This document shows positions 1-64,000 of a stretch of DNA of 64,000 nt, one piece after another. Within the stretch, counting starts at the first letter, position 1. Every line of letters starts with the position of its first letter. The position numbers and the translations under genes are program-made. The notes below the pieces were generated by a model, which saw nothing but the letters and a program-made list of their open reading frames with translations, had not been told where the DNA came from and made no database searches. Source of the stretch: Sphingomonas hengshuiensis (GTDB taxonomy: Bacteria > Pseudomonadota > Alphaproteobacteria > Sphingomonadales > Sphingomonadaceae); assembly GCF_000935025.1 (NCBI RefSeq), contig NZ_CP010836.1, positions 1,798,001-1,862,000 of the forward strand, written 5' to 3'.

Positions 1-221
1 TCGACGGCGCGATAGCCTTTCTCCGCCTTCAGCCGCGCAACGTCGTCGGCATAAGCGTCGAGCACCGCCGCCGGATCGGCATCGCGCGCAAGCGGTCGCG
101 CGGGCCATTGTTCGAACCGCACCCCGAGCGGGGCGACCGCGGCGGCGATCTGCGCGGGGTCGTGCGACACCAATAGCGGCGCGTCCGCGCTGCCGATGTC
201 GTAGATGCTGAGCTGCGTCAT
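1..221 (-). CDS. mtnD: Acireductone dioxygenase MtnD (3'-truncated by window edge)
   Basis: Only the first 73 or so codons lie in the window; the rest runs off its left end. The N-terminus (MTQLSIYDIGSADAPLL, followed by a segment with GVRFEQWPA and a later LDAYADDVARLKAE) matches the start of bacterial acireductone dioxygenases. These cupin metalloenzymes oxidise acireductone to the keto-acid precursor of methionine in the methionine-salvage pathway. The His/Glu metal ligands of the family lie further downstream and cannot be seen. The ATG overlaps the stop codon of mtnB as ATGA (218-221), so the two are translationally coupled, and mtnB is its pathway neighbour. Family assignment is good despite truncation. 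Confidence 0.82.
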   Translation of the reverse strand, partial: MTQLSIYDIGSADAPLLVSHDPAQIAAAVAPLGVRFEQWPARPLARDADPAAVLDAYADDVARLKAEKGYRAV

Positions 222-850
222 GGCTGCCATGCCCTTCTGAAGCCTGCTTCGGCGCGTTCGGCGGCGATCAGCCATTCGGTGCCCTCCAGCACGCGCTCGG
301 CCTCGGCCAGATCCTGTCCCCAGGCATAGAGCCCGTGGCTGCGGATCAGATAGGCGGGGATCGCGCCGGGAGTGAGCAGCGCGGGGCGCACCGCATCCTC
401 GATCTCGCGCATGTCCTGGCTGTTCTCGACGATCGGCAGGCTGCGCTCGGTATCGTGCGTGGTCGTGCCCGGAAACGCCTTGAGCATCTCATGCCCGCGG
501 AACACCCATTCGGATGCACCCGATGCCGCGCGGCTGAGCCCGACTGCCTCGGGCGAATGGCCGTGGAGCACGGCACCGGCATCGGGGAACATGCGGTAGA
601 TCGCCAGATGGAGCGCGGTCTCCGCCGAGGGCTTGCCGGGGGAGAGCGCCCGACCCTGGCCATCGACGCGCATGATGCCGTCGACGGTCAGCCGCCCCTT
701 GTGCCAGCCCGACACGGTGACGGCGATGCTGCCATCGTCGAGCCGCACCGAATAATTACCCGCGGTCGCCGGCGCCCAGCCGCGCGAATCGATCCGCCGC
801 CCGGTTTCCACCAGCGCCTGTGCGGCGTCCTGATATGCCATCGTCCCCAT
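218..850 (-). CDS. mtnB: Methylthioribulose-1-phosphate dehydratase MtnB
   Basis: A 210-residue class II aldolase/adducin-fold protein. MtnB dehydrates 5-methylthioribulose-1-phosphate in cytosolic methionine salvage. Visible family marks are the substrate-loop segment PATAGNYSVR (27-36), PSAETALHLAIY (74-85), the zinc-ligand pair LHGHSPEA with His96 and His98, and a third histidine in RSHGLYAWG (His172). The length is normal for MtnB (about 200-215). The ATG at 850 is preceded by GGAG at 7-nt spacing, which supports this start. It overlaps mtnD by four bases. The partner genes mtnA, mtnK or mtnC are not in the window and may lie beyond its left edge. Confidence 0.93.
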   Translation of the reverse strand: MGTMAYQDAAQALVETGRRIDSRGWAPATAGNYSVRLDDGSIAVTVSGWHKGRLTVDGIMRVDGQGRALSPGKPSAETALHLAIYRMFPDAGAVLHGHSPEAVGLSRAASGASEWVFRGHEMLKAFPGTTTHDTERSLPIVENSQDMREIEDAVRPALLTPGAIPAYLIRSHGLYAWGQDLAEAERVLEGTEWLIAAERAEAGFRRAWQP

Positions 851-895
851 CGCGGCGCTCCTTTAGCGCATCGCGCGCGCGGGGCATCAGAAGAT

Positions 896-1648
896 TTAGT
901 TTCGCGTGCGCGCCAGCGGCTGGACGATCTCGCGCGGGGCGCTGGAATAGCTCACCGGGCTCGGGATGAGCTGCGCGGCGGGGGGATCGCCGCGCATCGT
1001 CACGACATTATAGGATTCGCCGCCCAGGCCACGCGTCTCGGCAACGAGCAGCGGCGCGGGGCGCGGGGTCGGCATCGGGGCGGGCAGCATTTCGGGAAGC
1101 GGCTCGCCGAGGACCTCGTCGACGACCGAGACGGTGCCGCCGAGCGCTGTGATCTCATAGAGCTGGCGCGCGAACTTCGCGGGCAGGCGGATGCAGCCAT
1201 GCGATGCGGGATAGCCCGGCAGATGCCCGGCGTGCATCGCGATCCCGGTCCAGGTCAGCCGCTGCATATAAGGCATCGGGGCATTGCTGTAGAGATTGGA
1301 GCGGTGGAAGGGCTTTTTCTGGAGGATGGTGAACTCGCCCAGCGGCGTTTCATGCCCGCGCGACCCGGTGGAAACGGTGGTAACTGCGATCAGGCGACCG
1401 TCGCGATACACATAGGCACGCTGTTCGGGGATGCTGACGACGATCATCACCGGGCCGCTCGCGCCGGTGCTGACGCCGATATACTCCGGCGTGTCGAACC
1501 AACGGAACTCGCCGGGGCGCATTTTCGGGATCGCCGGGCGCATCACATCGGAAGCGACCTGCGCGGCAACCGGCGTCGCGGGGGCGAGCCCCGCGCTCAG
1601 CAGCGCGATCAGGATCGGGGCAAGGGCGGCGCGGGCGCCAGGATGCAT
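896..1648 (-). CDS. Exported L,D-transpeptidase (YkuD domain)
   Basis: A 250-residue protein with a Sec-type signal peptide (about residues 1-30, ending PVAAQ) and a YkuD catalytic domain in the middle. The catalytic motif is complete: His139 in IAMHAG and the SHGCIR box with nucleophile Cys152 and Arg154. YkuD enzymes cross-link peptidoglycan stem peptides (3-3 links) or attach proteins to the wall. The C-terminal 60 residues are Pro/Ala-rich and probably disordered. It is one of three transpeptidase-fold proteins within 12 kb (also at 1879 and 11557), all of different subfamilies. Substrate is not predictable from sequence. Confidence 0.88.
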   Translation of the reverse strand: MHPGARAALAPILIALLSAGLAPATPVAAQVASDVMRPAIPKMRPGEFRWFDTPEYIGVSTGASGPVMIVVSIPEQRAYVYRDGRLIAVTTVSTGSRGHETPLGEFTILQKKPFHRSNLYSNAPMPYMQRLTWTGIAMHAGHLPGYPASHGCIRLPAKFARQLYEITALGGTVSVVDEVLGEPLPEMLPAPMPTPRPAPLLVAETRGLGGESYNVVTMRGDPPAAQLIPSPVSYSSAPREIVQPLARTRN

Positions 1649-1878
1649 CGTCGTTCGTCTCCAGCAACCCGCGCGGACTAAAGGGATTGGCGAATCGTTA
1701 ACGCCTGTTAACCCAGTTTCGTGCCGCTGCCGAATCGCAGCGGCGTGTCCCGATTTGGGCGCATCGACGGCGAACCGGGCACGCGACGCGGCGAATCGCC
1801 TGCCGGGCGGGCGATGCGGATGCGCGGACTGGGAACCAATCTGCTATAAATGCCGGAGGGGCATATTCTTAGCGGGCA
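1649..1878. promoter_or_regulatory. Divergent intergenic region between two transpeptidase genes
   Basis: This 230-bp stretch separates the minus-strand YkuD gene from the plus-strand YkuD_2 gene and must hold both promoters. A TATAAA hexamer at 1845-1850 is a possible -10 for the plus-strand gene but has no convincing -35. A GGAGG at 1855-1859 lies about 20 nt before the ATG at 1879, which is too far for a normal ribosome-binding site, so the downstream start is not well fixed. No other structure was seen. Confidence 0.35.
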
Positions 1879-2604
1879 ATGGGTAGAGTGACGGATAATC
1901 TCAATTCTGTTCAGACGCGGCGCGCGCTGATCCGATCGGCGTTCGTGATGGCCAGCGGCGCGGCGGTTTCCGCCTGCGTCTCCAGGTCGATGGAGATTGC
2001 CGCGGCGCCGGCGCCGGCAGCGGCGCCCGCGCCCTATGTGCCGCCGATCCCCAAGGCGCCCGAAATGGTGGTGCGCAACCCCGCATCCCCCCCGGGCATC
2101 CGCCCCGAATTGTTCAAGCGCGCGGTGGCATCGCTCAACCGCCATTCGATGCGCATCCCGTCGCACGACCGGATCGCGATCGCCGACTTCACCAGCGCAT
2201 CGTCGAAGCCGCGCTTCTTCCTCGTCAACATGGGCACCGGCGAAGTCGAAAGCTTCCTGGTCGCGCACGGCATCGGTTCGGATCCCGAGCATACCGGGCT
2301 GCTCCACCGCTTCTCCAACGATGTCGGGTCGGAAGCGACGTGCGAGGGTACGTTCCTGACGGCCGATTATTATGTCGGCAAGCATGGCGATTCGCAGCGG
2401 CTGCTGGGGCTCGACCCCACCAACAACAACGCCTTCGACCGCGCGATCGTGGTCCATTCGGCCTGGTACGCCAATCCCGACATGATCGGGAAGCACGGCA
2501 AGCTGGGCCGCAGCCAGGGCTGTTTCGCCGTGGGCGAGAACGAGCTGGCCAAGGTGTTCGAACGGCTTGGGCCGGGCCGGATGATCTACTCCGCAAAGGT
2601 CTGA
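1879..2604 (+). CDS. Murein L,D-transpeptidase catalytic-domain family protein (YkuD_2)
   Basis: A 241-residue exported protein. The N-terminus has a twin Arg (TRRALIRS, residues 13-20) before a hydrophobic stretch ending AAVSAC, so it could be a Tat or Sec lipoprotein with Cys33 acylated. A low-complexity Ala/Pro linker (42-60) leads into the YkuD_2 fold, recognised by IVVHSAWYANP (His193) and GKLGRSQGCFAV (Cys215), the presumed catalytic pair. The family is related to L,D-transpeptidases, but its biochemical role is poorly characterised. An alternative GTG start at 1888 would remove three residues. It is divergent from the YkuD gene at 896-1648. Confidence 0.85.
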   Translation: MGRVTDNLNSVQTRRALIRSAFVMASGAAVSACVSRSMEIAAAPAPAAAPAPYVPPIPKAPEMVVRNPASPPGIRPELFKRAVASLNRHSMRIPSHDRIAIADFTSASSKPRFFLVNMGTGEVESFLVAHGIGSDPEHTGLLHRFSNDVGSEATCEGTFLTADYYVGKHGDSQRLLGLDPTNNNAFDRAIVVHSAWYANPDMIGKHGKLGRSQGCFAVGENELAKVFERLGPGRMIYSAKV

Positions 2605-2654
2605 TCGCAGGCGCCGGGCTGGCGCCGCGTCGCCTGGATGGCTAAGGCGCTGGG

Positions 2655-4706
2655 ATGGCCGAGGCGCATTCCTTTTATTCGCTCCATCGCCACGGCATGA
2701 TCCGTGCAGGGGTCTGTACGCCGGTAGGCACTGCGGGCGATCCCGCCACCAATGCGCAGGCTACGATCGCGCTGGCGCAGCAGGGCGATGCGGAGGGGGC
2801 GGACCTGCTGGTGTTCCCCGAACTCAACGTCACCTCCTATGCGATCGACGACCTGCATTTGCAGGACACGATTCTCGACGCGACCGAGGCGGGGATTGCC
2901 GCGATCGTTGCGGCGAGCGCCGCGCTCAAGCCGGTGCTGCTGGTCGGCGCGGCGCTGCGCCGGTCGGGCCGCGTCTATAATTGCGCGCTGGCGATTGCGC
3001 GCGGGCGCATCCTGGGCGTGGTGCCGAAGACCTACCTCCCCAATTACCGCGAATATTATGAGAAGCGCTGGTTCGCGTCCGGCGTGGGGCTCACGGGTCT
3101 GGATATCGACGTGGCGGGGCAGAGCGTGCCGTTCGGCACCGACCTGATCTTCGCCGCCGCGGATCTCGCCGACTTCCTCTTCCATATCGAGATTTGCGAA
3201 GATTATTGGGCCCCCGCCCCGCCCTCGACGCTGGGCGCACTCGCGGGCGCGCTGGTGCTGTGCAATCTCTCCGCCTCCAACATCGTGATCGGCAAGGCGC
3301 GCGAGCGGGCGATGCTGTGCGCGTCGCAATCGGCGCGGGCGGTGGCGGCCTATCTCTACGCCGCGTCGGGACCGGGCGAAAGCACCACCGACCTGGCGTG
3401 GGACGGCCAGGGCATGATCTATGAGCTGGGCGAGTTGCTGGCGACCAGCGAGCGTTTCGAGCTGACGACCGAGATCACCTATGCCGACATCGACCTCGAG
3501 CGGCTGCGGCTCGAGCGGGCGCGGATGGGGACGTTCAACGATTGCGCCGCCGCCGCCGGGCATCCAGAGACGCGCTTCCGGCGGATCGACTTTGCGCACC
3601 AGCCCGATTTTGCCGATCGCGGGCTGCGCCGCGGGCTGCGGCGCTTTCCGTTCGTGCCCAACACCCCCGCCAAGCTGGAGGAGGATTGCTACGAGGCGTT
3701 CAACATCCAGGTCGAGGGGCTGCGCAAGCGGCTCGCGTCGACGGGCAGCAAGCACCTCATCATCGGGATTTCGGGTGGGCTCGACTCGACCCATGCGCTG
3801 ATCGTCGCGTGCAAGGCGATGGATCGGCTGGGCCGGCCCCGGTCGGACATATTGGGCTTCACCCTGCCCGGCTTCGCGACAGGCGAGGAGACCAAGGCCA
3901 ATGCCTGGACGCTGATGCGCGCGCTGGGGATCACCGGCGCGGAAATCGATATCCGCCCGGCGGCGCGGCAGATGCTGGCCGATATCGGCCATGCCTTCGC
4001 CGATGGCGAGCCGGTGTACGATGTGACCTTCGAGAATGTGCAGGCCGGGCTGCGCACCGACTATCTGTTCCGGCTGGCGAACCAGCATCGCGGCTTCGTG
4101 CTCGGCACCGGCGATTTGTCGGAGCTGGCGCTGGGCTGGTGCACCTATGGCGTCGGCGACCAGATGAGCCATTACGGGATCAACGCGGGCGTGCCCAAGA
4201 CGCTGATCCAGTATCTGATCCGCTGGAGCGTCCAGAGCGGCCAGTTCGATGGTGAAGCGGCGGCGGTGCTGACCGCAATCCTCGACACCGAGATTTCGCC
4301 CGAGCTGGTCCCCGCCGATGCCGATGGCAAGATGCAGAGTACGCAGGACCGGATTGGCCCCTATGAGCTGCACGACTTCTTCCTGCATTACATCGTTCGG
4401 CACGGGCTGCGGCCCTCGAAGATCGCGTTCCTGGCATGGCATGCCTGGCGCGATTCCGAGGCTGGGCACTGGCCGATCGATTTTCCGAAAGATGCGCGCA
4501 ACGCCTATGACCTGCCGACGATCGCGCGGTGGCTTGAGGAATTTCTGTTCCGCTTCTTCCAGACCAGCCAGTTCAAGCGTTCGGCGATGCCCAATGGCCC
4601 CAAGGTGTCGGCGGGCGGCGCGCTGAGCCCGCGCGGCGACTGGCGGGCGCCGTCGGACGGAGTCGCGGCACCGTGGATCGACGAGTTGCGGTCGGCGCTG
4701 CCCTGA
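2655..4706 (+). CDS. nadE: Glutamine-dependent NAD(+) synthetase
   Basis: A 683-residue two-domain enzyme. The N-terminal nitrilase-type glutaminase domain has the full catalytic triad: Glu56 in VFPELN, Lys125 in VPKTYLPN and Cys181 in EICEDYW. The C-terminal synthetase domain has the PP-loop SGGLDS at about 373-378. It makes NAD from deamido-NAD using ammonia channelled from glutamine, as the last step of NAD biosynthesis in the cytosol. Length matches the long glutamine-dependent form. A second in-frame ATG at 2697 (MIRAGVCTP) is a possible alternative start. Neighbours give no functional link. Confidence 0.95.
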
Positions 4707-4727
4707 GCCTTGGCCTGAGCGCGTGCG

Positions 4728-6329
4728 TCAGCGACCGAGCAGGTCGCGGACGCGGCGGAGAAATTGCTGCGATTCGAACGGCTTCTTCAGCACGTCGACA
4801 TGGGGCCCGGCGATCGCATCGAGGCTGGCCGAGGTCGCGAAGCCGGTGACCACGAGGACGGGCACCCGGATCCGTTCGGAACGCAGCAGTTCCGCGACCT
4901 CGGCGCCGTTCATTCCGGGCATCGCGAAGTCGATCACCAGCAACTCGGGCCGTTCGCGGCGGACCATGTCGATTCCCTCGGCACCGCTCGCCGCCTCGAT
5001 CACCACCGCGCCCGCCTGGGCGAGGATCTCGGCCAGGGTCGCGCGGACATGCGTGTCGTCATCGACCAGCACGATCCGCCGCCCGGTCAAGTCGATCCGC
5101 TGGTCGGCGGCATCGTCATACGGCACCGCGCGCGGCGGCTCGGCAGTGGCGAGGCGAAGGTACAGCTTGACTGTCGTGCCCCTGCCCGGTGCGCTGTCGA
5201 TCTCCAGCGCGCCGCCCGACTGGCGCATCACCCCGAACGCCATGGCAAGGCCCATGCCGGTGCCCTTGCCCACGCCCTTGGTCGTGAAGAACGGCTCGAC
5301 GGCGCGCGCCATGGTCTCTTCGTCCATCCCGATGCCGGTGTCGGCGACGGTCAGCACGACATAGTCCCCCGCCGGAAGATCGGGGGCGACAGGACCGCTA
5401 TGCCGCTCGGCGGAGACCGTCAGAATGCCGCCATTGGGCATCGCGTCGCGCGCGTTGAACGCGAGATTGAGGATCACCAGTTCGAGCTGGAGCGGATCGA
5501 CTTCGACGTTCCAGCTCGGATCGATCGGGCGCACCTGGACCTGGCTGAGCGGCGCGACGGCGCGTTCGACCAGATCCCGCATCCCCGACACGAGTTCGCC
5601 GATCCGGACCGAGGTCATGTCCAGTCGCTGGTGCCGCGAAAAGGCGAGTAGCTGGCCGGTGAGCGAGCGCCCCCGCTCGACCGCGTCGAGCGCGCTGGCG
5701 CTCCAGCGCACGACGCGGTCGGCGTCCCCCGGCTTGCGCGCGATCAGTTCGAGATTGCCCGCAACAGCTTGCAACAGATTATTGAAATCATGGGCGATTC
5801 CACCCGTAAGCTGGCCCACCGCCTCCAGCTTCTGCGACTGAAGCAGCGCGGCCTCGGCTTGTTTGCGCTGGTCGATCTGGCCGCGCAATTCGGCAAGCGC
5901 GGCGTCACGCTCAGCGATCAGCGCGGCGAGTTCGGCATTCGCGGCCTGAAGCCGCCCGGGTGACGGCAGGGCTATCGCCTTTGGCAGCAACGGCCAGAGC
6001 AGCACCGCGGTGACGATCGAGGCAATCGCCGTGACGACCTTTACCATCGCCTCCAGCCCGTAGACCGGTTGCCACAGCGTCCAGATCGCCATGAGATGCG
6101 TGCATCCGCAGGCGAGGATGAAGATTGCGAACGACCAGAAAACCCAGCCAAATTCCAAGTCTGGGCGGCGGCGGACCAGCGACACCAAAGCCAGCGGAAT
6201 CGAGAAATAGGCCATCGCGATGATCGAATCGGCCAGGACATGCGTCCAGACGAGTCCAGGATGCCACAACAGGCAATAGCCGTGCGGCGCGTAATTTCCG
6301 TTCCAGAAGGCCCCCAACAGGCTTTGCAT
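4728..6329 (-). CDS. Hybrid histidine kinase with ethylene-receptor-like membrane sensor domain
   Basis: A 533-residue membrane kinase. Three or four N-terminal membrane helices (about 25-120) resemble the ethylene-binding domain of plant ETR1. The segment with LADSIIAMAYFSIPL is followed by FILACGCTHLMAIW. Counted from the ATG at 6329, Asp34, Tyr41, Ile71, Cys74 and His78 fall where ETR1 has Asp25, Tyr32, Ile62, Cys65 and His69, the residues needed for copper and ethylene binding. Next come a coiled coil (about 125-165), a HisKA domain (His180 in GIAHDFNNLL), an HATPase (NARDA; DTGIGM; GKGTGMGLA) and a receiver with phospho-acceptor Asp467 (VIDFAMPG). ATG 6329 is preferred over GTG 6335 because GGGAG sits 5 nt before it. 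No separate response regulator is adjacent. Confidence 0.88.
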   Translation of the reverse strand: MQSLLGAFWNGNYAPHGYCLLWHPGLVWTHVLADSIIAMAYFSIPLALVSLVRRRPDLEFGWVFWSFAIFILACGCTHLMAIWTLWQPVYGLEAMVKVVTAIASIVTAVLLWPLLPKAIALPSPGRLQAANAELAALIAERDAALAELRGQIDQRKQAEAALLQSQKLEAVGQLTGGIAHDFNNLLQAVAGNLELIARKPGDADRVVRWSASALDAVERGRSLTGQLLAFSRHQRLDMTSVRIGELVSGMRDLVERAVAPLSQVQVRPIDPSWNVEVDPLQLELVILNLAFNARDAMPNGGILTVSAERHSGPVAPDLPAGDYVVLTVADTGIGMDEETMARAVEPFFTTKGVGKGTGMGLAMAFGVMRQSGGALEIDSAPGRGTTVKLYLRLATAEPPRAVPYDDAADQRIDLTGRRIVLVDDDTHVRATLAEILAQAGAVVIEAASGAEGIDMVRRERPELLVIDFAMPGMNGAEVAELLRSERIRVPVLVVTGFATSASLDAIAGPHVDVLKKPFESQQFLRRVRDLLGR

Positions 6330-6450
6330 TCCCACTCCCTGGAGCCCGCCCGATAAGTGCGACTCCGACGCATTTACAGTATCGCGGCGGAAGCGAAACC
6401 TAAGGGAAACAACCGGGGCAACCGATTGTACAAAATAATTATCGGCAGCG

Positions 6451-7473
6451 TCAGACGGTCAGAACGCGGCCTTCATGCGCGCTTTGCCGGGCCAGCGTGA
6501 GCAGGCGAAGGCCGGCGACGGCGTCTTCGGCGGGGACCGGGACCGGGGCATCTTCCGCAATGGCGCGCGCGATCGCGGCGTAGAATTGGCGATAGTCGCC
6601 GCGCTCCGATGGGATCGTCTCGCGCGTCCCGTCCGCCATCGTCAGCGTGCCATGGTCCGCCGGCGCCTCGATCCCATGCGCGGGATCGCCGATCGAGCCG
6701 CCTGCGCGCAACGCCGCTTCCTGCGGATCGAGGCCGTATTTGACGAAGCTGCCGTTGCGCCCGTGAATTCCGAAGCGCGGTCGCGGCGCCGCCACCATGC
6801 GCGACGAGGACAGCACGACGCGGCGTTCGCCATAGTGCAGCGTGATGTCGAAATAATCGTCGACACGCGATCCCACGCGCTGGCTGGCGAGGTCGCCGCG
6901 TACCGCCTCGGGCATCCCGAACAAGAGCAGCGCCTGGTCGATCATGTGCGGCCCGAGGTCGAGAAGCTGCCCCGCCCCGGCTTCGGGCGATTCCTTCCAG
7001 GGTTGGGCGAGATCGGGGCGCAAGCGATCCCAATGCGCTTCGAACAACAGAATTTCGCCGAGACGACCGCTGTCGAGCAACCGCCGGACGGTGAGGAAAT
7101 CGCTGTCCCACCGGCGATTGTGGAACGGCGCGAGCACCAGCCCGCGCAAGTCTGCCAGCGCGGTAATCGCCTCCGCCTCGGCCACCGACGTCGCGAAGGG
7201 CTTGTCGATCACGACATGCTTGCCCGCCTCCAGCGCGGCGGTGGCGAGCGCGAAATGGGTGTCGTTGGGCGTCGAGATCGCCACGAGCGCAATGTCCGGA
7301 TCGGCGATCAGCGCAGCGGGAGTCGTGACCGCGGCGCGCGGATAGGCTGCGCGGACCGCGTCCGATCGCGACGTCGCGATCGCTGCAAGCTCAAGCCCGT
7401 CGACCGCGTCGATCAGCGGCGCGTGGAACACCGTACCGCCCAGCCCGAACCCGATCACTCCCGCGCGGATCAT
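6451..7473 (-). CDS. Gfo/Idh/MocA-family oxidoreductase (cytosolic)
   Basis: A 340-residue NAD(P)-dependent dehydrogenase. The Rossmann motif is at the very N-terminus (VIGFGLGGTVFHAPLI), followed by VAISTPNDTHF and the conserved VIDKPFATS, whose Lys is the usual catalytic-site lysine. The C-terminal half is the typical substrate-binding alpha/beta fold (LLDLGPHMIDQAL). No signal peptide is present, unlike its two neighbours. ATG 7473 is chosen because a GGGAGAA ribosome-binding site precedes it; an upstream in-frame start at 7515 would add 14 unlikely residues. Substrate is probably a sugar or cyclitol, which cannot be specified. Confidence 0.88.
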   Translation of the reverse strand: MIRAGVIGFGLGGTVFHAPLIDAVDGLELAAIATSRSDAVRAAYPRAAVTTPAALIADPDIALVAISTPNDTHFALATAALEAGKHVVIDKPFATSVAEAEAITALADLRGLVLAPFHNRRWDSDFLTVRRLLDSGRLGEILLFEAHWDRLRPDLAQPWKESPEAGAGQLLDLGPHMIDQALLLFGMPEAVRGDLASQRVGSRVDDYFDITLHYGERRVVLSSSRMVAAPRPRFGIHGRNGSFVKYGLDPQEAALRAGGSIGDPAHGIEAPADHGTLTMADGTRETIPSERGDYRQFYAAIARAIAEDAPVPVPAEDAVAGLRLLTLARQSAHEGRVLTV

Positions 7474-7548
7474 CCCATTCTCCCTATCGACGCATCCGAG
7501 CGCAGGTAAGCGCATGGCCGCCGCTTTCCAACCGCGCGGCGCGTGGCT

Positions 7549-8901
7549 TCAGATCGCGTATTTGGCGCGCTGCGGACGGCTGAGCATTGCATTGGCGGCA
7601 TCGTCGCCGAGAAAGCGCTCCGCCTTCGGGTCCCAACGCAGCCGCCGTCCGGTCTTCATCGCGATCCAATGCAGCAGGCATGTCGAGCATGCCCGATGGC
7701 CGATCTCGGCGGGGGCGCTGACCGGCGCGCCGGTGCGGATCGCGTCGAGCCAGTTGCGGTGCTGCTCCGGGGTTTCGAGGAGGTGGACTTCGTTCGGCCC
7801 GATCACGCTGGTAAGGATCTTCGGATCGCTCGCGACCAGGGGATCGACCTGCGCGCTGCCCGGATCGCTGGGCGTCACCGCGCCGCTCCGCGTGACGAAG
7901 ATCCAGCCCTTGTCGCCGATGAACTTCACGCCATTGGGCAGCGCGCCCGATATCGTCATCGTCACGCCGTTCGCGTAGCGGGCATAGGTGCGGAACGGGC
8001 CGTGGACGTTCCACAACCCCGATTTCGGAAATTCGGCGCTGCCCCATATCTCGACCGGGCCCGAATGCTCCATGTCCATGCCCCAATGCGCGATGTCGAC
8101 ATGGTGCGCGCCCCATCCGGTGATCATCCCGGCGCCGAACTGCTCCAGCCGCAGCCAGCCGGGCCGGTTCTCGAACGAATCCTGCGGATGGACGCGGGTT
8201 TCGGTATAATAGACTTCGGGCGTGGTCCCCAGCCAGGCGTCGTAGTCGAGGTTGCGCGGGATCGGCATCGCCGCCGCCTCGGGTCCGGAGGGATCGCCGG
8301 GCAGCCCGATCTCGACGCTGCGCAGCGCCCCGATCCGGCCATTGCGGACCAGCGCGCACGCGCGGCGGAATTGTGGCCAGGGATCGGAGCCGCGCTGTTG
8401 CGATCCGATCTGGAGCATTTTGCCCGACGCCTTCACAGCATCGGCCATCGTCCGTCCCTCGGCCACGGTCAGCGATGCGGGCTTTTGCAGATAGACATGC
8501 TTGCCCGCGCGCACGGCATGCACCGCCATCGGCGCATGCTGATGGTCGGGTGTCGAGATCAGCACGGCGTCGATCGCCGGATCGGCGAGCAGCGCGCGAT
8601 AGTCGGTATAGCCGCGCGTCCCCGAATAGGGTTTGCCTGCCTTTGCCGCATAGCGATCGTCGACCAGCTGGATGCCCGCCCCCAGACGGCGGGTATCGAC
8701 GTCGCACACCGCGACGATCTGGGCATCGTCGTGCGCGTGGATTTCCTTCATATCGTGGATGCGGCTGATCCGGCCCGCGCCGATCGCACCGACGGTGACG
8801 CGGTTCGAGGGGGCGTTTCGCCCGAACACGCTGGCCGGCACGATCATCGGCGCGACACTGGCGGCGGCAGCGCCAAGCGCTCCACGTCTGGAAATCCGCA
8901 T
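7549..8901 (-). CDS. Tat-exported Gfo/Idh/MocA-family oxidoreductase
   Basis: A 450-residue protein with a twin-arginine signal (MRISRRGALGAAAASVA) and then a Rossmann fold (VGAIGAGRISRIHDM), ISTPDHQHAPMA and YLQKPASLTVAEG, the position of the family lysine. The C-terminal domain contains GWGAHHVDIAHWGMD, usual for the exported members of this family found in glycan-degradation loci. The Tat signal implies that the protein folds with its NAD(P) cofactor before export to the periplasm. A strong GGGAGGAAGAGG site precedes the ATG. It is 15 nt downstream of a second Tat-exported paralogue (8917-10071), so they are surely co-transcribed. Confidence 0.87.
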   Translation of the reverse strand: MRISRRGALGAAAASVAPMIVPASVFGRNAPSNRVTVGAIGAGRISRIHDMKEIHAHDDAQIVAVCDVDTRRLGAGIQLVDDRYAAKAGKPYSGTRGYTDYRALLADPAIDAVLISTPDHQHAPMAVHAVRAGKHVYLQKPASLTVAEGRTMADAVKASGKMLQIGSQQRGSDPWPQFRRACALVRNGRIGALRSVEIGLPGDPSGPEAAAMPIPRNLDYDAWLGTTPEVYYTETRVHPQDSFENRPGWLRLEQFGAGMITGWGAHHVDIAHWGMDMEHSGPVEIWGSAEFPKSGLWNVHGPFRTYARYANGVTMTISGALPNGVKFIGDKGWIFVTRSGAVTPSDPGSAQVDPLVASDPKILTSVIGPNEVHLLETPEQHRNWLDAIRTGAPVSAPAEIGHRACSTCLLHWIAMKTGRRLRWDPKAERFLGDDAANAMLSRPQRAKYAI

Positions 8902-8916
8902 CCTCTTCCTCCCGGT

Positions 8917-10071
8917 TCAGGCCGTGATCGGCCGCGTTGCGTTCTTCTGCGCCGTCAGCACCAGTTCGGCGGCGAGCAGCGCCTGTTCCTGGTCCTGTGC
9001 GATGCTGGAGCGTTCGACGATGTCGGTGACGAATTGCGCGCCGAACGGCAGGTGCACGTTCGAACAATCGATATATTCCACCCCCTTGCGATCCGCGACG
9101 ATCAGGTGGTTGCCGCCGGATCGCCCGGCGACGTCGATATATTTGCGCAGCTCGATATAGCCCTCGGTCCCGAGCAGGAACAGGCGGCCGTCGCCCCAGG
9201 TCGGCAGCCCGTCCGGCGTGAACCAGTCGACGCGGACATAGCCGGTGCCGCCGTTGCCGGTGGCGACCATATCGCCGAAATCCTCGAACTTCGGCTTGTC
9301 GGGCCAGTGGAAATTGCCGGTCTGTGACGCGACGACCTTTGCGCGAGTCGATTGGGTGTAGAACAGGAACTGGTCGGCCTGGTGGCTGCCGATGTCGGTC
9401 AGGATGCCGCCATAGCGCGCCTTGTCCCAGAACCAGTCGGGGCGGCTGGCGGGGCTCACCCGGTGCGGCGCGAGGTTCACGGTCTGGATGACCTTGCCGA
9501 TCCGGCCCTGCGCGACGAGCTGGCCGGCATGGACCGCGGCGCGAACCTCGAGCCGCTCGCTGTAGAGGATCGCGAACTTGCGCCCCGTCTCGCGGATCGC
9601 CCGGCGGACGTCGGCGAGCTGGCGCAGGCTGGTGATCGCGGGCTTGTCCCCCAGATAATCCTTGCCCGCGCGCATCGCACGGATGCCGAGCGGCGCGCGC
9701 AGATCGGGGATCGGCGCGCCCAGGATCAGGACGATGCTCCTGTCCTCGAGGATTTCGTCCTCGCCACGCGCGAGCTTCACGTCGCCATAGCGTTTGCGGA
9801 AGCTCGCAATCTGTGCCGGGTCGGTGGCGTGGAAGGCGGCGATGCTGCCCCCGCCACGAATCATCGCGTCGGTCATGCTGTAGATATGCGCATGGTCGAG
9901 GCCGATCACGCCGAAGCGGATGCGGTGCTTGGCGGCGGGCTCGGGACCCGCCGGCGCCCTGGATTCGGACATGGCGTTGCCCGCCGCGGTCGATTGGGCG
10001 AACACCTCGCCCGGCAGTCCCGCGGCGATCCCCGCCAGCCCGGCCCCGGTCAATATCGATCGGCGATCCAT
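8917..10071 (-). CDS. Tat-exported Gfo/Idh/MocA-family oxidoreductase (paralogue)
   Basis: A 384-residue protein. The N-terminus MDRRSILTGAGLAGIAAGLP is a Tat-like signal ending near VFAQS. The Rossmann region is RFGVIGLDHAHIYSMTDAM, more divergent than in its neighbours because the glycine-rich turn is GLDHAH. GDKPAITSLRQLADV is the equivalent of the EKP-type loop and keeps the lysine. The C-terminal domain contains ILTDIGSHQADQFLFY. An AAGGAG site precedes the ATG. It is the second gene after the cupin in a probable five-gene operon. The substrate is unknown; the altered Rossmann turn may mean changed cofactor specificity, which is inference. Confidence 0.82.
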   Translation of the reverse strand: MDRRSILTGAGLAGIAAGLPGEVFAQSTAAGNAMSESRAPAGPEPAAKHRIRFGVIGLDHAHIYSMTDAMIRGGGSIAAFHATDPAQIASFRKRYGDVKLARGEDEILEDRSIVLILGAPIPDLRAPLGIRAMRAGKDYLGDKPAITSLRQLADVRRAIRETGRKFAILYSERLEVRAAVHAGQLVAQGRIGKVIQTVNLAPHRVSPASRPDWFWDKARYGGILTDIGSHQADQFLFYTQSTRAKVVASQTGNFHWPDKPKFEDFGDMVATGNGGTGYVRVDWFTPDGLPTWGDGRLFLLGTEGYIELRKYIDVAGRSGGNHLIVADRKGVEYIDCSNVHLPFGAQFVTDIVERSSIAQDQEQALLAAELVLTAQKNATRPITA

Positions 10072-10093
10072 GCGATTCTCCTTGAGGGGGCAA

Positions 10094-10543
10094 TCATTCG
10101 GCGGGGGTGGCGGCGGTCTTCCAGTTCACGACGTGATAGGTCGCCGGCGCGGCCCCGACGTTGCGCAGCGCATGCTCTGCGTTCGACGCGTTGAAGATCA
10201 CCGACCCCGGCCCGAGCCGCCGCCATTTGCCGTCGAACAGCGTCTCGACCGTGCCTTCGCGGACGATGATCAGCTCTTCATTGGGATGCCGGTGCGGCGG
10301 GTGCGACGCCAGCCCCGGATTGAGCGTCGTGACGTGCATCTCGAGTTCGTCGAGCGTCGCGGTGCGCTGGCGGGTCAGGGTGCGGAGCGCGCCGACATCG
10401 GTGGTCGTTGGCGCAAGCGCGGCCCAATCCCACACCATCGGCCCCAGCGGCGCGGGCTGGGCCTGTTGCGCGACGGCGCCGGCTGCGCAAGCAAGACTGA
10501 TCGCCCCGATCGCCACGGTCATGTCCCGGCGAGTGACTCGCAT
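10094..10543 (-). CDS. Exported cupin-domain protein
   Basis: A 149-residue protein with a signal sequence (MRVTRRDMTVAIGAISLACAAGAVAQ, possibly Tat because of TRRD) and a single cupin barrel. Motif 1 is HPPHRHPNEELIIVREG with His and Glu metal ligands, and motif 2 is GPGSVIFNASNAEHALRN. The start at 10543 follows AGGAGG. Small exported cupins of this type may be sugar isomerases, dioxygenases or sensors; no specific activity can be assigned. It is 22 nt before the Tat oxidoreductase gene, which suggests shared periplasmic substrate chemistry. Confidence 0.83.
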   Translation of the reverse strand: MRVTRRDMTVAIGAISLACAAGAVAQQAQPAPLGPMVWDWAALAPTTTDVGALRTLTRQRTATLDELEMHVTTLNPGLASHPPHRHPNEELIIVREGTVETLFDGKWRRLGPGSVIFNASNAEHALRNVGAAPATYHVVNWKTAATPAE

Positions 10544-10641
10544 CGCATCCTCCTTTTCACGCGCGGTTCGCCCGCGTCGTTTCAGGAGCTTAGCCGATTC
10601 GATCGGGTTGAAAAGCCCAATTGTCTGAGAAATACGTCGCG

Positions 10642-11373
10642 CTAGACGCCCAACCTGCGCAGCACGGGTTCGAGCACCGCCTCCATCTTGGCATAGCCGG
10701 CCTCGGTCGGGTGCACGCCGTCGTTGGCGAGCCCCGGCAGCATCGCGCCCTCCGCGTCGCCGAGCACGGGCGTATAGTCGACCCAGGTCGCACCCGCCCC
10801 CGGCGCATAGCCGCGCAGCCACGCGTTCATGGCGCGGATCGGCGCCACGGTCTCCAGCCCCTTGCGCCACGGAAATCCCTTTGCCGGGGGAACCGACGCG
10901 AGCACCACCCGGATATTGTTCGCCTGGGCAAGCTGCGTCATCATCCGGATATTGTCGGCGCTCTGCTTGGGCGTCATCGGGCCGGTATTGCCCGCAATAT
11001 CGTTGGTGCCCGCCATGATATGGACCACGCGCGGCTTGAGATCGATGACGTCGGCCATCATCCGCAGCACCATTTGCGGGGTCGTCTCGCCGCTGATCCC
11101 GCGTCCGACACGCCCGGTGCGGAAAAAGGCGGGGCGCTTGCTGCGCCAGCCTTCGGTGATCGAATCGCCCATGAATACGATCCCGGTCTTCGCGCCCGAT
11201 GCGAGCAGCGCCGCATTGTCGTCGCGGTAGCGACCGAGGCCGGCAAAGTCCTCGCGCAGCATCCGCGCCCAGCGTTCGTCCCATGTTTCCTGCTGCGGCG
11301 CCTGTTGCGCGCGGGCGGCGAGCGGAAGCATCAGGCCCCCGGCCAGGAAGCTGCGGCGAAGAATCGTGGTCAT
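10642..11373 (-). CDS. Exported SGNH/GDSL-family hydrolase (esterase-like)
   Basis: A 243-residue protein with a signal peptide (MTTILRRSFLAGGLMLPLAARAQ). SGNH blocks are clear: block I FMGDSITEGW (nucleophile Ser), block II RGISGETTPQ (Gly), block III IMAGTNDIAGN (Asn), and block V NDGVHPTEAGY (Asp and His). Members deacylate carbohydrates, lipids or platelet-activating-factor-like substrates. Here it heads the group of minus-strand genes with a cupin and Gfo/Idh oxidoreductases, so deacetylation of an imported or periplasmic sugar is a reasonable inference. The gap to the cupin gene (98 nt) is large enough to hold a separate promoter. Confidence 0.88.
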   Translation of the reverse strand: MTTILRRSFLAGGLMLPLAARAQQAPQQETWDERWARMLREDFAGLGRYRDDNAALLASGAKTGIVFMGDSITEGWRSKRPAFFRTGRVGRGISGETTPQMVLRMMADVIDLKPRVVHIMAGTNDIAGNTGPMTPKQSADNIRMMTQLAQANNIRVVLASVPPAKGFPWRKGLETVAPIRAMNAWLRGYAPGAGATWVDYTPVLGDAEGAMLPGLANDGVHPTEAGYAKMEAVLEPVLRRLGV

Positions 11374-11556
11374 GGCGTGGTAATCCCCTCCAACATTATG
11401 CCGGGCATGTTGCGCGCGGCGATCGCGCGAGGCCAGTCCGAAAATGCGCCGCGCCCCACCGGGCGAAGGACAATCGCGCTCGCACTTTCGTTCACACTTC
11501 GCCTATTAGGGGGCGATTCAGTCCGCGGAGGCGTGCGGACCAGTGGGAGTGACGGT

Positions 11557-13029
11557 GTGACGGTGCAACGCAATCTGGGCTCGACGATCCGCCGGGGTGC
11601 CGCCTGGGCAGCGATGGCCGGGCTGGTCGCGACGCCGGGTCTCGCGCAACAGGTGCCCGCGCCGACGATCCAGGCGGTTCCGTTGGCGCCGCCGGTGCAG
11701 GTCGTCCCCTTCCCCGTGCTGAGCGCCGCGCAGGCGGCGACGCTGGGGCAGATGATCGCCGATGCCGGCTATGCCCATGGCCTGCGCCACGATGCCGATC
11801 GTCCGGTGATCCCGCAGAATAACGACGCGCTGGTCCGCGCTGCGCTCGATTTCGCGCGCGCGGTGCATTCGGGGCGGCTCGACATCAGCGACTTCCAGCA
11901 GGATTGGGGGCTGCGTCCCGCGCCCTATGACCCGCTCCCCGGCTTTGCCGACGCCGTGAAGCGCGATCGGATCGCGGCATGGATCCGCGCGCTGCCCCCA
12001 CCCTATGCCGGCTATGACACGCTGCAAAAGGGGCTGGCGCGTTATCGGGCGATCGAGGCGGACGGCGGCTGGAGCAGCGTTCCGGCTGGGCCCGACCTGA
12101 CGATCGGCGCGACCGGCGCGCGCGTCGCGGCGCTGCGCAAGCGGCTCGCGGTCGAGGATGATGCGGTGTCCGAGGGGACCAAGTTCGACGCCGACCTCCT
12201 GGCGGCTGTGAAGCGCGCGCAGGGGCGCTATGGCCTCAACCCGACGGGCGTGGTGTCCACCCAGACGCTGGGCGCGCTCAACGTGCCCGCCGCCGACCGC
12301 GTTCGCCAGATCATGGCCAACATGGAGCGCTGGCGCTGGCTGCCGCAGGAACTCCCCGCCAAGCGTATCCAGGTCAACATCGCCGATGCGCGGCTCGCGG
12401 TGTTCGAAGGCGACGCGCCGATCGCGTCGATGAAGGCGGTTACCGGGCGTCCCGGCAACGAAACCCCGATGCTCCAGTCGAAAATCCATTCGATCGTGCT
12501 CAATCCGCCCTGGAACGTGCCCACCAGCATCGCCACCAAGGAGCTGTGGCCCAAGGGCGCGGCGTATCTCGCGCGCAACAATTACAAGGTGATCGGCACC
12601 GGCGCTAACAAACGCTTGCAACAACAGCCGGGGCCGCGCAGCGCGCTGGGGCTGTACAAGTTCGACTTCGACAATCCCTATGCGGTGTATCTGCACGACA
12701 CCCCGTCGCAATCGACCTTCGCGAGCTTCAGCCGGCTGGCGAGCCATGGCTGCGTCCGGCTGGAAAAGCCCGCCGCGCTTGCCCAGTTGCTGTTGCGCAA
12801 CGATCCCGCATGGCAACCCGAGCAGATCCAGGCGGCATTGGCGGCGGGAAAGACGCTGCGCGTGCCGTTGCAGGAACAGGATAAGGTCTCGGTGTATTTG
12901 CTCTACTGGACGGCGTTCGCAAACCGCGACGGCGTGGTGAGCTTCCGCGCAGACCCCTATGGCTGGGACAAGACGCTCGCCGCCAAGATCGAGAACCGTT
13001 CGGCGATCACCGCCGTCGCCGCCCGTTGA
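11557..13029 (+). CDS. YcbB/LdtD-type L,D-transpeptidase with peptidoglycan-binding domain
   Basis: A protein of about 490 residues. The GTG at 11557 is chosen as start because GGGAG lies 7 nt upstream and it gives a signal peptide (VTVQRNLGSTIRRGAAWAAM, cleaved near PGLAQQ). Order of parts: an LdtD-type N-terminal scaffold domain (NDALVRAALDFARAVHSG and LPPPYAGYDTL), a peptidoglycan-binding helical domain (LTIGATGARVAALRKRL; YGLNPTGVVSTQTLGALN), then a YkuD catalytic domain with LASHGCVRLEKP, in which Cys399 is the nucleophile. The family makes 3-3 cross-links in periplasmic murein. It is followed 11 nt later by a small lipoprotein gene. Confidence 0.9.
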   Translation: MTVQRNLGSTIRRGAAWAAMAGLVATPGLAQQVPAPTIQAVPLAPPVQVVPFPVLSAAQAATLGQMIADAGYAHGLRHDADRPVIPQNNDALVRAALDFARAVHSGRLDISDFQQDWGLRPAPYDPLPGFADAVKRDRIAAWIRALPPPYAGYDTLQKGLARYRAIEADGGWSSVPAGPDLTIGATGARVAALRKRLAVEDDAVSEGTKFDADLLAAVKRAQGRYGLNPTGVVSTQTLGALNVPAADRVRQIMANMERWRWLPQELPAKRIQVNIADARLAVFEGDAPIASMKAVTGRPGNETPMLQSKIHSIVLNPPWNVPTSIATKELWPKGAAYLARNNYKVIGTGANKRLQQQPGPRSALGLYKFDFDNPYAVYLHDTPSQSTFASFSRLASHGCVRLEKPAALAQLLLRNDPAWQPEQIQAALAAGKTLRVPLQEQDKVSVYLLYWTAFANRDGVVSFRADPYGWDKTLAAKIENRSAITAVAAR

Positions 13030-13040
13030 CAGGAGAACCA

Positions 13041-13361
13041 ATGAATACTCGCCGCATCACCCTGACGCTCGCCTCCGCCGCTGCTGCACTCGCGCTCGCC
13101 GCCTGTTCAGGGGGCAATAGCGAGGAGACGCCGCCGACCGAGACCAATGTCGAGGTCACCGAGCCGATGAACATGACCGAGCTTCCCGCCGAGGCCCCGG
13201 CCCCCGCCCCCATGGACAACACGGTGAGCGAGAGCCAGCCTGCGACCGGCGTGGAACTGACAGCCGACGAGCAGACCCAGGACGACGCCGACGCAGCGGG
13301 CATGACCGCGCGCGTCTCCCGCGACGAGGGTGGCAACGAAGGCGGCCAGCCCGCGCAGTAA
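13041..13361 (+). CDS. Small acidic lipoprotein of unknown function
   Basis: A 106-residue protein with a clear lipoprotein signal (MNTRRITLTLASAAAALALAAC; lipobox LAAC, Cys22). The mature part is short, acidic and low-complexity, rich in Glu, Thr, Pro and Ala, with no recognisable fold. AGGAGA precedes the ATG at 13041, and an upstream in-frame ATG at 13026 is less likely. It lies 11 nt after the LdtD-type gene and is probably co-transcribed, hinting at a cell-envelope role, but no function can be assigned. Confidence 0.75.
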   Translation: MNTRRITLTLASAAAALALAACSGGNSEETPPTETNVEVTEPMNMTELPAEAPAPAPMDNTVSESQPATGVELTADEQTQDDADAAGMTARVSRDEGGNEGGQPAQ

Positions 13362-13369
13362 TCGCGTGC

Positions 13370-13398
13370 GCGGGCGAGGCGCGTCAGCCCTCGCCCGC
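13370..13398. terminator. Possible bidirectional terminator hairpin
   Basis: GCGGGCGAGG (13370-13379) pairs perfectly with CCTCGCCCGC (13389-13398) around a 9-nt loop. It lies between convergent genes (lipoprotein, plus; halogenase, minus) and overlaps the last codons of the halogenase gene. There is no U-tract on either side, so intrinsic termination is uncertain. Confidence 0.4.
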
Positions 13399-14877
13399 CC
13401 CGCAATAGCGGTCGACGAACTGCGCATGCGCCGGCATCTTCGCCACACGCCCGGCGATGTCGGCCTTGAGCGAGTCCAGCGCCCCGCGAAGCTGTTCCTT
13501 GGGCATCAGCCGTGCGAGTTCGTGATGCCGCTGGGGCGCCATGCCCTGTCCCATCAGCACCTGCACCCAGGAATCGACGCGGAACAGCTCGTCGCCGGCC
13601 TGGTAGGCCTGCCCGCTCTCCGCAAACAGCGCCATGCGCTCCGCCAGCGTATCGGGGATCGTCATGTCGCGGCACTGACGCCAGAAGGCCGAATCCTCGC
13701 GCTCGGTCAGGTGGTAATGGAGGATGATGAAGTCGCGCACCCGCTCGACCTCCTGCACCGACATCGCGTTGAAGCGATCGACCTGCGCGTCGCTGATCCC
13801 GGCAAAGGGGAATGCCTGGATCAGCCGCATCACGGCGATCTTCACGAAATGGATGCTGGTCGATTCGAGCGGCTCGATAAAACCGCTGGCGAGCCCGAGC
13901 GACACGACATTCTTGTTCCACGCCTTGCGCCGCCGCCCGGTGCGATAGCGGATCAGCCGGGGCTCGGTGAGCACGTCGCCCTCGACTGCGCCAAGCAATT
14001 GCGCGCGGGCGGCGTCGTCCGACAGATGCGCGCTGGCATAGACGATCCCGTTGCCGACGCGGTGCTGGAGCGGGATCTTCCACCGCCAGCCCGCCTGATG
14101 CGCAATGGCGCGGGTATAGGGGACCGCCGGCTCGGTCGCCCGGGTCTGGACCGCGATCGCGGTGTCGGTGGCGAGCCAGTGCGTCCAGTCTTCATAGCCC
14201 GTCTTAAGTGTCTGTTCGATCAGCAGCCCGCGGAACCCGGTGCAGTCGACGAACAGATCGCCTTCGATCCGCTCTCCCGATTCGAGCACCAGCGCGGTCA
14301 CGAACCCGCTCTCGCCATCCTGTTCGACCTGCGCGATCTTGCCCTCGACGCGGCGGACGCCGGCGGGCTCGCTCAGCGTGCGGAGGAAGCGGGCATAGCG
14401 CGTCGCGTCGAGGTGATAGGCATAGTTGATCGGGGCGTCCTCACCATTGGTGAAGCGTCGCTCCGACGCGGCCTGAAGCTCGAAGCAATAGTCGGCAAGG
14501 TCGCCGCCAAAGCCCTGGGCGCGCGCTTCCAGCCAGAAATGGTGGAAATCGGCCATCCAGGTCGAGCGGCGGCCATTCTCGCCAAACGCGTGGAAATAGC
14601 GATCGCCCTCCTGGCGCCAGTTCTCGAACGAAATCGCGAGCTTGAAAGTCGCTTGCGTGGCGCGCATCACCGCAGCTTCGTCGATCCCCAGCAGCTGGTG
14701 AAAGCTGCGCGACGTCGGGATCGTGGATTCGCCCACCCCCACGGTGCCGATCTCGTCGGATTCGACCAGCGTGATGTCGAGCAACGGCCCGAGTTGCTTG
14801 ACCAGCGCCGCCGCGGCGACCCAGCCGGCAGTGCCGCCGCCCGCTACCACGACACGTTGCACCCGGGGACGGTTCAT
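13384..14877 (-). CDS. Flavin-dependent tryptophan-halogenase family protein
   Basis: A 497-residue FAD enzyme. Features of active halogenases are intact: the FAD motif GGGTAGW (13-19), the catalytic Lys79 in ATFKLAISF (same position as Lys79 in PrnA), the signature GWRWKIP (Trp264 and Trp266) that blocks monooxygenase activity, and FIEPLESTSIH (Glu338-Ser339, like PrnA Glu346-Ser347). The start at 14877 overlaps the cupin stop as ATGA. In sphingomonads and caulobacters this subfamily sits with SapC and cupin-like genes beside TonB receptors, and its natural substrate is generally unknown. Relatives such as BrvH halogenate free indole in vitro. No flavin reductase gene is adjacent. Confidence 0.9.
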   Translation of the reverse strand: MNRPRVQRVVVAGGGTAGWVAAAALVKQLGPLLDITLVESDEIGTVGVGESTIPTSRSFHQLLGIDEAAVMRATQATFKLAISFENWRQEGDRYFHAFGENGRRSTWMADFHHFWLEARAQGFGGDLADYCFELQAASERRFTNGEDAPINYAYHLDATRYARFLRTLSEPAGVRRVEGKIAQVEQDGESGFVTALVLESGERIEGDLFVDCTGFRGLLIEQTLKTGYEDWTHWLATDTAIAVQTRATEPAVPYTRAIAHQAGWRWKIPLQHRVGNGIVYASAHLSDDAARAQLLGAVEGDVLTEPRLIRYRTGRRRKAWNKNVVSLGLASGFIEPLESTSIHFVKIAVMRLIQAFPFAGISDAQVDRFNAMSVQEVERVRDFIILHYHLTEREDSAFWRQCRDMTIPDTLAERMALFAESGQAYQAGDELFRVDSWVQVLMGQGMAPQRHHELARLMPKEQLRGALDSLKADIAGRVAKMPAHAQFVDRYCGAGEG

Positions 14878-15908
14878 CGATTGAGCCTTTGCAAGAGCCG
14901 CGCGCGCAGTCGCCGCGCACCCATTTCGTCGAGGGGGCCAAGCGGGCCGCGCGCATGTTCCGGCAGATGCTCGCCCGCGAGCGTCGGCGGGCCGAACACA
15001 TAATAATCGAACAGCGCGCGCCACGCCTGCTTCTCCGGATCGGGCCGATCGCGCAGGCTGAGCAGCGCGTGGAGCAGCGTGTTCTGGGGCGTGTCCATAA
15101 AGGCGGGCGAGGTGTTCCACCAATAGTTGATCATTGCGTTGAACCCCTCCAGCGCGTCGACCTGGTGCCACCACATTGCGGGATAGAACAGGATGTCGCC
15201 GGGCTCCAGCACTGCCACCTGCGCGGCGGCCAGCGCGTCGCGGGCGCGGGGGTAACAATCGAAATCGGGGTCGGCGAGGTCGACCATCGTCACGACCTGC
15301 CCCCCCGGGGTCGGCTCGAGCGGGCCGGGATAGAGGTTCGCGACCTGATCGGGCGGGAACAGCGTGAAGCGGCGCCGGCCGACCATGCAGCAGGCGATGT
15401 TGTTCGACATGTCGTAATGCGCCGCAGCCGTGGTGCGGTTGCCCAGCCAGATGCTGACGAGCGGCGGATTGGCCGCGAACATCGGATCGTTCAGCACCAG
15501 ATCGTTGGTGGCCCTGAGCCCCGGAAGATAGATGTCGAGATCGGTCGAGCCGACATAGAGGCTGGGCGCGTCGGGATCGTCGAGATGGGCGCGGACACGC
15601 TCGAAAAACGGCGCCAATGCAGTGTGCTCGGGGACGAAGTTGAGTCCCCGCACCTCGGCATCATAGCCGAAGCGCCCGCGGATCTCGGGATCGCCGGTGA
15701 ACCCGGCGACCTGGCGCCCGACATCGAAGGTCGAGAGATAGGCCATCGCCGCCTCCGCCCCCTCCAGCCCGGCGCGGACGAGCGGCCAGTCGCGCGCGAC
15801 GCCTTTCAGGATCACGGGCTGCTGCGCGGCGAGCAGATCGGCATAGGGGATGGCATCGGGGGCGATCCCGGTGATTTCCAGCGTAGCGCGCGGCATCGGT
15901 ATCGTCAT
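14874..15908 (-). CDS. JmjC/cupin-8 like protein of halogenase operon
   Basis: A 344-residue cytosolic protein of the cupin-like (cupin_8/JmjC) class. Iron ligands of a 2-oxoglutarate dioxygenase are visible: His164 and Asp166 in AAHYDMSNN and His248 in YPAMWWHQVDAL. The core also has RRRFTLFPPDQVANLYPGP and EPGDILFYP. The expected reaction is hydroxylation of a protein or small molecule, but the substrate is unknown. It overlaps sapC (15905-15908) and the halogenase gene (14874-14877) by four bases each, so all three are translationally coupled and probably modify or process one common target. Confidence 0.86.
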   Translation of the reverse strand: MTIPMPRATLEITGIAPDAIPYADLLAAQQPVILKGVARDWPLVRAGLEGAEAAMAYLSTFDVGRQVAGFTGDPEIRGRFGYDAEVRGLNFVPEHTALAPFFERVRAHLDDPDAPSLYVGSTDLDIYLPGLRATNDLVLNDPMFAANPPLVSIWLGNRTTAAAHYDMSNNIACCMVGRRRFTLFPPDQVANLYPGPLEPTPGGQVVTMVDLADPDFDCYPRARDALAAAQVAVLEPGDILFYPAMWWHQVDALEGFNAMINYWWNTSPAFMDTPQNTLLHALLSLRDRPDPEKQAWRALFDYYVFGPPTLAGEHLPEHARGPLGPLDEMGARRLRARLLQRLNR

Positions 15909-16621
15909 GCTGCGGCGAGCCGGGCGTTCTTGCGCTCGATCAATCCGTTGACGTTGCCCAGCGACGCGACGACGAGGAAGGCCGGGTACAGAAACCCCTG
16001 CGCATGCAGCGCGGCGAGCGCGGCGCCGTCGAGCGCATCGAGCCGCTCCGCACTGATCGTGCTATAGTCCGGCAGCGAATAGCTTTCGGTCTCGCTCAGT
16101 TCGATCTCGACCGCGACCGGCTCGATCAGCCCCGCCGCTTCGAACGCAGCGAACATCGGCGCGGCGAGGTCGATCCCCGAATAGATTGTATCCAGCACGT
16201 CGGCGACATGGTCCAGATAAGGTGCGTTGCCGCCCTCCGGCAGGAACAGCGGGTGCCCGGCGTCGCGGCTGATGCGGGGATGGTCCAGGTCGACATGGAT
16301 CATCGGCGCGCTGCCGCTGTCGTCGTGGGAGACGCCGATCGAGAACGGCCCCCGGCGCTGGACCGCGGGAATATAGCGCGCGTCCCAGCCGCTATCGTCG
16401 AGATAGAGGTTTTCGTCGCGGTCGAACCCGAGCAGCGCGACCGACTGGTAAACACCATCGTCCCCGGGCGTGAAGAAGATCGCATATTCGCGCTGTATGT
16501 CTTCGAATTCGGTCGGGAAAATCAACACCTGGTTGACGTTGTCGCCAAATTCGGGGCCGTGCCGCGTCACCACGCGCAAGTCGCGGTGATCGATATCGTT
16601 GAGCAATACCGCGTTGGTCAT
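15905..16621 (-). CDS. SapC-family protein
   Basis: A 238-residue protein matching the SapC family: MTNAVLLNDIDHRDLRV, then QVLIFPTEFEDIQREYAIFF and a C-terminal segment with YSTISAERLDALDGAALAALHAQG. No signal peptide or membrane helix is evident. Campylobacter SapC is linked to the S-layer, but in sphingomonads and caulobacters the function is not known; the gene travels with cupin_8 and tryptophan-halogenase genes. ATG 16621 is chosen over 16687 because the first 22 residues of the longer reading are atypical and AGG lies upstream. It is the first gene of the three-gene operon. Confidence 0.85.
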   Translation of the reverse strand: MTNAVLLNDIDHRDLRVVTRHGPEFGDNVNQVLIFPTEFEDIQREYAIFFTPGDDGVYQSVALLGFDRDENLYLDDSGWDARYIPAVQRRGPFSIGVSHDDSGSAPMIHVDLDHPRISRDAGHPLFLPEGGNAPYLDHVADVLDTIYSGIDLAAPMFAAFEAAGLIEPVAVEIELSETESYSLPDYSTISAERLDALDGAALAALHAQGFLYPAFLVVASLGNVNGLIERKNARLAAA

Positions 16622-16753
16622 CAACCTGCTTTCCGGACGCCGGGCCCGAGGGATGGCGCAAAGCCGCGCGCAACTCAACCGCTCCAAGAGAAAAAGGCCG
16701 GTTGCGCACCGCCGTCCTTGCCCTGTCCTGCGCTAGCGGGACATTGGCCTGGA

Positions 16754-17410
16754 TCAACGTTTCGGCAGGCCCAGCAGCCAGGGCTTCGGACGTCCGGTGG
16801 GGCGCGGGGTGCCGTCGATCCGCTGTGCGCGGAGCAGCTTTACCGGCGGCTGGATCATCTGCCCGCGCATCGGCCCCCGCCCGCCCCCGGTCGGCTTGGC
16901 AAGGATACGGCGGACGACGTCCATTCCCGACACGACATGCCCGAACGCGGCATAGCCCCCGGTCGGCCCGCGCGCGTCGAGCGAGGGATTGTCGCCGACC
17001 ATGATCGAGAAATTGCCATTGCCCGAATCGGGGTTGGCGCCATGCGCCAGCGATATCGTGCCGTCGGTGTGGCGGATGCCGGTGCGCGTCGTCGGCTCCA
17101 GCCGTACCGGGTCGAGCATGCGGCGCGCATCGGTGCCGATCCCGCCCTGGACGAAGCCCAGCTTCGGATTGCCGGTGCGGCGCGACGCGCGATAGAATTC
17201 GGTGTCGTCGAGCCGTCCGTCATCGACATAGGCGAGGAAATTCGCGGTCGTCGCGGGCGCACGGCGGGCATCGAGCGCAACGACGATCGTCCCCTCCGAG
17301 GTCACCAGCCGCACGCGGACCTGGCCGGGCTGCGGTGCGGACTGGGCGGTAACCAGGGCGGAGGGGACGAGCAGCGACAGCGCGGCGGCGCACAACATCA
17401 GGAAACGCAT
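16754..17410 (-). CDS. Exported cyclophilin-type peptidyl-prolyl isomerase
   Basis: A 218-residue protein with a signal peptide (about 1-23, ending LVTAQS). The cyclophilin core starts VRLVTSEGTIVVALDARRAPATTANFLAYV and includes FYRAS, FVQGG, the active-site-like stretch GTISLAHGANPDSGNGNFSI, and FGHVVSGMDVV. It would catalyse cis-trans isomerisation of prolyl bonds in the periplasm. The His/Trp of the classical cyclophilin active site are partly changed, as in many bacterial cyclophilins. The C-terminal 30 residues are basic and Pro-rich. It is on the same strand as the exporter operon upstream (43-nt gap) but has no functional link to it. Confidence 0.88.
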   Translation of the reverse strand: MRFLMLCAAALSLLVPSALVTAQSAPQPGQVRVRLVTSEGTIVVALDARRAPATTANFLAYVDDGRLDDTEFYRASRRTGNPKLGFVQGGIGTDARRMLDPVRLEPTTRTGIRHTDGTISLAHGANPDSGNGNFSIMVGDNPSLDARGPTGGYAAFGHVVSGMDVVRRILAKPTGGGRGPMRGQMIQPPVKLLRAQRIDGTPRPTGRPKPWLLGLPKR

Positions 17411-17452
17411 GGCGTCCTCCTAGCCGAGCCGCGCGGGATTCGCGAGTGCGGC

Positions 17453-18850
17453 TTAGCGCCAGCCGCCGCCCAGCGCCTTGTACAGCGCGACCGCCGCCTG
17501 GCCCTTTGCCGCACGCGCCTGCTGGTCACGGCGTTCTGCGGCGAGCAGCGACTGGCGCGCGCGCTGAAGCGTGAGGCGGTCGTCCTCGCCCGCGGTTGCG
17601 CGGCGATCGGCGAGCGCGAAGGCGGCGCGTTCGCGGGTGAGTGCGGCTTCGGCCTCGGTGGCGGCGGTGCGGGCGTTGACGAAGCGGTTGATCGCCGCCT
17701 CGCTGTCCGACAGCGCGCCGATCACTGCCTTTTCATAGCGCGCGGCGGCGCCGTCGACGCGGGCGTCGGCGCTGCGGATCTGGGCGCGGACAGTGCCGCC
17801 CGAGAAGATCGGCCACGATATGCTCGGCCCGATCTGGAGCCGGGTGCTGTTCGACGAGGTCATATCGCCAATGTCGCGCGCCTGCTGCCCGACGCTGCCG
17901 ATCAGGCTGAAGCGTGGGAACAGATCGGCGGTCGCGACGCCGACATCGGCGGTGGCGGCGGCAAGCTCGCGCTCGGCCCGGCGGATATCAGGGCGGCGTT
18001 CGAGCAGGTCGGAGCGGACGCCGGCGAGGATCGTGTCCGGGCTGGCGGGCAGCGGGGCGGGCACGAGCAGGCCGGGCGCGACCTGTTCGGGCGGCGCGCC
18101 GAGCAGCGCGGCGATCCGATAGGCGGCGGCGGCAGCGCGGGCGCGGGCGTCGGGGATTGCGGCGGCGCTGGTCCGGGCCGCGCCCTCGGCACGCTCCAGT
18201 TCGAGCTGCGACGCCTCCCCCGCATCGGCGCGCAGCCGGGTGAGCCGCGCAAGTTCGGCATCGGAGGCGGCCAATGCCTCGGCAATCGCGCCATCGGCCT
18301 GGGCTAGGCGGAGGTCGAGATAGCTGCGCACGGTCTCGCCGATCAGCGTCAGCATCACGTCACGCCGCGCGAAGGTCGCCGCCTCGACGCGCGCGGTCGC
18401 CGCCTGTGCCTGGCGCGTGCGGCGGCCCCACAGGTCGATTTCCCAGCTCGCGTCGAAGCCGAGGTCGAACAGCGGAAACTCGCGCGCCACGCCTGGGAAG
18501 CGCGAGATCGGGAGCTGGCCGTTCTCGCTCAGGACATTCTCGGTCGCCGATCCGGTCGCCTGGAGCGTGGGCCGGCGCCCGCCGAGCACTGCGTCGCGAT
18601 TGGCGCGTGCCTCGGCGATGCGGGCCTCGGCTTCGGCGAGGTCGGGGGTGCCGGCGATCGCGCGGGCAACGAGCGCGGAGAGCTGGGGGTCGCCGAACCG
18701 CTCCCACCAGCTCTGGTCGACTTCGCCGGGCGCGGCGGGTTCAACCCAGTCGGGGCCGGCCTTGGGCGCGGGGCGTGCATAATCGGGGCCGACCGTGGTG
18801 CAGCCGGCGAGCGCCGCGGTGGCGAGCAGCAGGGGCAAGGTCCGGATCAT
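17453..18850 (-). CDS. Outer-membrane efflux lipoprotein (NodT/TolC-like factor)
   Basis: A 465-residue outer-membrane factor. The lipobox is LAGC (Cys16) followed by TTVGPDYARP, a signature of NodT/OprM-type channels. Two long coiled-coil repeats follow (for example LVARAIAGTPDLAEAEARIAEA and LERRPDIRRAERELAAATADVGVA), each with the Asp/Leu pattern of TolC-family hairpins. It forms the trimeric exit duct. It is the last gene of the ABC exporter operon, 4 nt after the second permease, so it probably serves that system. A second NodT-type factor is encoded with the RND pump at 29859. Confidence 0.9.
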   Translation of the reverse strand: MIRTLPLLLATAALAGCTTVGPDYARPAPKAGPDWVEPAAPGEVDQSWWERFGDPQLSALVARAIAGTPDLAEAEARIAEARANRDAVLGGRRPTLQATGSATENVLSENGQLPISRFPGVAREFPLFDLGFDASWEIDLWGRRTRQAQAATARVEAATFARRDVMLTLIGETVRSYLDLRLAQADGAIAEALAASDAELARLTRLRADAGEASQLELERAEGAARTSAAAIPDARARAAAAAYRIAALLGAPPEQVAPGLLVPAPLPASPDTILAGVRSDLLERRPDIRRAERELAAATADVGVATADLFPRFSLIGSVGQQARDIGDMTSSNSTRLQIGPSISWPIFSGGTVRAQIRSADARVDGAAARYEKAVIGALSDSEAAINRFVNARTAATEAEAALTRERAAFALADRRATAGEDDRLTLQRARQSLLAAERRDQQARAAKGQAAVALYKALGGGWR

Positions 18851-18854
18851 CGCT

Positions 18855-19982
18855 CTACTCCATCCGCGCGCGGAACAGCCAGGCCGCAGCCGCCAGCGTC
18901 GCGCACGCGATCAGGCCCATCGGCCAAAGTTGGTGGAACACCGCGCCCGCCGGGATCGCCTTGAGGAACAGCCCCTGGACGATCACCAGGAAATAGCGCG
19001 CAGGATCGAGATAAGTGATCGGCTGAAGCCAACTCGGCATGTTGTCGATCGGGCTGGCATAGCCCGACAACAGGATCAGCGGCGTGGTGACGAGGAACAC
19101 CCCCAGAAACGCCTGTTGCTGGGTCTGCGCCGCCGCCGACACCACCATCCCCATCCCGATCAGCGCGAGCAGGTACATCGCCAGCGACAGGAAGAAGAGC
19201 AGCAGCGACCCGGTGAACGGTACCCCGAATACCAGCGGGGCGATGACCAGATAGGCGCTGCCGTTGATCATCCCGATCAGGAAGGGCGGCACCATCTTGC
19301 CGATCAATATCTCGTGGACGCGCAGCGGCGACACCATGAGCTGGTCGAACGTCCCCAGCTCGCGTTCGCGTGCGACGCTTTGCGACGTGATCGCCAGCCC
19401 CGCGACCGAGGTGATGATCGCCACCAGCGACGGCAGCGTGAACCAGATGAAGTCAAGCGACGGGTTGTACCAGTTGGTGACGACGCTGCCCCCGCCCCCC
19501 GCTGCCACGCGCGGGGCGAGATCGGCGCCGAGCGTGCCGACGATCTGGGTAAGATAGCCGGTCACGATCTGCGCCGCGTTCGAGCGCCGCCCGTCGAGGA
19601 CCACGCCGATCGTCGCGGGCTCGCCGCGCGCGATCTTGCGGTCGAAGTCCTGGTCGATCACCAGCGCGGCGATGACCTTCTGGTCGTCGACGGCCTCGCG
19701 GAGCTGTGCGGTGCTGGCCAGCGGCACGATCCTGCGGAAATTCGGACTGCCCGCGATCCGCTGGACCAACTCCGCCGAATGCGCGCCGCTGCTGCGGTCG
19801 AGCAGGCCGATGTCGACATTCTTGACGTCGAGCGTGGTCGCGAAGGTGAAGATGAAGAGCTGCATCAGCGGCGGCACGAACAGCACGATCCGCGACTTGG
19901 GATCGCGCAGCACCGCCCATAGCTCCTTGACGATCATCGCTGCCAACCGGCGCAAGCCGAGGGATTTGAGGAGCCCGCCCAT
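18855..19982 (-). CDS. ABC-2 type transporter permease (YbhR-like)
   Basis: A 375-residue inner-membrane permease. One N-terminal helix (LFVPPLMQLFIFTFATTL) is followed by a large periplasmic domain (about 55-170) and five C-terminal helices, including SLVAIITSVAGLAITSQSVARERELGTFDQLMVSPL, the conserved cytosolic element of ABC-2 permeases. It pairs with the adjacent permease at 19983-21125; their genes abut with no gap. Together with the double ATPase and HlyD-like subunit it matches the YbhFSR exporter of enterobacteria, which exports drugs and perhaps cations. Confidence 0.9.
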   Translation of the reverse strand: MGGLLKSLGLRRLAAMIVKELWAVLRDPKSRIVLFVPPLMQLFIFTFATTLDVKNVDIGLLDRSSGAHSAELVQRIAGSPNFRRIVPLASTAQLREAVDDQKVIAALVIDQDFDRKIARGEPATIGVVLDGRRSNAAQIVTGYLTQIVGTLGADLAPRVAAGGGGSVVTNWYNPSLDFIWFTLPSLVAIITSVAGLAITSQSVARERELGTFDQLMVSPLRVHEILIGKMVPPFLIGMINGSAYLVIAPLVFGVPFTGSLLLFFLSLAMYLLALIGMGMVVSAAAQTQQQAFLGVFLVTTPLILLSGYASPIDNMPSWLQPITYLDPARYFLVIVQGLFLKAIPAGAVFHQLWPMGLIACATLAAAAWLFRARME

Positions 19983-21125
19983 CTAGTCGAGGCTCCGCCG
20001 CGTCACGCGGAACGACAGGAGGAAGAACAGCGCGCCGAACCCCAGCATGATGCCGATATTGGGCAGGATCAGCCTCCATTGGTCGCCGGCGAGGAATACC
20101 GATTCGAGGCAGGGGATAAGGTAGCGCGCAGGCACCAGATAGGTCAGCGCCTGGATCGGCCAGGGCATCGACGAAATCTCGTAGATGAACCCCGATAGCA
20201 GGAAGGTGGGCAGGAAGGCCGAGAGCAGTGCGATCTGGCTCGCGACGAACTGGTTCTTGGTCGCCGCCGAGATGAAAAGCCCCAGCCCGAGCGCGGGCAT
20301 CAGGAATGCCGAGGATATCGCGAACAAGGTCAGCACCGATCCCCGGAACGGCACCCCGAACACCCACACCCCGATCACCGCGCACAGCGCCATCGATGCC
20401 TGTGCCAGGAAGAAATAGGGGATGACCTTGCTCGCGATGAATTCGGCCATGCTGATCGGCGTCGCCATCATCGCCTCCATCGTCCCCCGCTCCCATTCGC
20501 GCGCGACGACCAAAGCGGTCAGCAGCGTGCCGACCATCGTCATGACGTTGGCGATCGATCCGGGGACGAGGAAATAGCGGCTCTTCAGCTCGGGATTATA
20601 CCAATAGCGTGCAGAGATGCTGACCGGCGGCCCGGCGGCGCGTGGGTTGCGCTCCAGCCCCTCTGCCTGCGCCCAGGTCGCGCGGACGCCCTCGCCATAG
20701 GCGGCGGCGAAGCTCGCGGTATTGGGCTGGGATCCGTCGGTGATGATCTGGATCGGCGGCACGCGCCCGCGCTTCACGCCCGCGCCGAAATCCTGCGGGA
20801 TGACGATGATCGCGCGCAATTCGCCATCCACCATCCGCCCGCGCACCTCCGCCAGCGACCGCACCGTCGTCACCTCGAAATAGCGCGAGGTGCGATAGGC
20901 CTCTGCCAACCGCAGCGCGGGGCCGCTGCTGTCCTGCACGACCAGCCCGATCCGCGTCCGGCTGGTGTCGAGCGACACCGCATAGCCGAACAGGAAGAGC
21001 AGGATCATCGGCAGCACGAACGCGATGAGGAAGGTCGAGGGATCGCGCAGGATCTGCGCGGTTTCCTTGCGCACCAGCGCGGCGACGCGGCGAAGGTCGA
21101 AGCGGAAACTGGCAGAGCGGGTCAC
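19983..21125 (-). CDS. ABC-2 type transporter permease (YbhS-like)
   Basis: A permease of about 380 residues with the same layout as its neighbour: an N-terminal helix (FLIAFVLPMILLFLFGYAV), a periplasmic domain, then five helices and the VAREWERGTMEAMMATPIS element. GTG 21125 is chosen as start because GGGAG lies 8 nt upstream; a GTG at 21134 would leave only 1 nt. It is unusual in having a 148-nt gap from the ATPase gene, filled by a hairpin repeat (21141-21233), whereas other genes of the operon are packed tightly. The repeat could weaken or tune expression of the permeases relative to the ATPase. Confidence 0.88.
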   Translation of the reverse strand: MTRSASFRFDLRRVAALVRKETAQILRDPSTFLIAFVLPMILLFLFGYAVSLDTSRTRIGLVVQDSSGPALRLAEAYRTSRYFEVTTVRSLAEVRGRMVDGELRAIIVIPQDFGAGVKRGRVPPIQIITDGSQPNTASFAAAYGEGVRATWAQAEGLERNPRAAGPPVSISARYWYNPELKSRYFLVPGSIANVMTMVGTLLTALVVAREWERGTMEAMMATPISMAEFIASKVIPYFFLAQASMALCAVIGVWVFGVPFRGSVLTLFAISSAFLMPALGLGLFISAATKNQFVASQIALLSAFLPTFLLSGFIYEISSMPWPIQALTYLVPARYLIPCLESVFLAGDQWRLILPNIGIMLGFGALFFLLSFRVTRRSLD

Positions 21126-21140
21126 TGTCCACACTCCCGG

Positions 21141-21233
21141 TCATCCTGACGAAAGTCAGGATCCATTCGCTTCAACCGGCCTTCTTGCGCCACCAACGGA
21201 GCAACGAATGGATCCCAGCTTGCGCTGGGATGA
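21141..21233. repeat. Inverted hairpin repeat inside ABC exporter operon
   Basis: Two 29-nt arms (21141-21169 and 21205-21233) are imperfect inverted copies of each other. They share the 11-nt CGAATGGATCC and the terminal GGATGA, while the middle of each arm differs. Each arm is itself a hairpin: TCCTGAC/GTCAGGA on the left and CCCAGC/GCTGGG on the right. It sits between the ATPase and permease genes of one operon. The design resembles the inverted repeat at 55441-55533, so it may be a dispersed palindromic element of this genome. Confidence 0.75.
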
Positions 21234-21273
21234 CGATGCTGGCGGGCGCGAGGCGGGCACTTCAGAATCTGCA

Positions 21274-23004
21274 TCATGCCGCCTCGCGCCCGGTGCCGCG
21301 CTCGCGGTCGAACGCCTCGATCAGCGCGATAAAGGCGTCCTCCATCGTCGGATCGTCGATCCCGGCGAGTTCCCCCGCCTTGGCCTTCAGCTCGTCGGGG
21401 GTGCCCGTCGCGATCTGCTCGGCGCGGTAGATCAGCGTCACCCGGTCGCAATATTCGGCTTCGTCCATGAAGTGCGTGGTGACCAGCACGGTCACGCCCT
21501 TCTCGACCAGCCCGTTGATATGTGTCCAGAATTCGCGCCGCGTCACCGGATCGACGCCCGAAGTGGGCTCGTCGAGAAACAGCACCGGCGGCTCGTGCAT
21601 CACCGCGCAGGCAAGCGCCAGCCGCTGCTTGAAGCCGAGCGGGAGGGTGCCTGCATTGCTATCCATCTTGTCGCGCAGCTCGAAAATCTCGGCCATCGCG
21701 TCGATTGCGCGGCGCGCCTGTTCGCGGTCGAGGTCATAGGCGCCGGCGAAGAAATCGAGGTTCTGGCGGACGCTCAGATCGCCATAGAGCGAGAATTTCT
21801 GCGCCATATAGCCGAGCGACGCCCGCGCGTCGGCGCGCGCCGAACGCAGCGACTTGCCCGCCACCGCGCCCTTGCCCGCGGTCGGCGTGAGCAGCCCGCA
21901 CAGCATCTTGAACGTCGTCGATTTGCCCGCGCCGTTCGGCCCCAACAGCCCGAAAATCTGGCCGCGCGGGATCTGGAAATCCATGTCCTTCGCCGCGACG
22001 AAATCGCCGAAGCGCTTGGTCAGTCCCTTGGCCTCGATCGCGTTCTCGCTGCTTTCGGGGATGGTACGATAGCGTTCGGCGAGCTTGCTCGTCCCCGAAG
22101 GCCCGCCGCCCAACCGTTCGATAAAGCCATCCTCGAAGCGCGGCTCGGCGGGCGTGACGTTCGTCCCCGCGCCCGCGTTCAGCGCCGCAGCTTCGGGAAT
22201 CGGCTTGCCGTCCGCGATCAGCAGCCGCACCGAGCGGCCCTGGATCGTGCCGTCGATCACGTCGTCGCGATCCAGCGCCTGTGTCAGAAACCGGCGGCGC
22301 CGCGCCTCGAAGCCCGAGACCCGGATCACCCGATCGGAGACGCGATCGGTCAGGTCGCGCGGAGGGCCGTCGAACAGCAGCTTGCCTTCGTTGAGCAGAT
22401 AGACGGTGTCGCACTTCTCCGCTTCGTCGAGATAGGCGGTGGACCATAGCACGCCGATCCCCTGGTCGGTCAGGTCGCCGACCATCGCCCAAAGCTCGCG
22501 CCGCGAAATCGGATCGACCCCCACCCCCGGCTCGTCGAGCAGCAGCACCTTGGGCGTCTTGACCAGCGCGCAGGCCAGCCCGAGCTTCTGCTTCATGCCC
22601 CCCGACAGCTTGCCCGCGAGCCGATCCTGGAAGCGCGCGAGATCGGTGAAGTCGAGCAGCCGCTTGAAACTGTCCGGCTGTTCGGCGCGCGGCAGCCCGC
22701 GGACCTCGGCATAGAGGCGCAGATTCTCGACCACCGACAGGTCTTCGTAGAGGCCGAAGCGCTGGGGCATATAGCCCAGGTCGTCGAGCCGATCGCCCGG
22801 CAAACCGCCCAGCATCGCGACGCTGCCCGATGTCGGCGCCATCAGCCCCGCCAGGATACGGATCAGCGTGGTCTTGCCCGCCCCGTCCGGCCCGACCAGT
22901 CCGGTGATCTTCCCCGGAGCGATCGCCATCGACACGCCGTCCAGCGCGCAGACGGCGTCGAAGCGCTTCACCAGAGCATCGGTATGGGCGAGCGGTTCGG
23001 CCAC
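21274..23004 (-). CDS. ABC transporter ATPase with two nucleotide-binding domains (YbhF-like)
   Basis: A 576-residue cytosolic protein with two fused ATPase domains. Domain 1: Walker A GPDGAGKT (38-45), signature LSGGMKQ (133-139), Walker B KVLLLDEPG. Domain 2: Walker A GPNGAGKS (354-361), degenerate signature LPLGFKQ, Walker B VLFLDEPTSGVDP. The loss of the SGG in the second signature makes the two sites asymmetric. Start is GTG 23004, 2 nt after the HlyD-like gene. Double ATPase, two ABC-2 permeases and an HlyD subunit define the YbhGFSR-type exporter. Confidence 0.92.
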   Translation of the reverse strand: MAEPLAHTDALVKRFDAVCALDGVSMAIAPGKITGLVGPDGAGKTTLIRILAGLMAPTSGSVAMLGGLPGDRLDDLGYMPQRFGLYEDLSVVENLRLYAEVRGLPRAEQPDSFKRLLDFTDLARFQDRLAGKLSGGMKQKLGLACALVKTPKVLLLDEPGVGVDPISRRELWAMVGDLTDQGIGVLWSTAYLDEAEKCDTVYLLNEGKLLFDGPPRDLTDRVSDRVIRVSGFEARRRRFLTQALDRDDVIDGTIQGRSVRLLIADGKPIPEAAALNAGAGTNVTPAEPRFEDGFIERLGGGPSGTSKLAERYRTIPESSENAIEAKGLTKRFGDFVAAKDMDFQIPRGQIFGLLGPNGAGKSTTFKMLCGLLTPTAGKGAVAGKSLRSARADARASLGYMAQKFSLYGDLSVRQNLDFFAGAYDLDREQARRAIDAMAEIFELRDKMDSNAGTLPLGFKQRLALACAVMHEPPVLFLDEPTSGVDPVTRREFWTHINGLVEKGVTVLVTTHFMDEAEYCDRVTLIYRAEQIATGTPDELKAKAGELAGIDDPTMEDAFIALIEAFDRERGTGREAA

Positions 23005-23006
23005 GC

Positions 23007-24014
23007 TCAGTTCTTGTGCGGCGGGCGGGCGCCGGGGACCGCGACGGTCACCGGCTGGCCCTGGCGCAGTGCGTCGTCGGGGTCGGAGACGATCACGCGG
23101 AGCTGATAGACCAGATCGGTGCGCAGGTTCGCGGTCTCGACCGACTTGGGGGTGAACTCGGCGCGCGGCGAGATATAGCCGATCGTCCCCTGATAGCGTT
23201 TCGGATTGCCGTCCGCGGTCACGACCACGCGCATGCCGGGGCTGATCCGCGCCAGATCGCTTTCGGCGACATAGGCACGCACCCGCATCGGTCGGTCGAT
23301 CGCCAGCGTCAGCACGGTCTCGCCCGGCTGGACGATCGCGCCGGGTTCGCGGGCGCGGGTGACGACCACGCCATCGGTCGCAGCGTGCAATTTGGTGTCC
23401 GACAGGTCGGTCGACGAGCCCGTACGCGCCGCCTCCGCCGCGCGCAGATCGGCCTCGGCGGCGGCGATGTCTTCGGGCCGGCTCCCGGCGTTGAGCAGCG
23501 ACAGGCCCTGCTGCGCCTCGAGCAGTTGCGCGCGGGCACGGTCGCGCTGCGCCAGCGTCTGTTCCCAGATATCGCGGCTGATCGCGCCGGGCTCGACCAG
23601 TGGCTGGCGGCGCGCATAATCCGCCTCGGCATCGCGGGCGAGCGCGGCGGCGGCGGTGACGCGCGCGCGCGCCTGGGCGATGTCCTGGCGCCGGTTGCCG
23701 TTGCGCAGCTTGGCGAGCTGCGCCCGGGCCTGGGCAACGCGGGCGTCGGCCTGCGCGCTGCGGCTGTCCAGCGTGTCGGTTTCGAGCGTGGCGAGCAATT
23801 GCCCTGTTTTGACCCGCGCGCCCTCCTCCACCCCGATCGCGGCGATGCGCCCGTTGACGCGGAAGCCGAGGTCGACTTCGCGGATGTCGACATTGCCGTT
23901 GAGCGTGAGGCCGGGCTGCACCCGCGGCTGCAACAGGCCGAAGCCGCCGGTGGCGACGGCGGTCACGACCAGCACGACGGCTATGACTATCAACGCGATA
24001 CGGCGGCGGTCCAT
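23007..24014 (-). CDS. HlyD-family periplasmic adaptor subunit (YbhG-like)
   Basis: A 335-residue adaptor. One N-terminal membrane helix (IALIVIAVVLVVTAVATGGFGLL) is followed by the biotinyl-lipoyl-like half motif (LNGNVDIREVDLGFRVNGRI; VKTGQLLATLETD), a long alpha-hairpin (about 85-205) and the second lipoyl half with TDGVVVTRAREPGAIVQPGE. It links the inner-membrane ABC permeases to the outer-membrane factor. ATG 24014 overlaps the TetR stop by one base (TGATG). The order regulator, adaptor, ATPase, permease, permease is the same as E. coli cecR-ybhGFSR. Confidence 0.9.
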   Translation of the reverse strand: MDRRRIALIVIAVVLVVTAVATGGFGLLQPRVQPGLTLNGNVDIREVDLGFRVNGRIAAIGVEEGARVKTGQLLATLETDTLDSRSAQADARVAQARAQLAKLRNGNRRQDIAQARARVTAAAALARDAEADYARRQPLVEPGAISRDIWEQTLAQRDRARAQLLEAQQGLSLLNAGSRPEDIAAAEADLRAAEAARTGSSTDLSDTKLHAATDGVVVTRAREPGAIVQPGETVLTLAIDRPMRVRAYVAESDLARISPGMRVVVTADGNPKRYQGTIGYISPRAEFTPKSVETANLRTDLVYQLRVIVSDPDDALRQGQPVTVAVPGARPPHKN

Positions 24015-24631
24015 CACGGCGTCTCCGAAAGAATGCAAAGGGCGTTGGCGCGCAAGCGGGCGCGCAACAGCGTCTGGGTGGATTCGTCCAGCGTGTCGGT
24101 ACCGAGCACCCTGCACACCGTCGCCCGGCACACGCGCAGCACCAGCGCCTGGCCGAACAGCAACAGCCCGGTCGCCAACGCCTCCCGGCGCGGAAGATCG
24201 GGGCGGATACGCGTGATCAGCGCGATGAACACGTCGACGACGCGCTGGATCACCCCGGCGTAGAGCCGGTCAAAGGCTTCGGTGGGGTTTTGCTGCTCGC
24301 GCACGACGAAAGCCGACCAGGTCGCCGATTCGGGGAGCATCATCACCGCCGCCACATTGTCGAGCAGTTGAAGCAAGGCTTCGGTCGCGTCTTCGTGCGT
24401 CCCCTCGCACGCGGTGCGGGCCATAGTCAGCGCGGGCGTAAGCCGGTCCGCCATCGCCGCAGCGATATAGTCGGCGGCCGCCAGGTAAAGCCCCTGCTTC
24501 CCACCGAAATGATACGTGATCGACGACATCGCGGTCCCCGACGCGTGCGCGATGTCGCGCGTGCTGGCGCCTTCGAACCCAACCCGGCCAAACCGGTCGA
24601 TCGCCGTTTCAAGAAGCGCATGCTGGACCAA
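24014..24631 (-). CDS. TetR-family regulator, CecR (YbiH)-like
   Basis: A 205-residue repressor. The N-terminal helix-turn-helix is LLETAIDRFGRVGFEGASTRDIAHASG, then TAMSSITYHFGGKQGLYLAAADYI. The C-terminal ligand domain looks like the DUF1956 type found in CecR. The start is probably the TTG at 24631, with GGAG 6 nt upstream. It is the first gene of the exporter operon, as cecR is in E. coli, so it likely represses its own operon. A perfect 16-bp palindrome 12 nt upstream is the obvious operator candidate (24643-24658). Confidence 0.86.
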   Translation of the reverse strand: MVQHALLETAIDRFGRVGFEGASTRDIAHASGTAMSSITYHFGGKQGLYLAAADYIAAAMADRLTPALTMARTACEGTHEDATEALLQLLDNVAAVMMLPESATWSAFVVREQQNPTEAFDRLYAGVIQRVVDVFIALITRIRPDLPRREALATGLLLFGQALVLRVCRATVCRVLGTDTLDESTQTLLRARLRANALCILSETP

Positions 24632-24642
24632 GCCAAACTCCG

Positions 24643-24658
24643 GTTCGTTCGAACGAAC
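24643..24658. promoter_or_regulatory. Perfect 16-bp palindrome, candidate operator of CecR-like regulator
   Basis: GTTCGTTCGAACGAAC is its own reverse complement. It lies 12-27 nt before the TTG start of the TetR gene. On the minus strand, TTGCGC and TAAGGC separated by 17 nt just upstream could be a -35/-10 pair, placing the palindrome close to the transcription start. The location and symmetry fit an autoregulatory TetR operator; binding is inference. Confidence 0.65.
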
Positions 24659-24700
24659 GTGGCCTTACGCCTTGTCTTGCTGCAGCGCAATAGAACCCCG

Positions 24701-25297
24701 CTAGACCTTTTCCGGATGATCCGAGAGCGCCGCCGAGAACAACGCGCGCAGCCTGGTCCGCAAAACGCCAGGGTCGGCAGTGTGCAACGCATCGTTGGCC
24801 ACCGCATTGCGCATGATGCCGGCACCCATGAGCACCGCCATGCACAGTGTCGCGCGGAGCCGGGCGTCCTCGCCATCGAGGAGGCGTTCGATCGGCACCA
24901 GAATATCTTCGTCGATCGTGTCACGAATGATCCGGGAGGCCTTTGGCGACGATGCCGAGTGGAGCAGGATCAGGATGCGATCGATTTCCACGTCGGCGGC
25001 ATCGCGGTCGACATTGTCGTCGAGGAACAACGACGTGAAATGCTCGACGAGCCCGTCGCGGCTCACCTCTTTCATCAGCGCCCGGCCACCGCGCACGGAT
25101 TCGATGAACAATTGTTCCTTGCTGCCGAAATACCGCCCGACAAGCGCAGGGTCGACGCCGACCGCGCGCGCGATATCGCGGAGGCCGACATTGTCGTAGC
25201 TGTCGCGAGCGAAATGCCGGCGGGCCGCCACGAGCATCGCCTCGCGCGTCGCCGCCGCATTGCGCGTACGCGGCGCGCGTTGGCGGGTTTGGACCAT
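24701..25297 (-). CDS. TetR-family regulator divergent from RND pump
   Basis: A 198-residue repressor with the helix-turn-helix region REAMLVAARRHFARDSYDNVGLRDIARAVG followed by VDPALVGRYFGSKEQLF. The C-terminal domain is all-helical and not assignable to a ligand. ATG 25297 is chosen because AGGAG precedes it by 5 nt; the longer reading from 25366 would run across the operator-like site. It is divergent from the adaptor, RND and outer-membrane factor genes and probably represses them. It ends 69 nt before the CecR-like gene on the same strand. Confidence 0.86.
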   Translation of the reverse strand: MVQTRQRAPRTRNAAATREAMLVAARRHFARDSYDNVGLRDIARAVGVDPALVGRYFGSKEQLFIESVRGGRALMKEVSRDGLVEHFTSLFLDDNVDRDAADVEIDRILILLHSASSPKASRIIRDTIDEDILVPIERLLDGEDARLRATLCMAVLMGAGIMRNAVANDALHTADPGVLRTRLRALFSAALSDHPEKV

Positions 25298-25348
25298 GCC
25301 CTCTCCTAACAGCACCCGGGCGTCCGTCAAACTTTCACATGATTGTAA

Positions 25349-25364
25349 GTCAACAGTCGTTGAC
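25349..25364. promoter_or_regulatory. Inverted repeat in divergent TetR/RND promoter region, candidate operator
   Basis: GTCAAC-AGTC-GTTGAC forms a perfect 6-bp inverted repeat in the 169-bp region between the TetR gene and the RND adaptor gene. It contains a TTGACA hexamer (25360-25365) that could be a -35 element, though the sequence 17 nt on (TAGCGC) is a poor -10. A TATATAAGAT stretch at 25410-25419 is a second possible -10 for the pump operon. A TetR dimer bound here would block transcription; this is inference. Confidence 0.5.
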
Positions 25365-25466
25365 AAAATTTTCGGGGGGTCCTAGCGCCGCGGCTACAGG
25401 CGGACCGTCTATATAAGATCGGCCCCTCGGAGGATGCCGGCGAGCCGGATCAGGAACGTAAAAATC

Positions 25467-26663
25467 ATGGTTTCGAAGCAAACTCAGTCGCTTACCCTAG
25501 TGGCGCTTGCTGGCGCGCTTCTGCTCGCCGGGTGCGGGGGCCCGTCCGACTCGGGACCGCCACAGGGTAATCCGCCGGTTACGGTCGCGACTCCGCTGGT
25601 CGAGAATGTCGTCGATTGGGACGAATTCGCCGGCCGCTTCGAGGCGATCCAGAATGTCGAGGTGCGTCCGCGCGCCACCGGCTATGTCTCGGGCATCCAT
25701 TTCCGCGACGGCGCCTTTGTCCAAAAGGGGCAGTTGCTCTTCACGATCGACGCGCGCCAGGCGCAGGCCGCGCTCGCCCAGGCACAGGCGCAGCTCGTCC
25801 AGGCACAGGCCACGGCGGCTAATGCGCAGACCGAACTCGCCCGGTCGCAGACGCTGGTCAGCCAGCGCGCGGCCAGCCAGGAAGAAGTCGAGACCCGTCT
25901 CGCCGCAGTGCGCACCAGCAATGCCCAGGTCGCCTCGGCTGCCGCCACCGTGCGTGCGCGCCAGCTCGATCTGGGCTTCACGCGCGTCACCGCGCCGATC
26001 AGCGGCCGCATTTCCGAACGCCAGGTCGATGCCGGCAATACGGTGACGGCCGACACCACGATCCTGACGACGATCGTCTCGGTCGACCCGCTGCACTTCG
26101 TGTTCCAGGGTTCGGAGGCGCTGCTGCTCAAATATCAGCGCAACGATTCGGGCGTGCAGCCGGGCGCGCCGGTGCGCGTCAAGCTGAGCGACGAGTCCGA
26201 TTTCGCCCATCCCGGCAAGCTCGATTTCATCGACAATGCGCTCGATTCGGGCGCGGGCACGATCCGCGCCCGCGCGATCATCGACAATCCCGGCGGTTTC
26301 CTGAAGCCGGGCATGTTCGGCACGCTGCGGCTTGAGGCGTCGCGCCCCTATGCCGCGATGCTGGTGCCCGACACTGCGGTGATGGCCGACGCCGCCCGCC
26401 AGCTGGTCTATGTCGTCGACAAGGGCGGCACGCTCGTCGCCAAGCCGGTGCAGACCGGCGCGATGCGTGGAGACCTGCGCGTGATCCGCAGCGGCCTCGA
26501 CCGCGCCGACCGCGTGGTCATCGGCGGTGCGCAGCGCGCGCGTCCGGGCCAGAAGGTGACCGCACAGCCGGGCAAGATCGTCCAGGGTGCCGGCGCGCCG
26601 GTTGCCCCGCCTTCCAGCGGCGCCCCGCCGTCCAGCACCGCTCTCCCCGCGGCCGGCCGCTGA
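25467..26663 (+). CDS. RND efflux periplasmic adaptor lipoprotein (AcrA/MexA-like)
   Basis: A protein of about 398 residues with a lipobox LLLAGC. Domains in order: first lipoyl half with DEFAGRFEAIQNVEVRPRATG, an alpha-hairpin rich in Ala/Gln (ARQAQAALAQAQAQL), second lipoyl half with RVTAPISGRISERQVDAGN, beta-barrel domain, and the membrane-proximal domain. The C-terminal 25 residues are Pro/Ser-rich. ATG 25467 is preferred; an upstream ATG at 25434 has GGAGG immediately adjacent with no spacer. The gene is followed 10 nt later by the RND permease. The cargo cannot be read from the sequence, although the AcrB-like partner points to hydrophobic drugs. Confidence 0.92.
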   Translation: MVSKQTQSLTLVALAGALLLAGCGGPSDSGPPQGNPPVTVATPLVENVVDWDEFAGRFEAIQNVEVRPRATGYVSGIHFRDGAFVQKGQLLFTIDARQAQAALAQAQAQLVQAQATAANAQTELARSQTLVSQRAASQEEVETRLAAVRTSNAQVASAAATVRARQLDLGFTRVTAPISGRISERQVDAGNTVTADTTILTTIVSVDPLHFVFQGSEALLLKYQRNDSGVQPGAPVRVKLSDESDFAHPGKLDFIDNALDSGAGTIRARAIIDNPGGFLKPGMFGTLRLEASRPYAAMLVPDTAVMADAARQLVYVVDKGGTLVAKPVQTGAMRGDLRVIRSGLDRADRVVIGGAQRARPGQKVTAQPGKIVQGAGAPVAPPSSGAPPSSTALPAAGR

Positions 26664-26673
26664 GGACCGCATC

Positions 26674-29600
26674 ATGAACATTTCCGGCTTCTTCATCGAG
26701 CGCCCGATCTTCGCGGGCGTGATCGCGGTGTTCATCACGCTCATCGGCGCATTCTGCTACCCGATGCTCCCGCTGTCGCAATATCCCGACATCGCGCCCC
26801 CGACGATCTCGGTGCAGGCGTCCTATGCCGGCGCTTCGGCTGAGACCATCGCCGAGACCGTGTCCGCGCCGATTGAGCAGGAGATCAACGGCGTCGAGGG
26901 CATGCTCTATATGAGCTCGTCGTCGACCCAGGGCATCGCGACGGTAACTGTGTCCTTCGCGCCCGGCACCAATCTGGATTCGGCGCAGGTGCTGGTCCAG
27001 AACCGCGTGCGGCTCGCGGAGCCGCGGCTGCCCGAACAGGTGCGCCAGATCGGCGTGACGGTGAGCAAGCAGGAATCGGGCTTCCTGATGATTGTGGCGC
27101 TGACGTCGCCCGATGGCAGCCTGGATACCGATTATATCGGCAACTACGCGAACACCGCGATCCGCGATCGGCTGCTGCGGCTCGAGGGCGTGGGCAATAT
27201 CAGCGTGTTCGGCGGCGGCAATTATTCGATGCGCGTCTGGATCGATCCGGACAAGGCTGCCGCGCGCAACCTGACGTCGTCCGAAATCGTCACGGCACTC
27301 CAGGGGCAGAACCAGCAGGTCGCGGGCGGCGCGCTCGGCCAGTCGCCGACGGGGTCGAGCCAGCCTTCGTTCGAAATGGCGGTCGACGTCGAGGGGCGAC
27401 TCAAGACCGCGGACCAGTTCAAGAACATCACGATCAAGTCCGATCCGACCAGCGGCGCAATCACCCGGCTGGGCGATGTCGCGCGGGTCGAACTGGGCAG
27501 CCAGGATTATTCGATCCGCGGTTCCATTGGAGGCGCGCGCGGCATCGCGCTGGCGATCGTCCAGCAGCCGGGGGCGAACTCGCTGTCGGCCGCGGCCGGT
27601 GTGCTCAAGGAAATGGAAACCCTGGCGAAGGATTTCCCGCAGGGCCTCAAATATTCGGTCCCGTACAACCCCACCGAATATGTCTCGGCGTCGGTCGAGG
27701 CGGTGCAGCATTCGCTGATCGAAGCGGTCTTCCTGGTGATGATCGTCGTCCTCGTCTTCCTCCAGACCTGGCGTGCTGCGGTCATCCCGATCCTCGCGAT
27801 CCCGATCGCGCTGGTCGGCACCTTTGCGGTGCAGCTGGCGCTCGGCTATTCGATCAACTCGCTGTCGCTGTTCGCGCTGGTGTTGGCGGTGGGGATCGTC
27901 GTCGACGACGCGATCGTCGTGGTAGAGGCCGTGGAGAAGCATATCCGCGAGGGGCTGTCCCCGCGCGAGGCTGCGCATCGCACGATGAAGGAAGTGTCGG
28001 GCGCGCTGATCGCGATCAGCCTGGTGCTGGTCGCGGTGTTCGTGCCGACGGCAATGGTCTCGGGCATTCCGGGCATCTTCTATCGCCAGTTCGCCGTCAC
28101 GATCGCGGCATCGACGGTGATTTCGCTCATCGTGTCGCTGACGCTGTCGCCGGCAATGGCGGCATTGCTGCTCAAGCCGCATGTCGAGCACAGCGTCGAC
28201 GAGGGCCCGCGCTGGCTGCGCCCGGTGCGCATCGCCGGGCATAAGTTCAACCAGGGCTTCGACTGGCTCTCGGATCGCTACGGCAAGTTCACCGCCCGGG
28301 TGATCCGGATGGGCCTGATCATGATGATCCTCTATGCGGGTCTTCTGGCGCTCACCGGATGGCGGCTGACGGCCACGCCAACGGGCTTTATCCCGGAGCA
28401 GGATCAGGGCTTCCTGATCGGGGTGATCCAGCTGCCGCCGGGCGCGTCGCTGGACCGCACCAGCGCCATCGTCGACAAGGCATGGGCGATCGCGAGCAAG
28501 AACGAGAATGTCGTCGATGGCGTGGCCTTCGCCGGTCTCGACGGCGCGAGCTTCAGCCAGGCGTCCAATTCGGGCGTGGTGTTCCTGAAGTTGCGCGACT
28601 GGTCCGAACGCGGCGCGAAGGCGAGCGCAACCGCGCTGGCCGGGCAGCTTACCGGCGCACTGGCCGGGCAGATCAACGGCGCGAGCATCTTCATGATCTC
28701 GCCCCCGGCGGTCCAGGGGCTGGGCAATGGCAGCGGCTTCGTGATGATGCTCCAGGATCGCTCGGCCAATGCCGGCTATCGCGGGCTGGAGGGCGTGACC
28801 GGCGCGATGATGGGTGCGGCGATGCAGCAGCCCAAGGTCAACCAGGTCTTCTCGCTGTTCAACACCTCGGTTCCGCGCATCCGCGCCGACATCGACCGCG
28901 ACAAGGCGCAGCTTCTGGGCGTCCAGCCCAGCCAGGTGTTCGACGCGATCGGCACCTATATCGGCTCGACCTATGTCAATGACTTCAACCTGCTCGGGCG
29001 CACCTTCCGGGTAACGGCGCAGGCCGAACCCAATGCGCGCAACGACGTCGCCGATGTCGGCAGGCTGCAGGTGCGCTCCAGCAGCGGGCAGATGGTGCCG
29101 ATCTCGTCGGTGGCGACCTTCCACCGCGATTCGGGCGCGGCGCGCGTCGTCCGCTACAATTTGCTGCCCGCAGTCGAGCTGCAGGGACAGGCGGCGCCCG
29201 GCGTATCCTCGGGCGAAGCGCTGGCGACGATGGAGCAGATGGCGGGCCAGGTGCTGCCCCCCGGCTACACCTTCGAATGGACCGGCCTTGCCTATGAGCA
29301 AAAGGCCGCGGGAAGCAGCACGATCATCTTCGTCCTCGCGGTGGTGTTCGTCTTCCTCGTGCTCGCTGCGCAATATGAATCGGTGACGCTGCCGCTGGCA
29401 GTGATCCTGATCGTGCCGATGTGCATCCTGGCCGCGATGCTGGGGGTCAATCTGCGGGGGATGGACAACAACATCCTGACCCAGGTCGGCCTGATCGTGC
29501 TGATCGCACTGGCTGCGAAGAACGCGATCCTGATCGTCGAATTCGCCAAACAGGCGGAGAATGACGGCATGGACCGGTTCGAGGCGGCGGCCCATGCCGC

Positions 29601-29862
29601 GCGCTCGCGACTGCGCCCGATCCTGATGACCAGCTTCGCCTTCCTGTTCGGCGTGATCCCGCTGGCGATCGCCACCGGGCCGGGCCAGGAAATGCGCCAG
29701 TCGCTGGGCACCGCAGTGTCGTTCGGCATGGTGGGGGTCACGGTGTTCGGCCTGATCTTCACGCCGATCTTCTACGTCCTGATGCGCAAGTTCAGCGTCA
29801 AGCGGGTACCGCGCGAGGCGCCGTACGACGCCCCTGACGCCATTTCGGGAGACGCGCAGTGA
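26674..29862 (+). CDS. RND multidrug efflux permease (HAE1 family, AcrB/MexB-like)
   Basis: A 1062-residue inner-membrane pump of normal HAE1 length. It starts MNISGFFIERPIFAGVIAVF, the standard first membrane helix. LPLSQYPDIAPPTISVQASY and AETIAETVSAPIEQEINGVEGMLYMSS are hallmark porter-domain segments. The proton-relay aspartates are in helix 4 (LAVGIVVDDAIVVVEAVEKH). The second half repeats the fold, with LIVLIALAAKNAILIVEFAK containing the relay lysine. It uses proton influx to drive export through the trimeric adaptor and outer-membrane channel encoded beside it. ATG 26674 was chosen as the family start. Confidence 0.95.
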   Translation: MNISGFFIERPIFAGVIAVFITLIGAFCYPMLPLSQYPDIAPPTISVQASYAGASAETIAETVSAPIEQEINGVEGMLYMSSSSTQGIATVTVSFAPGTNLDSAQVLVQNRVRLAEPRLPEQVRQIGVTVSKQESGFLMIVALTSPDGSLDTDYIGNYANTAIRDRLLRLEGVGNISVFGGGNYSMRVWIDPDKAAARNLTSSEIVTALQGQNQQVAGGALGQSPTGSSQPSFEMAVDVEGRLKTADQFKNITIKSDPTSGAITRLGDVARVELGSQDYSIRGSIGGARGIALAIVQQPGANSLSAAAGVLKEMETLAKDFPQGLKYSVPYNPTEYVSASVEAVQHSLIEAVFLVMIVVLVFLQTWRAAVIPILAIPIALVGTFAVQLALGYSINSLSLFALVLAVGIVVDDAIVVVEAVEKHIREGLSPREAAHRTMKEVSGALIAISLVLVAVFVPTAMVSGIPGIFYRQFAVTIAASTVISLIVSLTLSPAMAALLLKPHVEHSVDEGPRWLRPVRIAGHKFNQGFDWLSDRYGKFTARVIRMGLIMMILYAGLLALTGWRLTATPTGFIPEQDQGFLIGVIQLPPGASLDRTSAIVDKAWAIASKNENVVDGVAFAGLDGASFSQASNSGVVFLKLRDWSERGAKASATALAGQLTGALAGQINGASIFMISPPAVQGLGNGSGFVMMLQDRSANAGYRGLEGVTGAMMGAAMQQPKVNQVFSLFNTSVPRIRADIDRDKAQLLGVQPSQVFDAIGTYIGSTYVNDFNLLGRTFRVTAQAEPNARNDVADVGRLQVRSSSGQMVPISSVATFHRDSGAARVVRYNLLPAVELQGQAAPGVSSGEALATMEQMAGQVLPPGYTFEWTGLAYEQKAAGSSTIIFVLAVVFVFLVLAAQYESVTLPLAVILIVPMCILAAMLGVNLRGMDNNILTQVGLIVLIALAAKNAILIVEFAKQAENDGMDRFEAAAHAARSRLRPILMTSFAFLFGVIPLAIATGPGQEMRQSLGTAVSFGMVGVTVFGLIFTPIFYVLMRKFSVKRVPREAPYDAPDAISGDAQ

Positions 29863-31286
29863 AGCGCACGCTGAGCCTTGTATCCGCCTTCGCGCTTTCG
29901 GGCTGCGTCGTCGGCCCTGACTACGTCTCGCCGGCCCCCAATCAGCCGGCGCAGACTCCCTTTGCGAGCGCCGCGGCCCCAGGCTTCGTCGCCCAGGAGC
30001 CGCCTGCAGAATGGTGGCACCTGTACCGCGAGCCGGTGGTCGACCGGCTGGTGCGCGAAGCGCTGGCCGCGAATACCGATCTGCGCGTTGCTGCGGCGAA
30101 CCTGCGCCAGACGCTGGCGGTGCTGCGCGAGACCCGCACGCAGCGGCTGCCCTCCACCACGGTGAGCGCGCAGGGCACCTATGCCCGCACCCCGGGCGCA
30201 TCGCTCGGCATGCCCGACCTGAGTTTCGAGAACGAGACGTACACCGTCGGGCTCGACCTCAGCTATCAGGTTGACCTGTTCGGCGGGATCACCCGTGCGA
30301 TCCAGGCCGGTCGTGCCGATGTCGCGGCGTCGCAGGCAACCTATGACCTCACCCGCGTGACCATCGTCGCCGAGACGATCCGCGCCTATGCCGACGCCTG
30401 TTCCGCCGGGTTGCAGCTCAAGGCGGCGCGCGAGAGCCTCCGCGTGCAGTCGGAGACCTTCGACCTCACCCGCCGGCTGGAACTGGGCGGCAGCGGCACC
30501 GGGCTGGACACCAGCCAGGCGGCATCGACGCTGGAGCAGACCCGCGCCAACATCCCGACCTATGAGGCGTCGCGCAAGTCCGCGCTGTTCCGCCTCGCGG
30601 TGATGACGGGCAAGCCGCCCGCCGATTTCCCCGAGGACGTCGCGCAGTGCGAAACGCCGCCAACGGTCGCACAGGCGATCCCGGTGGGCGATGGCGCATC
30701 GCTGCTGGCGCGCCGCGCCGATGTCCGCAACGCCGAGCGCAAGCTGGCGGCGGCGAGCGCGCGCGTCGGAGTCGCGGTCGCCGATCTCTATCCCAACATC
30801 ACGTTCGGCGCGTCCGTGGGATCGACGGCGCTTGCTCTGGGCGATCTGGGCAAGAGTTCGGCGTTCAAGTTCAGCCTCGGACCGGCGCTGTCGTTCAGCT
30901 TCCCCAATGTCGCGGCCGCACGCGCGCGCGTCGCCCAGGCCGAAGCCGGCGCGGAATCGGCGCTCGCCACCTTTGACGGGACGTGGCTGACCGCGCTCCA
31001 GGATACCGAAACCGCGCTGAGCAATTATAGCTTGCGGGGACAGCGGATAGAGACGCTGCGCCGTGCGCGCGACGAGGGCCAGGAAGCGGCGCGGATCGCA
31101 CGGCTGCGCTATCGCGCCGGTGCCGAGAGTTTCCAGGTCGTGCTGGATGCCGAACGCAACCTCGCGACGGTCGAGGCGACACTTGCCTCGGCGCAGGCGG
31201 ACTTCTCGGATGCGACGGTGACGCTGTTCCTCGCGCTCGGCGGAGGCTGGCAGACGCCGGCCCCGACGCCCGCGGCGGCAGGCTGA
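29859..31286 (+). CDS. Outer-membrane efflux lipoprotein (NodT/OprM-like) of RND system
   Basis: A 475-residue outer-membrane factor. Start is GTG 29859, overlapping the pump stop (GTGA). The lipobox is LSGC, followed by VVGPDYVSP. Two TolC-family repeats are visible (LVREALAANTDLRVAAANLRQT; LARRADVRNAERKLAAASARVGVA). It completes the tripartite pump with the adaptor and permease. It is clearly a different copy from the one at 17453-18850, because the sequences around the repeats differ. Confidence 0.92.
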   Translation: MKRTLSLVSAFALSGCVVGPDYVSPAPNQPAQTPFASAAAPGFVAQEPPAEWWHLYREPVVDRLVREALAANTDLRVAAANLRQTLAVLRETRTQRLPSTTVSAQGTYARTPGASLGMPDLSFENETYTVGLDLSYQVDLFGGITRAIQAGRADVAASQATYDLTRVTIVAETIRAYADACSAGLQLKAARESLRVQSETFDLTRRLELGGSGTGLDTSQAASTLEQTRANIPTYEASRKSALFRLAVMTGKPPADFPEDVAQCETPPTVAQAIPVGDGASLLARRADVRNAERKLAAASARVGVAVADLYPNITFGASVGSTALALGDLGKSSAFKFSLGPALSFSFPNVAAARARVAQAEAGAESALATFDGTWLTALQDTETALSNYSLRGQRIETLRRARDEGQEAARIARLRYRAGAESFQVVLDAERNLATVEATLASAQADFSDATVTLFLALGGGWQTPAPTPAAAG

Positions 31287-31292
31287 ACCGCG

Positions 31293-31553
31293 ATGGACCT
31301 CGACGCGCTGCTCGACCATTATTTCGACGGCGCGGACCCCGATGCGATCGACCCCGCGACGCTTGCCGCGGGCAAGGAGAAGCTGGCGATCGACTTCGGG
31401 GTCGAGCGTGAGCCCGGGCGCCGCTTCGCGCTTTGGGCGCTGATGGAGGCGCTGGGCTTTGCCCCCGTCCCTGCGCTGGCGTTCCCCAAGGACGCCGCAC
31501 TCCGGCGCGCGGCGGAGGAGTATCTGACGGTGGCCTGGCGCATCGATCGCTGA
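31293..31553 (+). CDS. Small hypothetical protein
   Basis: An 86-residue acidic protein (MDLDALLDHYFDGADPDAID, then a basic/aromatic stretch with RRFALWALMEALGFAPVPA and a C-terminal YLTVAWRID). I do not recognise a family. It has no signal peptide or membrane helix. It begins 6 nt after the outer-membrane factor, so it could be the fourth gene of the pump operon. Codon composition matches its neighbours, which supports a real gene, although no good ribosome-binding site is visible. Confidence 0.6.
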   Translation: MDLDALLDHYFDGADPDAIDPATLAAGKEKLAIDFGVEREPGRRFALWALMEALGFAPVPALAFPKDAALRRAAEEYLTVAWRIDR

Positions 31554-31598
31554 GCGGCACCGCCGCCGCGATTTCGCGGGAACCAATCGCGTCCAGGA

Positions 31599-31668
31599 AC
31601 GATATCGCTGCTGCTCCCATCTGGCCCCAGCCAGCGCGCTGGAGTTATGGTTTGTTCAGCGATATCGT
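31599..31668. promoter_or_regulatory. Symmetric repeat cluster upstream of aldehyde oxidoreductase operon
   Basis: ACGATATCGCTG (31599-31610) recurs as its exact inverted copy CAGCGATATCGT (31657-31668), centres 58 bp apart. Each half contains the palindrome CGATATCG. Between them is a second perfect palindrome, CCAGCGCGCTGG (31631-31642). The cluster ends about 100 bp before the paoA-like start. Paired operators for a dimeric regulator, possibly looping, are the simplest reading; a large RNA hairpin is an alternative. Confidence 0.55.
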
Positions 31669-31767
31669 CCCCGACATGGTCCCCATCCCGCCCTTCACCG
31701 TCGCTCCTCGCGCGTCGTGCGATGCGGCCTCGCTGCTGCCCCGGCGACCCACAGGAGTAATTACGCA

Positions 31768-32403
31768 ATGCCCAAGCCCGATGATCTCGAACTCACGCGC
31801 CGGCATGTCCTGGTCGCAGGCGCGGCGTCGGCGGCAGTGGTAGCCGTCCCCGGTGCCGAGGCGCGCGCCCCTCGCCCCCAGCCAAGCCCCGCGACGATGC
31901 CGGTGACCTTCACGGTCAACGGCACCCGCCAGTCGCTGGACCTCGATACCCGCACCACACTGCTCGACGCGCTGCGCGAGCATCTGCACCTGACCGGCAC
32001 CAAAAAGGGGTGCGACCATGGCCAGTGCGGTGCCTGTACCGTGATCGTCGACGGCCAGCGGATCAACAGCTGCCTTAGCCTTGCCGTGATGCACGAGGGC
32101 GACGCGATCACCACGATCGAGGGACTGGGCACGCCCGAGAAGCTGCACCCGATGCAGGCGGCGTTCGTCAAGCATGACGGCTATCAATGCGGCTATTGCA
32201 CGCCGGGGCAGATCTGCTCGGCGGTGTCGGTGCTGGCGGAGATCAAGGCGGGGATACCCAGCCATGTCACCGCCGACCTGACCGGCAAGCCCAAGCCGAC
32301 CAGCGACGAAATCCGCGAGCGGATGAGCGGCAATATCTGCCGCTGCGGCGCCTATTCGAACATCCTCGATGCGATGACCGAAGTCGCCGGAGTACGCGCA
32401 TGA
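31768..32403 (+). CDS. paoA: Aldehyde oxidoreductase [2Fe-2S] subunit (PaoA/YagT-like)
   Basis: A 211-residue iron-sulfur subunit of a xanthine-oxidase-family molybdoenzyme. A Tat signal is present ([24 protein letters not shown]). The plant-type ferredoxin cluster is formed by [12 protein letters not shown] and NSCLSL, and the second cluster by CGYCTPGQ and ICRCGAY. ATG 31768 follows AGGAG at 31753-31757. PaoABC of E. coli is a periplasmic, Tat-exported aldehyde dehydrogenase with molybdenum cytosine dinucleotide; the signal here suggests the same export, with the other subunits riding along. The stop overlaps the next gene by ATGA. Confidence 0.92.
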
Positions 32404-33352
32404 AGCCCTTCACTTATGAGCGCGCCACGTCGCCTGCGGGCGCGGCAGCGGCGCTGGCGCAAGTCCAGGGGGCGAAGGCCATCGCCGGGGGCACCAATCT
32501 TCTCGACCTGATGAAGCTCCAGATCGAAACGCCGGCGCATCTGGTCGACGTCAACGGGCTGGGCCTCGACACGATCGAGGCCACGTCGGAGGGCGGGCTG
32601 CGGATCGGGGCATTGGCGCGCAATACCGCGCTGGCCGCCGACCGTCGCGTGCGCCGCGACTATGCCGTGCTGTCGCGCGCGTTGCTCGCCGGCGCCAGCG
32701 GACAGCTGCGCAACAAGGCGACGACGGCGGGCAATCTGCTCCAGCGGACGCGCTGCCCCTATTTCTACGACACCAACCAGCCGTGCAACAAACGCAAGCC
32801 GGGCACCGGCTGCGCCGCGATCGGCGGGTATAGCCGCCAGTTGGGCGTGATCGGTACCAGCGATGCGTGCATCGCGACGCACCCGAGCGACATGGCGGTC
32901 GCGATGCGGCTGCTCGACGCGACGGTCGAGACGGTAGCCCCATCGGGCGCGACGCGCGCGATCCCGATCGCCGACTTCCACCGGCTGCCGGGTGATACGC
33001 CGCATATCGAGACGGTGCTCCAGCCGGGCGAACTCATCACGGCGGTCACCTTGCCCAAGCCGCTGGGCGGGCAGCATTTCTACCATAAGGTGCGCGACCG
33101 TGCCTCCTATGCCTTCGCGCTCGTCTCGGTCGCCGCGGTGATCCAGCGCGACGGGTCGGGCCGTGTCGCGGCGGGGGCGTCGCGCACAAGCCGTGGCGCG
33201 TCGAGGCCGCCGATGCGGAGATGCCGCGTGGTGCCAAGGCCGTCACCGCCCGCCTGCTCGACGGCGCCAAGCCGACTCCTGAAAATGCCTTCAAGGTGCC
33301 GCTGGTCGAGCGTTCGCTCGCCGCAGTCATGGCCGAAGCGAGGACCGCATGA
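32400..33352 (+). pseudogene. paoB: Aldehyde oxidoreductase FAD subunit (PaoB/YagS-like), frameshifted
   Basis: The first 260 residues are a normal FAD-binding subunit: [52 protein letters not shown] (extra iron-sulfur-type cysteines as in YagS) and [16 protein letters not shown]. After about residue 257 the frame changes at a run of five G (33173-33177). In the other frame the expected C-terminus continues: [17 protein letters not shown] and ending [15 protein letters not shown], with a stop at 33350-33352 that overlaps the next start as ATGA. One extra G would restore a protein of about 317 residues, the normal length. Read literally, the frame runs on with nonsense sequence to 33467. It is either a real one-base deletion or a homopolymer sequencing error. 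Confidence 0.82.
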
Positions 33353-35547
33353 AGTTCGATTCGCCCGCGGGCACCAATCCGATCGACCAGCTGAAAGTCA
33401 TCGGCAAGCCCGTCGACCGGATCGACGGCAAGCGCAAGACGACGGGCACCGCGCCCTATGCCTATGAACGGCACGACAAGGCGCCCAATGCCGCCTATGG
33501 CGTGATCGTCGGTGCGGGCGTGGCGAAGGGGCGGATCAACGCGATCGATCTGGTCGATGCGCGCGGTGCCCCCGGCGTGCTCGGCATCGTCACTGCCGAG
33601 AATGCGGGCAAGCTCGGCAAGGGCAATATGAACACCGCCAAGCTGCTCGGCGGGCCCGAGATCGAGCATTATCATCAGGCAATCGCGATCGTCGTGGCCG
33701 AAAGCTTCGAACAGGCGCGGGCCGCCGCCGCATTGGTGCGAGTCGACTATGCCCGCGCGCCGGGCCGGTTCGATCTCGCCGCCGAAAAGGGCAAGGCGAC
33801 CAAGCCCGAGGGCGACGATGCCGACAGCGCCGTCGGCGATTTCGCCGCAGCGTTCGCGAGCGCGCCGGTCACGCTCGACGCGACCTACACCACGCCCGAC
33901 CAGAGCCATGCGATGATGGAACCGCATGCGACGATCGCCGCATGGGACGGCGATTCGCTGACGGTATGGACCTCGAACCAGATGATCGCGTGGAGCAAGC
34001 GCGAGCTGGCGACCACGCTTGGCATTCCGCGCGAGAAGGTACGGCTCGATTCGCCATTCATCGGCGGCGGGTTCGGCGGCAAGCTGTTCCTCCGCGCCGA
34101 TGTCGTGATGGCGGCGCTGGCGGCGAAGGAAGTGAAGCGCCCGGTCAAGGTCGCGCTGGCCCGGCCGATGATCGCCAACAACACCACGCACCGCCCCGCC
34201 ACGATCCAGCGCATCCGCATCGGCGCGACGCGCGAGGGCAAGATCACGGCGATCGGGCATGAGAGCTGGTCGGGCGACCTGCCCGGGGGCGGTCCGGAAA
34301 CCGCGGTGCAGCAGACCCGCCTGCTCTACGCCGGCGCCGATCGGATGACACGGACGCGGCTTGCGGTGCTCGATCTGCCCGAGGGCAATGCGATGCGCGC
34401 GCCGGGCGAGGCGCCGGGGATGATGGCGCTCGAGATCGCGATCGACGAGATGGCCGAGAAGCTCGGGATGGACCCGGTCGCTTTCCGCATCGCCAACGAT
34501 ACCCAGGTCGACCCTGAAAAGCCGTCGCGGCCTTTCTCGCAGCGCCAGCTGGTCGAGTGCCTGCAACAGGGCGCCGAACGCTTCGGCTGGAACCGCCGCT
34601 CGGCTCGTCCCGCATCGGTGCGCGACGGGCGCTGGCTGGTCGGGATGGGCGTCGCCGCCGGGTTCCGCAACAGCATGCTGATGAAATCCGCGGCGCGCGT
34701 CCGGCTCGACGCGCGCGGCATCGTGACGGTCGAGACCGACATGACCGATATCGGCACGGGCAGCTACACGATCCTGGCGCAGACCGCGGCGGAGATGATG
34801 GGCGTGGACCTCGATCGCGTCGTGGTCACGCTGGGCGATTCCGATCTGCCGGCCGCTGCCGGTTCGGGTGGGCAATGGGGTGCCGCCAATTCGACCGCGG
34901 GCGTCTATGCCGCCTGCGTCAAGCTGCGCGAGGCGGTTGCGGTCAAGCTCGACCTGGACCCCGCCACCGCCGAGTTCGCCGATGGCCGGGTCCGCGCGGG
35001 CAATCGCAGCGCCAAGCTGGCCAATGCGGCCAAGGACGGCCCGCTGACGGCGGAGGATGCGATCGAATATGGCGATATCGGCAAGCGCTTCCAGCAATCG
35101 ACCTTTGCCGGGCATTTCGTCGAGGCGGCGGTCGATTCCTACACCGGCGTGATCCGCGTCCGGCGGATGCTGGCCGTCTGTGCCGCAGGGCGCATCCTCA
35201 ACCCCAAATCGGCGCGCAGCCAGGTGATCGGCGCGATGACGATGGGCGTCGGCGCGGCGCTGATGGAGGAGCTGGCGGTCGACAAGCGCTTCGGATTCTT
35301 CGTCAATCACGACCTGGCCGGATATGAAGTGCCGGTCCATGCCGACATCCCGCACCAGGAAGTCGTGTTCCTCGATGAAGTCGATCCGACCTCGACCCCG
35401 ATGAAGGCCAAGGGCGTCGGCGAACTGGGGCTCTGCGGGGTCGGCGCGGCGGTTGCCAATGCCGTGTACAACGCGACCGGGGTCCGTGTCCGCGACTATC
35501 CGGTCACGCTCGAAAAGCATCTCGATCGGCTTCCCGCCGTCGCATAA
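33349..35547 (+). CDS. paoC: Aldehyde oxidoreductase molybdenum-binding subunit (PaoC/YagR-like)
   Basis: A 732-residue catalytic subunit. It begins [22 protein letters not shown] and carries typical xanthine-oxidase-family cofactor segments: [47 protein letters not shown] and the active-site Glu in [14 protein letters not shown] near the C-terminus. It oxidises aldehydes, probably aromatic, to acids using water. No signal peptide is seen, as in E. coli PaoC, which is exported with PaoA. No PaoD-type maturation chaperone is encoded next to it, so one is needed elsewhere. If the PaoB frameshift is real, this subunit may lack its electron-transfer partner. Confidence 0.93.
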
Positions 35548-35664
35548 ACCGCGCGGCGCACCGGCGGTTTCGTCGGTGCGCCGGAGCGCAGCGCGACGTT
35601 GTGCGTTCATCCCCGCGAGGCGCGCATGCCTGCCGCCGACACGTATCTGACAAGGGATATCGAC

Positions 35665-35883
35665 ATGGATGACGCAACCGTTCCGACGGCGACCGCCCCG
35701 ACGACCAGCACGGACAGCGGCAATCGCAAGACCGCATTGACCGACGCCTTCCGCACGCATTTCTCGGGCGACGCGCCGATCACCGAAAAGGCCGCGAACT
35801 TCGCCAAGGCACGCCCCTGGACCAGCGCCGCCTTTGTCGGCGTCGCCGCGCTCGCCGTGCTCAACACGCTTCGCGGGCGCTGA
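35665..35883 (+). CDS. Small membrane-associated protein, ElaB/DUF883-like C-terminus
   Basis: A 72-residue protein. The N-terminal third is Thr/Ala-rich and flexible (MDDATVPTATAPTTSTDSG). The C-terminus has ARPWTSAAFVGVAALAVLNTL then RGR, a single short membrane helix preceded by an Arg-Pro-Trp motif, as in the ElaB/YgaM/YqjD (DUF883) family of ribosome- or stress-associated inner-membrane proteins. The central amphipathic helix of that family is much shortened here. ATG 35665 follows AAGGGA. It stands alone between the aldehyde oxidoreductase genes and the convergent cellulose operon. Confidence 0.65.
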   Translation: MDDATVPTATAPTTSTDSGNRKTALTDAFRTHFSGDAPITEKAANFAKARPWTSAAFVGVAALAVLNTLRGR

Positions 35884-35902
35884 ACGGCCTGATCGTTGGA
35901 TC

Positions 35903-35940
35903 GCGCGGACGCTGCGTGCCCATGGCCGCAGCGTCCGCGC
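35903..35940. terminator. Strong bidirectional hairpin between convergent genes
   Basis: GCGCGGACGCTGCG (35903-35916) pairs perfectly with CGCAGCGTCCGCGC (35927-35940), a 14-bp stem. The 10-nt loop can add three more pairs (GCC/GGC). It lies between the small plus-strand gene and the end of the cellulose operon, where both transcripts must stop. No U-run follows, as is common in very GC-rich genomes. Confidence 0.65.
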
Positions 35941-35953
35941 TTCCACGCTCAGC

Positions 35954-36976
35954 TCACGCCATATCCTGCGCGAGCAATTGCAGGATCGCTGAATAATAAT
36001 CGTCGGCAAGCGCACCCGGCTGGGCGCTGCCCGTCGCCCGGCCGACAACGGCCATCCCCCCGGCAGACAGCGGATAGGGTGCGGTTTCGCCCGTCACCAC
36101 GTCGATCCACGCCGGGATCGGCTTGTTACCCTCGCCCACCGTCTTCCACCACGCGATCGCGGTCTCCGCCACCGAGAGCCGACGTCCGGCAGCGGCATAG
36201 AGCGGGACCCGCACGGCATCGAACCCGAAGCGCGGGGGCTTGTCGTGGGCCGGGGCCAGCTTGCCCGCGGCGTCGATCTCGAACCAGTCCACCGGCAGCG
36301 CGAGCGGTCCGAAGCGGGCGGCGGTAAGCAGCTTCACGCCGTCGTCGATGACCGGCCCCCACACCTCCTCGCCATCCAGCGCGGCAAAGGCATCGAGCGC
36401 CGACCAGATGTAATAGGACGGATTGACGACCGTCCGCCCGGCGTCCGAAAAGCCGACCAGACCCGGGAGGAGCACATTCCCCCCCGCCCGCTTGACCACC
36501 AACTGGCTGCGGATCGCCTGCCGGATGTCGCGCGAGCGGCGGGCATAGTCCGGCACCTTCCACCGCGCGTCCGCCCGCGCCAGCGCCCATGCGATCAGGA
36601 TGTCGCCGTCGGTCGCATTATTGGGGTCCGCGACCGGCTTCGGCTCGCGCGGGTCGTATTTCCACGCGTGCAGCGCAACGTCAGGCCGCAGCAGCGTCTC
36701 CGCAGTCCAGCGCGCCAGCGAGTCGAAGGTTTCGCGGTCGTTGTTGAACGATGCCAGCAACATGCCATAGCCCTGGCTTTCGCTATGGCTGATGTTCCCG
36801 TTGCCATTGTCGATGACCCGGCCCACCGGCAGCACGAAGCGTTCGCGGAACTGCGGCCAGAGTCCATTGGGCACCTTGGCGCTGCCCTTGGGCACCTTGC
36901 CACAAGCGGCGGTCAGCATCGCGATGCAGCCCAGCGCGAAATGCCGGCGATCGATACCAGGCAGATCAATGGCCAT
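35954..36976 (-). CDS. bcsZ: Glycoside hydrolase family 8 endoglucanase of cellulose operon (BcsZ-like)
   Basis: A 340-residue secreted or lipid-anchored enzyme. The signal ends in LTAAC (Cys25, possible lipoprotein). GH8 marks are NISHSESQGYGMLLA with the likely catalytic acid Glu66, HAWKYDP, ATDGDILIAWALARAD and YYIWSALDAFAAL. BcsZ cuts beta-1,4-glucan in the periplasm and is needed for normal cellulose export. ATG 36976 overlaps the bcsD-like stop by 11 bases; a longer reading to 37162 has an atypical N-terminus. It is the last gene of the operon. Confidence 0.9.
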   Translation of the reverse strand: MAIDLPGIDRRHFALGCIAMLTAACGKVPKGSAKVPNGLWPQFRERFVLPVGRVIDNGNGNISHSESQGYGMLLASFNNDRETFDSLARWTAETLLRPDVALHAWKYDPREPKPVADPNNATDGDILIAWALARADARWKVPDYARRSRDIRQAIRSQLVVKRAGGNVLLPGLVGFSDAGRTVVNPSYYIWSALDAFAALDGEEVWGPVIDDGVKLLTAARFGPLALPVDWFEIDAAGKLAPAHDKPPRFGFDAVRVPLYAAAGRRLSVAETAIAWWKTVGEGNKPIPAWIDVVTGETAPYPLSAGGMAVVGRATGSAQPGALADDYYSAILQLLAQDMA

Positions 36977-37415
36977 GACGCACTTCGATGATCCGATCCT
37001 GCCACGTCGCCGAAGTATGGATCGCGGCCGCACTGCCCAGCGCGCGAAAGCATGCGTCGAACGTCCCGCGCACCAGCTCGAGCAGGAATGGGCGCGCGGC
37101 GGGCGACAGCGTGTCGGGCGGGAGCAGGCCGGGGTCATGCTCGACGACCAGCGCGGTGTCATCCGCGTGCAGGCGGCACCGGCCCAGGTCGAGATCGCTC
37201 CAGAGGCGATTCAGTTGCGATTCCAGGTCGTCGAGGCCGTTCACCTGGTCCAGACGCACCCGCGACGCCAGACGCTGCCCGAGTGCAAAGCCGAAGCCCG
37301 CGATCTGCTGCGCCGAGGCCGCGTCCGCCAGTTCCGCTACGACTTCGGAAAGGAGGAGCGGGACACCCGGCGAGCGGGTGCCGCCAAAGGCTTCGTGCAA
37401 GGGCGCCTGGATCAA
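36966..37415 (-). CDS. bcsD: Cellulose synthase subunit D-like protein (BcsD)
   Basis: A 149-residue protein aligning by eye with AxCesD/BcsD of Komagataeibacter: the segment ALGQRLASRVRLDQVNGLDD then ESQLNRLWSDLDLGRCRL matches the conserved helix-strand core, followed by ALVVEHDPG. BcsD forms an octameric periplasmic ring that guides glucan chains into crystalline ribbons. No signal peptide is visible, as is also true of AxCesD. The start overlaps bcsC as ATGA (37412-37415). Its position between bcsC and the cellulase gene supports the call more than sequence similarity alone. Confidence 0.78.
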   Translation of the reverse strand: MIQAPLHEAFGGTRSPGVPLLLSEVVAELADAASAQQIAGFGFALGQRLASRVRLDQVNGLDDLESQLNRLWSDLDLGRCRLHADDTALVVEHDPGLLPPDTLSPAARPFLLELVRGTFDACFRALGSAAAIHTSATWQDRIIEVRHGH

Positions 37416-40400
37416 CGTCTTCCTCCAATTGCCTGCCGAATTCCAATCAGCGAGCGGAATTCCTCGTATTGTCCGAAGCTTGTGAACGAAGCATTGCCAC
37501 CGACCTGGGTATTTGGCGAGACCCGGTAATAAGCCTCGCCGCCGGCCGAGACGGCGAATCCGGTGCGGCTCAGGCTGTCATAATGCGCCCGGACGTCCGC
37601 GTTGGCCGCCTTCATCGCGTCGAGATCGGCCTGAAGCGCCAGGTCGATCGGGTAGATCGCCGTCTCCTCCTGGCTGAAGCTCTGGAACCCGGGCGTGAAA
37701 TTCGCCTTGATGTCGAACTTGTCGGTCTGCAGCGTATAGTTGATCGGGAAGCCGATGCTCAGGAAGCTTTGCGGGCTGAAATAGCCGCCCTGCCCGAAAG
37801 TGAAGAAGTTCTGACTGTTTTCGTAGCTCTGATAATTGGCATTCAACCCGCCGGTCAGTTGCGAATGTTCCCCCTTCATCAGGCGCAGATAGCCGCCGAT
37901 ATTGGCCTCGATTCCACGATTTTTTCGCACGTTGGTGCCGGTGAACTGGTTGTATGCGACTTCGCCGTACACGCCGCTCCCGTCGCGGTCATAGGACAGC
38001 CCTGCCCCGCCGCCGGTCCGCATGACCTGACCCCAGCGCTCGCCCGACACCGGATCGCGCGTGCCGGCATAGGAGACGACCGAGTCGGTCACTGCTTTAC
38101 GCTCGGCCCAGGCCTTGGCGCGCACCCCGGGGGAGAGTTCGGGCGTCACGCTGGCGCGGAACGTCGCCCTGGTCTCGCCCATCCCCACTGGCGTGGTGCC
38201 GCCTTCGACCTGCACATTCTGATCGGCATAGCCGACGGTGAACGCGACTCCGGAAGCCTGCTGGGTCTTTGCCTGCGCCAGCACGGCGCGTTCCTCGTCG
38301 ACAATGGCTCGCGCCTCGATCGTCGCGTTGCGGCCGAAACGGGCGAGGCCTGAGCCGGTCGGGCGCCCCGAATCGATCACCACCGCCTCGGCGCGGGCAC
38401 GCACGCGCCCCCCGGCCAGCCCGGTCGACAGCTCTGCCGCGCCGGTGATTTCGTTCATCGCGCTCAGCCCGGTTTCGCCCTTGCGGCTGCGGTAGCCGGT
38501 CTGGAGATCGGCCCGCGTACGCGAATCCGCGCTGAGCGTCTCGATGTCCGAAGCGATCGCGGCAAGCACCGGGTCGACCGGGCCGCTCGGGATGCCGGCG
38601 CCGAAGCCGCCGCTCCCTGACGCTGCCGACGGCGACGCCACGCCCCAGCCCGAAGCCGAGGCCGCTTGCGCGCCTCCAGGCTGCACCGGGGATGCCGGCG
38701 CATAGGCCTGATACCCAAGGCCGCCGCTCATCGCCGGGGCCGGCGATGCCGAAGGCAACCGGGTGCCATTGCCCAGCGCGAACGGGTTCACCGCCGCCGG
38801 AGCAGCGGCGGCAAAGGCGGGCGCGCGGAACGGATTGCCGTCGCTCGCACCCGGCGCCGCCGCAAAGGGATTAGCGCCCGGCATGATCGCGGTCCCCGCG
38901 CCGTTCTGGCGTTCGTACAACTCGCGCGCCCGCTTGAGCAGGCGCGTCGCCGCCCCCTTGTCGCCGCGATCCTGCGCCACGCGGGCCAGCGCCAGCGGGA
39001 CCTGATAATCATTCGGGTATGCGCTCAGCGCGCGTTCCGCGGCGTCCTTGGACAGCCCGCGATCGCCCGCCGCCTGCGCCGACTGGGCGAGCCCGAGCAG
39101 CGCATCGCGGTTGCGCGGGTCGCGCGCCAGGACAAGCTGGAACGATTGCGCCGCACGCGCGGGCATGCCGCCGCTCTGGTACAGCCCGGCAAGCGCGGTC
39201 AGGATTTCCGGATCGCCCGGTGCGGCGTTCCACGCGCCCTGCAGCACATCGAACGCCGGGGCGAACTGGCCGGCAAGGCGCATCTTGTCCGCCTGCGCGA
39301 TCGCGAGCCCCGCCGACATGCGTGCCACTGCGCGCTGCGAGTCCGGAGCGGCGCCCCCCAGCGCGGATGCCTGTTGCAGCGCGGTTCGGGCGAGGTCCTC
39401 GCGCCCCGTCTTGGCGAAGACGCGCACCAATGCGTCATATCCGCCCAGATCGGTGATCTCCCCGTCGAGCGCCGAGCGCGCGAGGCTGGCGGCGGTCGCC
39501 TCGTCGCCCAGATCGTACAGGGCGCCCGCCACTTCGGCGCGGCGCGCGGCCGGGAGCGAAGGCTGGCTCGCGATCTGGCGCAGGGCCGATACCGCCGCCG
39601 CGCGCTGCCCGGAGTCCGCGAGCGTCTTCGCCCGGGCAATCGCCACTTCGATCTTGATGCCGATCGAGAAGTTGCGGATCGCGGGGCTGCGGCGGCTTTC
39701 GGGCACGCGCTCGACCAGCGCTGAGGCGGCGAGCAGATTGCCGAGGTCCTTGTTGATCAACGCCGCAGCATAGAGCGCGTCGGGGTCGTTCGACTGGGCG
39801 AGCGAGGCGATCAGCGATTCCGCGTCGCCCCGCCGCCCGCGTGCCAGCATGAAGCGCGCAAATTCGTAGCGAATCCAGGGATCGTCGCGGTCGAGCAGCA
39901 ATCCGCCCTGGAACTCGCGCTCGGCGCCATAGTCGTCGCCGCGCGCCATCGCGTCCAGCGCCCGGCCGCGGGCGGCGCGGCTGGCGAGACGGGCTTCGTC
40001 GCTGCCGCCGCCCGCGCTCGCCTGGCGGTACAGATCGGCGGAATCGGCAAACCGGCCCTGCTTCTCATAGATTTGCGCGAGCAATTCGAGCGCAGCCTGC
40101 GGCTTGGGGTTGCCGAGACGGACAGTGTCCTCGGCAATCGCCTGCGCCTTGTCGAGCAGCCCCTTGTCCAGCGCGTCGCGCGCATCCTCTATCCCGCCGA
40201 AGAAGCGCGCGGAGGCGAGCGCATCGGCCCAGCGATCGGCGCCCGGCAGGCGCGAGGCGCGTTCCAGCAGGTCGCGCGCCTGTGCGAAGCGGCTCTGGCG
40301 CAGGCGCACGATACCAAGCCCGCCCAGCGCCGCGCTATCGTTGCGATCGACGGCAAGCGCGCGTTCGAAGCGGCTGGCGGCGGTCGCAAGATCGCCGGAT

Positions 40401-40777
40401 TCGAGCGCGGAGAAGCCGGCGACGCGGGCGGTGCCGGCAGTCGACGCCGGGCGCGCAGGCGCGGCCTGTGCCCTGCTCGGGGCCGGCGCGGCGGCAGCGG
40501 GTGCGGCCCGCGCCGATGCAGGCCGGGGTGCCGGGGTTGGCTTTGCCGTTGTCTTTGGGCGAACCGGCGCCGCCTCTGCCGCACTAGGATCGATCGCCCG
40601 CGCGCGACGCAGCGCCTGGTCGGCGAGATCGTTGCGGCCCTTGGCGCGCCAATAAGCGGCCTGATCCAGCAGGGTCTTCACCACGGGGGTCTGCGCCGCT
40701 GCCATCGACGGCACGGCAACCCCCACCAGCGCTGCTGCGATCAGGCCGAACGGCACAATCCGGTGCTTGCGGCTCAT
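37412..40777 (-). CDS. bcsC: Cellulose synthase outer-membrane export subunit BcsC
   Basis: A 1121-residue protein. Signal peptide about 1-26 (ending SMAAAQ). Residues about 30-560 are TPR-type helical repeats (for example DNDSAALGGLGIVRLRQS-like units with ALGGLG, RARDLLERAS and AYPNDYQVPLALARVAQ), followed by a 100-residue Ala/Pro/Gly/Ser linker and a C-terminal beta-barrel domain (about 740-1121) typical of BcsC, ending in IGIRQAIGGRR. It is the periplasmic scaffold and outer-membrane channel for cellulose. ATG 40777 is preferred to 40795 because AAGGG lies upstream. It is 1 nt from the bcsAB stop. Confidence 0.92.
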   Translation of the reverse strand: MSRKHRIVPFGLIAAALVGVAVPSMAAAQTPVVKTLLDQAAYWRAKGRNDLADQALRRARAIDPSAAEAAPVRPKTTAKPTPAPRPASARAAPAAAAPAPSRAQAAPARPASTAGTARVAGFSALESGDLATAASRFERALAVDRNDSAALGGLGIVRLRQSRFAQARDLLERASRLPGADRWADALASARFFGGIEDARDALDKGLLDKAQAIAEDTVRLGNPKPQAALELLAQIYEKQGRFADSADLYRQASAGGGSDEARLASRAARGRALDAMARGDDYGAEREFQGGLLLDRDDPWIRYEFARFMLARGRRGDAESLIASLAQSNDPDALYAAALINKDLGNLLAASALVERVPESRRSPAIRNFSIGIKIEVAIARAKTLADSGQRAAAVSALRQIASQPSLPAARRAEVAGALYDLGDEATAASLARSALDGEITDLGGYDALVRVFAKTGREDLARTALQQASALGGAAPDSQRAVARMSAGLAIAQADKMRLAGQFAPAFDVLQGAWNAAPGDPEILTALAGLYQSGGMPARAAQSFQLVLARDPRNRDALLGLAQSAQAAGDRGLSKDAAERALSAYPNDYQVPLALARVAQDRGDKGAATRLLKRARELYERQNGAGTAIMPGANPFAAAPGASDGNPFRAPAFAAAAPAAVNPFALGNGTRLPSASPAPAMSGGLGYQAYAPASPVQPGGAQAASASGWGVASPSAASGSGGFGAGIPSGPVDPVLAAIASDIETLSADSRTRADLQTGYRSRKGETGLSAMNEITGAAELSTGLAGGRVRARAEAVVIDSGRPTGSGLARFGRNATIEARAIVDEERAVLAQAKTQQASGVAFTVGYADQNVQVEGGTTPVGMGETRATFRASVTPELSPGVRAKAWAERKAVTDSVVSYAGTRDPVSGERWGQVMRTGGGAGLSYDRDGSGVYGEVAYNQFTGTNVRKNRGIEANIGGYLRLMKGEHSQLTGGLNANYQSYENSQNFFTFGQGGYFSPQSFLSIGFPINYTLQTDKFDIKANFTPGFQSFSQEETAIYPIDLALQADLDAMKAANADVRAHYDSLSRTGFAVSAGGEAYYRVSPNTQVGGNASFTSFGQYEEFRSLIGIRQAIGGRR

Positions 40778-40778
40778 G

Positions 40779-43700
40779 TCATGCGCCCTTTTCATCGATG
40801 GCAGCAAGCCGGGCCTTGGCTTGTCGGGTGAAGAACAGATAGACCGGGCCGGTCAGCGCCAGCGCCAGCAACAGCGTGGAAAGCGCCATCAGCAGCGGCC
40901 GCTGGCTGAACCAGTACGCAACCTTCATCCACACCGGCAGCGATCCGACCCAATAGGTCGGCCCGACGGCAAAGCTCACCATGCCGTCGCCCGAGGTCAC
41001 CGACAGGTCGCCCTGGATCTGGGCATTGATCTTGGGATCGGCCATGCCGTCGACGAGGAGCGGCAACTGGCGGACATCATCGGCCAGCAGCGCCACGACG
41101 GTGCGATCGGCGGAATAGGGCGAGCGGAAGCTGGCGATGCCGGTGAAGCCGCGCGAGCCCTGGACGATGGCGGCGACATCCTCGGGATTGGACTGGTCGC
41201 GATTGCTGAACCACGAATAGGCATGTTGGAGCGGCGAGCTCTGCGTGACCCTGAGCCCATCGCCTTCATAATGGACCGGCGCGTTCGCGAAGAAATTCTC
41301 GGCGCTCGCAAGCGACGAACTGCCGATGACGAGGATGTCCTGATCCGCCAGCCGCGACGAATCGATCCGGTCTGCCACGGTCACGCCAGTGGTGGCAGCC
41401 CCCGTGACATCGCCGAAACGCCCCATCAGCCCCAGAAACGCCTCGACCGACGCCGGCGAGGGATTGCCCGCCATGATCACCGTCGTCTCGGACAAATCGG
41501 GGCGTACCGTGAACGGATAGCCCGCGCCCGCGAACGGCGCGAGATCGGGCATTTCGATGCCGTGATAGGCGCTGGTCAGGTCGATCAGCGATTCGGGCAG
41601 GACCGACACGCGGACATTGTCGGGCAGCATGCCGGTGCATTTCTGCTTGTTCGCCACGATCAGATTATAGTCGAACACGACTTCATTCTGGCCGAACAGC
41701 GCATAGCGCGGCAGCACGACCCGCTGGTGCCCATCCTCGCTGGTCGCGCCCTTGTTTCCGAACAGCCCCGACCACCAGCTTCCGGCGAGCGGGAGCGTCT
41801 TGAGATACTGGCCGTTCATCGAGACATCGAGGCGCGACGCATCGCGATCGAGCCAGTTGGCCACCGGATAGCGATAGCGCAGGCCAAGCTCGCCGCCCTG
41901 ATGCGGCCAGAAGAACAAGTCGGGCGCGACGCGGAAGCGCGCCGCGAGCGGCCCCGGGGGCAGCCCCATGCCCTGCAACGCATAGGGTTCGACCAGCTCG
42001 CCCAGCCGAATCGTGCGATCGGTGGGCAGCCAGCGCGGCGCGCCATAGCGCGGCCAGGTCGGGATGCGCGCGCCATCGAAGCTCATGCGCGTGCCGCCGA
42101 ACACGCCCGTGCCCGTCGCGACGGCGCCCGCGGCAAGGCGCAGCTCGGCACTGTCGCGGCCCATGATGACGAGCAGCGTACCGTTGGCGTCGCGAGGATT
42201 GGGAATGACGGCGGCGGACGGGCCGGTCACGGCAAGGCCCAGTTCGGGCATAGCGCCGTCGCGATTGAGGAAGACGACGGCATTGCCGGTGGGAATCTGC
42301 CCGAAGGACGGCGTGAACGCGAACCCGCGATAGCTGGCAAGGCTGCCCAGCCACGCCGCGATCGGCGCGGCGGCTTCCAATTCTCCGGCGCGGGGTTGCC
42401 CGGCGAAGACGAACGGCACCTTGAGCGTGGTATTGATGCCCTTGTCGAAGAACGGCGCCGGCAGGCGGGACAAATCGGGGCGGCTGGGGAGCGCTTGGGT
42501 CGAGAGATCGAGCCACGAGCGGGTGTTGCTGATATTGGCCCAGAGCAGGCTGCTGAACGGGTCCTCGCAGTCGCGCGCGTAATGGCCGATCAGCCGCAGG
42601 TTGAGCTGATTGTCGCCGGGCAGGAACATCGCCGGGTTGACCTGGACGGTGATCACCTGCCCGCCCGAATTCTCGGGCCGCAGCGCTATGATCTGCGCGA
42701 CTTCGCCGTTGACGATCACGACGAGCTGGCTGCGGTCGCCGAGCAGCGCCGGCGACCATGCCGCCTGGAGCGTGATCGTCGCGGCGCTGACCACCTGGTC
42801 CTGACGCAGCCCGAACGGGATGCTGATCTCGCCGCGCGTCCCCTGAAGCCGGATCGCATCGCGAACGCGCAGGTCCTTGAACGTCAGCCGCTCGGTGCCG
42901 GGGCTCGTCGCAACGGGGACGGCCGCGCGTGGTGCCGCGGGCGCGGCCTGTGCCGCGCGCGCCATTTGCGGCGAAACGGCATAGCCCGCAGCCGCGAGCG
43001 CCAGCGCCACGCCCGCGGCTTTCGCCACCGATGCCGGGCCGAAGCCCGATTTGTCCTTGGCCGGGGCCTCGGCGGTCTTGGCCAGTGCGGCTTCCTCCGC
43101 CTTCATCATGCGCCGCTCGGCGAAGTTGAGGCCCAGCGCGCGCTTAACGGTCATGAAGTCGATCACGATGATATCCTGAAGCGAGCGCAGTCCTGCGACG
43201 CGCTCCGGCGGGGCCGTGCGCTGCCAGGCATCGGCACGGCCCATGATGGCGCGCACCAGCTGGCGCGCCGCGTTGTTCGCAAGCGGCGAGAACTTGACCG
43301 AGACGAAACCGTCGCGGCGGCGCACCTGATCGACCTCGACCGACAGGTTTTCGGCTCCAGTCGCGAAGACGACATGCGTGGCCGGCGCATCCAGCGGGGC
43401 GACGCCCGCAGGCAGTTCGATCGCCGCGCCGCCCATCGAGATATCGTTGGTCAGGCCCTTTGCGACATGGCCCGACGCGAAATGGACGGTCACCGGCAAC
43501 CGCGCGGGCAGCCGGATTTCCTGCCGCGCCTGCCGCGTCTCGCGCGCCACCGAAACCGCGGCGAGCAGCAGGACCAGGCTGAACCCGCCCCAGGCGAGGT
43601 TGAGCGTCAGCGTATCGAGCTGGACGTTGAAATATTGCGGGAAGAACAGATATTTCGCGATCGCCAGCAGCATCCCCCCGACCATCAGCGCGATCGTGAA

Positions 43701-45194
43701 CAGATGCGGACGCACCGTCGCCCAGTCGAAATAGGTGCGGTCGAGCACGCCGCCCTTGTCGGTCACGTTGAACTTGCCCTTGCGCGGCTGGAACCAGGTG
43801 ACGACCGTCGGCGCGACGAGGTGGAAGGCGAGGATCGTCTCGTAGATCTCGCCCCAGAAGGGTCGCCGCCATCCGCCCTGCTGCCGCGCCGACGCGACCT
43901 GCGCGCAGAACAGATGTGGTAGCGCATAGGCGAAGATCAGCGAGGCCGAGGCCTGGATGATGTTCTGGCCAAAGATCAGATAGGCGAGCGGGCTGGTCAG
44001 GAATACGATGCGCGGCAGCGGAAACTGGAAATGCAGCATCGCATTGAGGTAGCAAAGCCGCTGCTGCCACTTCAGGCCCTTGCCCAGCAGCGGGTTGTCG
44101 ATGCGCATGATCTGCGTCATCCCGCGCGCCCAGCGGATGCGCTGGCCGATATGGACGACGAGCCGCTCGGTCGCGAGCCCCGCCGACAGCCGCGCGGAGA
44201 TGTACGCGGTGTTCCAGCCCATGCGCTGCAGCTTCAGCGCGGTATGCGCGTCCTCGGTCACCGTCTCGCCGGCGAAGCCGTTGGTCTGCATCAGTGCTTC
44301 GCGGCGGATCACGGCGCAGGAACCGCAGAAGAAGGTGGCGTTCCACAGGTCGTTGCCGTCCTGCACCGGGTTGTAGAACAGGTCGCCCTCGCCCGGCATG
44401 TCGCGCACCGGGGCAAGGTTGCGCTGCACCGGATCGGGCGAATAGAAAAAGTGCGGCGTCTGCATCAGCGCCAGCTTGGCATCCCTCTGGAACCAGCCGA
44501 GCGTGAGTTGCAGGAACGAGCGATTGGGAACGTGATCGCAGTCGAAAATCGCGATCAGTTCGCCATCGGTCTTCTTCATCGCGGCGTTGAGGTTGCCGGC
44601 CTTGGCGTGAAGATTATTGTCGCGCGTGATATAGCCACAGCCCGCCTCGCGCGCGAACGCCCGGAATTCGGGGCGCCGGCCATCGTCGAGGATGAACACC
44701 CGGAAACGATCCTCCGGGTAGTCCATGTCCATCGCCGCATAGACCGTGTTGCGCACGATATCGAGGCTCTCGTTATAGGTCGGGACATACACGTCGACCG
44801 TCGGCCAGCGGTCCGGCTCCCCCTTGATCTCGACCGGAGGGCGCTCGAGCGGCCAGCTCGTCTGGAGAAAGCCCAGGAGCAACAGGATCCAGGCATAGAG
44901 CTCGGCGAGATACAGCCCGCCGCCGAACAGGAATTCGGGCAGCGTGTTGAATTGCAGCGTCTGGGTGGTGCGCCAGAACATGTAGCGCGTCGAGGTCAGG
45001 ATCGCGAGGATGCCCAGCGTCAGCGCCGCCTTGCGCGACATCCGGCGCGACAGCACCATCGTACCGATCACGGTGCCGCCGGCCATCATCCATTGCTGGT
45101 TGCGATCCAGCGGCACGCCGATGACGACCGCGGCGGCGAACAGCAGGGGTGCGATGGCGAGCCATCGCAGCAGATGTTCCGAATGGCGGGTCAT
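40779..45194 (-). CDS. bcsAB: Fused cellulose synthase catalytic and BcsB subunits (BcsAB)
   Basis: A 1471-residue fusion. BcsA part (1 to about 700): membrane helices around 10-110, GT2 domain with DDG (170-172), DCD (218-220), FFCGS (288-292), TED (313-315) and QRIRW (351-355), four more helices, then a PilZ domain with R557-x3-R561 and D584-x-S586-xx-G589, the complete c-di-GMP-binding set. A linker with a hydrophobic segment (723-741) leads to the BcsB part (about 765-1471), a periplasmic carbohydrate-binding module repeat with a C-terminal membrane anchor (LLMALSTLLLALALTGPVYLFF). The enzyme polymerises UDP-glucose to cellulose and is switched on by c-di-GMP. Fused BcsA-BcsB is known from Komagataeibacter (AcsAB). 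Confidence 0.95.
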   Translation of the reverse strand: MTRHSEHLLRWLAIAPLLFAAAVVIGVPLDRNQQWMMAGGTVIGTMVLSRRMSRKAALTLGILAILTSTRYMFWRTTQTLQFNTLPEFLFGGGLYLAELYAWILLLLGFLQTSWPLERPPVEIKGEPDRWPTVDVYVPTYNESLDIVRNTVYAAMDMDYPEDRFRVFILDDGRRPEFRAFAREAGCGYITRDNNLHAKAGNLNAAMKKTDGELIAIFDCDHVPNRSFLQLTLGWFQRDAKLALMQTPHFFYSPDPVQRNLAPVRDMPGEGDLFYNPVQDGNDLWNATFFCGSCAVIRREALMQTNGFAGETVTEDAHTALKLQRMGWNTAYISARLSAGLATERLVVHIGQRIRWARGMTQIMRIDNPLLGKGLKWQQRLCYLNAMLHFQFPLPRIVFLTSPLAYLIFGQNIIQASASLIFAYALPHLFCAQVASARQQGGWRRPFWGEIYETILAFHLVAPTVVTWFQPRKGKFNVTDKGGVLDRTYFDWATVRPHLFTIALMVGGMLLAIAKYLFFPQYFNVQLDTLTLNLAWGGFSLVLLLAAVSVARETRQARQEIRLPARLPVTVHFASGHVAKGLTNDISMGGAAIELPAGVAPLDAPATHVVFATGAENLSVEVDQVRRRDGFVSVKFSPLANNAARQLVRAIMGRADAWQRTAPPERVAGLRSLQDIIVIDFMTVKRALGLNFAERRMMKAEEAALAKTAEAPAKDKSGFGPASVAKAAGVALALAAAGYAVSPQMARAAQAAPAAPRAAVPVATSPGTERLTFKDLRVRDAIRLQGTRGEISIPFGLRQDQVVSAATITLQAAWSPALLGDRSQLVVIVNGEVAQIIALRPENSGGQVITVQVNPAMFLPGDNQLNLRLIGHYARDCEDPFSSLLWANISNTRSWLDLSTQALPSRPDLSRLPAPFFDKGINTTLKVPFVFAGQPRAGELEAAAPIAAWLGSLASYRGFAFTPSFGQIPTGNAVVFLNRDGAMPELGLAVTGPSAAVIPNPRDANGTLLVIMGRDSAELRLAAGAVATGTGVFGGTRMSFDGARIPTWPRYGAPRWLPTDRTIRLGELVEPYALQGMGLPPGPLAARFRVAPDLFFWPHQGGELGLRYRYPVANWLDRDASRLDVSMNGQYLKTLPLAGSWWSGLFGNKGATSEDGHQRVVLPRYALFGQNEVVFDYNLIVANKQKCTGMLPDNVRVSVLPESLIDLTSAYHGIEMPDLAPFAGAGYPFTVRPDLSETTVIMAGNPSPASVEAFLGLMGRFGDVTGAATTGVTVADRIDSSRLADQDILVIGSSSLASAENFFANAPVHYEGDGLRVTQSSPLQHAYSWFSNRDQSNPEDVAAIVQGSRGFTGIASFRSPYSADRTVVALLADDVRQLPLLVDGMADPKINAQIQGDLSVTSGDGMVSFAVGPTYWVGSLPVWMKVAYWFSQRPLLMALSTLLLALALTGPVYLFFTRQAKARLAAIDEKGA

Positions 45195-45919
45195 GCGGCG
45201 TTGCTTCGCCAGGCCCGGTCGACCGTCTGCACGCTGTCTTCCCGGCTCCGTGGAAGCGTCGCGAGGCGCTCGCCCAGCGCGGCGATATCGGCGAGCGCGG
45301 CGCTCGCGGGTGCATGGCGCATCAGCGGCTGCATCATCGCCGCCGCTTCGGCGACTGCCTCATCGGCCTGGATCGTCGCGATCAAGCGGTCGCCCAGCAA
45401 CTCGCGTACGAAGCTTGCGGTGTGCCGCGCCAGCCGGCGCGTATCGTCGTTGCGGTTCAGCAGGAACAGGGCGTTGTCCGGAAGCGTCTCGAGCGCCGCC
45501 GGGAGCGCGTAGACGCACTCCGCCGAAGGAACGAGCACGCAGAGTTCGACATCGGCATGCGCGCGCAACTGCGCGGCAACGCGCGCGTCGGTCCCGGAGA
45601 GGTCGGCGATGTGGATCGCATCCCCCGCGAAGCTATAGTCCCCACTCGAAAGCCCGTCGCCGAGATCGCCGCTGGCCGCCTGCCCCGACGCATCGAGCAA
45701 CCGCACGCCATGGATGGCGCCAGAGTCCGAGGAGGACGCGGCGAAGCCCGGTAGCGCCTGGTGCGGGTCCAGCCCGAAATGGAGGCCGAGCGTGCTGTGC
45801 GGCGCCAGGGCCAGCGCGACCGACGACCGGCCCATTGCGCCAACGGTGATGGCAAGGTTGGCGGCGAGCATCGTCGTGCCGACGCCGCCGCGGAGCCCGG
45901 AGATCAAGACAAGCGCCAT
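45191..45919 (-). CDS. bcsQ: Cellulose operon MinD/ParA-like ATPase BcsQ
   Basis: A 242-residue P-loop protein with the BcsQ-type deviant Walker A, GLRGGVGTTMLAANLA. In place of GKT it has GTT, as in enterobacterial BcsQ (RGGVGTTT). IHIADLSG is at the Walker B position, with Asp kept. BcsQ helps localise the synthase at the cell pole and is needed for cellulose production in E. coli. The start overlaps the upstream gene by one base (TGATG) and the stop overlaps bcsAB by ATGA, so it is translationally linked on both sides. The middle part is divergent. Confidence 0.85.
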   Translation of the reverse strand: MALVLISGLRGGVGTTMLAANLAITVGAMGRSSVALALAPHSTLGLHFGLDPHQALPGFAASSSDSGAIHGVRLLDASGQAASGDLGDGLSSGDYSFAGDAIHIADLSGTDARVAAQLRAHADVELCVLVPSAECVYALPAALETLPDNALFLLNRNDDTRRLARHTASFVRELLGDRLIATIQADEAVAEAAAMMQPLMRHAPASAALADIAALGERLATLPRSREDSVQTVDRAWRSNAA

Positions 45920-46236
45920 CAGACGGCCCCCCTCTCGACTGCGGCAGAGATCCGCGCAAGCAACGTCCGGACATCGTCGGTGGGCTTGGCCGCGCCGACG
46001 GCGGGGTCGCCGTGATATTTGCGCGAAAGCACCGATCCGATCGATGGCGCCTCGGGCTGCGATGTAGGGACCGCCTTTACCGAATGCGCGGCAGCGCGGT
46101 CGAATATCCGGGCGTCGCGAATGACCGCCTCGAACACCGGCCAGGTCTCGAGATCAGAGAAGCGATCGGCAAATTCCTTGTACCGGAACTGGCTTTTGCC
46201 CAATCTCTCAAGAAAGGTCTTCACATCGGACCGCAT
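45919..46236 (-). CDS. Short BcsR/BcsP-like regulatory protein of cellulose operon
   Basis: A 105-residue protein. The N-terminal 45 residues (MRSDVKTFLERLGKS, then YKEFADRF and ETWPVFEAVIRD) fit the pattern of the BcsR/BcsP family (short helix, Tyr-x-x-Phe/Ile segment, then a Trp-Pro motif), which acts with BcsQ. The C-terminal half (about 60-105) is low in motifs and ends LLARISAAVERGAV, a short amphipathic helix that recurs in BcsP-type proteins. ATG 46236 follows GGGGA at 8 nt; a longer frame to 46404 has an atypical, Cys/His-rich N-terminus. It is the first gene of the operon. The call rests partly on position. Confidence 0.65.
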   Translation of the reverse strand: MRSDVKTFLERLGKSQFRYKEFADRFSDLETWPVFEAVIRDARIFDRAAAHSVKAVPTSQPEAPSIGSVLSRKYHGDPAVGAAKPTDDVRTLLARISAAVERGAV

Positions 46237-46951
46237 TCGACTGTCCCCACGCCCTTTTTGCGTCAGACCCTTTTTCCCCGCACGTGTGGGACGGAGGTCA
46301 TCGGCGATATCCACGGAAATCCGCGCAACTCTGTGCGCGCAATGGTTATCAAACCGATAACACGTTGAATTTCGTGCCATAAATTCAGTACACTGAGGCC
46401 GCAAGACGAAAATGGGATGACCAGAATCCGCGTGTCAACCGCCCGATCTTACGCGACGCTGGACAGACACGATCAAGGCGCGCCCGACGCTGCTAAGGTC
46501 TCATAGGACAACGGACCCGTAGAAGTTTCCGCGATATAGTACCGCAGGACTTTGGCGGGGCGCACGATGGGCATGCCGCATAGGCTTAATACGGTCCGAT
46601 CTGGAGGCGAAACGACCCGGACCTTTCGCATTCGTCGATTTTTAGCCGGCACGACCGTTTTACTGTCGGCCCGCGCCGCCGCATTGGCTATGTGTCTCAC
46701 TTCGGCACGGTTCGGGCAGCGCGTCCGGAGCCCTTGCGCTGTCCCCCGGCGTCGAAGCGGCGCGCTGACGCCTGACAGCGCCTCGATCGGGGACCGTGTT
46801 GGGGGGAGTGCGCCGACGATCCCCTGCCCGGCCCTTTAAGGCGTTGTGATTCCGCGCTACTGGCCGAAATTCACACTTCGGGGTTGCGCGCCGTGGCTTG
46901 GCATGGAACCGGAATGCGAGGTCGCCGTAACCAGAGGTTCGCAAGAAAACG
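46237..46951. other. 715-bp divergent intergenic region between cellulose operon and sensor-kinase cassette
   Basis: This is the longest gene-free stretch in the window and is noticeably richer in A/T in parts. On the minus strand, TTGCGG (46404-46399) and TATGGC (46381-46376), 17 nt apart, are a possible promoter for the cellulose operon. A TTGACA (46438-46433) is an alternative -35. Just downstream, GTTATCAAACCGATAAC (46345-46361) is a perfect 6-bp inverted repeat that could be an operator. Short open frames here (for example 46552-46839) have atypical composition and no ribosome-binding site. The plus-strand kinase promoter must lie in the right half but is not evident. Confidence 0.5.
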
Positions 46952-49900
46952 ATGCCGCAAACGTCCGCGCGTACCGCCGCCAATTCCCGTTCGCGATTCG
47001 GGGTCACCATGGCCTTTGGCGTCGCCGCCGCGCTCCTCTTCTTCCTGCTCAGCGCCGCGCTCGCCTATTCGAACATCCAGGCGCTGCGTGCCGACACGAG
47101 CAAGGTGGTTCACACGCACGAGGTCATTACCGAGCTGGGCACTTTGCTCTCGGCGGTGCAGGACGCCGAGACCGGCCAGCGCGGCTTCCTGCTGACGGGC
47201 AATGATCGCTATCTGGAGCCCTATCAGGACGCGATCGCACGCGCCGGGACCAGCCTGAGCAGTATCGAGACGCTGACCCGCGACAACGACCTGCAACAGG
47301 CCAATCTCCGGCGGCTCAAGCCGCATGTCGACGCCAAGTTCGCCGAGCTGAAGGAAACGATCGAGCTGCGCCGCACGCAGGGCGTCGCGGCAGCGCTTGC
47401 AATAGTCAACGCCGATCGCGGCAAGGTCGAGATGGACGCGATCCGCGCGCAACTGGGGACGATGCGAACCGAGGAGCGGCGCCTCCGCGAATCGCGGCTC
47501 GCGCAGATGGAGGCAGCCTATGGCACCACCACCCTGACCGGCGTCATCACGGCGCTGATCGGCATGGCGCTGTCGCTCGCGGTCGCGGTCCTGATCCAGC
47601 GCAACGCGCTTGCCCGCCAGCGTCAGGCATGGCTCCAGGCGGGCGAAGTCGGCTTGGCGCAGGCAATGCTCGGCGACAAGACCGTGCGCGAGCTGGGCGA
47701 ATGCATCCTCGATTACCTGACGCCCTATCTCGGCGCGCAGGCGAGCGTGTTGTTCAAGGGCGAGGAAGGCGCGTTCAAGCGGATGGCTTCGCTCGGCGTC
47801 CCGGGCGATGCCAGCGTGCCCAATAGCTTCGGCTTGCGCGAAGGGCTGCTCGGGCGGGTTGCCGCCGATGGCGCGCCGATGGTGCTCGATGACGTACCCG
47901 AGGGCTATCTGACGCTCGGCTCGGCGCTCGGGCGCGATACGCCGCGCCAGCTCGTCATCGCGCCGTTCAGCGCCGATGGCGTGGTCAACGCAGTGATCGA
48001 GTTCGGTTTCCTGCACAAGGCCGACGAGCGCGCGCTGACCTTCCTCGATCAGATCGGCAAGCCGGTCGGCGTCGCGCTCCGCTCCGCCCGCTATCGCACC
48101 GAGCTGCAGGCGTTGCTGGAGGCGACCCAGCGCCAGTCCGAGGAATTGCAGGTCCAGAGCGAGGAACTGCGCGTCTCGAACGAGGAACTGGAGGAACAGG
48201 GCCGCGCGCTCAAGGAATCGGCGGTGCGGCTCGAACAGCAGCAGGTCGAGCTGGAGCAGACCAACTCGCAGCTCGAGGAACAGGCGCAACTGCTCGAAAC
48301 CCAGCGCGACGATCTCGCCCGCACCGGCGCGGCGGTCGAACTGAAGGCGCGCGAGCTGGAGCAGGCGAGCCAGTACAAGTCCGACTTCCTCGCCAATATG
48401 AGCCACGAGCTGCGCACCCCGCTCAATTCGCTGCTCATCCTGTCGAAACTGCTCGGCGATAATCCGACCGGCAACCTGACCGACGAGCAGGCGCAATATG
48501 CCCGCACGATCCAGGCGTCGGGCAACGATTTGCTCAACCTGATCAACGACATCCTCGACCTGTCGAAGATCGAGGCCGGGCATATCGATATCCGGGCCGA
48601 GGCGGTGGCGCTCAAGCGGCTCGCGTCGGACCTGCGCCAGACCTTCGATCCGGTCGCGCAGCAGCGCGGGCTCGCGTTCGACATCGCGATCGCCGAAGAC
48701 GCGCCCGCGCAGATCGCCACCGACCGCCAGCGACTGGCGCAGATCCTCAAGAACCTGCTCGCCAATGCCTTCAAGTTCACCTCCGAAGGCACGATCGCGC
48801 TGCGGATCGAGCCGGTCGCCGAGGGGCGCATCGCGCTGACCGTCAGCGATACCGGCATCGGCATCTCGCCCGAGCAGCACCAGGCGATCTTCGATGCCTT
48901 TCGCCAGGCCGATGGCGCGATCAACCGCAAATATGGCGGCACCGGACTGGGCCTGTCGATCTCGCGCGAACTGGCCCGGTTGCTCGGCGGGTCGATCTCG
49001 CTCACCAGCGAGGCCGGGGTCGGCAGCAGCTTCACCGTGACGATCCCGGTCGATTACGACCCCGGTCAGGTCGAGGCGCGGATCGAACCGACGCCCGCGC
49101 CTGCGGCACCCGCGACGGCCACGAAAAAGCCGATGGCCCGGCGCGTCGTCAGCCTGCCGGCAGTCGATGACGACCGCGATCGGCTGGAGGGTGCGCGCCG
49201 CATGCTGCTGATCGTCGAGGATGACCCGGTCTTCGCCGGCATCGTCCGCGACCTGTCGCGCGAGGCGGGGTTCCAATGCGTCGTCGCCGGCACCGCGCAG
49301 GAGGCGCTCGACCTCGCCCGGCGGTTCAAGCCCAGCGCGATCGTGCTCGATCTCGGCCTGCCCGACCAGTCCGGCCTGTCGGTGCTCGACCGGCTGAAGC
49401 GCGAGGATGCGACGCGGCATATCCCGATCCACGTCATCTCGGGCAGCGACCACCAGCAGACTGCATTCTCGCTCGGCGCGATGGGCTATATGGTGAAGCC
49501 GGTGAAGCGCGACGATCTGGCGCACGCGCTCGATGCACTGGAGGCGCAGCTCACCCGGACGATGCGCCGCGTGCTCATCGTCGAGGACGATCCGGTCCAG
49601 CGCGACGCGGTGGGCAAGCTGCTCGCCGGGCCCGAGGTCGAGACGGTCGGCGCCGGCACCGCCGCCGAATGCCTCAAGCTGCTGGGCGAGCAGACCTTCG
49701 ATTGCATGGTCCTCGACCTGACGCTCCCCGATGCGTCTGGCTTCTCGCTGCTGGAAACGCTCAGCGCCGATGGCGCGCACAGCTTCCCGCCGGTGATCGT
49801 TTATACCGGGCACGACCTGTCGAGCGGCGACGAGCAGCAGCTGCGGCGCTATTCGTCGTCGATCATCATCAAGGGCGCGAAATCGCCCGAGCGGCTGCTC

Positions 49901-50380
49901 GACGAAGTCACGCTGTTCCTGCACCAGGTCGTGTCGGAACTCCCGCCAGAGCAGCAGAAGATGATCCAGCAGTCGCGCAATCGCGATGCCGTGCTGGAGG
50001 GGCGCCGAATCCTGATCGTCGAGGACGACGTCCGCAACGTCTATTCGCTGACCAACATCCTCGAGCCGCGCGGGGCGAAGGTCTCGATCGCGCGCAACGG
50101 CCAGGAGGCGCTCGACGCGCTGGCCGACACCGCCGGAACCGCGGGCGAAGTCGACCTCGTGCTGATGGACGTGATGATGCCTGTGATGGACGGGCTCGAC
50201 GCCACGCGCCGCATCCGGCGCGATTCGCGCTGGGCCAAGCTGCCGGTGATCATGCTGACGGCGAAAGCAATGCCCGATGATCAGGAACGATGTCTCGCGG
50301 CAGGCGCTAACGACTATATGGCCAAGCCCCTCGACGTCGACAAACTCCTCTCCCTGGTGCGCGTATGGATGCCGCGCTGA
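46952..50380 (+). CDS. Large hybrid histidine kinase: CHASE3-GAF-HisKA-HATPase with three receivers
   Basis: A 1142-residue membrane kinase. Helix 1 (AFGVAAALLFFLLSAALAY), a periplasmic CHASE3 domain (LLSAVQDAETGQRGFLLTG, about 60-200), helix 2 (about 205-225), a GAF-like domain (about 240-390), a long Glu/Gln-rich coiled coil (about 395-470), HisKA with His485 in NMSHELRTP, HATPase (DTGIGISPE; GGTGLGLSISREL), then three receivers starting near residues 751, 873 and 1018 (LLIVEDDP, VLIVEDDP, ILIVEDDV). The third keeps the full LVLMDVMMPVMDG. It overlaps the CheR gene by 16 bases. This architecture matches multi-receiver stress kinases found with CheR and CheB genes. Confidence 0.93.
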   Translation: MPQTSARTAANSRSRFGVTMAFGVAAALLFFLLSAALAYSNIQALRADTSKVVHTHEVITELGTLLSAVQDAETGQRGFLLTGNDRYLEPYQDAIARAGTSLSSIETLTRDNDLQQANLRRLKPHVDAKFAELKETIELRRTQGVAAALAIVNADRGKVEMDAIRAQLGTMRTEERRLRESRLAQMEAAYGTTTLTGVITALIGMALSLAVAVLIQRNALARQRQAWLQAGEVGLAQAMLGDKTVRELGECILDYLTPYLGAQASVLFKGEEGAFKRMASLGVPGDASVPNSFGLREGLLGRVAADGAPMVLDDVPEGYLTLGSALGRDTPRQLVIAPFSADGVVNAVIEFGFLHKADERALTFLDQIGKPVGVALRSARYRTELQALLEATQRQSEELQVQSEELRVSNEELEEQGRALKESAVRLEQQQVELEQTNSQLEEQAQLLETQRDDLARTGAAVELKARELEQASQYKSDFLANMSHELRTPLNSLLILSKLLGDNPTGNLTDEQAQYARTIQASGNDLLNLINDILDLSKIEAGHIDIRAEAVALKRLASDLRQTFDPVAQQRGLAFDIAIAEDAPAQIATDRQRLAQILKNLLANAFKFTSEGTIALRIEPVAEGRIALTVSDTGIGISPEQHQAIFDAFRQADGAINRKYGGTGLGLSISRELARLLGGSISLTSEAGVGSSFTVTIPVDYDPGQVEARIEPTPAPAAPATATKKPMARRVVSLPAVDDDRDRLEGARRMLLIVEDDPVFAGIVRDLSREAGFQCVVAGTAQEALDLARRFKPSAIVLDLGLPDQSGLSVLDRLKREDATRHIPIHVISGSDHQQTAFSLGAMGYMVKPVKRDDLAHALDALEAQLTRTMRRVLIVEDDPVQRDAVGKLLAGPEVETVGAGTAAECLKLLGEQTFDCMVLDLTLPDASGFSLLETLSADGAHSFPPVIVYTGHDLSSGDEQQLRRYSSSIIIKGAKSPERLLDEVTLFLHQVVSELPPEQQKMIQQSRNRDAVLEGRRILIVEDDVRNVYSLTNILEPRGAKVSIARNGQEALDALADTAGTAGEVDLVLMDVMMPVMDGLDATRRIRRDSRWAKLPVIMLTAKAMPDDQERCLAAGANDYMAKPLDVDKLLSLVRVWMPR

Positions 50381-51213
50381 ACCTCGCGGCCGGGGAGCCG
50401 GTCGAGGATATCGAGATCCACTTGCTGCTGGAGGCGCTCTACCGGCGCTATCACTATGATTTCCGCCATTATGCGCGCGCGTCGATCAAGCGGCGGCTGC
50501 GGCAGGCACGCACGCAATTGGGGTTCGTCAGCCTCTCCGCGCTTCAGGATGCGCTGTTGCGCGACGAGGCCGTGGTGACGCGGCTGCTCGACTATCTGAC
50601 GGTGCAGGTCAGCGAGATGTTTCGCGACCCCGGCTATTTCCGCGCGATCCGCGAAAAAGTGGTGCCGCATCTGCGCACCTATCCCTCGCTCAAGATCTGG
50701 ATCGCCGGGTGCAGCGGCGGCGAGGAGCTGTATTCCTTCGCCATCCTGCTGCACGAAGAGGGGTTGCTCGACCGCACCCTGCTCTACGCGACCGACATCA
50801 ATCCCGCGGCGCTGGAGATCGCGCAGAGCGGCGTCTATGCGCTCGATCGGATCGCGGCGTTCACCCAGAACCATCAGCGCTCGGGCGGAAAATCCTCGCT
50901 GTCCGACTATTATGCCACCGCCTATGGCCGCGCCGTGTTCGACAAAAGGCTGCGCGACAAAGTGGTGTTCTCCGACCACAGTCTCGTCACCGACGCGGTG
51001 TTCGCCGAATGCCAGTTCGTGTCGTGCCGCAACGTGATGATCTATTTCGATCGCCCGCTCCAGGATCGCGCCATCGGGCTGTTCCGCGATTCGCTCAGCA
51101 GGCGCGGCTTTCTCGGCCTCGGCTCGAAAGAGACGCTCCGCTTCTCCGAACATGCCAACGCCTTCACCGAGTTCGTCCGCGAGGAGAAAATCTATCAGCG
51201 GCGCGAGGCATGA
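50365..51213 (+). CDS. CheR-type protein-glutamate methyltransferase
   Basis: A 282-residue SAM-dependent methyltransferase. The N-terminal helical domain (YDFRHYARASIKRRLRQA) precedes the methyltransferase fold: FRDPGYFRAI, the SAM motif IWIAGCSGGEELYS, LYATDINPAALEIA and FVSCRNVMIYFDRPLQ. All are standard CheR blocks. CheR methylates glutamates of chemoreceptors, but no chemoreceptor or CheA gene is near. The gene overlaps the kinase before it (16 nt) and the CheB after it (ATGA), so it works with these kinases, perhaps by methylating the coiled coil of one of them, which is inference. Confidence 0.92.
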   Translation: MDAALNLAAGEPVEDIEIHLLLEALYRRYHYDFRHYARASIKRRLRQARTQLGFVSLSALQDALLRDEAVVTRLLDYLTVQVSEMFRDPGYFRAIREKVVPHLRTYPSLKIWIAGCSGGEELYSFAILLHEEGLLDRTLLYATDINPAALEIAQSGVYALDRIAAFTQNHQRSGGKSSLSDYYATAYGRAVFDKRLRDKVVFSDHSLVTDAVFAECQFVSCRNVMIYFDRPLQDRAIGLFRDSLSRRGFLGLGSKETLRFSEHANAFTEFVREEKIYQRREA

Positions 51214-51782
51214 CGGTGGCGCGCGCACAGGCGGTGGTGATCGGCGCCTCGGCGGGCGCCGTGCAGGCGCTGTCGCACATACTGCCGCAATTGCCGGCGA
51301 GCTATCCGCTGCCGGTGCTGGTGGTGGTCCATGTCCCGGCGGCGCCATCGGGGCTGGTCGCGTTGTTCAGCGCCAAATGCGCGATCCGCGTCCGCGAGCC
51401 CGAGGACAAGGAACCGATCGTGCCCGGCACCGTCTATTTCGCGCCGCCAAGCTATCACATGCTGGTCGAAAGCGATCGCAGCATCGCGCTGTCGATGGAT
51501 GAGCCCGTGCTGTTCTCGCGCCCGTCGATCGATATTCTCTTCGAAAGCGCGGCGGACAGCTATGGCGCCGGGCTGGTCGGCGTGGTGCTGACCGGCGCCA
51601 ATGAGGATGGCGCGGCGGGCGCGGCCATGGTCGCCGCGGCGGGCGGCACGGTGTTGGTCCAGGACCCGCAACACGCCTTTGCAACTGCGATGCCCCGCGC
51701 CGCGCGCGAGCGGTGTCCGGCGGCGCAAACGCTACCACTGAACACGATTGCGGACTATCTGGTGCGCCTGGGAGCGATATGA
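51210..51782 (+). CDS. CheB-type methylesterase without receiver domain
   Basis: A 190-residue stand-alone CheB catalytic domain. The catalytic Ser is in IGASAGAVQA, the His in LVVVHVPAAPSG and the Asp in VVLTGANEDGAAG. It lacks the N-terminal receiver of chemotaxis CheB, so its activity is not controlled by direct phosphorylation. The start overlaps CheR and the stop overlaps the next kinase, both as ATGA. It would reverse CheR-catalysed methylation within the same cassette. Confidence 0.92.
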   Translation: MTVARAQAVVIGASAGAVQALSHILPQLPASYPLPVLVVVHVPAAPSGLVALFSAKCAIRVREPEDKEPIVPGTVYFAPPSYHMLVESDRSIALSMDEPVLFSRPSIDILFESAADSYGAGLVGVVLTGANEDGAAGAAMVAAAGGTVLVQDPQHAFATAMPRAARERCPAAQTLPLNTIADYLVRLGAI

Positions 51783-53470
51783 GCGGCACATCGGATCCGA
51801 TCCATTTCCTGATCGTCGACGACCTCGAGGAAAACCTCGTGGCGCTCGAGGCGCTGTTGCGGCGCGACGGGCTCGGCTTCCTCCGCGCGCGATCGGGCGA
51901 GGAGGCGCTTGAGCTTCTGCTGCAGCACGAGATCGCGCTCGCGCTGCTCGACGTCCAGATGCCGGGCATGGACGGGTTCGAGCTGGCCGAGTTCATGCGC
52001 GGCAATGCGCGGACCCGGCATGTCCCGATCATCTTCCTGACCGCGGGCAGCGCCGACACCCAGCGGCGGTTTCGCGGCTATGAAGCCGGCGCAGTCGACT
52101 TCATCCAGAAGCCGATCGAAGGCGATATCCTGCGCAGCAAGGCCAATATCTTCTTCGACCTGCACCACCAGCGCCGCGAGATCCTGCGCCAGAGCGATGC
52201 GCTTGCCGATGCCGCGGGCCGGCTCGAAATGCAGGTGCGCGAGCGGACTGCGGAACTCGAACATGCGCTGGAGCGGCTGCGTGCCGAGACCGCCGAGCGC
52301 GAGCGCGCCGAGGCATCGCTGCGCCAGAGCCAGAAGATGGAAGCGGTCGGGCAGCTGACCGGCGGAATCGCGCATGACTTCAACAACATGCTGACCGGAA
52401 TCATCGGTTCGCTCGACCTGATGCGCCGCCGCATCGCGATGAACCGCGTCGACGAGCTCGACCGCTATATGGACGCCGCGACCAGCTCGGCCGAGCGCGC
52501 GGCATCGCTGACCCAGCGGCTGCTCGCCTTCTCCCGCCGCCAGTCGTTGGACCCCCAGCCGCTGGCGATGAACGCGCTCATCCACTCGATGACGCAACTC
52601 GTCGAGCGCGCCCTGCCCGAGAAGATCGAGCTGGCGCTGGTGCTGGGGACCGACCTTCCCACCGCGCTGGCCGATTCGAACCAGCTCGAGAACGCGATCC
52701 TGAACCTCGCGCTCAATGCGCGCGACGCGATGCCCGATGGCGGTCGGCTCACGATCGAAACCGGCGTGGCGGATATCGATTCGGCGGATGCGGCAGCGCC
52801 TCCGGGCGTGGCCGACAATCGCTTCGTGGTCGTATCGATCTCCGACACCGGCACCGGCATCCCGCCCGATCTGCTCGACAAGGTGTTCGATCCGTTCTTC
52901 ACGACCAAGCCGATCGGCAAGGGCACCGGGCTCGGGCTGTCGATGGTCTATGGCTTTGCCCAGCAGAGCGGCGGCTTTGTCCGCATCCAGAGCGCAGCGG
53001 ACGTCGGCACCTCGGTCCGCCTCTACCTCCCGATCACCGAGCATTCCCCCAGCGACACGACCGTGGCGCCGGGCAGCGCGCCGCGCGGCGACGGCGAGCG
53101 GGTGCTGCTCGTCGAGGACGACCCCGCGGTGCGGATGCTCGTCCGCGAAGTGCTCGAAGAGCTGCACTATGAGGCGATCGAGATCGCCGACCCGTCCGAC
53201 GCGGTGCCGCTGCTCGCGACCGACACGCGGATCGACCTGATGATCTCCGACGTCGGGCTGCCGGGCATGAACGGCCGCGAACTGGCCGATATCGCGCGCA
53301 CCCACCGCCCCGACCTGCCGATCCTGTTCATCACCGGCTATGCCGAAAATGCGACGCTGCGCGCGGGGTTCCTCGGCACCAACATGACGATGATCACCAA
53401 GCCGTTCACGCTCGACAGCCTCGCGACCCGGATCAGCGAACTGATCGGAAGCCCGGTTTCGATCGACTGA
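51779..53470 (+). CDS. Receiver-kinase-receiver hybrid protein (cytosolic)
   Basis: A 563-residue protein with no membrane helix. N-terminal receiver (FLIVDDLEENLVALEALL; phospho-acceptor in LLDVQMPGMDG; AVDFIQKPI), coiled coil (about 130-200), HisKA with GIAHDFNNML, HATPase (NLALNARDAMPDGG; DTGTGIP; GKGTGLGLSMVYG), and a C-terminal receiver (VLLVEDDPAVR; MISDVGLPGMNG; TKPFT). The N-terminal receiver is likely phosphorylated by the upstream multi-receiver kinase, so the cassette forms a kinase-to-kinase relay. It is the fourth gene of a fully overlapping operon. Confidence 0.92.
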   Translation: MSGTSDPIHFLIVDDLEENLVALEALLRRDGLGFLRARSGEEALELLLQHEIALALLDVQMPGMDGFELAEFMRGNARTRHVPIIFLTAGSADTQRRFRGYEAGAVDFIQKPIEGDILRSKANIFFDLHHQRREILRQSDALADAAGRLEMQVRERTAELEHALERLRAETAERERAEASLRQSQKMEAVGQLTGGIAHDFNNMLTGIIGSLDLMRRRIAMNRVDELDRYMDAATSSAERAASLTQRLLAFSRRQSLDPQPLAMNALIHSMTQLVERALPEKIELALVLGTDLPTALADSNQLENAILNLALNARDAMPDGGRLTIETGVADIDSADAAAPPGVADNRFVVVSISDTGTGIPPDLLDKVFDPFFTTKPIGKGTGLGLSMVYGFAQQSGGFVRIQSAADVGTSVRLYLPITEHSPSDTTVAPGSAPRGDGERVLLVEDDPAVRMLVREVLEELHYEAIEIADPSDAVPLLATDTRIDLMISDVGLPGMNGRELADIARTHRPDLPILFITGYAENATLRAGFLGTNMTMITKPFTLDSLATRISELIGSPVSID

Positions 53471-53523
53471 GCGGGGCGGAATCCTCGCCTCACATCCCGT
53501 GAGAAAAGACTCCGTCGCGTCCC

Positions 53524-53991
53524 CTACCCCGCGATCGGCAGCTCGTGCGTGGACTTGATCTCCGACAGCGCCACGGTCGAGTTGATTTCCTGAATCCCGG
53601 GCAATTTGCTCAGCTTGTCGAAGAAGAACCGCTCATAGGCGTCGATATCGGTCGCGACGATCCGCAGCATGAAGTCGGTCTGGCCCATCAGCACATAGGC
53701 ATCCAGCACTTCGGGGAAGGAGCGGATCGCGGCGCTGAACTCGTCGAGGTTCGAGCGGCCGTGCGCGTTGAGCCGGACCTGCGCGAAGATATGCGCATTG
53801 AGCCCGATCTTGCGGCGGTCGATCACCGCGACCCGCGCGCGGATCACGCCTTCGCGCTCCAGCCGGTCGATCCGCCGCCAGCAGGGCGATGCCGAGAGCC
53901 CGACCTTGGCTGCAATCTCCGCAGTCGTCTGCGCAGCGTCGCGTTGCAACTCGCGGATGATTCTGCGCTCATACCGGTCGAGTTCGATCAT
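53524..53991 (-). CDS. Lrp/AsnC-family transcriptional regulator
   Basis: A 155-residue regulator. The N-terminal winged helix (ELDRYERRIIRELQRDAAQT; VGLSASPCWRRIDRLEREGVI) is typical of Lrp, and the C-terminal RAM/AsnC effector domain includes VLDAYVLMGQTDFMLRIVA. The family binds amino acids as octamers. It is divergent from a Leu/Val-type dehydrogenase gene with 125 bp between, so it probably controls that gene in response to a branched-chain or aromatic amino acid. Confidence 0.92.
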   Translation of the reverse strand: MIELDRYERRIIRELQRDAAQTTAEIAAKVGLSASPCWRRIDRLEREGVIRARVAVIDRRKIGLNAHIFAQVRLNAHGRSNLDEFSAAIRSFPEVLDAYVLMGQTDFMLRIVATDIDAYERFFFDKLSKLPGIQEINSTVALSEIKSTHELPIAG

Positions 53992-54116
53992 CTAAACCTC
54001 GATATGCGTATAATGAGGTCAATCTTACCGCGGATAGCCCATTTGGTCCACAGCTTAGGTCACATCTTTCCCGACGCACGCCGCATAAGCATCGCGAACC
54101 GCACACAGGAACGATC
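53992..54116. promoter_or_regulatory. Divergent promoter region of Lrp regulator and amino-acid dehydrogenase
   Basis: A perfect TATAAT (54009-54014, plus strand) lies about 100 nt before the dehydrogenase start but has no clear -35. On the minus strand, TTGACC reads away from it toward the lrp gene. AGGAACG precedes the dehydrogenase ATG at 54117. Lrp sites are too degenerate to place by eye. Confidence 0.4.
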
Positions 54117-55175
54117 ATGGCCTTTCAGACCGACCACGCGCTCGCCCCGGCCAGCGTCCACCTCCTCCACGACGCAGCGAGCGGGCTCGACGGCGTGATC
54201 GTCCTCCACTCGACCGCGCTCGGGCCCGCTGCCGGGGGCTGCCGGTTCTGGAGCTATCCCGATCGCGAGGCGATGATCGCCGATGGCTGCCGACTTGCCG
54301 AGGGGATGAGCTACAAGAATGCGCTCGCCGATCTGCCGCTGGGCGGGGGCAAGGCAGTGCTGCGCCGTCCCGAGGGCGATTTCGATCGCACCGCGCTGTT
54401 CCGCGCCTTTGGCCGCGCCGTCGAGTCGCTGCGCGGCAGCTATGTCACTGCCGAGGATGTCGGCACGCATGTCGAGGACATGACGGTGGTGCGCGACCAT
54501 AGCCGGCACGTCGCGGGGCTTCCGCTGCGCGGCGACCGGCCCGGCGGCGATCCCTCGCCCTGGACCGCGCGCGGCGTATTCCTGTCGATGCGCTATGCCG
54601 CCGAGCGCAGCCTGGGGCGGCCGCTCTCCGACTGCACGGTCGCGGTGCAGGGCGTCGGCGCAGTCGGTGCCGCGCTGGCCGGGATGCTGCATCGCGCCGG
54701 GTCGCGGCTGATCGTCTCGGACGTCGACGCCCGTGCAGCAGCGCGCGTCGCGATCGAAACCGGGGCACAGGTGGCGAGCGTTTCCTCGATCCTGTCGGCG
54801 CGCGCGGACATCTTCGCGCCGTGCGCGCTGGGCGGCGTCCTCCGGCACGACACCGTGGGCAAGCTCAAGGCCAAATTGGTGTGCGGCGCGGCCAACAACC
54901 AGCTCGCCGAGCCCGCCGATGGCGACCGGCTGGCCGACCGCGGCATCCTCTATGCCCCCGATTATGTCGTCAACGCCGGCGGGATCATCAACGTCGCCGC
55001 CGAATATCTGAGCTGGTCGAGCGAAGAGGCGGCGCAGCGCGTCGAAGCGACGCCGCAACGGCTGGCGCAGGTGCTCGACTATGCCGCCGCCACGGGCACC
55101 GCGCCGCACGACGCCGCCGACCGGCTCGCGCGCGAGCGCATCGCTGCGGGCCATGCCGCGCGCCGCGCCGCCTGA
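54117..55175 (+). CDS. Leu/Val/Phe-type amino-acid dehydrogenase
   Basis: A 352-residue member of the Glu/Leu/Phe/Val dehydrogenase family. Catalytic region: GMSYKNALADLPLGGGKAV, with the two key lysines of this family. GPAAGGCRFWSY is the conserved substrate-side segment. The NAD domain has VAVQGVGAVGAALAGML and VSDVDARAA. The length suits leucine or valine dehydrogenase (about 350-365), not glutamate dehydrogenase (over 400). It reversibly deaminates branched-chain or aromatic amino acids to 2-oxo acids. The divergent Lrp regulator fits this role; exact substrate is uncertain. Confidence 0.9.
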   Translation: MAFQTDHALAPASVHLLHDAASGLDGVIVLHSTALGPAAGGCRFWSYPDREAMIADGCRLAEGMSYKNALADLPLGGGKAVLRRPEGDFDRTALFRAFGRAVESLRGSYVTAEDVGTHVEDMTVVRDHSRHVAGLPLRGDRPGGDPSPWTARGVFLSMRYAAERSLGRPLSDCTVAVQGVGAVGAALAGMLHRAGSRLIVSDVDARAAARVAIETGAQVASVSSILSARADIFAPCALGGVLRHDTVGKLKAKLVCGAANNQLAEPADGDRLADRGILYAPDYVVNAGGIINVAAEYLSWSSEEAAQRVEATPQRLAQVLDYAAATGTAPHDAADRLARERIAAGHAARRAA

Positions 55176-55180
55176 TCGCA

Positions 55181-55405
55181 GTGAAACTCTCGGTCCACGG
55201 CGCGGGTTCGCCCGAGCTGCCGCTGCGCGTGCTGGGCCTGCTCGCGCAGCAGGACGCAGTCGTCGAGCGTGCGGCGCTCGAATTGCGCGACGGATGCTAC
55301 CGCATCGCGCTCGACACCGCGCCGGTCGCGGCGGACCGCAGCGCGCTGATCCTCGCCAAGATCCGCGCGATGGTGCTGGTCAGCGCGGCGGAGATGCAGG
55401 ATTAG
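55181..55405 (+). CDS. Small ACT-like protein
   Basis: A 74-residue protein from a GTG start 5 nt after the dehydrogenase gene. The pattern LPLRVLGLLAQQDAVVERAALE, then strands with YRIALDTAP and an ending ILAKIRAMVLVSAAEMQD, resembles the beta-alpha-beta-beta-alpha-beta ACT fold, as in the small acetolactate synthase subunit IlvM. It could be an amino-acid-sensing partner of the dehydrogenase. No convincing ribosome-binding site is visible, but translational reinitiation is possible at this distance. The call is tentative. Confidence 0.55.
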   Translation: MKLSVHGAGSPELPLRVLGLLAQQDAVVERAALELRDGCYRIALDTAPVAADRSALILAKIRAMVLVSAAEMQD

Positions 55406-55440
55406 TTCGCTGAAATTGTCAGCTGGCCCAACTAAAGCTA

Positions 55441-55533
55441 CCGTCATGCTGAACTTGTTTCAGCATCCATCGTGCAACAAGCTGCGAAAAAGCAAGTTGT
55501 GGGTTGGATGCTGAAACAAGTTCAGCATGACGG
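55441..55533. repeat. Perfect 29-bp inverted repeat
   Basis: The 29-nt arm at 55441-55469 is matched without error, in inverted orientation, by 55505-55533; a 35-nt spacer (55470-55504) separates them. Each arm also contains an internal near-palindrome (TGCTGAAC and TTTCAGCA). It lies between the ACT-like gene and the end of the convergent XRE-cupin gene, so it may terminate both transcripts. The arms follow the same pattern (TCAT..CTGA....TCAG..ATCCA) as the element at 21141-21233. Confidence 0.85.
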
Positions 55534-55547
55534 GGACTAAAGCAACG

Positions 55548-56183
55548 TCACGCCGCAGCGTCTCCGTGCAGGCTCATCAGCGAGTCCATCAGCCCTTCGT
55601 CCGCGCTCGAACACACGCCGAGCACCAGCGCCTCCTCGCATCCTTCGGCCACGACATAGGCGTGCCCCATCGACGAATCGATATAAATGGTCTCGCCCGG
55701 GCCCAGCACCACCGGATCGTAGAATTCGGTGTGGACCTCGATCCGCCCCTCGATGACGTAGATGAATTCCTCGCCCTGATGCCGGACGAGATCGCCGAAC
55801 TCGCGGGCGCTGTGCGCGCGGATGCGCGTGACCAGCGGGATCATCCGCTTCCGGCGCAAATCGGTGCAGAGGTAATGATAATCGTAATTGGGCGTGGTGA
55901 CGCGCACCGCCTGCTCCATCGTGCCCAGGCTGCGACGACCCGTCACGCGGACGACATTATCCTCGGACCCTTCGGCAAACAGGTCCGACATGCGGATGTT
56001 GAGCCGCTGGGCCAGTTGCTGGAGCTTGTCATAGGTCAGCGTCAGCCGGTCATGCTCGACCTTGGACAGCGTCGAGACCGGAATGCCCGACTTGGCGCTC
56101 ATCTCCTTGAGCGTCCAGTCGTGACGCGCACGGATACCGCGCAGCACCGCACCCAGCGTCGGCTTGGAGGCGCTATTTGCCAT
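55548..56183 (-). CDS. XRE-family regulator with C-terminal cupin sensor domain
   Basis: A protein of about 211 residues. The N-terminal XRE helix-turn-helix is LGAVLRGIRARHDWTLKEMS then GIPVSTLSKVEHDRLTLTYDKL. The C-terminal cupin (about 125-195) has HQGEEFIYVIEGRIEVH and LGPGETIYIDSSMGHAYV. This class often controls amino-acid or polyamine catabolism, with the cupin binding the inducer. A GTG at 56186 directly precedes the chosen ATG 56183. It is divergent from the serine-hydrolase/DgcA genes and is the likely regulator of the whole 56-64 kb block. Confidence 0.9.
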   Translation of the reverse strand: MANSASKPTLGAVLRGIRARHDWTLKEMSAKSGIPVSTLSKVEHDRLTLTYDKLQQLAQRLNIRMSDLFAEGSEDNVVRVTGRRSLGTMEQAVRVTTPNYDYHYLCTDLRRKRMIPLVTRIRAHSAREFGDLVRHQGEEFIYVIEGRIEVHTEFYDPVVLGPGETIYIDSSMGHAYVVAEGCEEALVLGVCSSADEGLMDSLMSLHGDAAA

Positions 56184-56199
56184 CACTGCCCATCCGCGT

Positions 56200-56230
56200 T
56201 TGACAATTTTCTAATCAGGATCATTATGTC
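56200..56230 (+). promoter_or_regulatory. Promoter/operator of hydrolase-DgcA transcript (shared motif copy 1)
   Basis: A consensus -35 TTGACA (56200-56205) is followed 16 nt later by CATTAT (56222-56227) as -10. The stretch between contains TTCTAATCAGGA. The whole 31-nt segment matches the one at 59351-59381 at 22 of 31 positions, with the first 21 positions matching at 17. It lies between the XRE-cupin gene and the hydrolase gene, so it is a likely site for that regulator. Confidence 0.65.
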
Positions 56231-56318
56231 CCTATCGGGCTAATAGATGTAGCTCATTGATAGGGATTCGCGCAGGTCGCTGCAACCGTCCGCGCGGACA
56301 ATGCAAAAGGGGATCGCG

Positions 56319-58322
56319 ATGCGTTCGTTTCGCAGGCTGATAATCGCGCTGATGGCGGTGCTCGTGCTACCGTTCACCACCCAATTGTTCGCACAGGGGC
56401 CGGTGCCACAGGGGCCCGCCCCCAAAGCCTCGGCGCCCGCTGCGGCCTCCGCGCCCCCCGCGGGCCAGGCGACCCGGAACCCGCCGCCGCTCGACGCCAT
56501 AGATCTGGAGACATGGCTCGACGGCTTCATGCCCTATGCGCTCGAGCGCGGAAGCATCGCGGGCGCCGTCGTGGTCGTCGTGCGGGGCAACGGCACCGTG
56601 CTGCAAAAGGGCTATGGCTATGCCGACTATGCCACGCGCAAGCCGGTGTCGCCCGACGCCACGCTGTTCCGCCCGGGCTCGATCTCGAAGCTGTTAACCT
56701 GGACCGCAGTGATGCAGCAGGTCGAGGCGGGCAGGATCGACCTCGACAAGGACGTGAATTCCTATCTCGATTTCACGATCCCGGCGTTCGACGGCAAGCC
56801 GGTCACGATGCGCAATATCATGACGCACACCGCCGGGTTCGAGGAGTCGGTGCGCCATCTGATCACCAGCGATCCCAAGGCGGCGCTGCCGCTGGGCCGG
56901 CTGGTGAAGGTCACGCTGCCCCAGCGTGTCTTTGCGCCGGGCACGACGCCGGCCTATTCCAACTATGCCACCGGCCTCGCCGGCTATATCGTCGAGCGCG
57001 TCAGCGGCATGTCGTTCGACGCCTATGTCGAGCAGCGCATCTTCGCCCCGCTGGGCATGACCCGGTCGAGCTTCCGCCAGCCGTTGCCCGATGCGCTCAA
57101 GCCGCTGATGTCGAGCGGCTATCCCGATGTGAACGATAAGGCCAAGCCGTTCGAGATTGTCGCCCCCGCGCCCGCCGGCAGCCTCTCCTCGACCGGCGCC
57201 GACATGGGCAAGTTCATGATGGCGCATCTTACCAACAACGGCGTGCTGATGAAGCCCGAGACGATGCGGATGATGCATGATTTCCGCGCGCCGGGGATCG
57301 GCCCGCTCAACACCATGGCGCTGGGCTTTTACGAACAATGGGTCAACGGCCAGCGTTCGATCTCGCATGGCGGCGACACCCAATGGTTTCACAGCGACCT
57401 GTGGCTGTTCCCGGAATCGGATGTCGGCCTGTACATCTCGATGAACAGCAGCGGCACAGAAGGCGCGGCGCATGCCGTACGCAGCGCGCTGTTCCACAAA
57501 TTCGCCGACCGCTATCTGCCCGGCACCGATCCGATCGGCAAAGTCGATGACGCCACCGCGCGTCAGCACGCCGCGCTTCTCGCCGGCAATTATGTCAGCA
57601 GCCGCGGCTCGTTCACCAATTTCCTGAGCGTGCTCAACCTGCTGGGCCAGTCAACCGTAACCGTTGGCGAGGATGGCAAGATCGCCTTCCCCGCGCTCGA
57701 TGGGCTGAGCGCCGGCGCGCGCGACTGGGTCGAAGTCGCGCCATTCGTGTGGCGCGACACCAACACCGGCGAACGCCTCGCCGCAGTCGTGAAGGACGGC
57801 AAGGTCGTGCGCTTCAGCGTCGATGTCGGCTCGCCGTTCATGGTGTTCGAACCCGCGCCCGCGGGTCTCAACACCGTATGGCTGGTGCCGGCACTGCTGC
57901 TCGCGCTCGGCATCATCCTGCTCGCTGCGCTGGCATGGCCGGTGCGCGCGCTGGTCCGCCGCAGCTATGGCCAGAAGCTCGCGCTCCAGGGGCGTTCGCG
58001 GCTCGCCTATCGCCTGTCGCGCGGCTTCGCCTGGCTGGTGCTGGCGGCAGTGGCGGGATGGATGGGCCTCATCGCCGCCTTCTCGGCCGATCTCGGATCG
58101 ATCGGCGGCCCGCTCGACTGGCTCATTATCCTGCTGCGGGTCATCAGCCCGATCGCAGCGATCGGGCTCGTCGCATCGAGCGGCTGGCTGTTGTGGCTCG
58201 CCTTTGCGAGCAAGCGCCGCTGGACCGCCAGGCTCGGCGCGCTCCTGCTGCTGCTCGCGGGGCTGGTGGTGCTGTGGGTGGTGGTCTCCAGCCACCTCTA
58301 CGGCTTCAACATGGTCTATTGA
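56319..58322 (+). CDS. Membrane-anchored serine hydrolase, beta-lactamase/DD-peptidase fold
   Basis: A 667-residue exported protein. Signal peptide about 1-25; a Pro/Ala-rich linker; a class C beta-lactamase-type domain (about 65-430) with Ser121-I-S-Lys124, Tyr213-Ser-Asn and an HGG triad in SISHGGDTQWF; a small beta domain; and four or so C-terminal membrane helices (from about 525). Relatives include D-aminopeptidases and D-Ala-D-Ala carboxypeptidases. ATG 56319 follows AGGGGA; an ATG at 56301 would add six residues. It overlaps the racemase gene by one base (TGATG). Its role may be hydrolysis of D-amino-acid peptides at the outer face of the inner membrane, which is inference from context. 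Confidence 0.87.
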   Translation: MRSFRRLIIALMAVLVLPFTTQLFAQGPVPQGPAPKASAPAAASAPPAGQATRNPPPLDAIDLETWLDGFMPYALERGSIAGAVVVVVRGNGTVLQKGYGYADYATRKPVSPDATLFRPGSISKLLTWTAVMQQVEAGRIDLDKDVNSYLDFTIPAFDGKPVTMRNIMTHTAGFEESVRHLITSDPKAALPLGRLVKVTLPQRVFAPGTTPAYSNYATGLAGYIVERVSGMSFDAYVEQRIFAPLGMTRSSFRQPLPDALKPLMSSGYPDVNDKAKPFEIVAPAPAGSLSSTGADMGKFMMAHLTNNGVLMKPETMRMMHDFRAPGIGPLNTMALGFYEQWVNGQRSISHGGDTQWFHSDLWLFPESDVGLYISMNSSGTEGAAHAVRSALFHKFADRYLPGTDPIGKVDDATARQHAALLAGNYVSSRGSFTNFLSVLNLLGQSTVTVGEDGKIAFPALDGLSAGARDWVEVAPFVWRDTNTGERLAAVVKDGKVVRFSVDVGSPFMVFEPAPAGLNTVWLVPALLLALGIILLAALAWPVRALVRRSYGQKLALQGRSRLAYRLSRGFAWLVLAAVAGWMGLIAAFSADLGSIGGPLDWLIILLRVISPIAAIGLVASSGWLLWLAFASKRRWTARLGALLLLLAGLVVLWVVVSSHLYGFNMVY

Positions 58323-59329
58323 TGCCTGCGCCGGACACGCAGGGACCGACGCTCGACCTTCGGGTCGAGCGTTTTCCCTATCACAAGCCGTTCCGCATCT
58401 CGGGCCATGTCTTTGCCGAAACTGCGGTGCTCGTCGCCACGCTGTCGCAGGGCGCACATCGCGGTCGCGGCGAAGGCGCCGGGGTCTATTATCTGGGCGA
58501 CGACGCAGGCCATATGCTGGCCGAGGCAGAGCGGGTGCGCGGCGCGGTCGAAGCCGGGGCGACGCGCGACGATCTCCAGCACCTGCTCCCGCCCGGCGGC
58601 GCGCGCAACGCGCTCGACTGCGCCTTTTGGGAGTTGGAGGCGCAGCAGGCGGGCACGCCCGTATGGAGGCTCGCCGGGCTCGATCGGCCGCGACCGCTGC
58701 GCTCGACGCTGACTTTGGGGGCGGACACGCCCGAGGCGATGGCGGCAGGCGCGCTGGCGATCGACCGGCAAGCCCCGGTGAAGCTCAAGCTGACCGGCGA
58801 CCTTGCCGACGATATCGCGCGGCTGGCGGCGGTGCGCGCGGCGCGACCCGAGGCGTGGATCGGCGTCGACGCGAACCAGGGCTATGCGATCGAGACGCTG
58901 CGCGCGCTGTTGCCGGTGCTGGTCGAACACCGCATCGCGCTGCTCGAACAGCCGCTGGCGCGCGGTCGCGAGGCCGATCTCGACGGCCTCAAACGCCCCC
59001 TGCCCTTTGCCGCCGACGAAAGCGCGGTGACGTTCGCCGACACCGCCGGGCTGGTCGGGCGGTTCGACGTCGTCAATATCAAGCTCGATAAATGCGGCGG
59101 CCTGACCGAGGGGCTGGCGATCGCGCGGCAGGCGCGGCGGCTCGGGCTCGAGGTGATGGTGGGCAACATGATGGGGACCAGCCTGTCGATGGCGCCTGCC
59201 TATCTGCTCGGCCAGCTTTGCGACGTCGTCGATCTCGACGGCCCGACCTTCCTCGCGCGGGATCGCACCCCCGGTGTCCGCTATGCCAATGGCCAGATTC
59301 ACTGCGCCAGTGACATTTGGGGCGCATAA
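58322..59329 (+). CDS. dgcA: DgcA-like N-acetyl-D-glutamate racemase / dipeptide epimerase (enolase superfamily)
   Basis: A 335-residue mandelate-racemase-type enzyme. The KxK acid/base motif is VKLKLTG (Lys154, Lys156); metal ligands are Asp183 in GVDANQGY, Glu209 in LLEQPL and Asp232 in AADESAVT; the second base is in VNIKLDKCGGLTE (254-262). It has the layout of L-Ala-D/L-Glu epimerases, which share these motifs. The DUF1611 (DgcN-like) gene nearby at 61673 matches the published D-glutamate route in which DgcN acetylates D-Glu and DgcA racemises N-acetyl-D-Glu. Dipeptide epimerase activity is the main alternative. Confidence 0.85.
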   Translation: MPAPDTQGPTLDLRVERFPYHKPFRISGHVFAETAVLVATLSQGAHRGRGEGAGVYYLGDDAGHMLAEAERVRGAVEAGATRDDLQHLLPPGGARNALDCAFWELEAQQAGTPVWRLAGLDRPRPLRSTLTLGADTPEAMAAGALAIDRQAPVKLKLTGDLADDIARLAAVRAARPEAWIGVDANQGYAIETLRALLPVLVEHRIALLEQPLARGREADLDGLKRPLPFAADESAVTFADTAGLVGRFDVVNIKLDKCGGLTEGLAIARQARRLGLEVMVGNMMGTSLSMAPAYLLGQLCDVVDLDGPTFLARDRTPGVRYANGQIHCASDIWGA

Positions 59330-59350
59330 TCAATTCATTTTCTATAAGGG

Positions 59351-59381
59351 TTGACAGTTCTCTGATTAGGACAATAGTCTC
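59351..59381 (+). promoter_or_regulatory. Promoter/operator of TonB receptor-DgcN transcript (shared motif copy 2)
   Basis: TTGACA (59351-59356) with AATAGT 16 nt downstream (59373-59378). It contains CTGATTAG, the exact reverse complement of CTAATCAG in the copy at 56200-56230, at the same place. The match suggests both transcripts answer to one regulator. It lies 91 nt before the receptor start. Confidence 0.65.
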
Positions 59382-59471
59382 ACATCAGAGACGAGAGCGA
59401 TATAGGCGTCTATGGGCGATGTTCGCCACTTTCGCCGCCGCTCGCCGGCCAGCACCTTGGGGGAACAAGTC

Positions 59472-61667
59472 ATGAAGCAGGCACTTTGGATCGCATCCAG
59501 CGCACTCGCCCTCGCCGCCTCCCAACCCGCGCTCGCCCAGGACGTGGTGGCGCGCGATCCCGACACCATCGTCGTGACGGCCCAGAAGCGCGAACAGGAC
59601 CTGCTCGACGTGCCGCAATCGGTGTCGGTCGTATCGGGCGCCACGCTGGAACGGCAACAGGCAGTGACGTTCCAGGACTATGCCAAGCTCATCCCCGGCC
59701 TCCAGCTCGAACAGAGCAACCCCGGCGAGGCCCGCATCGTCCTGCGCGGGATCAACACCGGCGGCGTCGCCTCGACGGTATCGACCTATATCGACGAAAC
59801 CCCGTTTGGATCGTCGAGCGGCCAGAATAACGGCGCGATCCTCGCGGGCGAGTTCGACACGTTCGACGTGACCCGGATCGAAGTCCTGCGCGGCCCGCAG
59901 GGCACGCTATACGGCGCCAGTTCGCTCGGCGGCGTGGTGAAGTTCGTGACGAACCTTCCCGACACCGCCGCAACCGAGGGCCGCGCCCGCGCCACCATCG
60001 AAACCACCGAGGGCGGCGACCTGTCCTATATGGGCCAGGCGATGCTCAACCTGCCAGTGTCCGAGAAGCTCGCGATCCGGGGGTCGGGTTTCTATCGCTC
60101 CTATGGCGGCTATATCGACTCGATCGGCACCGGCGGCTCGGACGTGGCGGAGAATATCAACGGCTCCAAAAGCTATGGCGGCCGGCTCTCGGCGCTGTTC
60201 GTGCCCACCGAGACGCTGTCGGTTCGGCTCAGCGCGGTGCTCCAGGATTTCGACAGCAAGGGCGGCAGCGTCGTCGACGCCGATCCGGCGACCTTGGCGC
60301 CGCTTTACGGCCTGACCCAGTCGCAGTTCGTTCCCGAATTCACCAAGGTCAAGTATCGGCTGTACAACGGCACGCTCAACCTCGACCTGGGCGGGGCCGA
60401 GCTGCTGTCCTCGACCAGCTATGCGGTGCAGGACGTGACGCTGCGCGACGACCTGACCACGCCCTATGGCGCCGCGCTGGGGGTGCCGAGCGACATCGGC
60501 ATGGCCCAGATGACCAACCTGACCAAATGGACCCAGGAAGTGCGCCTGCAATCCCCGACGAGCAGCAGCGTCGAATGGCTGGTCGGCGGCTATTACACGC
60601 ATGAAAAGGGCGGCATCTTCCAGCGGATCGACTTGCTGACTCCGGGCACGCTGTCGGTGGACCCGGCGATGCCGCAGGTCGCCGATATCTTCACGACCTC
60701 GACCTATCAGGAGGTCGCCGGCTTCGGGAACGCAACCGTCCATCTCGGGCCGCGCTTCGATCTCACGCTGGGCGGGCGGTACAGCCACAACAAGCAGTTC
60801 GCGGATCAGGGCGGCACCGGTCTCCTCGCCCCCGAGGCGCTCGATTCGCGCTCGTCGGAGAATGTCTTCACCTGGTCGGGCGCCGCCAAATATTCGGTCT
60901 CCGACACGGCGTCGCTCTATGCCCGCGTCGCCAAGGGTTTCCGCCCCGGCGGCCCCAACCTCCTGCCACCCGGAGTGCCCGCGGGCACCCCGCGCACCTA
61001 TGGCTCGGACTCGCTGATCAGCTATGAAGTCGGCGTGAAGGCCCAGACCGCCGACAACAGTTTCTCGATCGATGCGGCAGCGTTCCATATCGACTGGACC
61101 GACATCCAGCTCTTCACCGTGATCAATGGCTTCGGCCTCAACGCGAACGGAGGCAAGGCCAAGAGCGAAGGGTTCGAATTCACCGCGACGCTCCGGCCCA
61201 CGCGCGGCTTCGTGGTGGCGTTCAACGGCGCCTATACCCGTGCGCGGCTCACCAGCGACACCGATCCCAATGTCGGCGGGCTGGCGGGAGATCCCCTGCC
61301 GTTCACCCCGGAGTTCAACTGGAACGTCAACGCCGATTATAGCTGGACGCTGGCGGGCGAGACCGAGGCGTTTGTCGGCGCCTCGCTCCGCGCGCTATCG
61401 AAACAGCGCGCCAATTTCGACGCCGGCTTCGGCGCCGCGTTCGCGCTCGATCGCCCGACGCTGCCTGCCTATGAAGTGATCGACCTGCGCGCAGGCGTCG
61501 ACTTCGGGCGCTTCACCCTCGACGTCTATGCCAAGAACGTCGCGAACAGCCGCGGCGTGACCGATGTGACGACCGGCGGCGGTCTCCCGGTGGCGCCCAA
61601 CGGCGCCATCACCACCGGCATCGTCCGTCCCCGCACCTTCGGCCTTTCCCTCGGCGCGGGGTTCTGA
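59472..61667 (+). CDS. TonB-dependent outer-membrane receptor
   Basis: A 731-residue receptor. Signal peptide about 1-23 (ending ALAQ), a TonB-box-like DTIVVTAQKREQ, a plug domain (VPQSVSVVSGATLERQQ; RIEVLRGPQGTLYGASSLGGVV) and a 22-strand barrel with terminal Phe (SLGAGF), as required for assembly. It brings substrates above the porin limit into the periplasm using TonB energy. There is no iron-uptake gene nearby; its place in the DgcA/DgcN block suggests a peptide or muropeptide cargo, which is inference. ATG 59472 was chosen because it gives the signal peptide directly. Confidence 0.92.
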   Translation: MKQALWIASSALALAASQPALAQDVVARDPDTIVVTAQKREQDLLDVPQSVSVVSGATLERQQAVTFQDYAKLIPGLQLEQSNPGEARIVLRGINTGGVASTVSTYIDETPFGSSSGQNNGAILAGEFDTFDVTRIEVLRGPQGTLYGASSLGGVVKFVTNLPDTAATEGRARATIETTEGGDLSYMGQAMLNLPVSEKLAIRGSGFYRSYGGYIDSIGTGGSDVAENINGSKSYGGRLSALFVPTETLSVRLSAVLQDFDSKGGSVVDADPATLAPLYGLTQSQFVPEFTKVKYRLYNGTLNLDLGGAELLSSTSYAVQDVTLRDDLTTPYGAALGVPSDIGMAQMTNLTKWTQEVRLQSPTSSSVEWLVGGYYTHEKGGIFQRIDLLTPGTLSVDPAMPQVADIFTTSTYQEVAGFGNATVHLGPRFDLTLGGRYSHNKQFADQGGTGLLAPEALDSRSSENVFTWSGAAKYSVSDTASLYARVAKGFRPGGPNLLPPGVPAGTPRTYGSDSLISYEVGVKAQTADNSFSIDAAAFHIDWTDIQLFTVINGFGLNANGGKAKSEGFEFTATLRPTRGFVVAFNGAYTRARLTSDTDPNVGGLAGDPLPFTPEFNWNVNADYSWTLAGETEAFVGASLRALSKQRANFDAGFGAAFALDRPTLPAYEVIDLRAGVDFGRFTLDVYAKNVANSRGVTDVTTGGGLPVAPNGAITTGIVRPRTFGLSLGAGF

Positions 61668-61672
61668 AAGTC

Positions 61673-62728
61673 ATGAGTATGCGCGTATCCCTGTCTGCAC
61701 CCGTCGTCGCCGATGACGGTTTGACCCTGCCACAGCCCTATCTGCTATTCCTCGGCGACACGACCGAAGCGGGCTTCGCCAAGACCGCGCTCGGCCTGGT
61801 CGACTGGGCGGGGGACCGCTGCGTCGGCGAACTGGCGGTGGACGGCTGCACGGTCACGACCGGGCTGCCGCTTATGTCCCCGGCAGAGGCGCGGGCGGCG
61901 GGTGCGCGGTCGCTAGTGATCGGTGTTGCCAACCAGGGCGGGGTGATCGGCGATCGCTGGATCGCCCCGCTGGTCGAAGCGATGGAGGCCGGGCTCGACC
62001 TGATCAGCGGGCTTCACCAGCGGCTGGGGAGCGTGCCCGCGCTGGCCGATGCGGCGCGGCGCACCGGGCGGCGGCTGATCGATATCCGCACGCCCCCGTC
62101 CGCGATCCCGATCGCCACCGGGCGCAAGCGCGGCGGCAAGAGGCTGCTGACCGTCGGCACCGACTGCGCATTGGGTAAGAAATACACCGCGCTCGCGCTG
62201 CATCGCGCCTTCGTCGCGCGCGGAGCCGACGCCGATTTCCGCGCGACCGGCCAGACCGGGATCATGATCGCGGGTGGCGGCATCCCGATGGATGCAGTGG
62301 TCTCCGATTTCGAAGCGGGCGCCGCCGAGATGCTGAGCCCCGATGCGGCGCCCGGCCATTGGGACGTGATCGAGGGTCAGGGATCGATCTATCACCCCGC
62401 CTATGCCGCGGTGTCGCTGGGCCTGCTCCACGGCAGCCAGCCCGATGTCTTCGTGGTCTGCCACGACCCGGGCAGGACGATGGTGCTGGGCCTTAGCGGC
62501 TATGCCCTCCCCTCGGTCGAGGACGTCATCGACCTCACCATCCGCCTGGGGGGCCGCACCAACCCCGCGATCCGCTGCGGCGGGGTCAGCTTCAACACCG
62601 GCCGCTATGCCGAGGATGAAGCCGAGGCGCTGATGGCTGCCGAGCGCGATAGGCTGGGTCTGCCCGTCGCCGATCCGATCCGTGGTGGCGCGGCGTTCGA
62701 CGCTCTCGTCGCGAACTGCCTCGCATGA
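61673..62728 (+). CDS. dgcN: DgcN-like D-glutamate N-acetyltransferase (DUF1611)
   Basis: A 351-residue DUF1611 protein. The C-terminal two-thirds has a P-loop-like GTDCALGKK (162-170) followed by YTALALHRAF, FRATGQTGIMIAGGGIPMDAVVSDF, GQGSIYHPAYAAVSLGLLHG and VVCHDPGR. DgcN from marine Proteobacteria is reported to acetylate D-glutamate, the first step of a D-Glu catabolic route finished by DgcA. Older annotation calls the family ATP-binding or EBNA-1 nuclear-protein-like. Start 61673 or 61679 are both possible. It overlaps the transporter gene by ATGA. Confidence 0.85.
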   Translation: MSMRVSLSAPVVADDGLTLPQPYLLFLGDTTEAGFAKTALGLVDWAGDRCVGELAVDGCTVTTGLPLMSPAEARAAGARSLVIGVANQGGVIGDRWIAPLVEAMEAGLDLISGLHQRLGSVPALADAARRTGRRLIDIRTPPSAIPIATGRKRGGKRLLTVGTDCALGKKYTALALHRAFVARGADADFRATGQTGIMIAGGGIPMDAVVSDFEAGAAEMLSPDAAPGHWDVIEGQGSIYHPAYAAVSLGLLHGSQPDVFVVCHDPGRTMVLGLSGYALPSVEDVIDLTIRLGGRTNPAIRCGGVSFNTGRYAEDEAEALMAAERDRLGLPVADPIRGGAAFDALVANCLA

Positions 62729-63861
62729 CCATTGCCGGGCCGGGCCGCGCGTCGACCCGGTTCCAGCGCTTCCTGCTGCCCGGCTTCGCGCTCAAGGCGG
62801 TGATCATCGGCGGCGGCTATGCGACGGGGCGCGAGCTTGCCGAATATTTCGCGCCCGCCGGCCCCTGGGGCGGGCTGGCGGCGATGCTGCTGGCCACTGC
62901 GATCTGGAGCGTCGTCGCGGCGCTGACCTTCGCGCTGGCGCGGGCGATGCACGCCTATGACTATCGCAGCTTTTTCCAGGGGCTGCTCGGCCCTTTCTGG
63001 ATCGCGTTCGAGATTGCCTATTTGATCTTCGTCATCCTGATCCTCGCGGTGTTCGGCGCGGCGGCGGGGGCGATCGGCGCGGCGACCTTTGGCTGGCCGG
63101 AGGCGCTGGGTTCGGTCCTGCTCGCGCTCGGCATCATCGTCACGACGGCGCTGGGCACCGGCGCGGTCGAGCAGCTGTTCAAATATGTCTCGATCCTGCT
63201 CTACGCCGTCTATGCGCTGTTCCTGGTGCTGGCGCTGGCCAGCTTCGGCGGGCTGATCGGCCAGGGTTTTGCCGCGGCGCCGCCGCCCGCGGGCGACTGG
63301 GTGGCGGGCGGGCTGACCTATGCCGCCTATAACATCGTCGGCGCAGTCGTGATCCTGCCGGTGCTCCGCCACCTGACCAGCCGCCGCGACGCAGTGGTGG
63401 CGGGACTGATCGCCGGCCCGCTGGCGATGCTGCCCGCGATCCTGTTCTTCGTGGTGATGATGGCCTTCTACCCGGCGATCGCCGCCGAGGCGCTGCCGTC
63501 CGACTTCCTGCTTCGGCAGATGCGCCTTCCCGGCTTCCACCTCCTGTTCCAGCTCATGATCTTCGCGGCGCTGCTCGAAAGCGGCGCGGGCGCGGTGCAT
63601 GCCGTCAACGAGCGCATTTCGGGCGCCATGGAGGCGCGGGGGCGCCCGCCGCTCGGCACCCGCGCCCGCGCCGCGATCGCCGCGGTGATCCTGGCCGGTT
63701 GCATGTTCGTCGCCGCTCGGGTCGGGCTGATCGCGCTGATCGCCAGCGGCTATCGCTTCCTCGCCTGGATGTTCCTGCTCGTCTATCTCGCGCCGCTGCT
63801 GACGATCGGCGTCTGGCGGCTGTTTCGCACGCCCCCCACCGCCCCGGAGTCCCCGCAATGA
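62725..63861 (+). CDS. YkvI-family membrane transporter (APC-like fold)
   Basis: A 378-residue integral membrane protein with about ten helices. It starts RFLLPGFALKAVIIGGGYATGRELAEYF, the unwound first-helix glycine motif of the YkvI family, distant relatives of APC and NSS amino-acid transporters. Other marks are LTYAAYNIVGAVVILPVL and AALLESGAGAVHAVNERI. The substrate is not known for the family; here an amino acid or a small peptide released by the periplasmic hydrolases is likely. It overlaps DgcN at its start and the last gene at its end by four bases each. Confidence 0.82.
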   Translation: MTIAGPGRASTRFQRFLLPGFALKAVIIGGGYATGRELAEYFAPAGPWGGLAAMLLATAIWSVVAALTFALARAMHAYDYRSFFQGLLGPFWIAFEIAYLIFVILILAVFGAAAGAIGAATFGWPEALGSVLLALGIIVTTALGTGAVEQLFKYVSILLYAVYALFLVLALASFGGLIGQGFAAAPPPAGDWVAGGLTYAAYNIVGAVVILPVLRHLTSRRDAVVAGLIAGPLAMLPAILFFVVMMAFYPAIAAEALPSDFLLRQMRLPGFHLLFQLMIFAALLESGAGAVHAVNERISGAMEARGRPPLGTRARAAIAAVILAGCMFVAARVGLIALIASGYRFLAWMFLLVYLAPLLTIGVWRLFRTPPTAPESPQ

Positions 63862-64000
63862 ACCCGCTGCACCTGCTCGCCCTCGGGCTGGCGCTCGCCG
63901 TCGCGACGCCCGCCGCAGCCGATCCCCCCGCCGATCTCGCCGCCCGGGTCGAGGCGCTGCGCAAGCGGGTCGGCGCCGCCGGGGTGTCGATCGCGATCGT
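63858..64000 (+). CDS. Exported serine hydrolase, 5' part only (window edge)
   Basis: Only the first 47 codons are present. They give a signal peptide (MNPLHLLALGLALAVATPAAA) followed by DPPADLAARVEALRKRVGAAGVSIAIV, which is the usual start of beta-lactamase-fold serine hydrolases. The active-site SxxK lies beyond the window. It overlaps the transporter by ATGA, so it belongs to the same transcript and would be a second hydrolase for the system. Confidence 0.7.
   Translation, partial: MNPLHLLALGLALAVATPAAADPPADLAARVEALRKRVGAAGVSIAI

Follow-up and report, generated by a model that had tools for sequence, protein, structure and literature searches.

A recurrent eight-gene block in Sphingomonas hengshuiensis as a candidate regulon for the scavenging of D-amino-acid peptides

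Examination of a 64,000-nt stretch of Sphingomonas hengshuiensis contig NZ_CP010836.1 (the window) revealed, at its downstream end, a tightly packed block of eight genes encoding a regulator, serine hydrolase A, a DgcA-like enzyme, a TonB receptor, a DgcN-like enzyme, a transporter, serine hydrolase B, and an M19 dipeptidase. The block is recurrent, and its recurrence is beyond chance. On sequence grounds it is probably, if by no means securely, a dedicated regulon for scavenging D-amino-acid peptides; as their D-residue, a non-acidic one is favored over D-glutamate. Gene set, order, conservation, two operator-like elements, receptor swapping, and residue changes were all computed and are described below. 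A literature search found no published description of this block, and the available portions of PMC9790009, PMC13046382, PMC5388701, and PMC3605383 contain nothing concerning it.

The HTH-cupin regulator of XRE type (55548-56186, minus strand; HTH_3 and Cupin_2 above Pfam cut-offs) is divergent from the genes on the plus strand, which begin with S12-family serine hydrolase A (56301-58322; PF00144, 207 bits), the start of which may lie at about 56319 judging by a 667-aa database copy. The DgcA-like enolase-superfamily racemase/epimerase (58316-59329) is followed by the TonB-dependent receptor (59412-61667, possibly starting at 59472; plug and barrel domains above cut-off), the DgcN-like (DUF1611) acyltransferase candidate (61673-62728), a candidate inner-membrane transporter of 378 aa (62725-63861), and S12 hydrolase B with DUF3471 (PF00144, 205 bits), which runs from 63858 to the window end at 64000 and on to L004:11435, equivalent to window coordinate 65435. 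Just past the window end is the M19 dipeptidase (L004:11432-12604; PF01244, 286 bits against a cut-off of 26). From hydrolase A onward the intergenic distances are -7, 82, 5, -4, -4, and -4 nt, the last being the 4-nt overlap between the hydrolase B and dipeptidase genes. An earlier note on this DNA had listed a regulator, two hydrolases, a receptor, a transporter, and a DgcA/DgcN-like pair, all of which are present by profile matches or, for the transporter, by fold.

Conservation was examined in 60 family loci and 80 named loci, partly overlapping and all with window-type DgcN, which together with the window's own locus gave 141 loci and 130 distinct DgcN sequences. The core order recurred in 37/60 and 49/80 of these loci, compared with 0/20 loci carrying other DgcN types, two of which (L074 and L079) contained some block genes in a different order. 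This bears out the proposal of the earlier note that receptor, hydrolases, transporter, and D-amino-acid enzymes are united in one block, and shows that block to be conserved. A divergent regulator homologue was located upstream in 46/60 and 60/80 loci. On the DgcN tree, a quick reconstruction with SH-aLRT support only and several long branches flagged, the divergent-regulator label changed 17 times against a shuffled mean of 44; the tree splits the loci with a divergent regulator, and their treatment as one clade was rejected.

Two operator-like promoter elements were found on the plus strand, one at 56199-56233 (TTGACA, palindromic core CTAATCAG, CATTAT) and one at 59350-59384, preceding the receptor unit. 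The first was matched at 20 or more of 35 bases in 87/93 distinct regulator-hydrolase gaps. The second was left out of motif building. The 5.2-Mb host genome contained exactly two matches at up to 3 mismatches, both inside the block, with 0 in the control. Across the 141 loci there were 206 element sites, compared with 0 in the reversed control; 160 of the 206 carried the self-complementary core CYRATYRG, and both copies were found in 46/48 complete blocks. This recurrent promoter-operator-like element, private to the block in the host genome, is new here. Among 25 other genomes, 19 had element matches and five of the six without have no window-type DgcN; one genome (G113) has window-type DgcN and no element site, while the 3-mismatch sites G168:C4:808988 and G242:C1:118677 are distant from any listed window-type DgcN. 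The best named match of the regulator was PuuR (NF007408), at 36.6 bits and well under the cut-off of 211. One regulator gene accompanies a cis element common to both units, as in a single-regulator peptide utilisation locus, and the two block-only copies support the claim of the earlier note that one regulator governs the block. Binding of this regulator to both elements, and the direction of control, are inferred from sequence.

The DgcN-like and DgcA-like proteins belong to the same two enzyme families as the DgcN-DgcA pair of D-glutamate catabolism, which acts by N-acylation and racemisation, and keep the catalytic residues. The closest solved chain to the DgcN-like protein was 7xrj. Within the GTDCxxGK stretch of the DgcN-like protein, D162, C163, G166, and K167 each reached at least 97% conservation, in the 142 window-type rows as in the 30 canonical ones. 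The catalytic KxK, second Lys, and three metal ligands of the DgcA-like protein were present in 107/107 window-type rows. However, both proteins fell under the curated equivalog cut-offs, at 442.5 bits against 480 for DgcN (NF041892) and 364.2 bits against 400 for DgcA (NF042940), as did those of four other loci (L006, L014, L147, and L162), with 446-464 and 347-370 bits, respectively. In contrast, a LysR-linked pair located separately in the same genome (L005) exceeded both cut-offs, with 507 (DgcN) and 440 (DgcA) bits. The resemblance claimed for the block's pair therefore holds for family and catalytic residues and fails at the level of the curated DgcN and DgcA families.

Furthermore, canonical pairs retain three arginines, DgcN Arg44 and DgcA Arg28 and Arg57, that the block's pair lacks, the latter two being replaced by G28 and Y57 in the DgcA-like protein. 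These arginines were absent together in 108/142 distinct pairs, all present in 27/142, and mixed in 7/142 (raw counts, kinship ignored). Arg44 occurs alongside G28/Y57 in L006, L078, and L080, and all three arginines are also absent from a pair outside the window-type family (L210). Both enzymes have probably changed target, in which case the block may feed on a D-amino acid other than glutamate. DgcA R25 was kept in 102/107 window-type and 12/13 LysR-type rows, such that the window-type enzyme could still bind an acid. R24 of the epimerases is reported to bind the Glu side chain (Klenchin 2004).

A neighbouring gene of the ELFV family (54117-55175, plus strand), linked to the block and not part of its core, has leucine dehydrogenases as its best solved relatives (6acf, 299 bits). 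Its subtype was present in 25/50 genomes with window-type DgcN, and thus missing from half of the block genomes, compared with 19/248 others (raw counts, kinship ignored); in at least 12 of those 25 genomes it was within 20 kb. No operator-like element was found beside it within the window.

The structure model of hydrolase A (pLDDT 82) has four predicted C-terminal helices, and its SxxK, YxN, and HxG motifs were invariant across 22 aligned rows. Its nearest solved folds include Pyrococcus 2qmi, the Lip3 DL-peptidase, the R61 DD-peptidase, and a D-stereospecific hydrolase; esterases and beta-lactamases are also among them, making D-specificity a candidate property only. Among solved chains, hydrolase B was nearest to 7spn, Flp, and ClbP. 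The dipeptidase, a member of the M19 membrane dipeptidase family nearest to 2rag, has a lipobox-like, export-type N-terminus as judged by eye. The S12 and M19 families can accept D-residues, which was counted in favor of feeding on D-peptides. Elsewhere, some blocks encode an additional M19 enzyme or a peptide transporter of the POT family.

The scan for extra enzymes covered the core and 10/20 unassigned clusters. Within that set it recovered no NlpC/P60, LD-carboxypeptidase, or amidase gene and no enzyme specific for a D-Glu-DAP or sugar-peptide bond. This bears upon the proposal of the earlier note, in which muropeptides or poly-gamma-glutamate are the nutrient source and D-glutamate itself is the substrate of the last two enzymes. 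The intact catalytic residues are in keeping with that proposal, and the M19 and S12 enzymes could suit stem peptides. The lack of a peptidoglycan-specific hydrolase among the scanned block genes, the scores under both cut-offs in a genome whose LysR-linked pair passes, the three absent arginines, and the linked leucine-dehydrogenase-like neighbour argue against it, and D-glutamate is regarded as an unlikely target.

The transporter, named YkvI-type in the earlier note, had no Pfam or NCBIfam match, and that label is consequently the earlier note's only. A Foldseek search with its model (pLDDT 84) gave the best E-value for Nramp 8e6m, a metal transporter, and the best TM among the matches listed for BasC 9h76 (0.71, rmsd 3.9), with AdiC and LAT1 also matched. 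The fold is predicted to be APC/LeuT-like, with a putative amino-acid substrate. The receptor is replaced in place between species while the remaining block genes co-diverge. A swap of the barrel with the plug kept, hinted at by blastn edges in L113 and L116, was discarded, as the protein profiles show plug and barrel differing jointly.

Under the favored reading of a D-peptide scavenging regulon, every enzyme activity, cell location, and substrate is inferred from the data above. The HTH-cupin regulator would most likely be a repressor released by a pathway product, with two promoter-operators of one type switching two units, hydrolase A with the DgcA-like gene and the receptor through the dipeptidase. 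Peptides would cross the outer membrane via the TonB receptor. The S12 hydrolases, membrane-anchored and exported, would then release free amino acids from them together with the M19 dipeptidase, a putative lipoprotein. The D-amino acid would then be carried inward by the APC-fold transporter, N-acylated by the DgcN-like enzyme, and racemised as the N-acyl amino acid by the DgcA-like enzyme. The window block has no deacylase gene, and a deacylase encoded elsewhere would free the L-form.

It is tentatively suggested, as a possibility short of an even chance, that such blocks constitute a previously unnamed class of D-peptide utilisation loci, a counterpart of the polysaccharide utilisation loci. 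Members would combine one HTH-cupin regulator and its two private operators with an invariant set of core enzymes. Through N-acylation and racemisation these enzymes would turn hydrophobic D-amino acids, for instance D-Leu-like ones from non-ribosomal peptides or other D-peptides, into their L-forms, from which a leucine-type dehydrogenase would produce keto acids. In-place exchange of the TonB receptor between species would change uptake. D-amino acids belong to organic matter that resists breakdown, and a conserved locus under one switch, coupling TonB-dependent D-peptide import to D-to-L conversion would, if confirmed, be a genomic marker of its consumers. The residue changes offer an immediate handle on amino-acid choice by the DgcN/DgcA pair, and the in-place receptor swap is a natural experiment on TonB receptor recognition with the rest of the block nearly constant.

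An alternative route is less probable still than the D-glutamate reading. In it, whole peptides enter the cytoplasm, the DgcA-like enzyme works in the manner of YcjG, epimerising the D-residue at the C-terminus of a dipeptide, and an ordinary dipeptidase then cuts. A POT peptide transporter is encoded in 24/141 window-type loci, and among 114 rows with enough flank a DPEP-type dipeptidase accompanied it in 1/22, compared with 57/92 rows without POT. However, this contrast was not significant in a kinship-aware sign test with 4 independent pairs on supported branches, for which reason the two are not claimed as exclusive alternatives and that idea was dropped. The DxD stretch, a dipeptide-epimerase motif, was present in 107/107 window-type DgcA rows but equally in 13/13 LysR-type rows, and was rejected as a marker of dipeptide epimerases. 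The export-type N-terminus of the dipeptidase and the amino-acid-like transporter fold in the window block also argue against this route.

Less probable again is a role in defence, in which antibiotic peptides with D-amino acids are broken down by the hydrolases and dipeptidase, leaving the other genes to recycle the pieces. The ClbP peptidase among the nearest solved sequences of hydrolase B and the receptor swapping would be consistent with such a role, but feeding would better explain a receptor devoted to import and the catabolic tail, and the scanned block genes included no recognisable family for export or immunity. Microcystin breakdown, suggested by the names of Sphingopyxis microcysteis and Sphingosinicella microcystinivorans among the 80 named loci, was rejected as having next to no likelihood, since the MlrC C-terminal family was absent from the host and 8/9 other block genomes searched (9/10 in total), with only G242 positive.

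Among known systems, the L-Ala-D/L-Glu epimerases YcjG and YkfB of murein peptide recycling are enolase-superfamily relatives of the DgcA-like protein and share its two-Lys active site. In the available part of PMC5808125, YcjG is described as narrow for Glu, with a two-Lys active site. YcjG keeps both DgcA arginines in alignment, whereas the DgcA-like protein has no Arg at G28 and Y57 and scored 239 bits against the epimerase cut-off of 343 (NF011708); furthermore, the block has no recognisable D-Glu-DAP endopeptidase. PMC3400609 describes TonB receptors to which gene context assigns N-acyl-D-amino acids or peptidoglycan as predicted cargo, and the block receptor likewise adjoins D-amino-acid genes. 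In the portion of that paper available, however, the receptors stand singly beside a D-aminoacylase gene, with no mention of a regulator, operator, or DgcN/DgcA block.

In the LysR-DgcN-DgcA cluster, as in L005, DgcN and DgcA lie side by side; in the block the two genes are separated by the TonB receptor. Nothing in the cluster matches the regulator, hydrolase A, receptor, or transporter of the block. Its neighbours are, judging by their translations, D-aminoacylase-like and GltP-like genes. A candidate S12-like gene also adjoins the L005 cluster.

The block comprises a divergent HTH-cupin regulator, S12 hydrolase A, a DgcA-like enolase and a TonB receptor, followed by a DgcN-like DUF1611 protein, a 378-residue membrane protein (the transporter candidate) and S12 hydrolase B, which ends at L004:11435 (the same genome, read beyond the window end). 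An M19 dipeptidase gene with a lipobox-like N-terminus follows, overlapping hydrolase B by 4 nt. Gaps between block genes were -7, 82, 5, -4, -4 and -4 nt, and the 82-nt gap contains a copy of a 35-base operator-like element; together, these spacings and the position of the element point to two predicted transcription units. Upstream of the block, ORF translations of window:46952-53470 suggest a run of signalling genes: a hybrid histidine kinase of 1142 aa that has several receiver-like parts, frames resembling CheR and CheB, and another kinase.

Of the 298 family genomes searched, 82 had a DgcN match (E 1e-60 or better) and 50 a window-type DgcN (at least 61% identity; other family matches were 45-59%). 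Carriage of the window type is patchy, with no instance in five sampled congeneric genomes. The earlier note had proposed a search for conserved gene order in other sphingomonads, and such an order was recovered. The core order of divergent regulator, hydrolase A, DgcA-like, DgcN-like and transporter genes was complete in 37 of 60 window-type family loci (33/53 with long flanks) and in 49 of 80 named loci (45/68 with long flanks), and in none of 20 loci of other DgcN types, two of which (L074 and L079) have the regulator together with some of the hydrolase, transporter or DgcA genes, arranged differently. The sets of 60 and 80 partly overlap and, with the window, comprise 141 loci and 130 distinct DgcN sequences. 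The named loci, the best 80 of at least 500, were mostly from Sphingopyxis, Sphingomonas and their kin, and seven of these best 80 came from the gammaproteobacterial genera Steroidobacter, Povalibacter, Rudaea, Arenimonas, Dyella and Peristeroidobacter. A class-wide search of 385 genomes yielded, besides the window's own, a single DgcN at 62% identity, with all others at 56% or less. Among 20 loci sampled from the 98 class genomes with a DgcN match, DgcA was near DgcN in 19, the block regulator and transporter were found in none, and one (L210) had weak S12 and TonB neighbours. L204, a locus from outside the family, encodes a DgcN at 62% identity and has neither DgcA nor any other block gene close by. 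Large plasmids of Sphingobium, Croceicoccus and Novosphingobium (NZ_CP115457.1, NZ_CP019603.1, NZ_CP060053.1 and NZ_CP039697.1; four of 81 plasmid records with a match) encode DgcN at 65-74% identity to that of the window. Ten genomes (G201, G242, G253, G085, G277, G215, G150, G140, G163 and G010) each have 4-7 matches to DgcN (E 1e-60 or better), as if separate loci served different D-peptides.

The proposal that one regulator governs the block gained support from the operator-like element, whose first copy lies between the regulator and hydrolase A. At least 20 of its 35 bases were matched in 87 of 93 distinct regulator-hydrolase gaps; five of the remaining gaps matched 17-19 bases and one was empty. 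A second copy, left out when the motif was built, precedes the receptor. Across the 5.2-Mb genome, a degenerate pattern with up to three mismatches identified exactly two sites, both block copies, and a reversed-control pattern identified none. Matches occurred in 19 of 25 further genomes (two sites in 12, one in four, four or five in three); five of the six genomes without matches lack a window-type DgcN and the sixth, G113, has one. Two sites with three mismatches, one each in G168 and G242, are not near the listed window-type DgcN genes. Using a weight matrix, both copies were detected in 46 of 48 complete blocks (one each in L058 and L059), with 206 sites in the 141 loci, none for the reversed control, and one, in L074, among the 20 other-type loci. 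In sequence, the element shows TTGACA, a self-complementary CYRATYRG core (160 of 206 sites) and, 16 bases on, a -10-like hexamer. Since the operator-like core sits between -35 and -10, its placement suggests that control may be by repression, with the HTH-cupin protein as the putative binder.

The receptor departs from the joint divergence of the other block genes. Receptors were compared across 54 blocks having all eight genes and a receptor matchable by tblastn beside DgcN; dropping identical DgcN left 48, and blocks whose receptor was unlike or missing were excluded. In these 48, pairwise identity correlated with that of DgcN at r 0.84-0.93 for every other gene and at 0.46 for the receptor. 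In 236 of 506 block pairs whose DgcN identity was 80% or more, receptors were below 45%; the distribution was two-humped. The receptors fell into five groups plus two single types. Between Sphingopyxis sp. JAI128 and LC363 (L113 and L116), DNA identity was approximately 90% on both sides of the receptor, the first conserved piece entering the receptor frame by about 450 bases and the second starting with the first codon of DgcN. Identity between the two receptor proteins is 40%, a pattern of receptor swapping that food or phage may drive.

Three DgcN genes are present in the genome, each with a DgcA-like gene nearby. The LysR-linked pair scored over both curated cut-offs, while the window and L006 pairs scored over neither. 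Translations place the former (L005:5420-11304) with LysR, D-aminoacylase-like and GltP-like genes, and the L006 pair (L006:4559-15679) with AraC, D-aminoacylase-like, TonB receptor, MFS and amidase genes. Residues were compared over 142 window-type and 30 canonical DgcN rows and 112 and 32 DgcA rows, near-copies included; "canonical" denotes LysR-type rows plus the 20 sampled class loci minus L204, not each checked by cut-off. Two DgcN sites were type-specific, A44 (Arg in canonical rows) and A164 (Ser), as were eleven in DgcA; G28 and Y57, both in place of Arg, are among the four that fall within residues 1-60. The three arginines were absent together in 108 of 142 distinct pairs, all present in 27 and mixed in seven, kinship being ignored. 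In an alignment, YcjG retains both DgcA arginines, and R24 of the epimerases presumably has a role in binding the Glu side chain. One study describes YcjG as narrow for Glu at the C-terminus and a Thermotoga relative as accepting Ala-Phe, -Tyr and -His (PMC5808125). D-glutamate conversion by the window pair, as the earlier note had it, is thus doubtful given the missed cut-offs, which the L005 pair passes, and the absence of three arginines; against this doubt, 102 of 107 window-type and 12 of 13 LysR-type DgcA rows retain R25.

An Lrp-type regulator and a leucine-dehydrogenase-like gene at window:53524-55175 recur beside the block in varying orientations. The best solved relatives of the adjoining dehydrogenase are leucine dehydrogenases. 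Among genomes with window-type DgcN, 25 of 50 carry its subtype (E 1e-99 or better), against 19 of 248 among the others, kinship again ignored. At least 12 of these 25 genomes have it no farther than 20 kb from the block, one copy being measured in most multi-DgcN genomes. Four arrangements were seen across 19 of the 130 distinct window-type loci, window included, and the gene was found in none of the 20 other-type loci. The linkage fits a non-acidic L-amino acid as product, although half of the block genomes lack the subtype.

The SxxK, YxN and HxG motifs of hydrolase A were kept in 22 of 22 aligned rows, and the protein's model (pLDDT 82) combines an S12 domain with four C-terminal helices. 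The nearest solved folds were a Pyrococcus S12 protein (2qmi), the Lip3 DL-peptidase, esterase IS11 and the R61 DD-peptidase, with many beta-lactamases further down. An APC/LeuT fold was predicted for the transporter candidate (pLDDT 84), with Nramp the top match by E-value and BasC by TM-score.

The protein families of the block are already known. In published work, DgcN figures as the key gene in a route that handles acidic D-amino acids and the corresponding amides (PMC12363236), and the DgcN-DgcA pair has been put forward as the means of D-Glu use in Shewanella (PMC10845958). A 2012 study predicts from context TonB receptors for N-acyl-D-amino acids and peptidoglycan (PMC3400609). A literature search that took in few subscription papers found no published description of the block or its operator.

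Other blocks contain additional genes, including a second M19 gene and D-aminoacylase-like, amidohydrolase and D-serine-dehydratase-like genes. Among representatives of unassigned block genes (80 genes in 20 clusters; 10 scanned, probably one more covered), no NlpC/P60, LD-carboxypeptidase or amidase was found. A POT peptide transporter gene was present in 24 of 141 window-type loci (L040, L042, L045, L052, L053, L056, L057, L061, L063-L067, L070, L071, L132, L138, L148, L152, L155, L159, L161, L162 and L169), mostly where the DPEP-type dipeptidase is missing, a contrast not proven once kinship is considered. A second block type (L135, L144, L147, L151, L153, L154 and L157) has a same-strand regulator at 38-42% identity and D-aminoacylase-like, alpha/beta hydrolase and amidohydrolase genes. 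Five block loci, including L144, carry the D-serine-dehydratase-like gene (PF14031). Some blocks have a gene of the PF13354 beta-lactamase-like family within or close to them (L020:12686-13735 and 10 other loci), and an S15 X-Pro dipeptidyl-peptidase-like gene lies near the block end in seven loci (L123:14925-16841 and six others).
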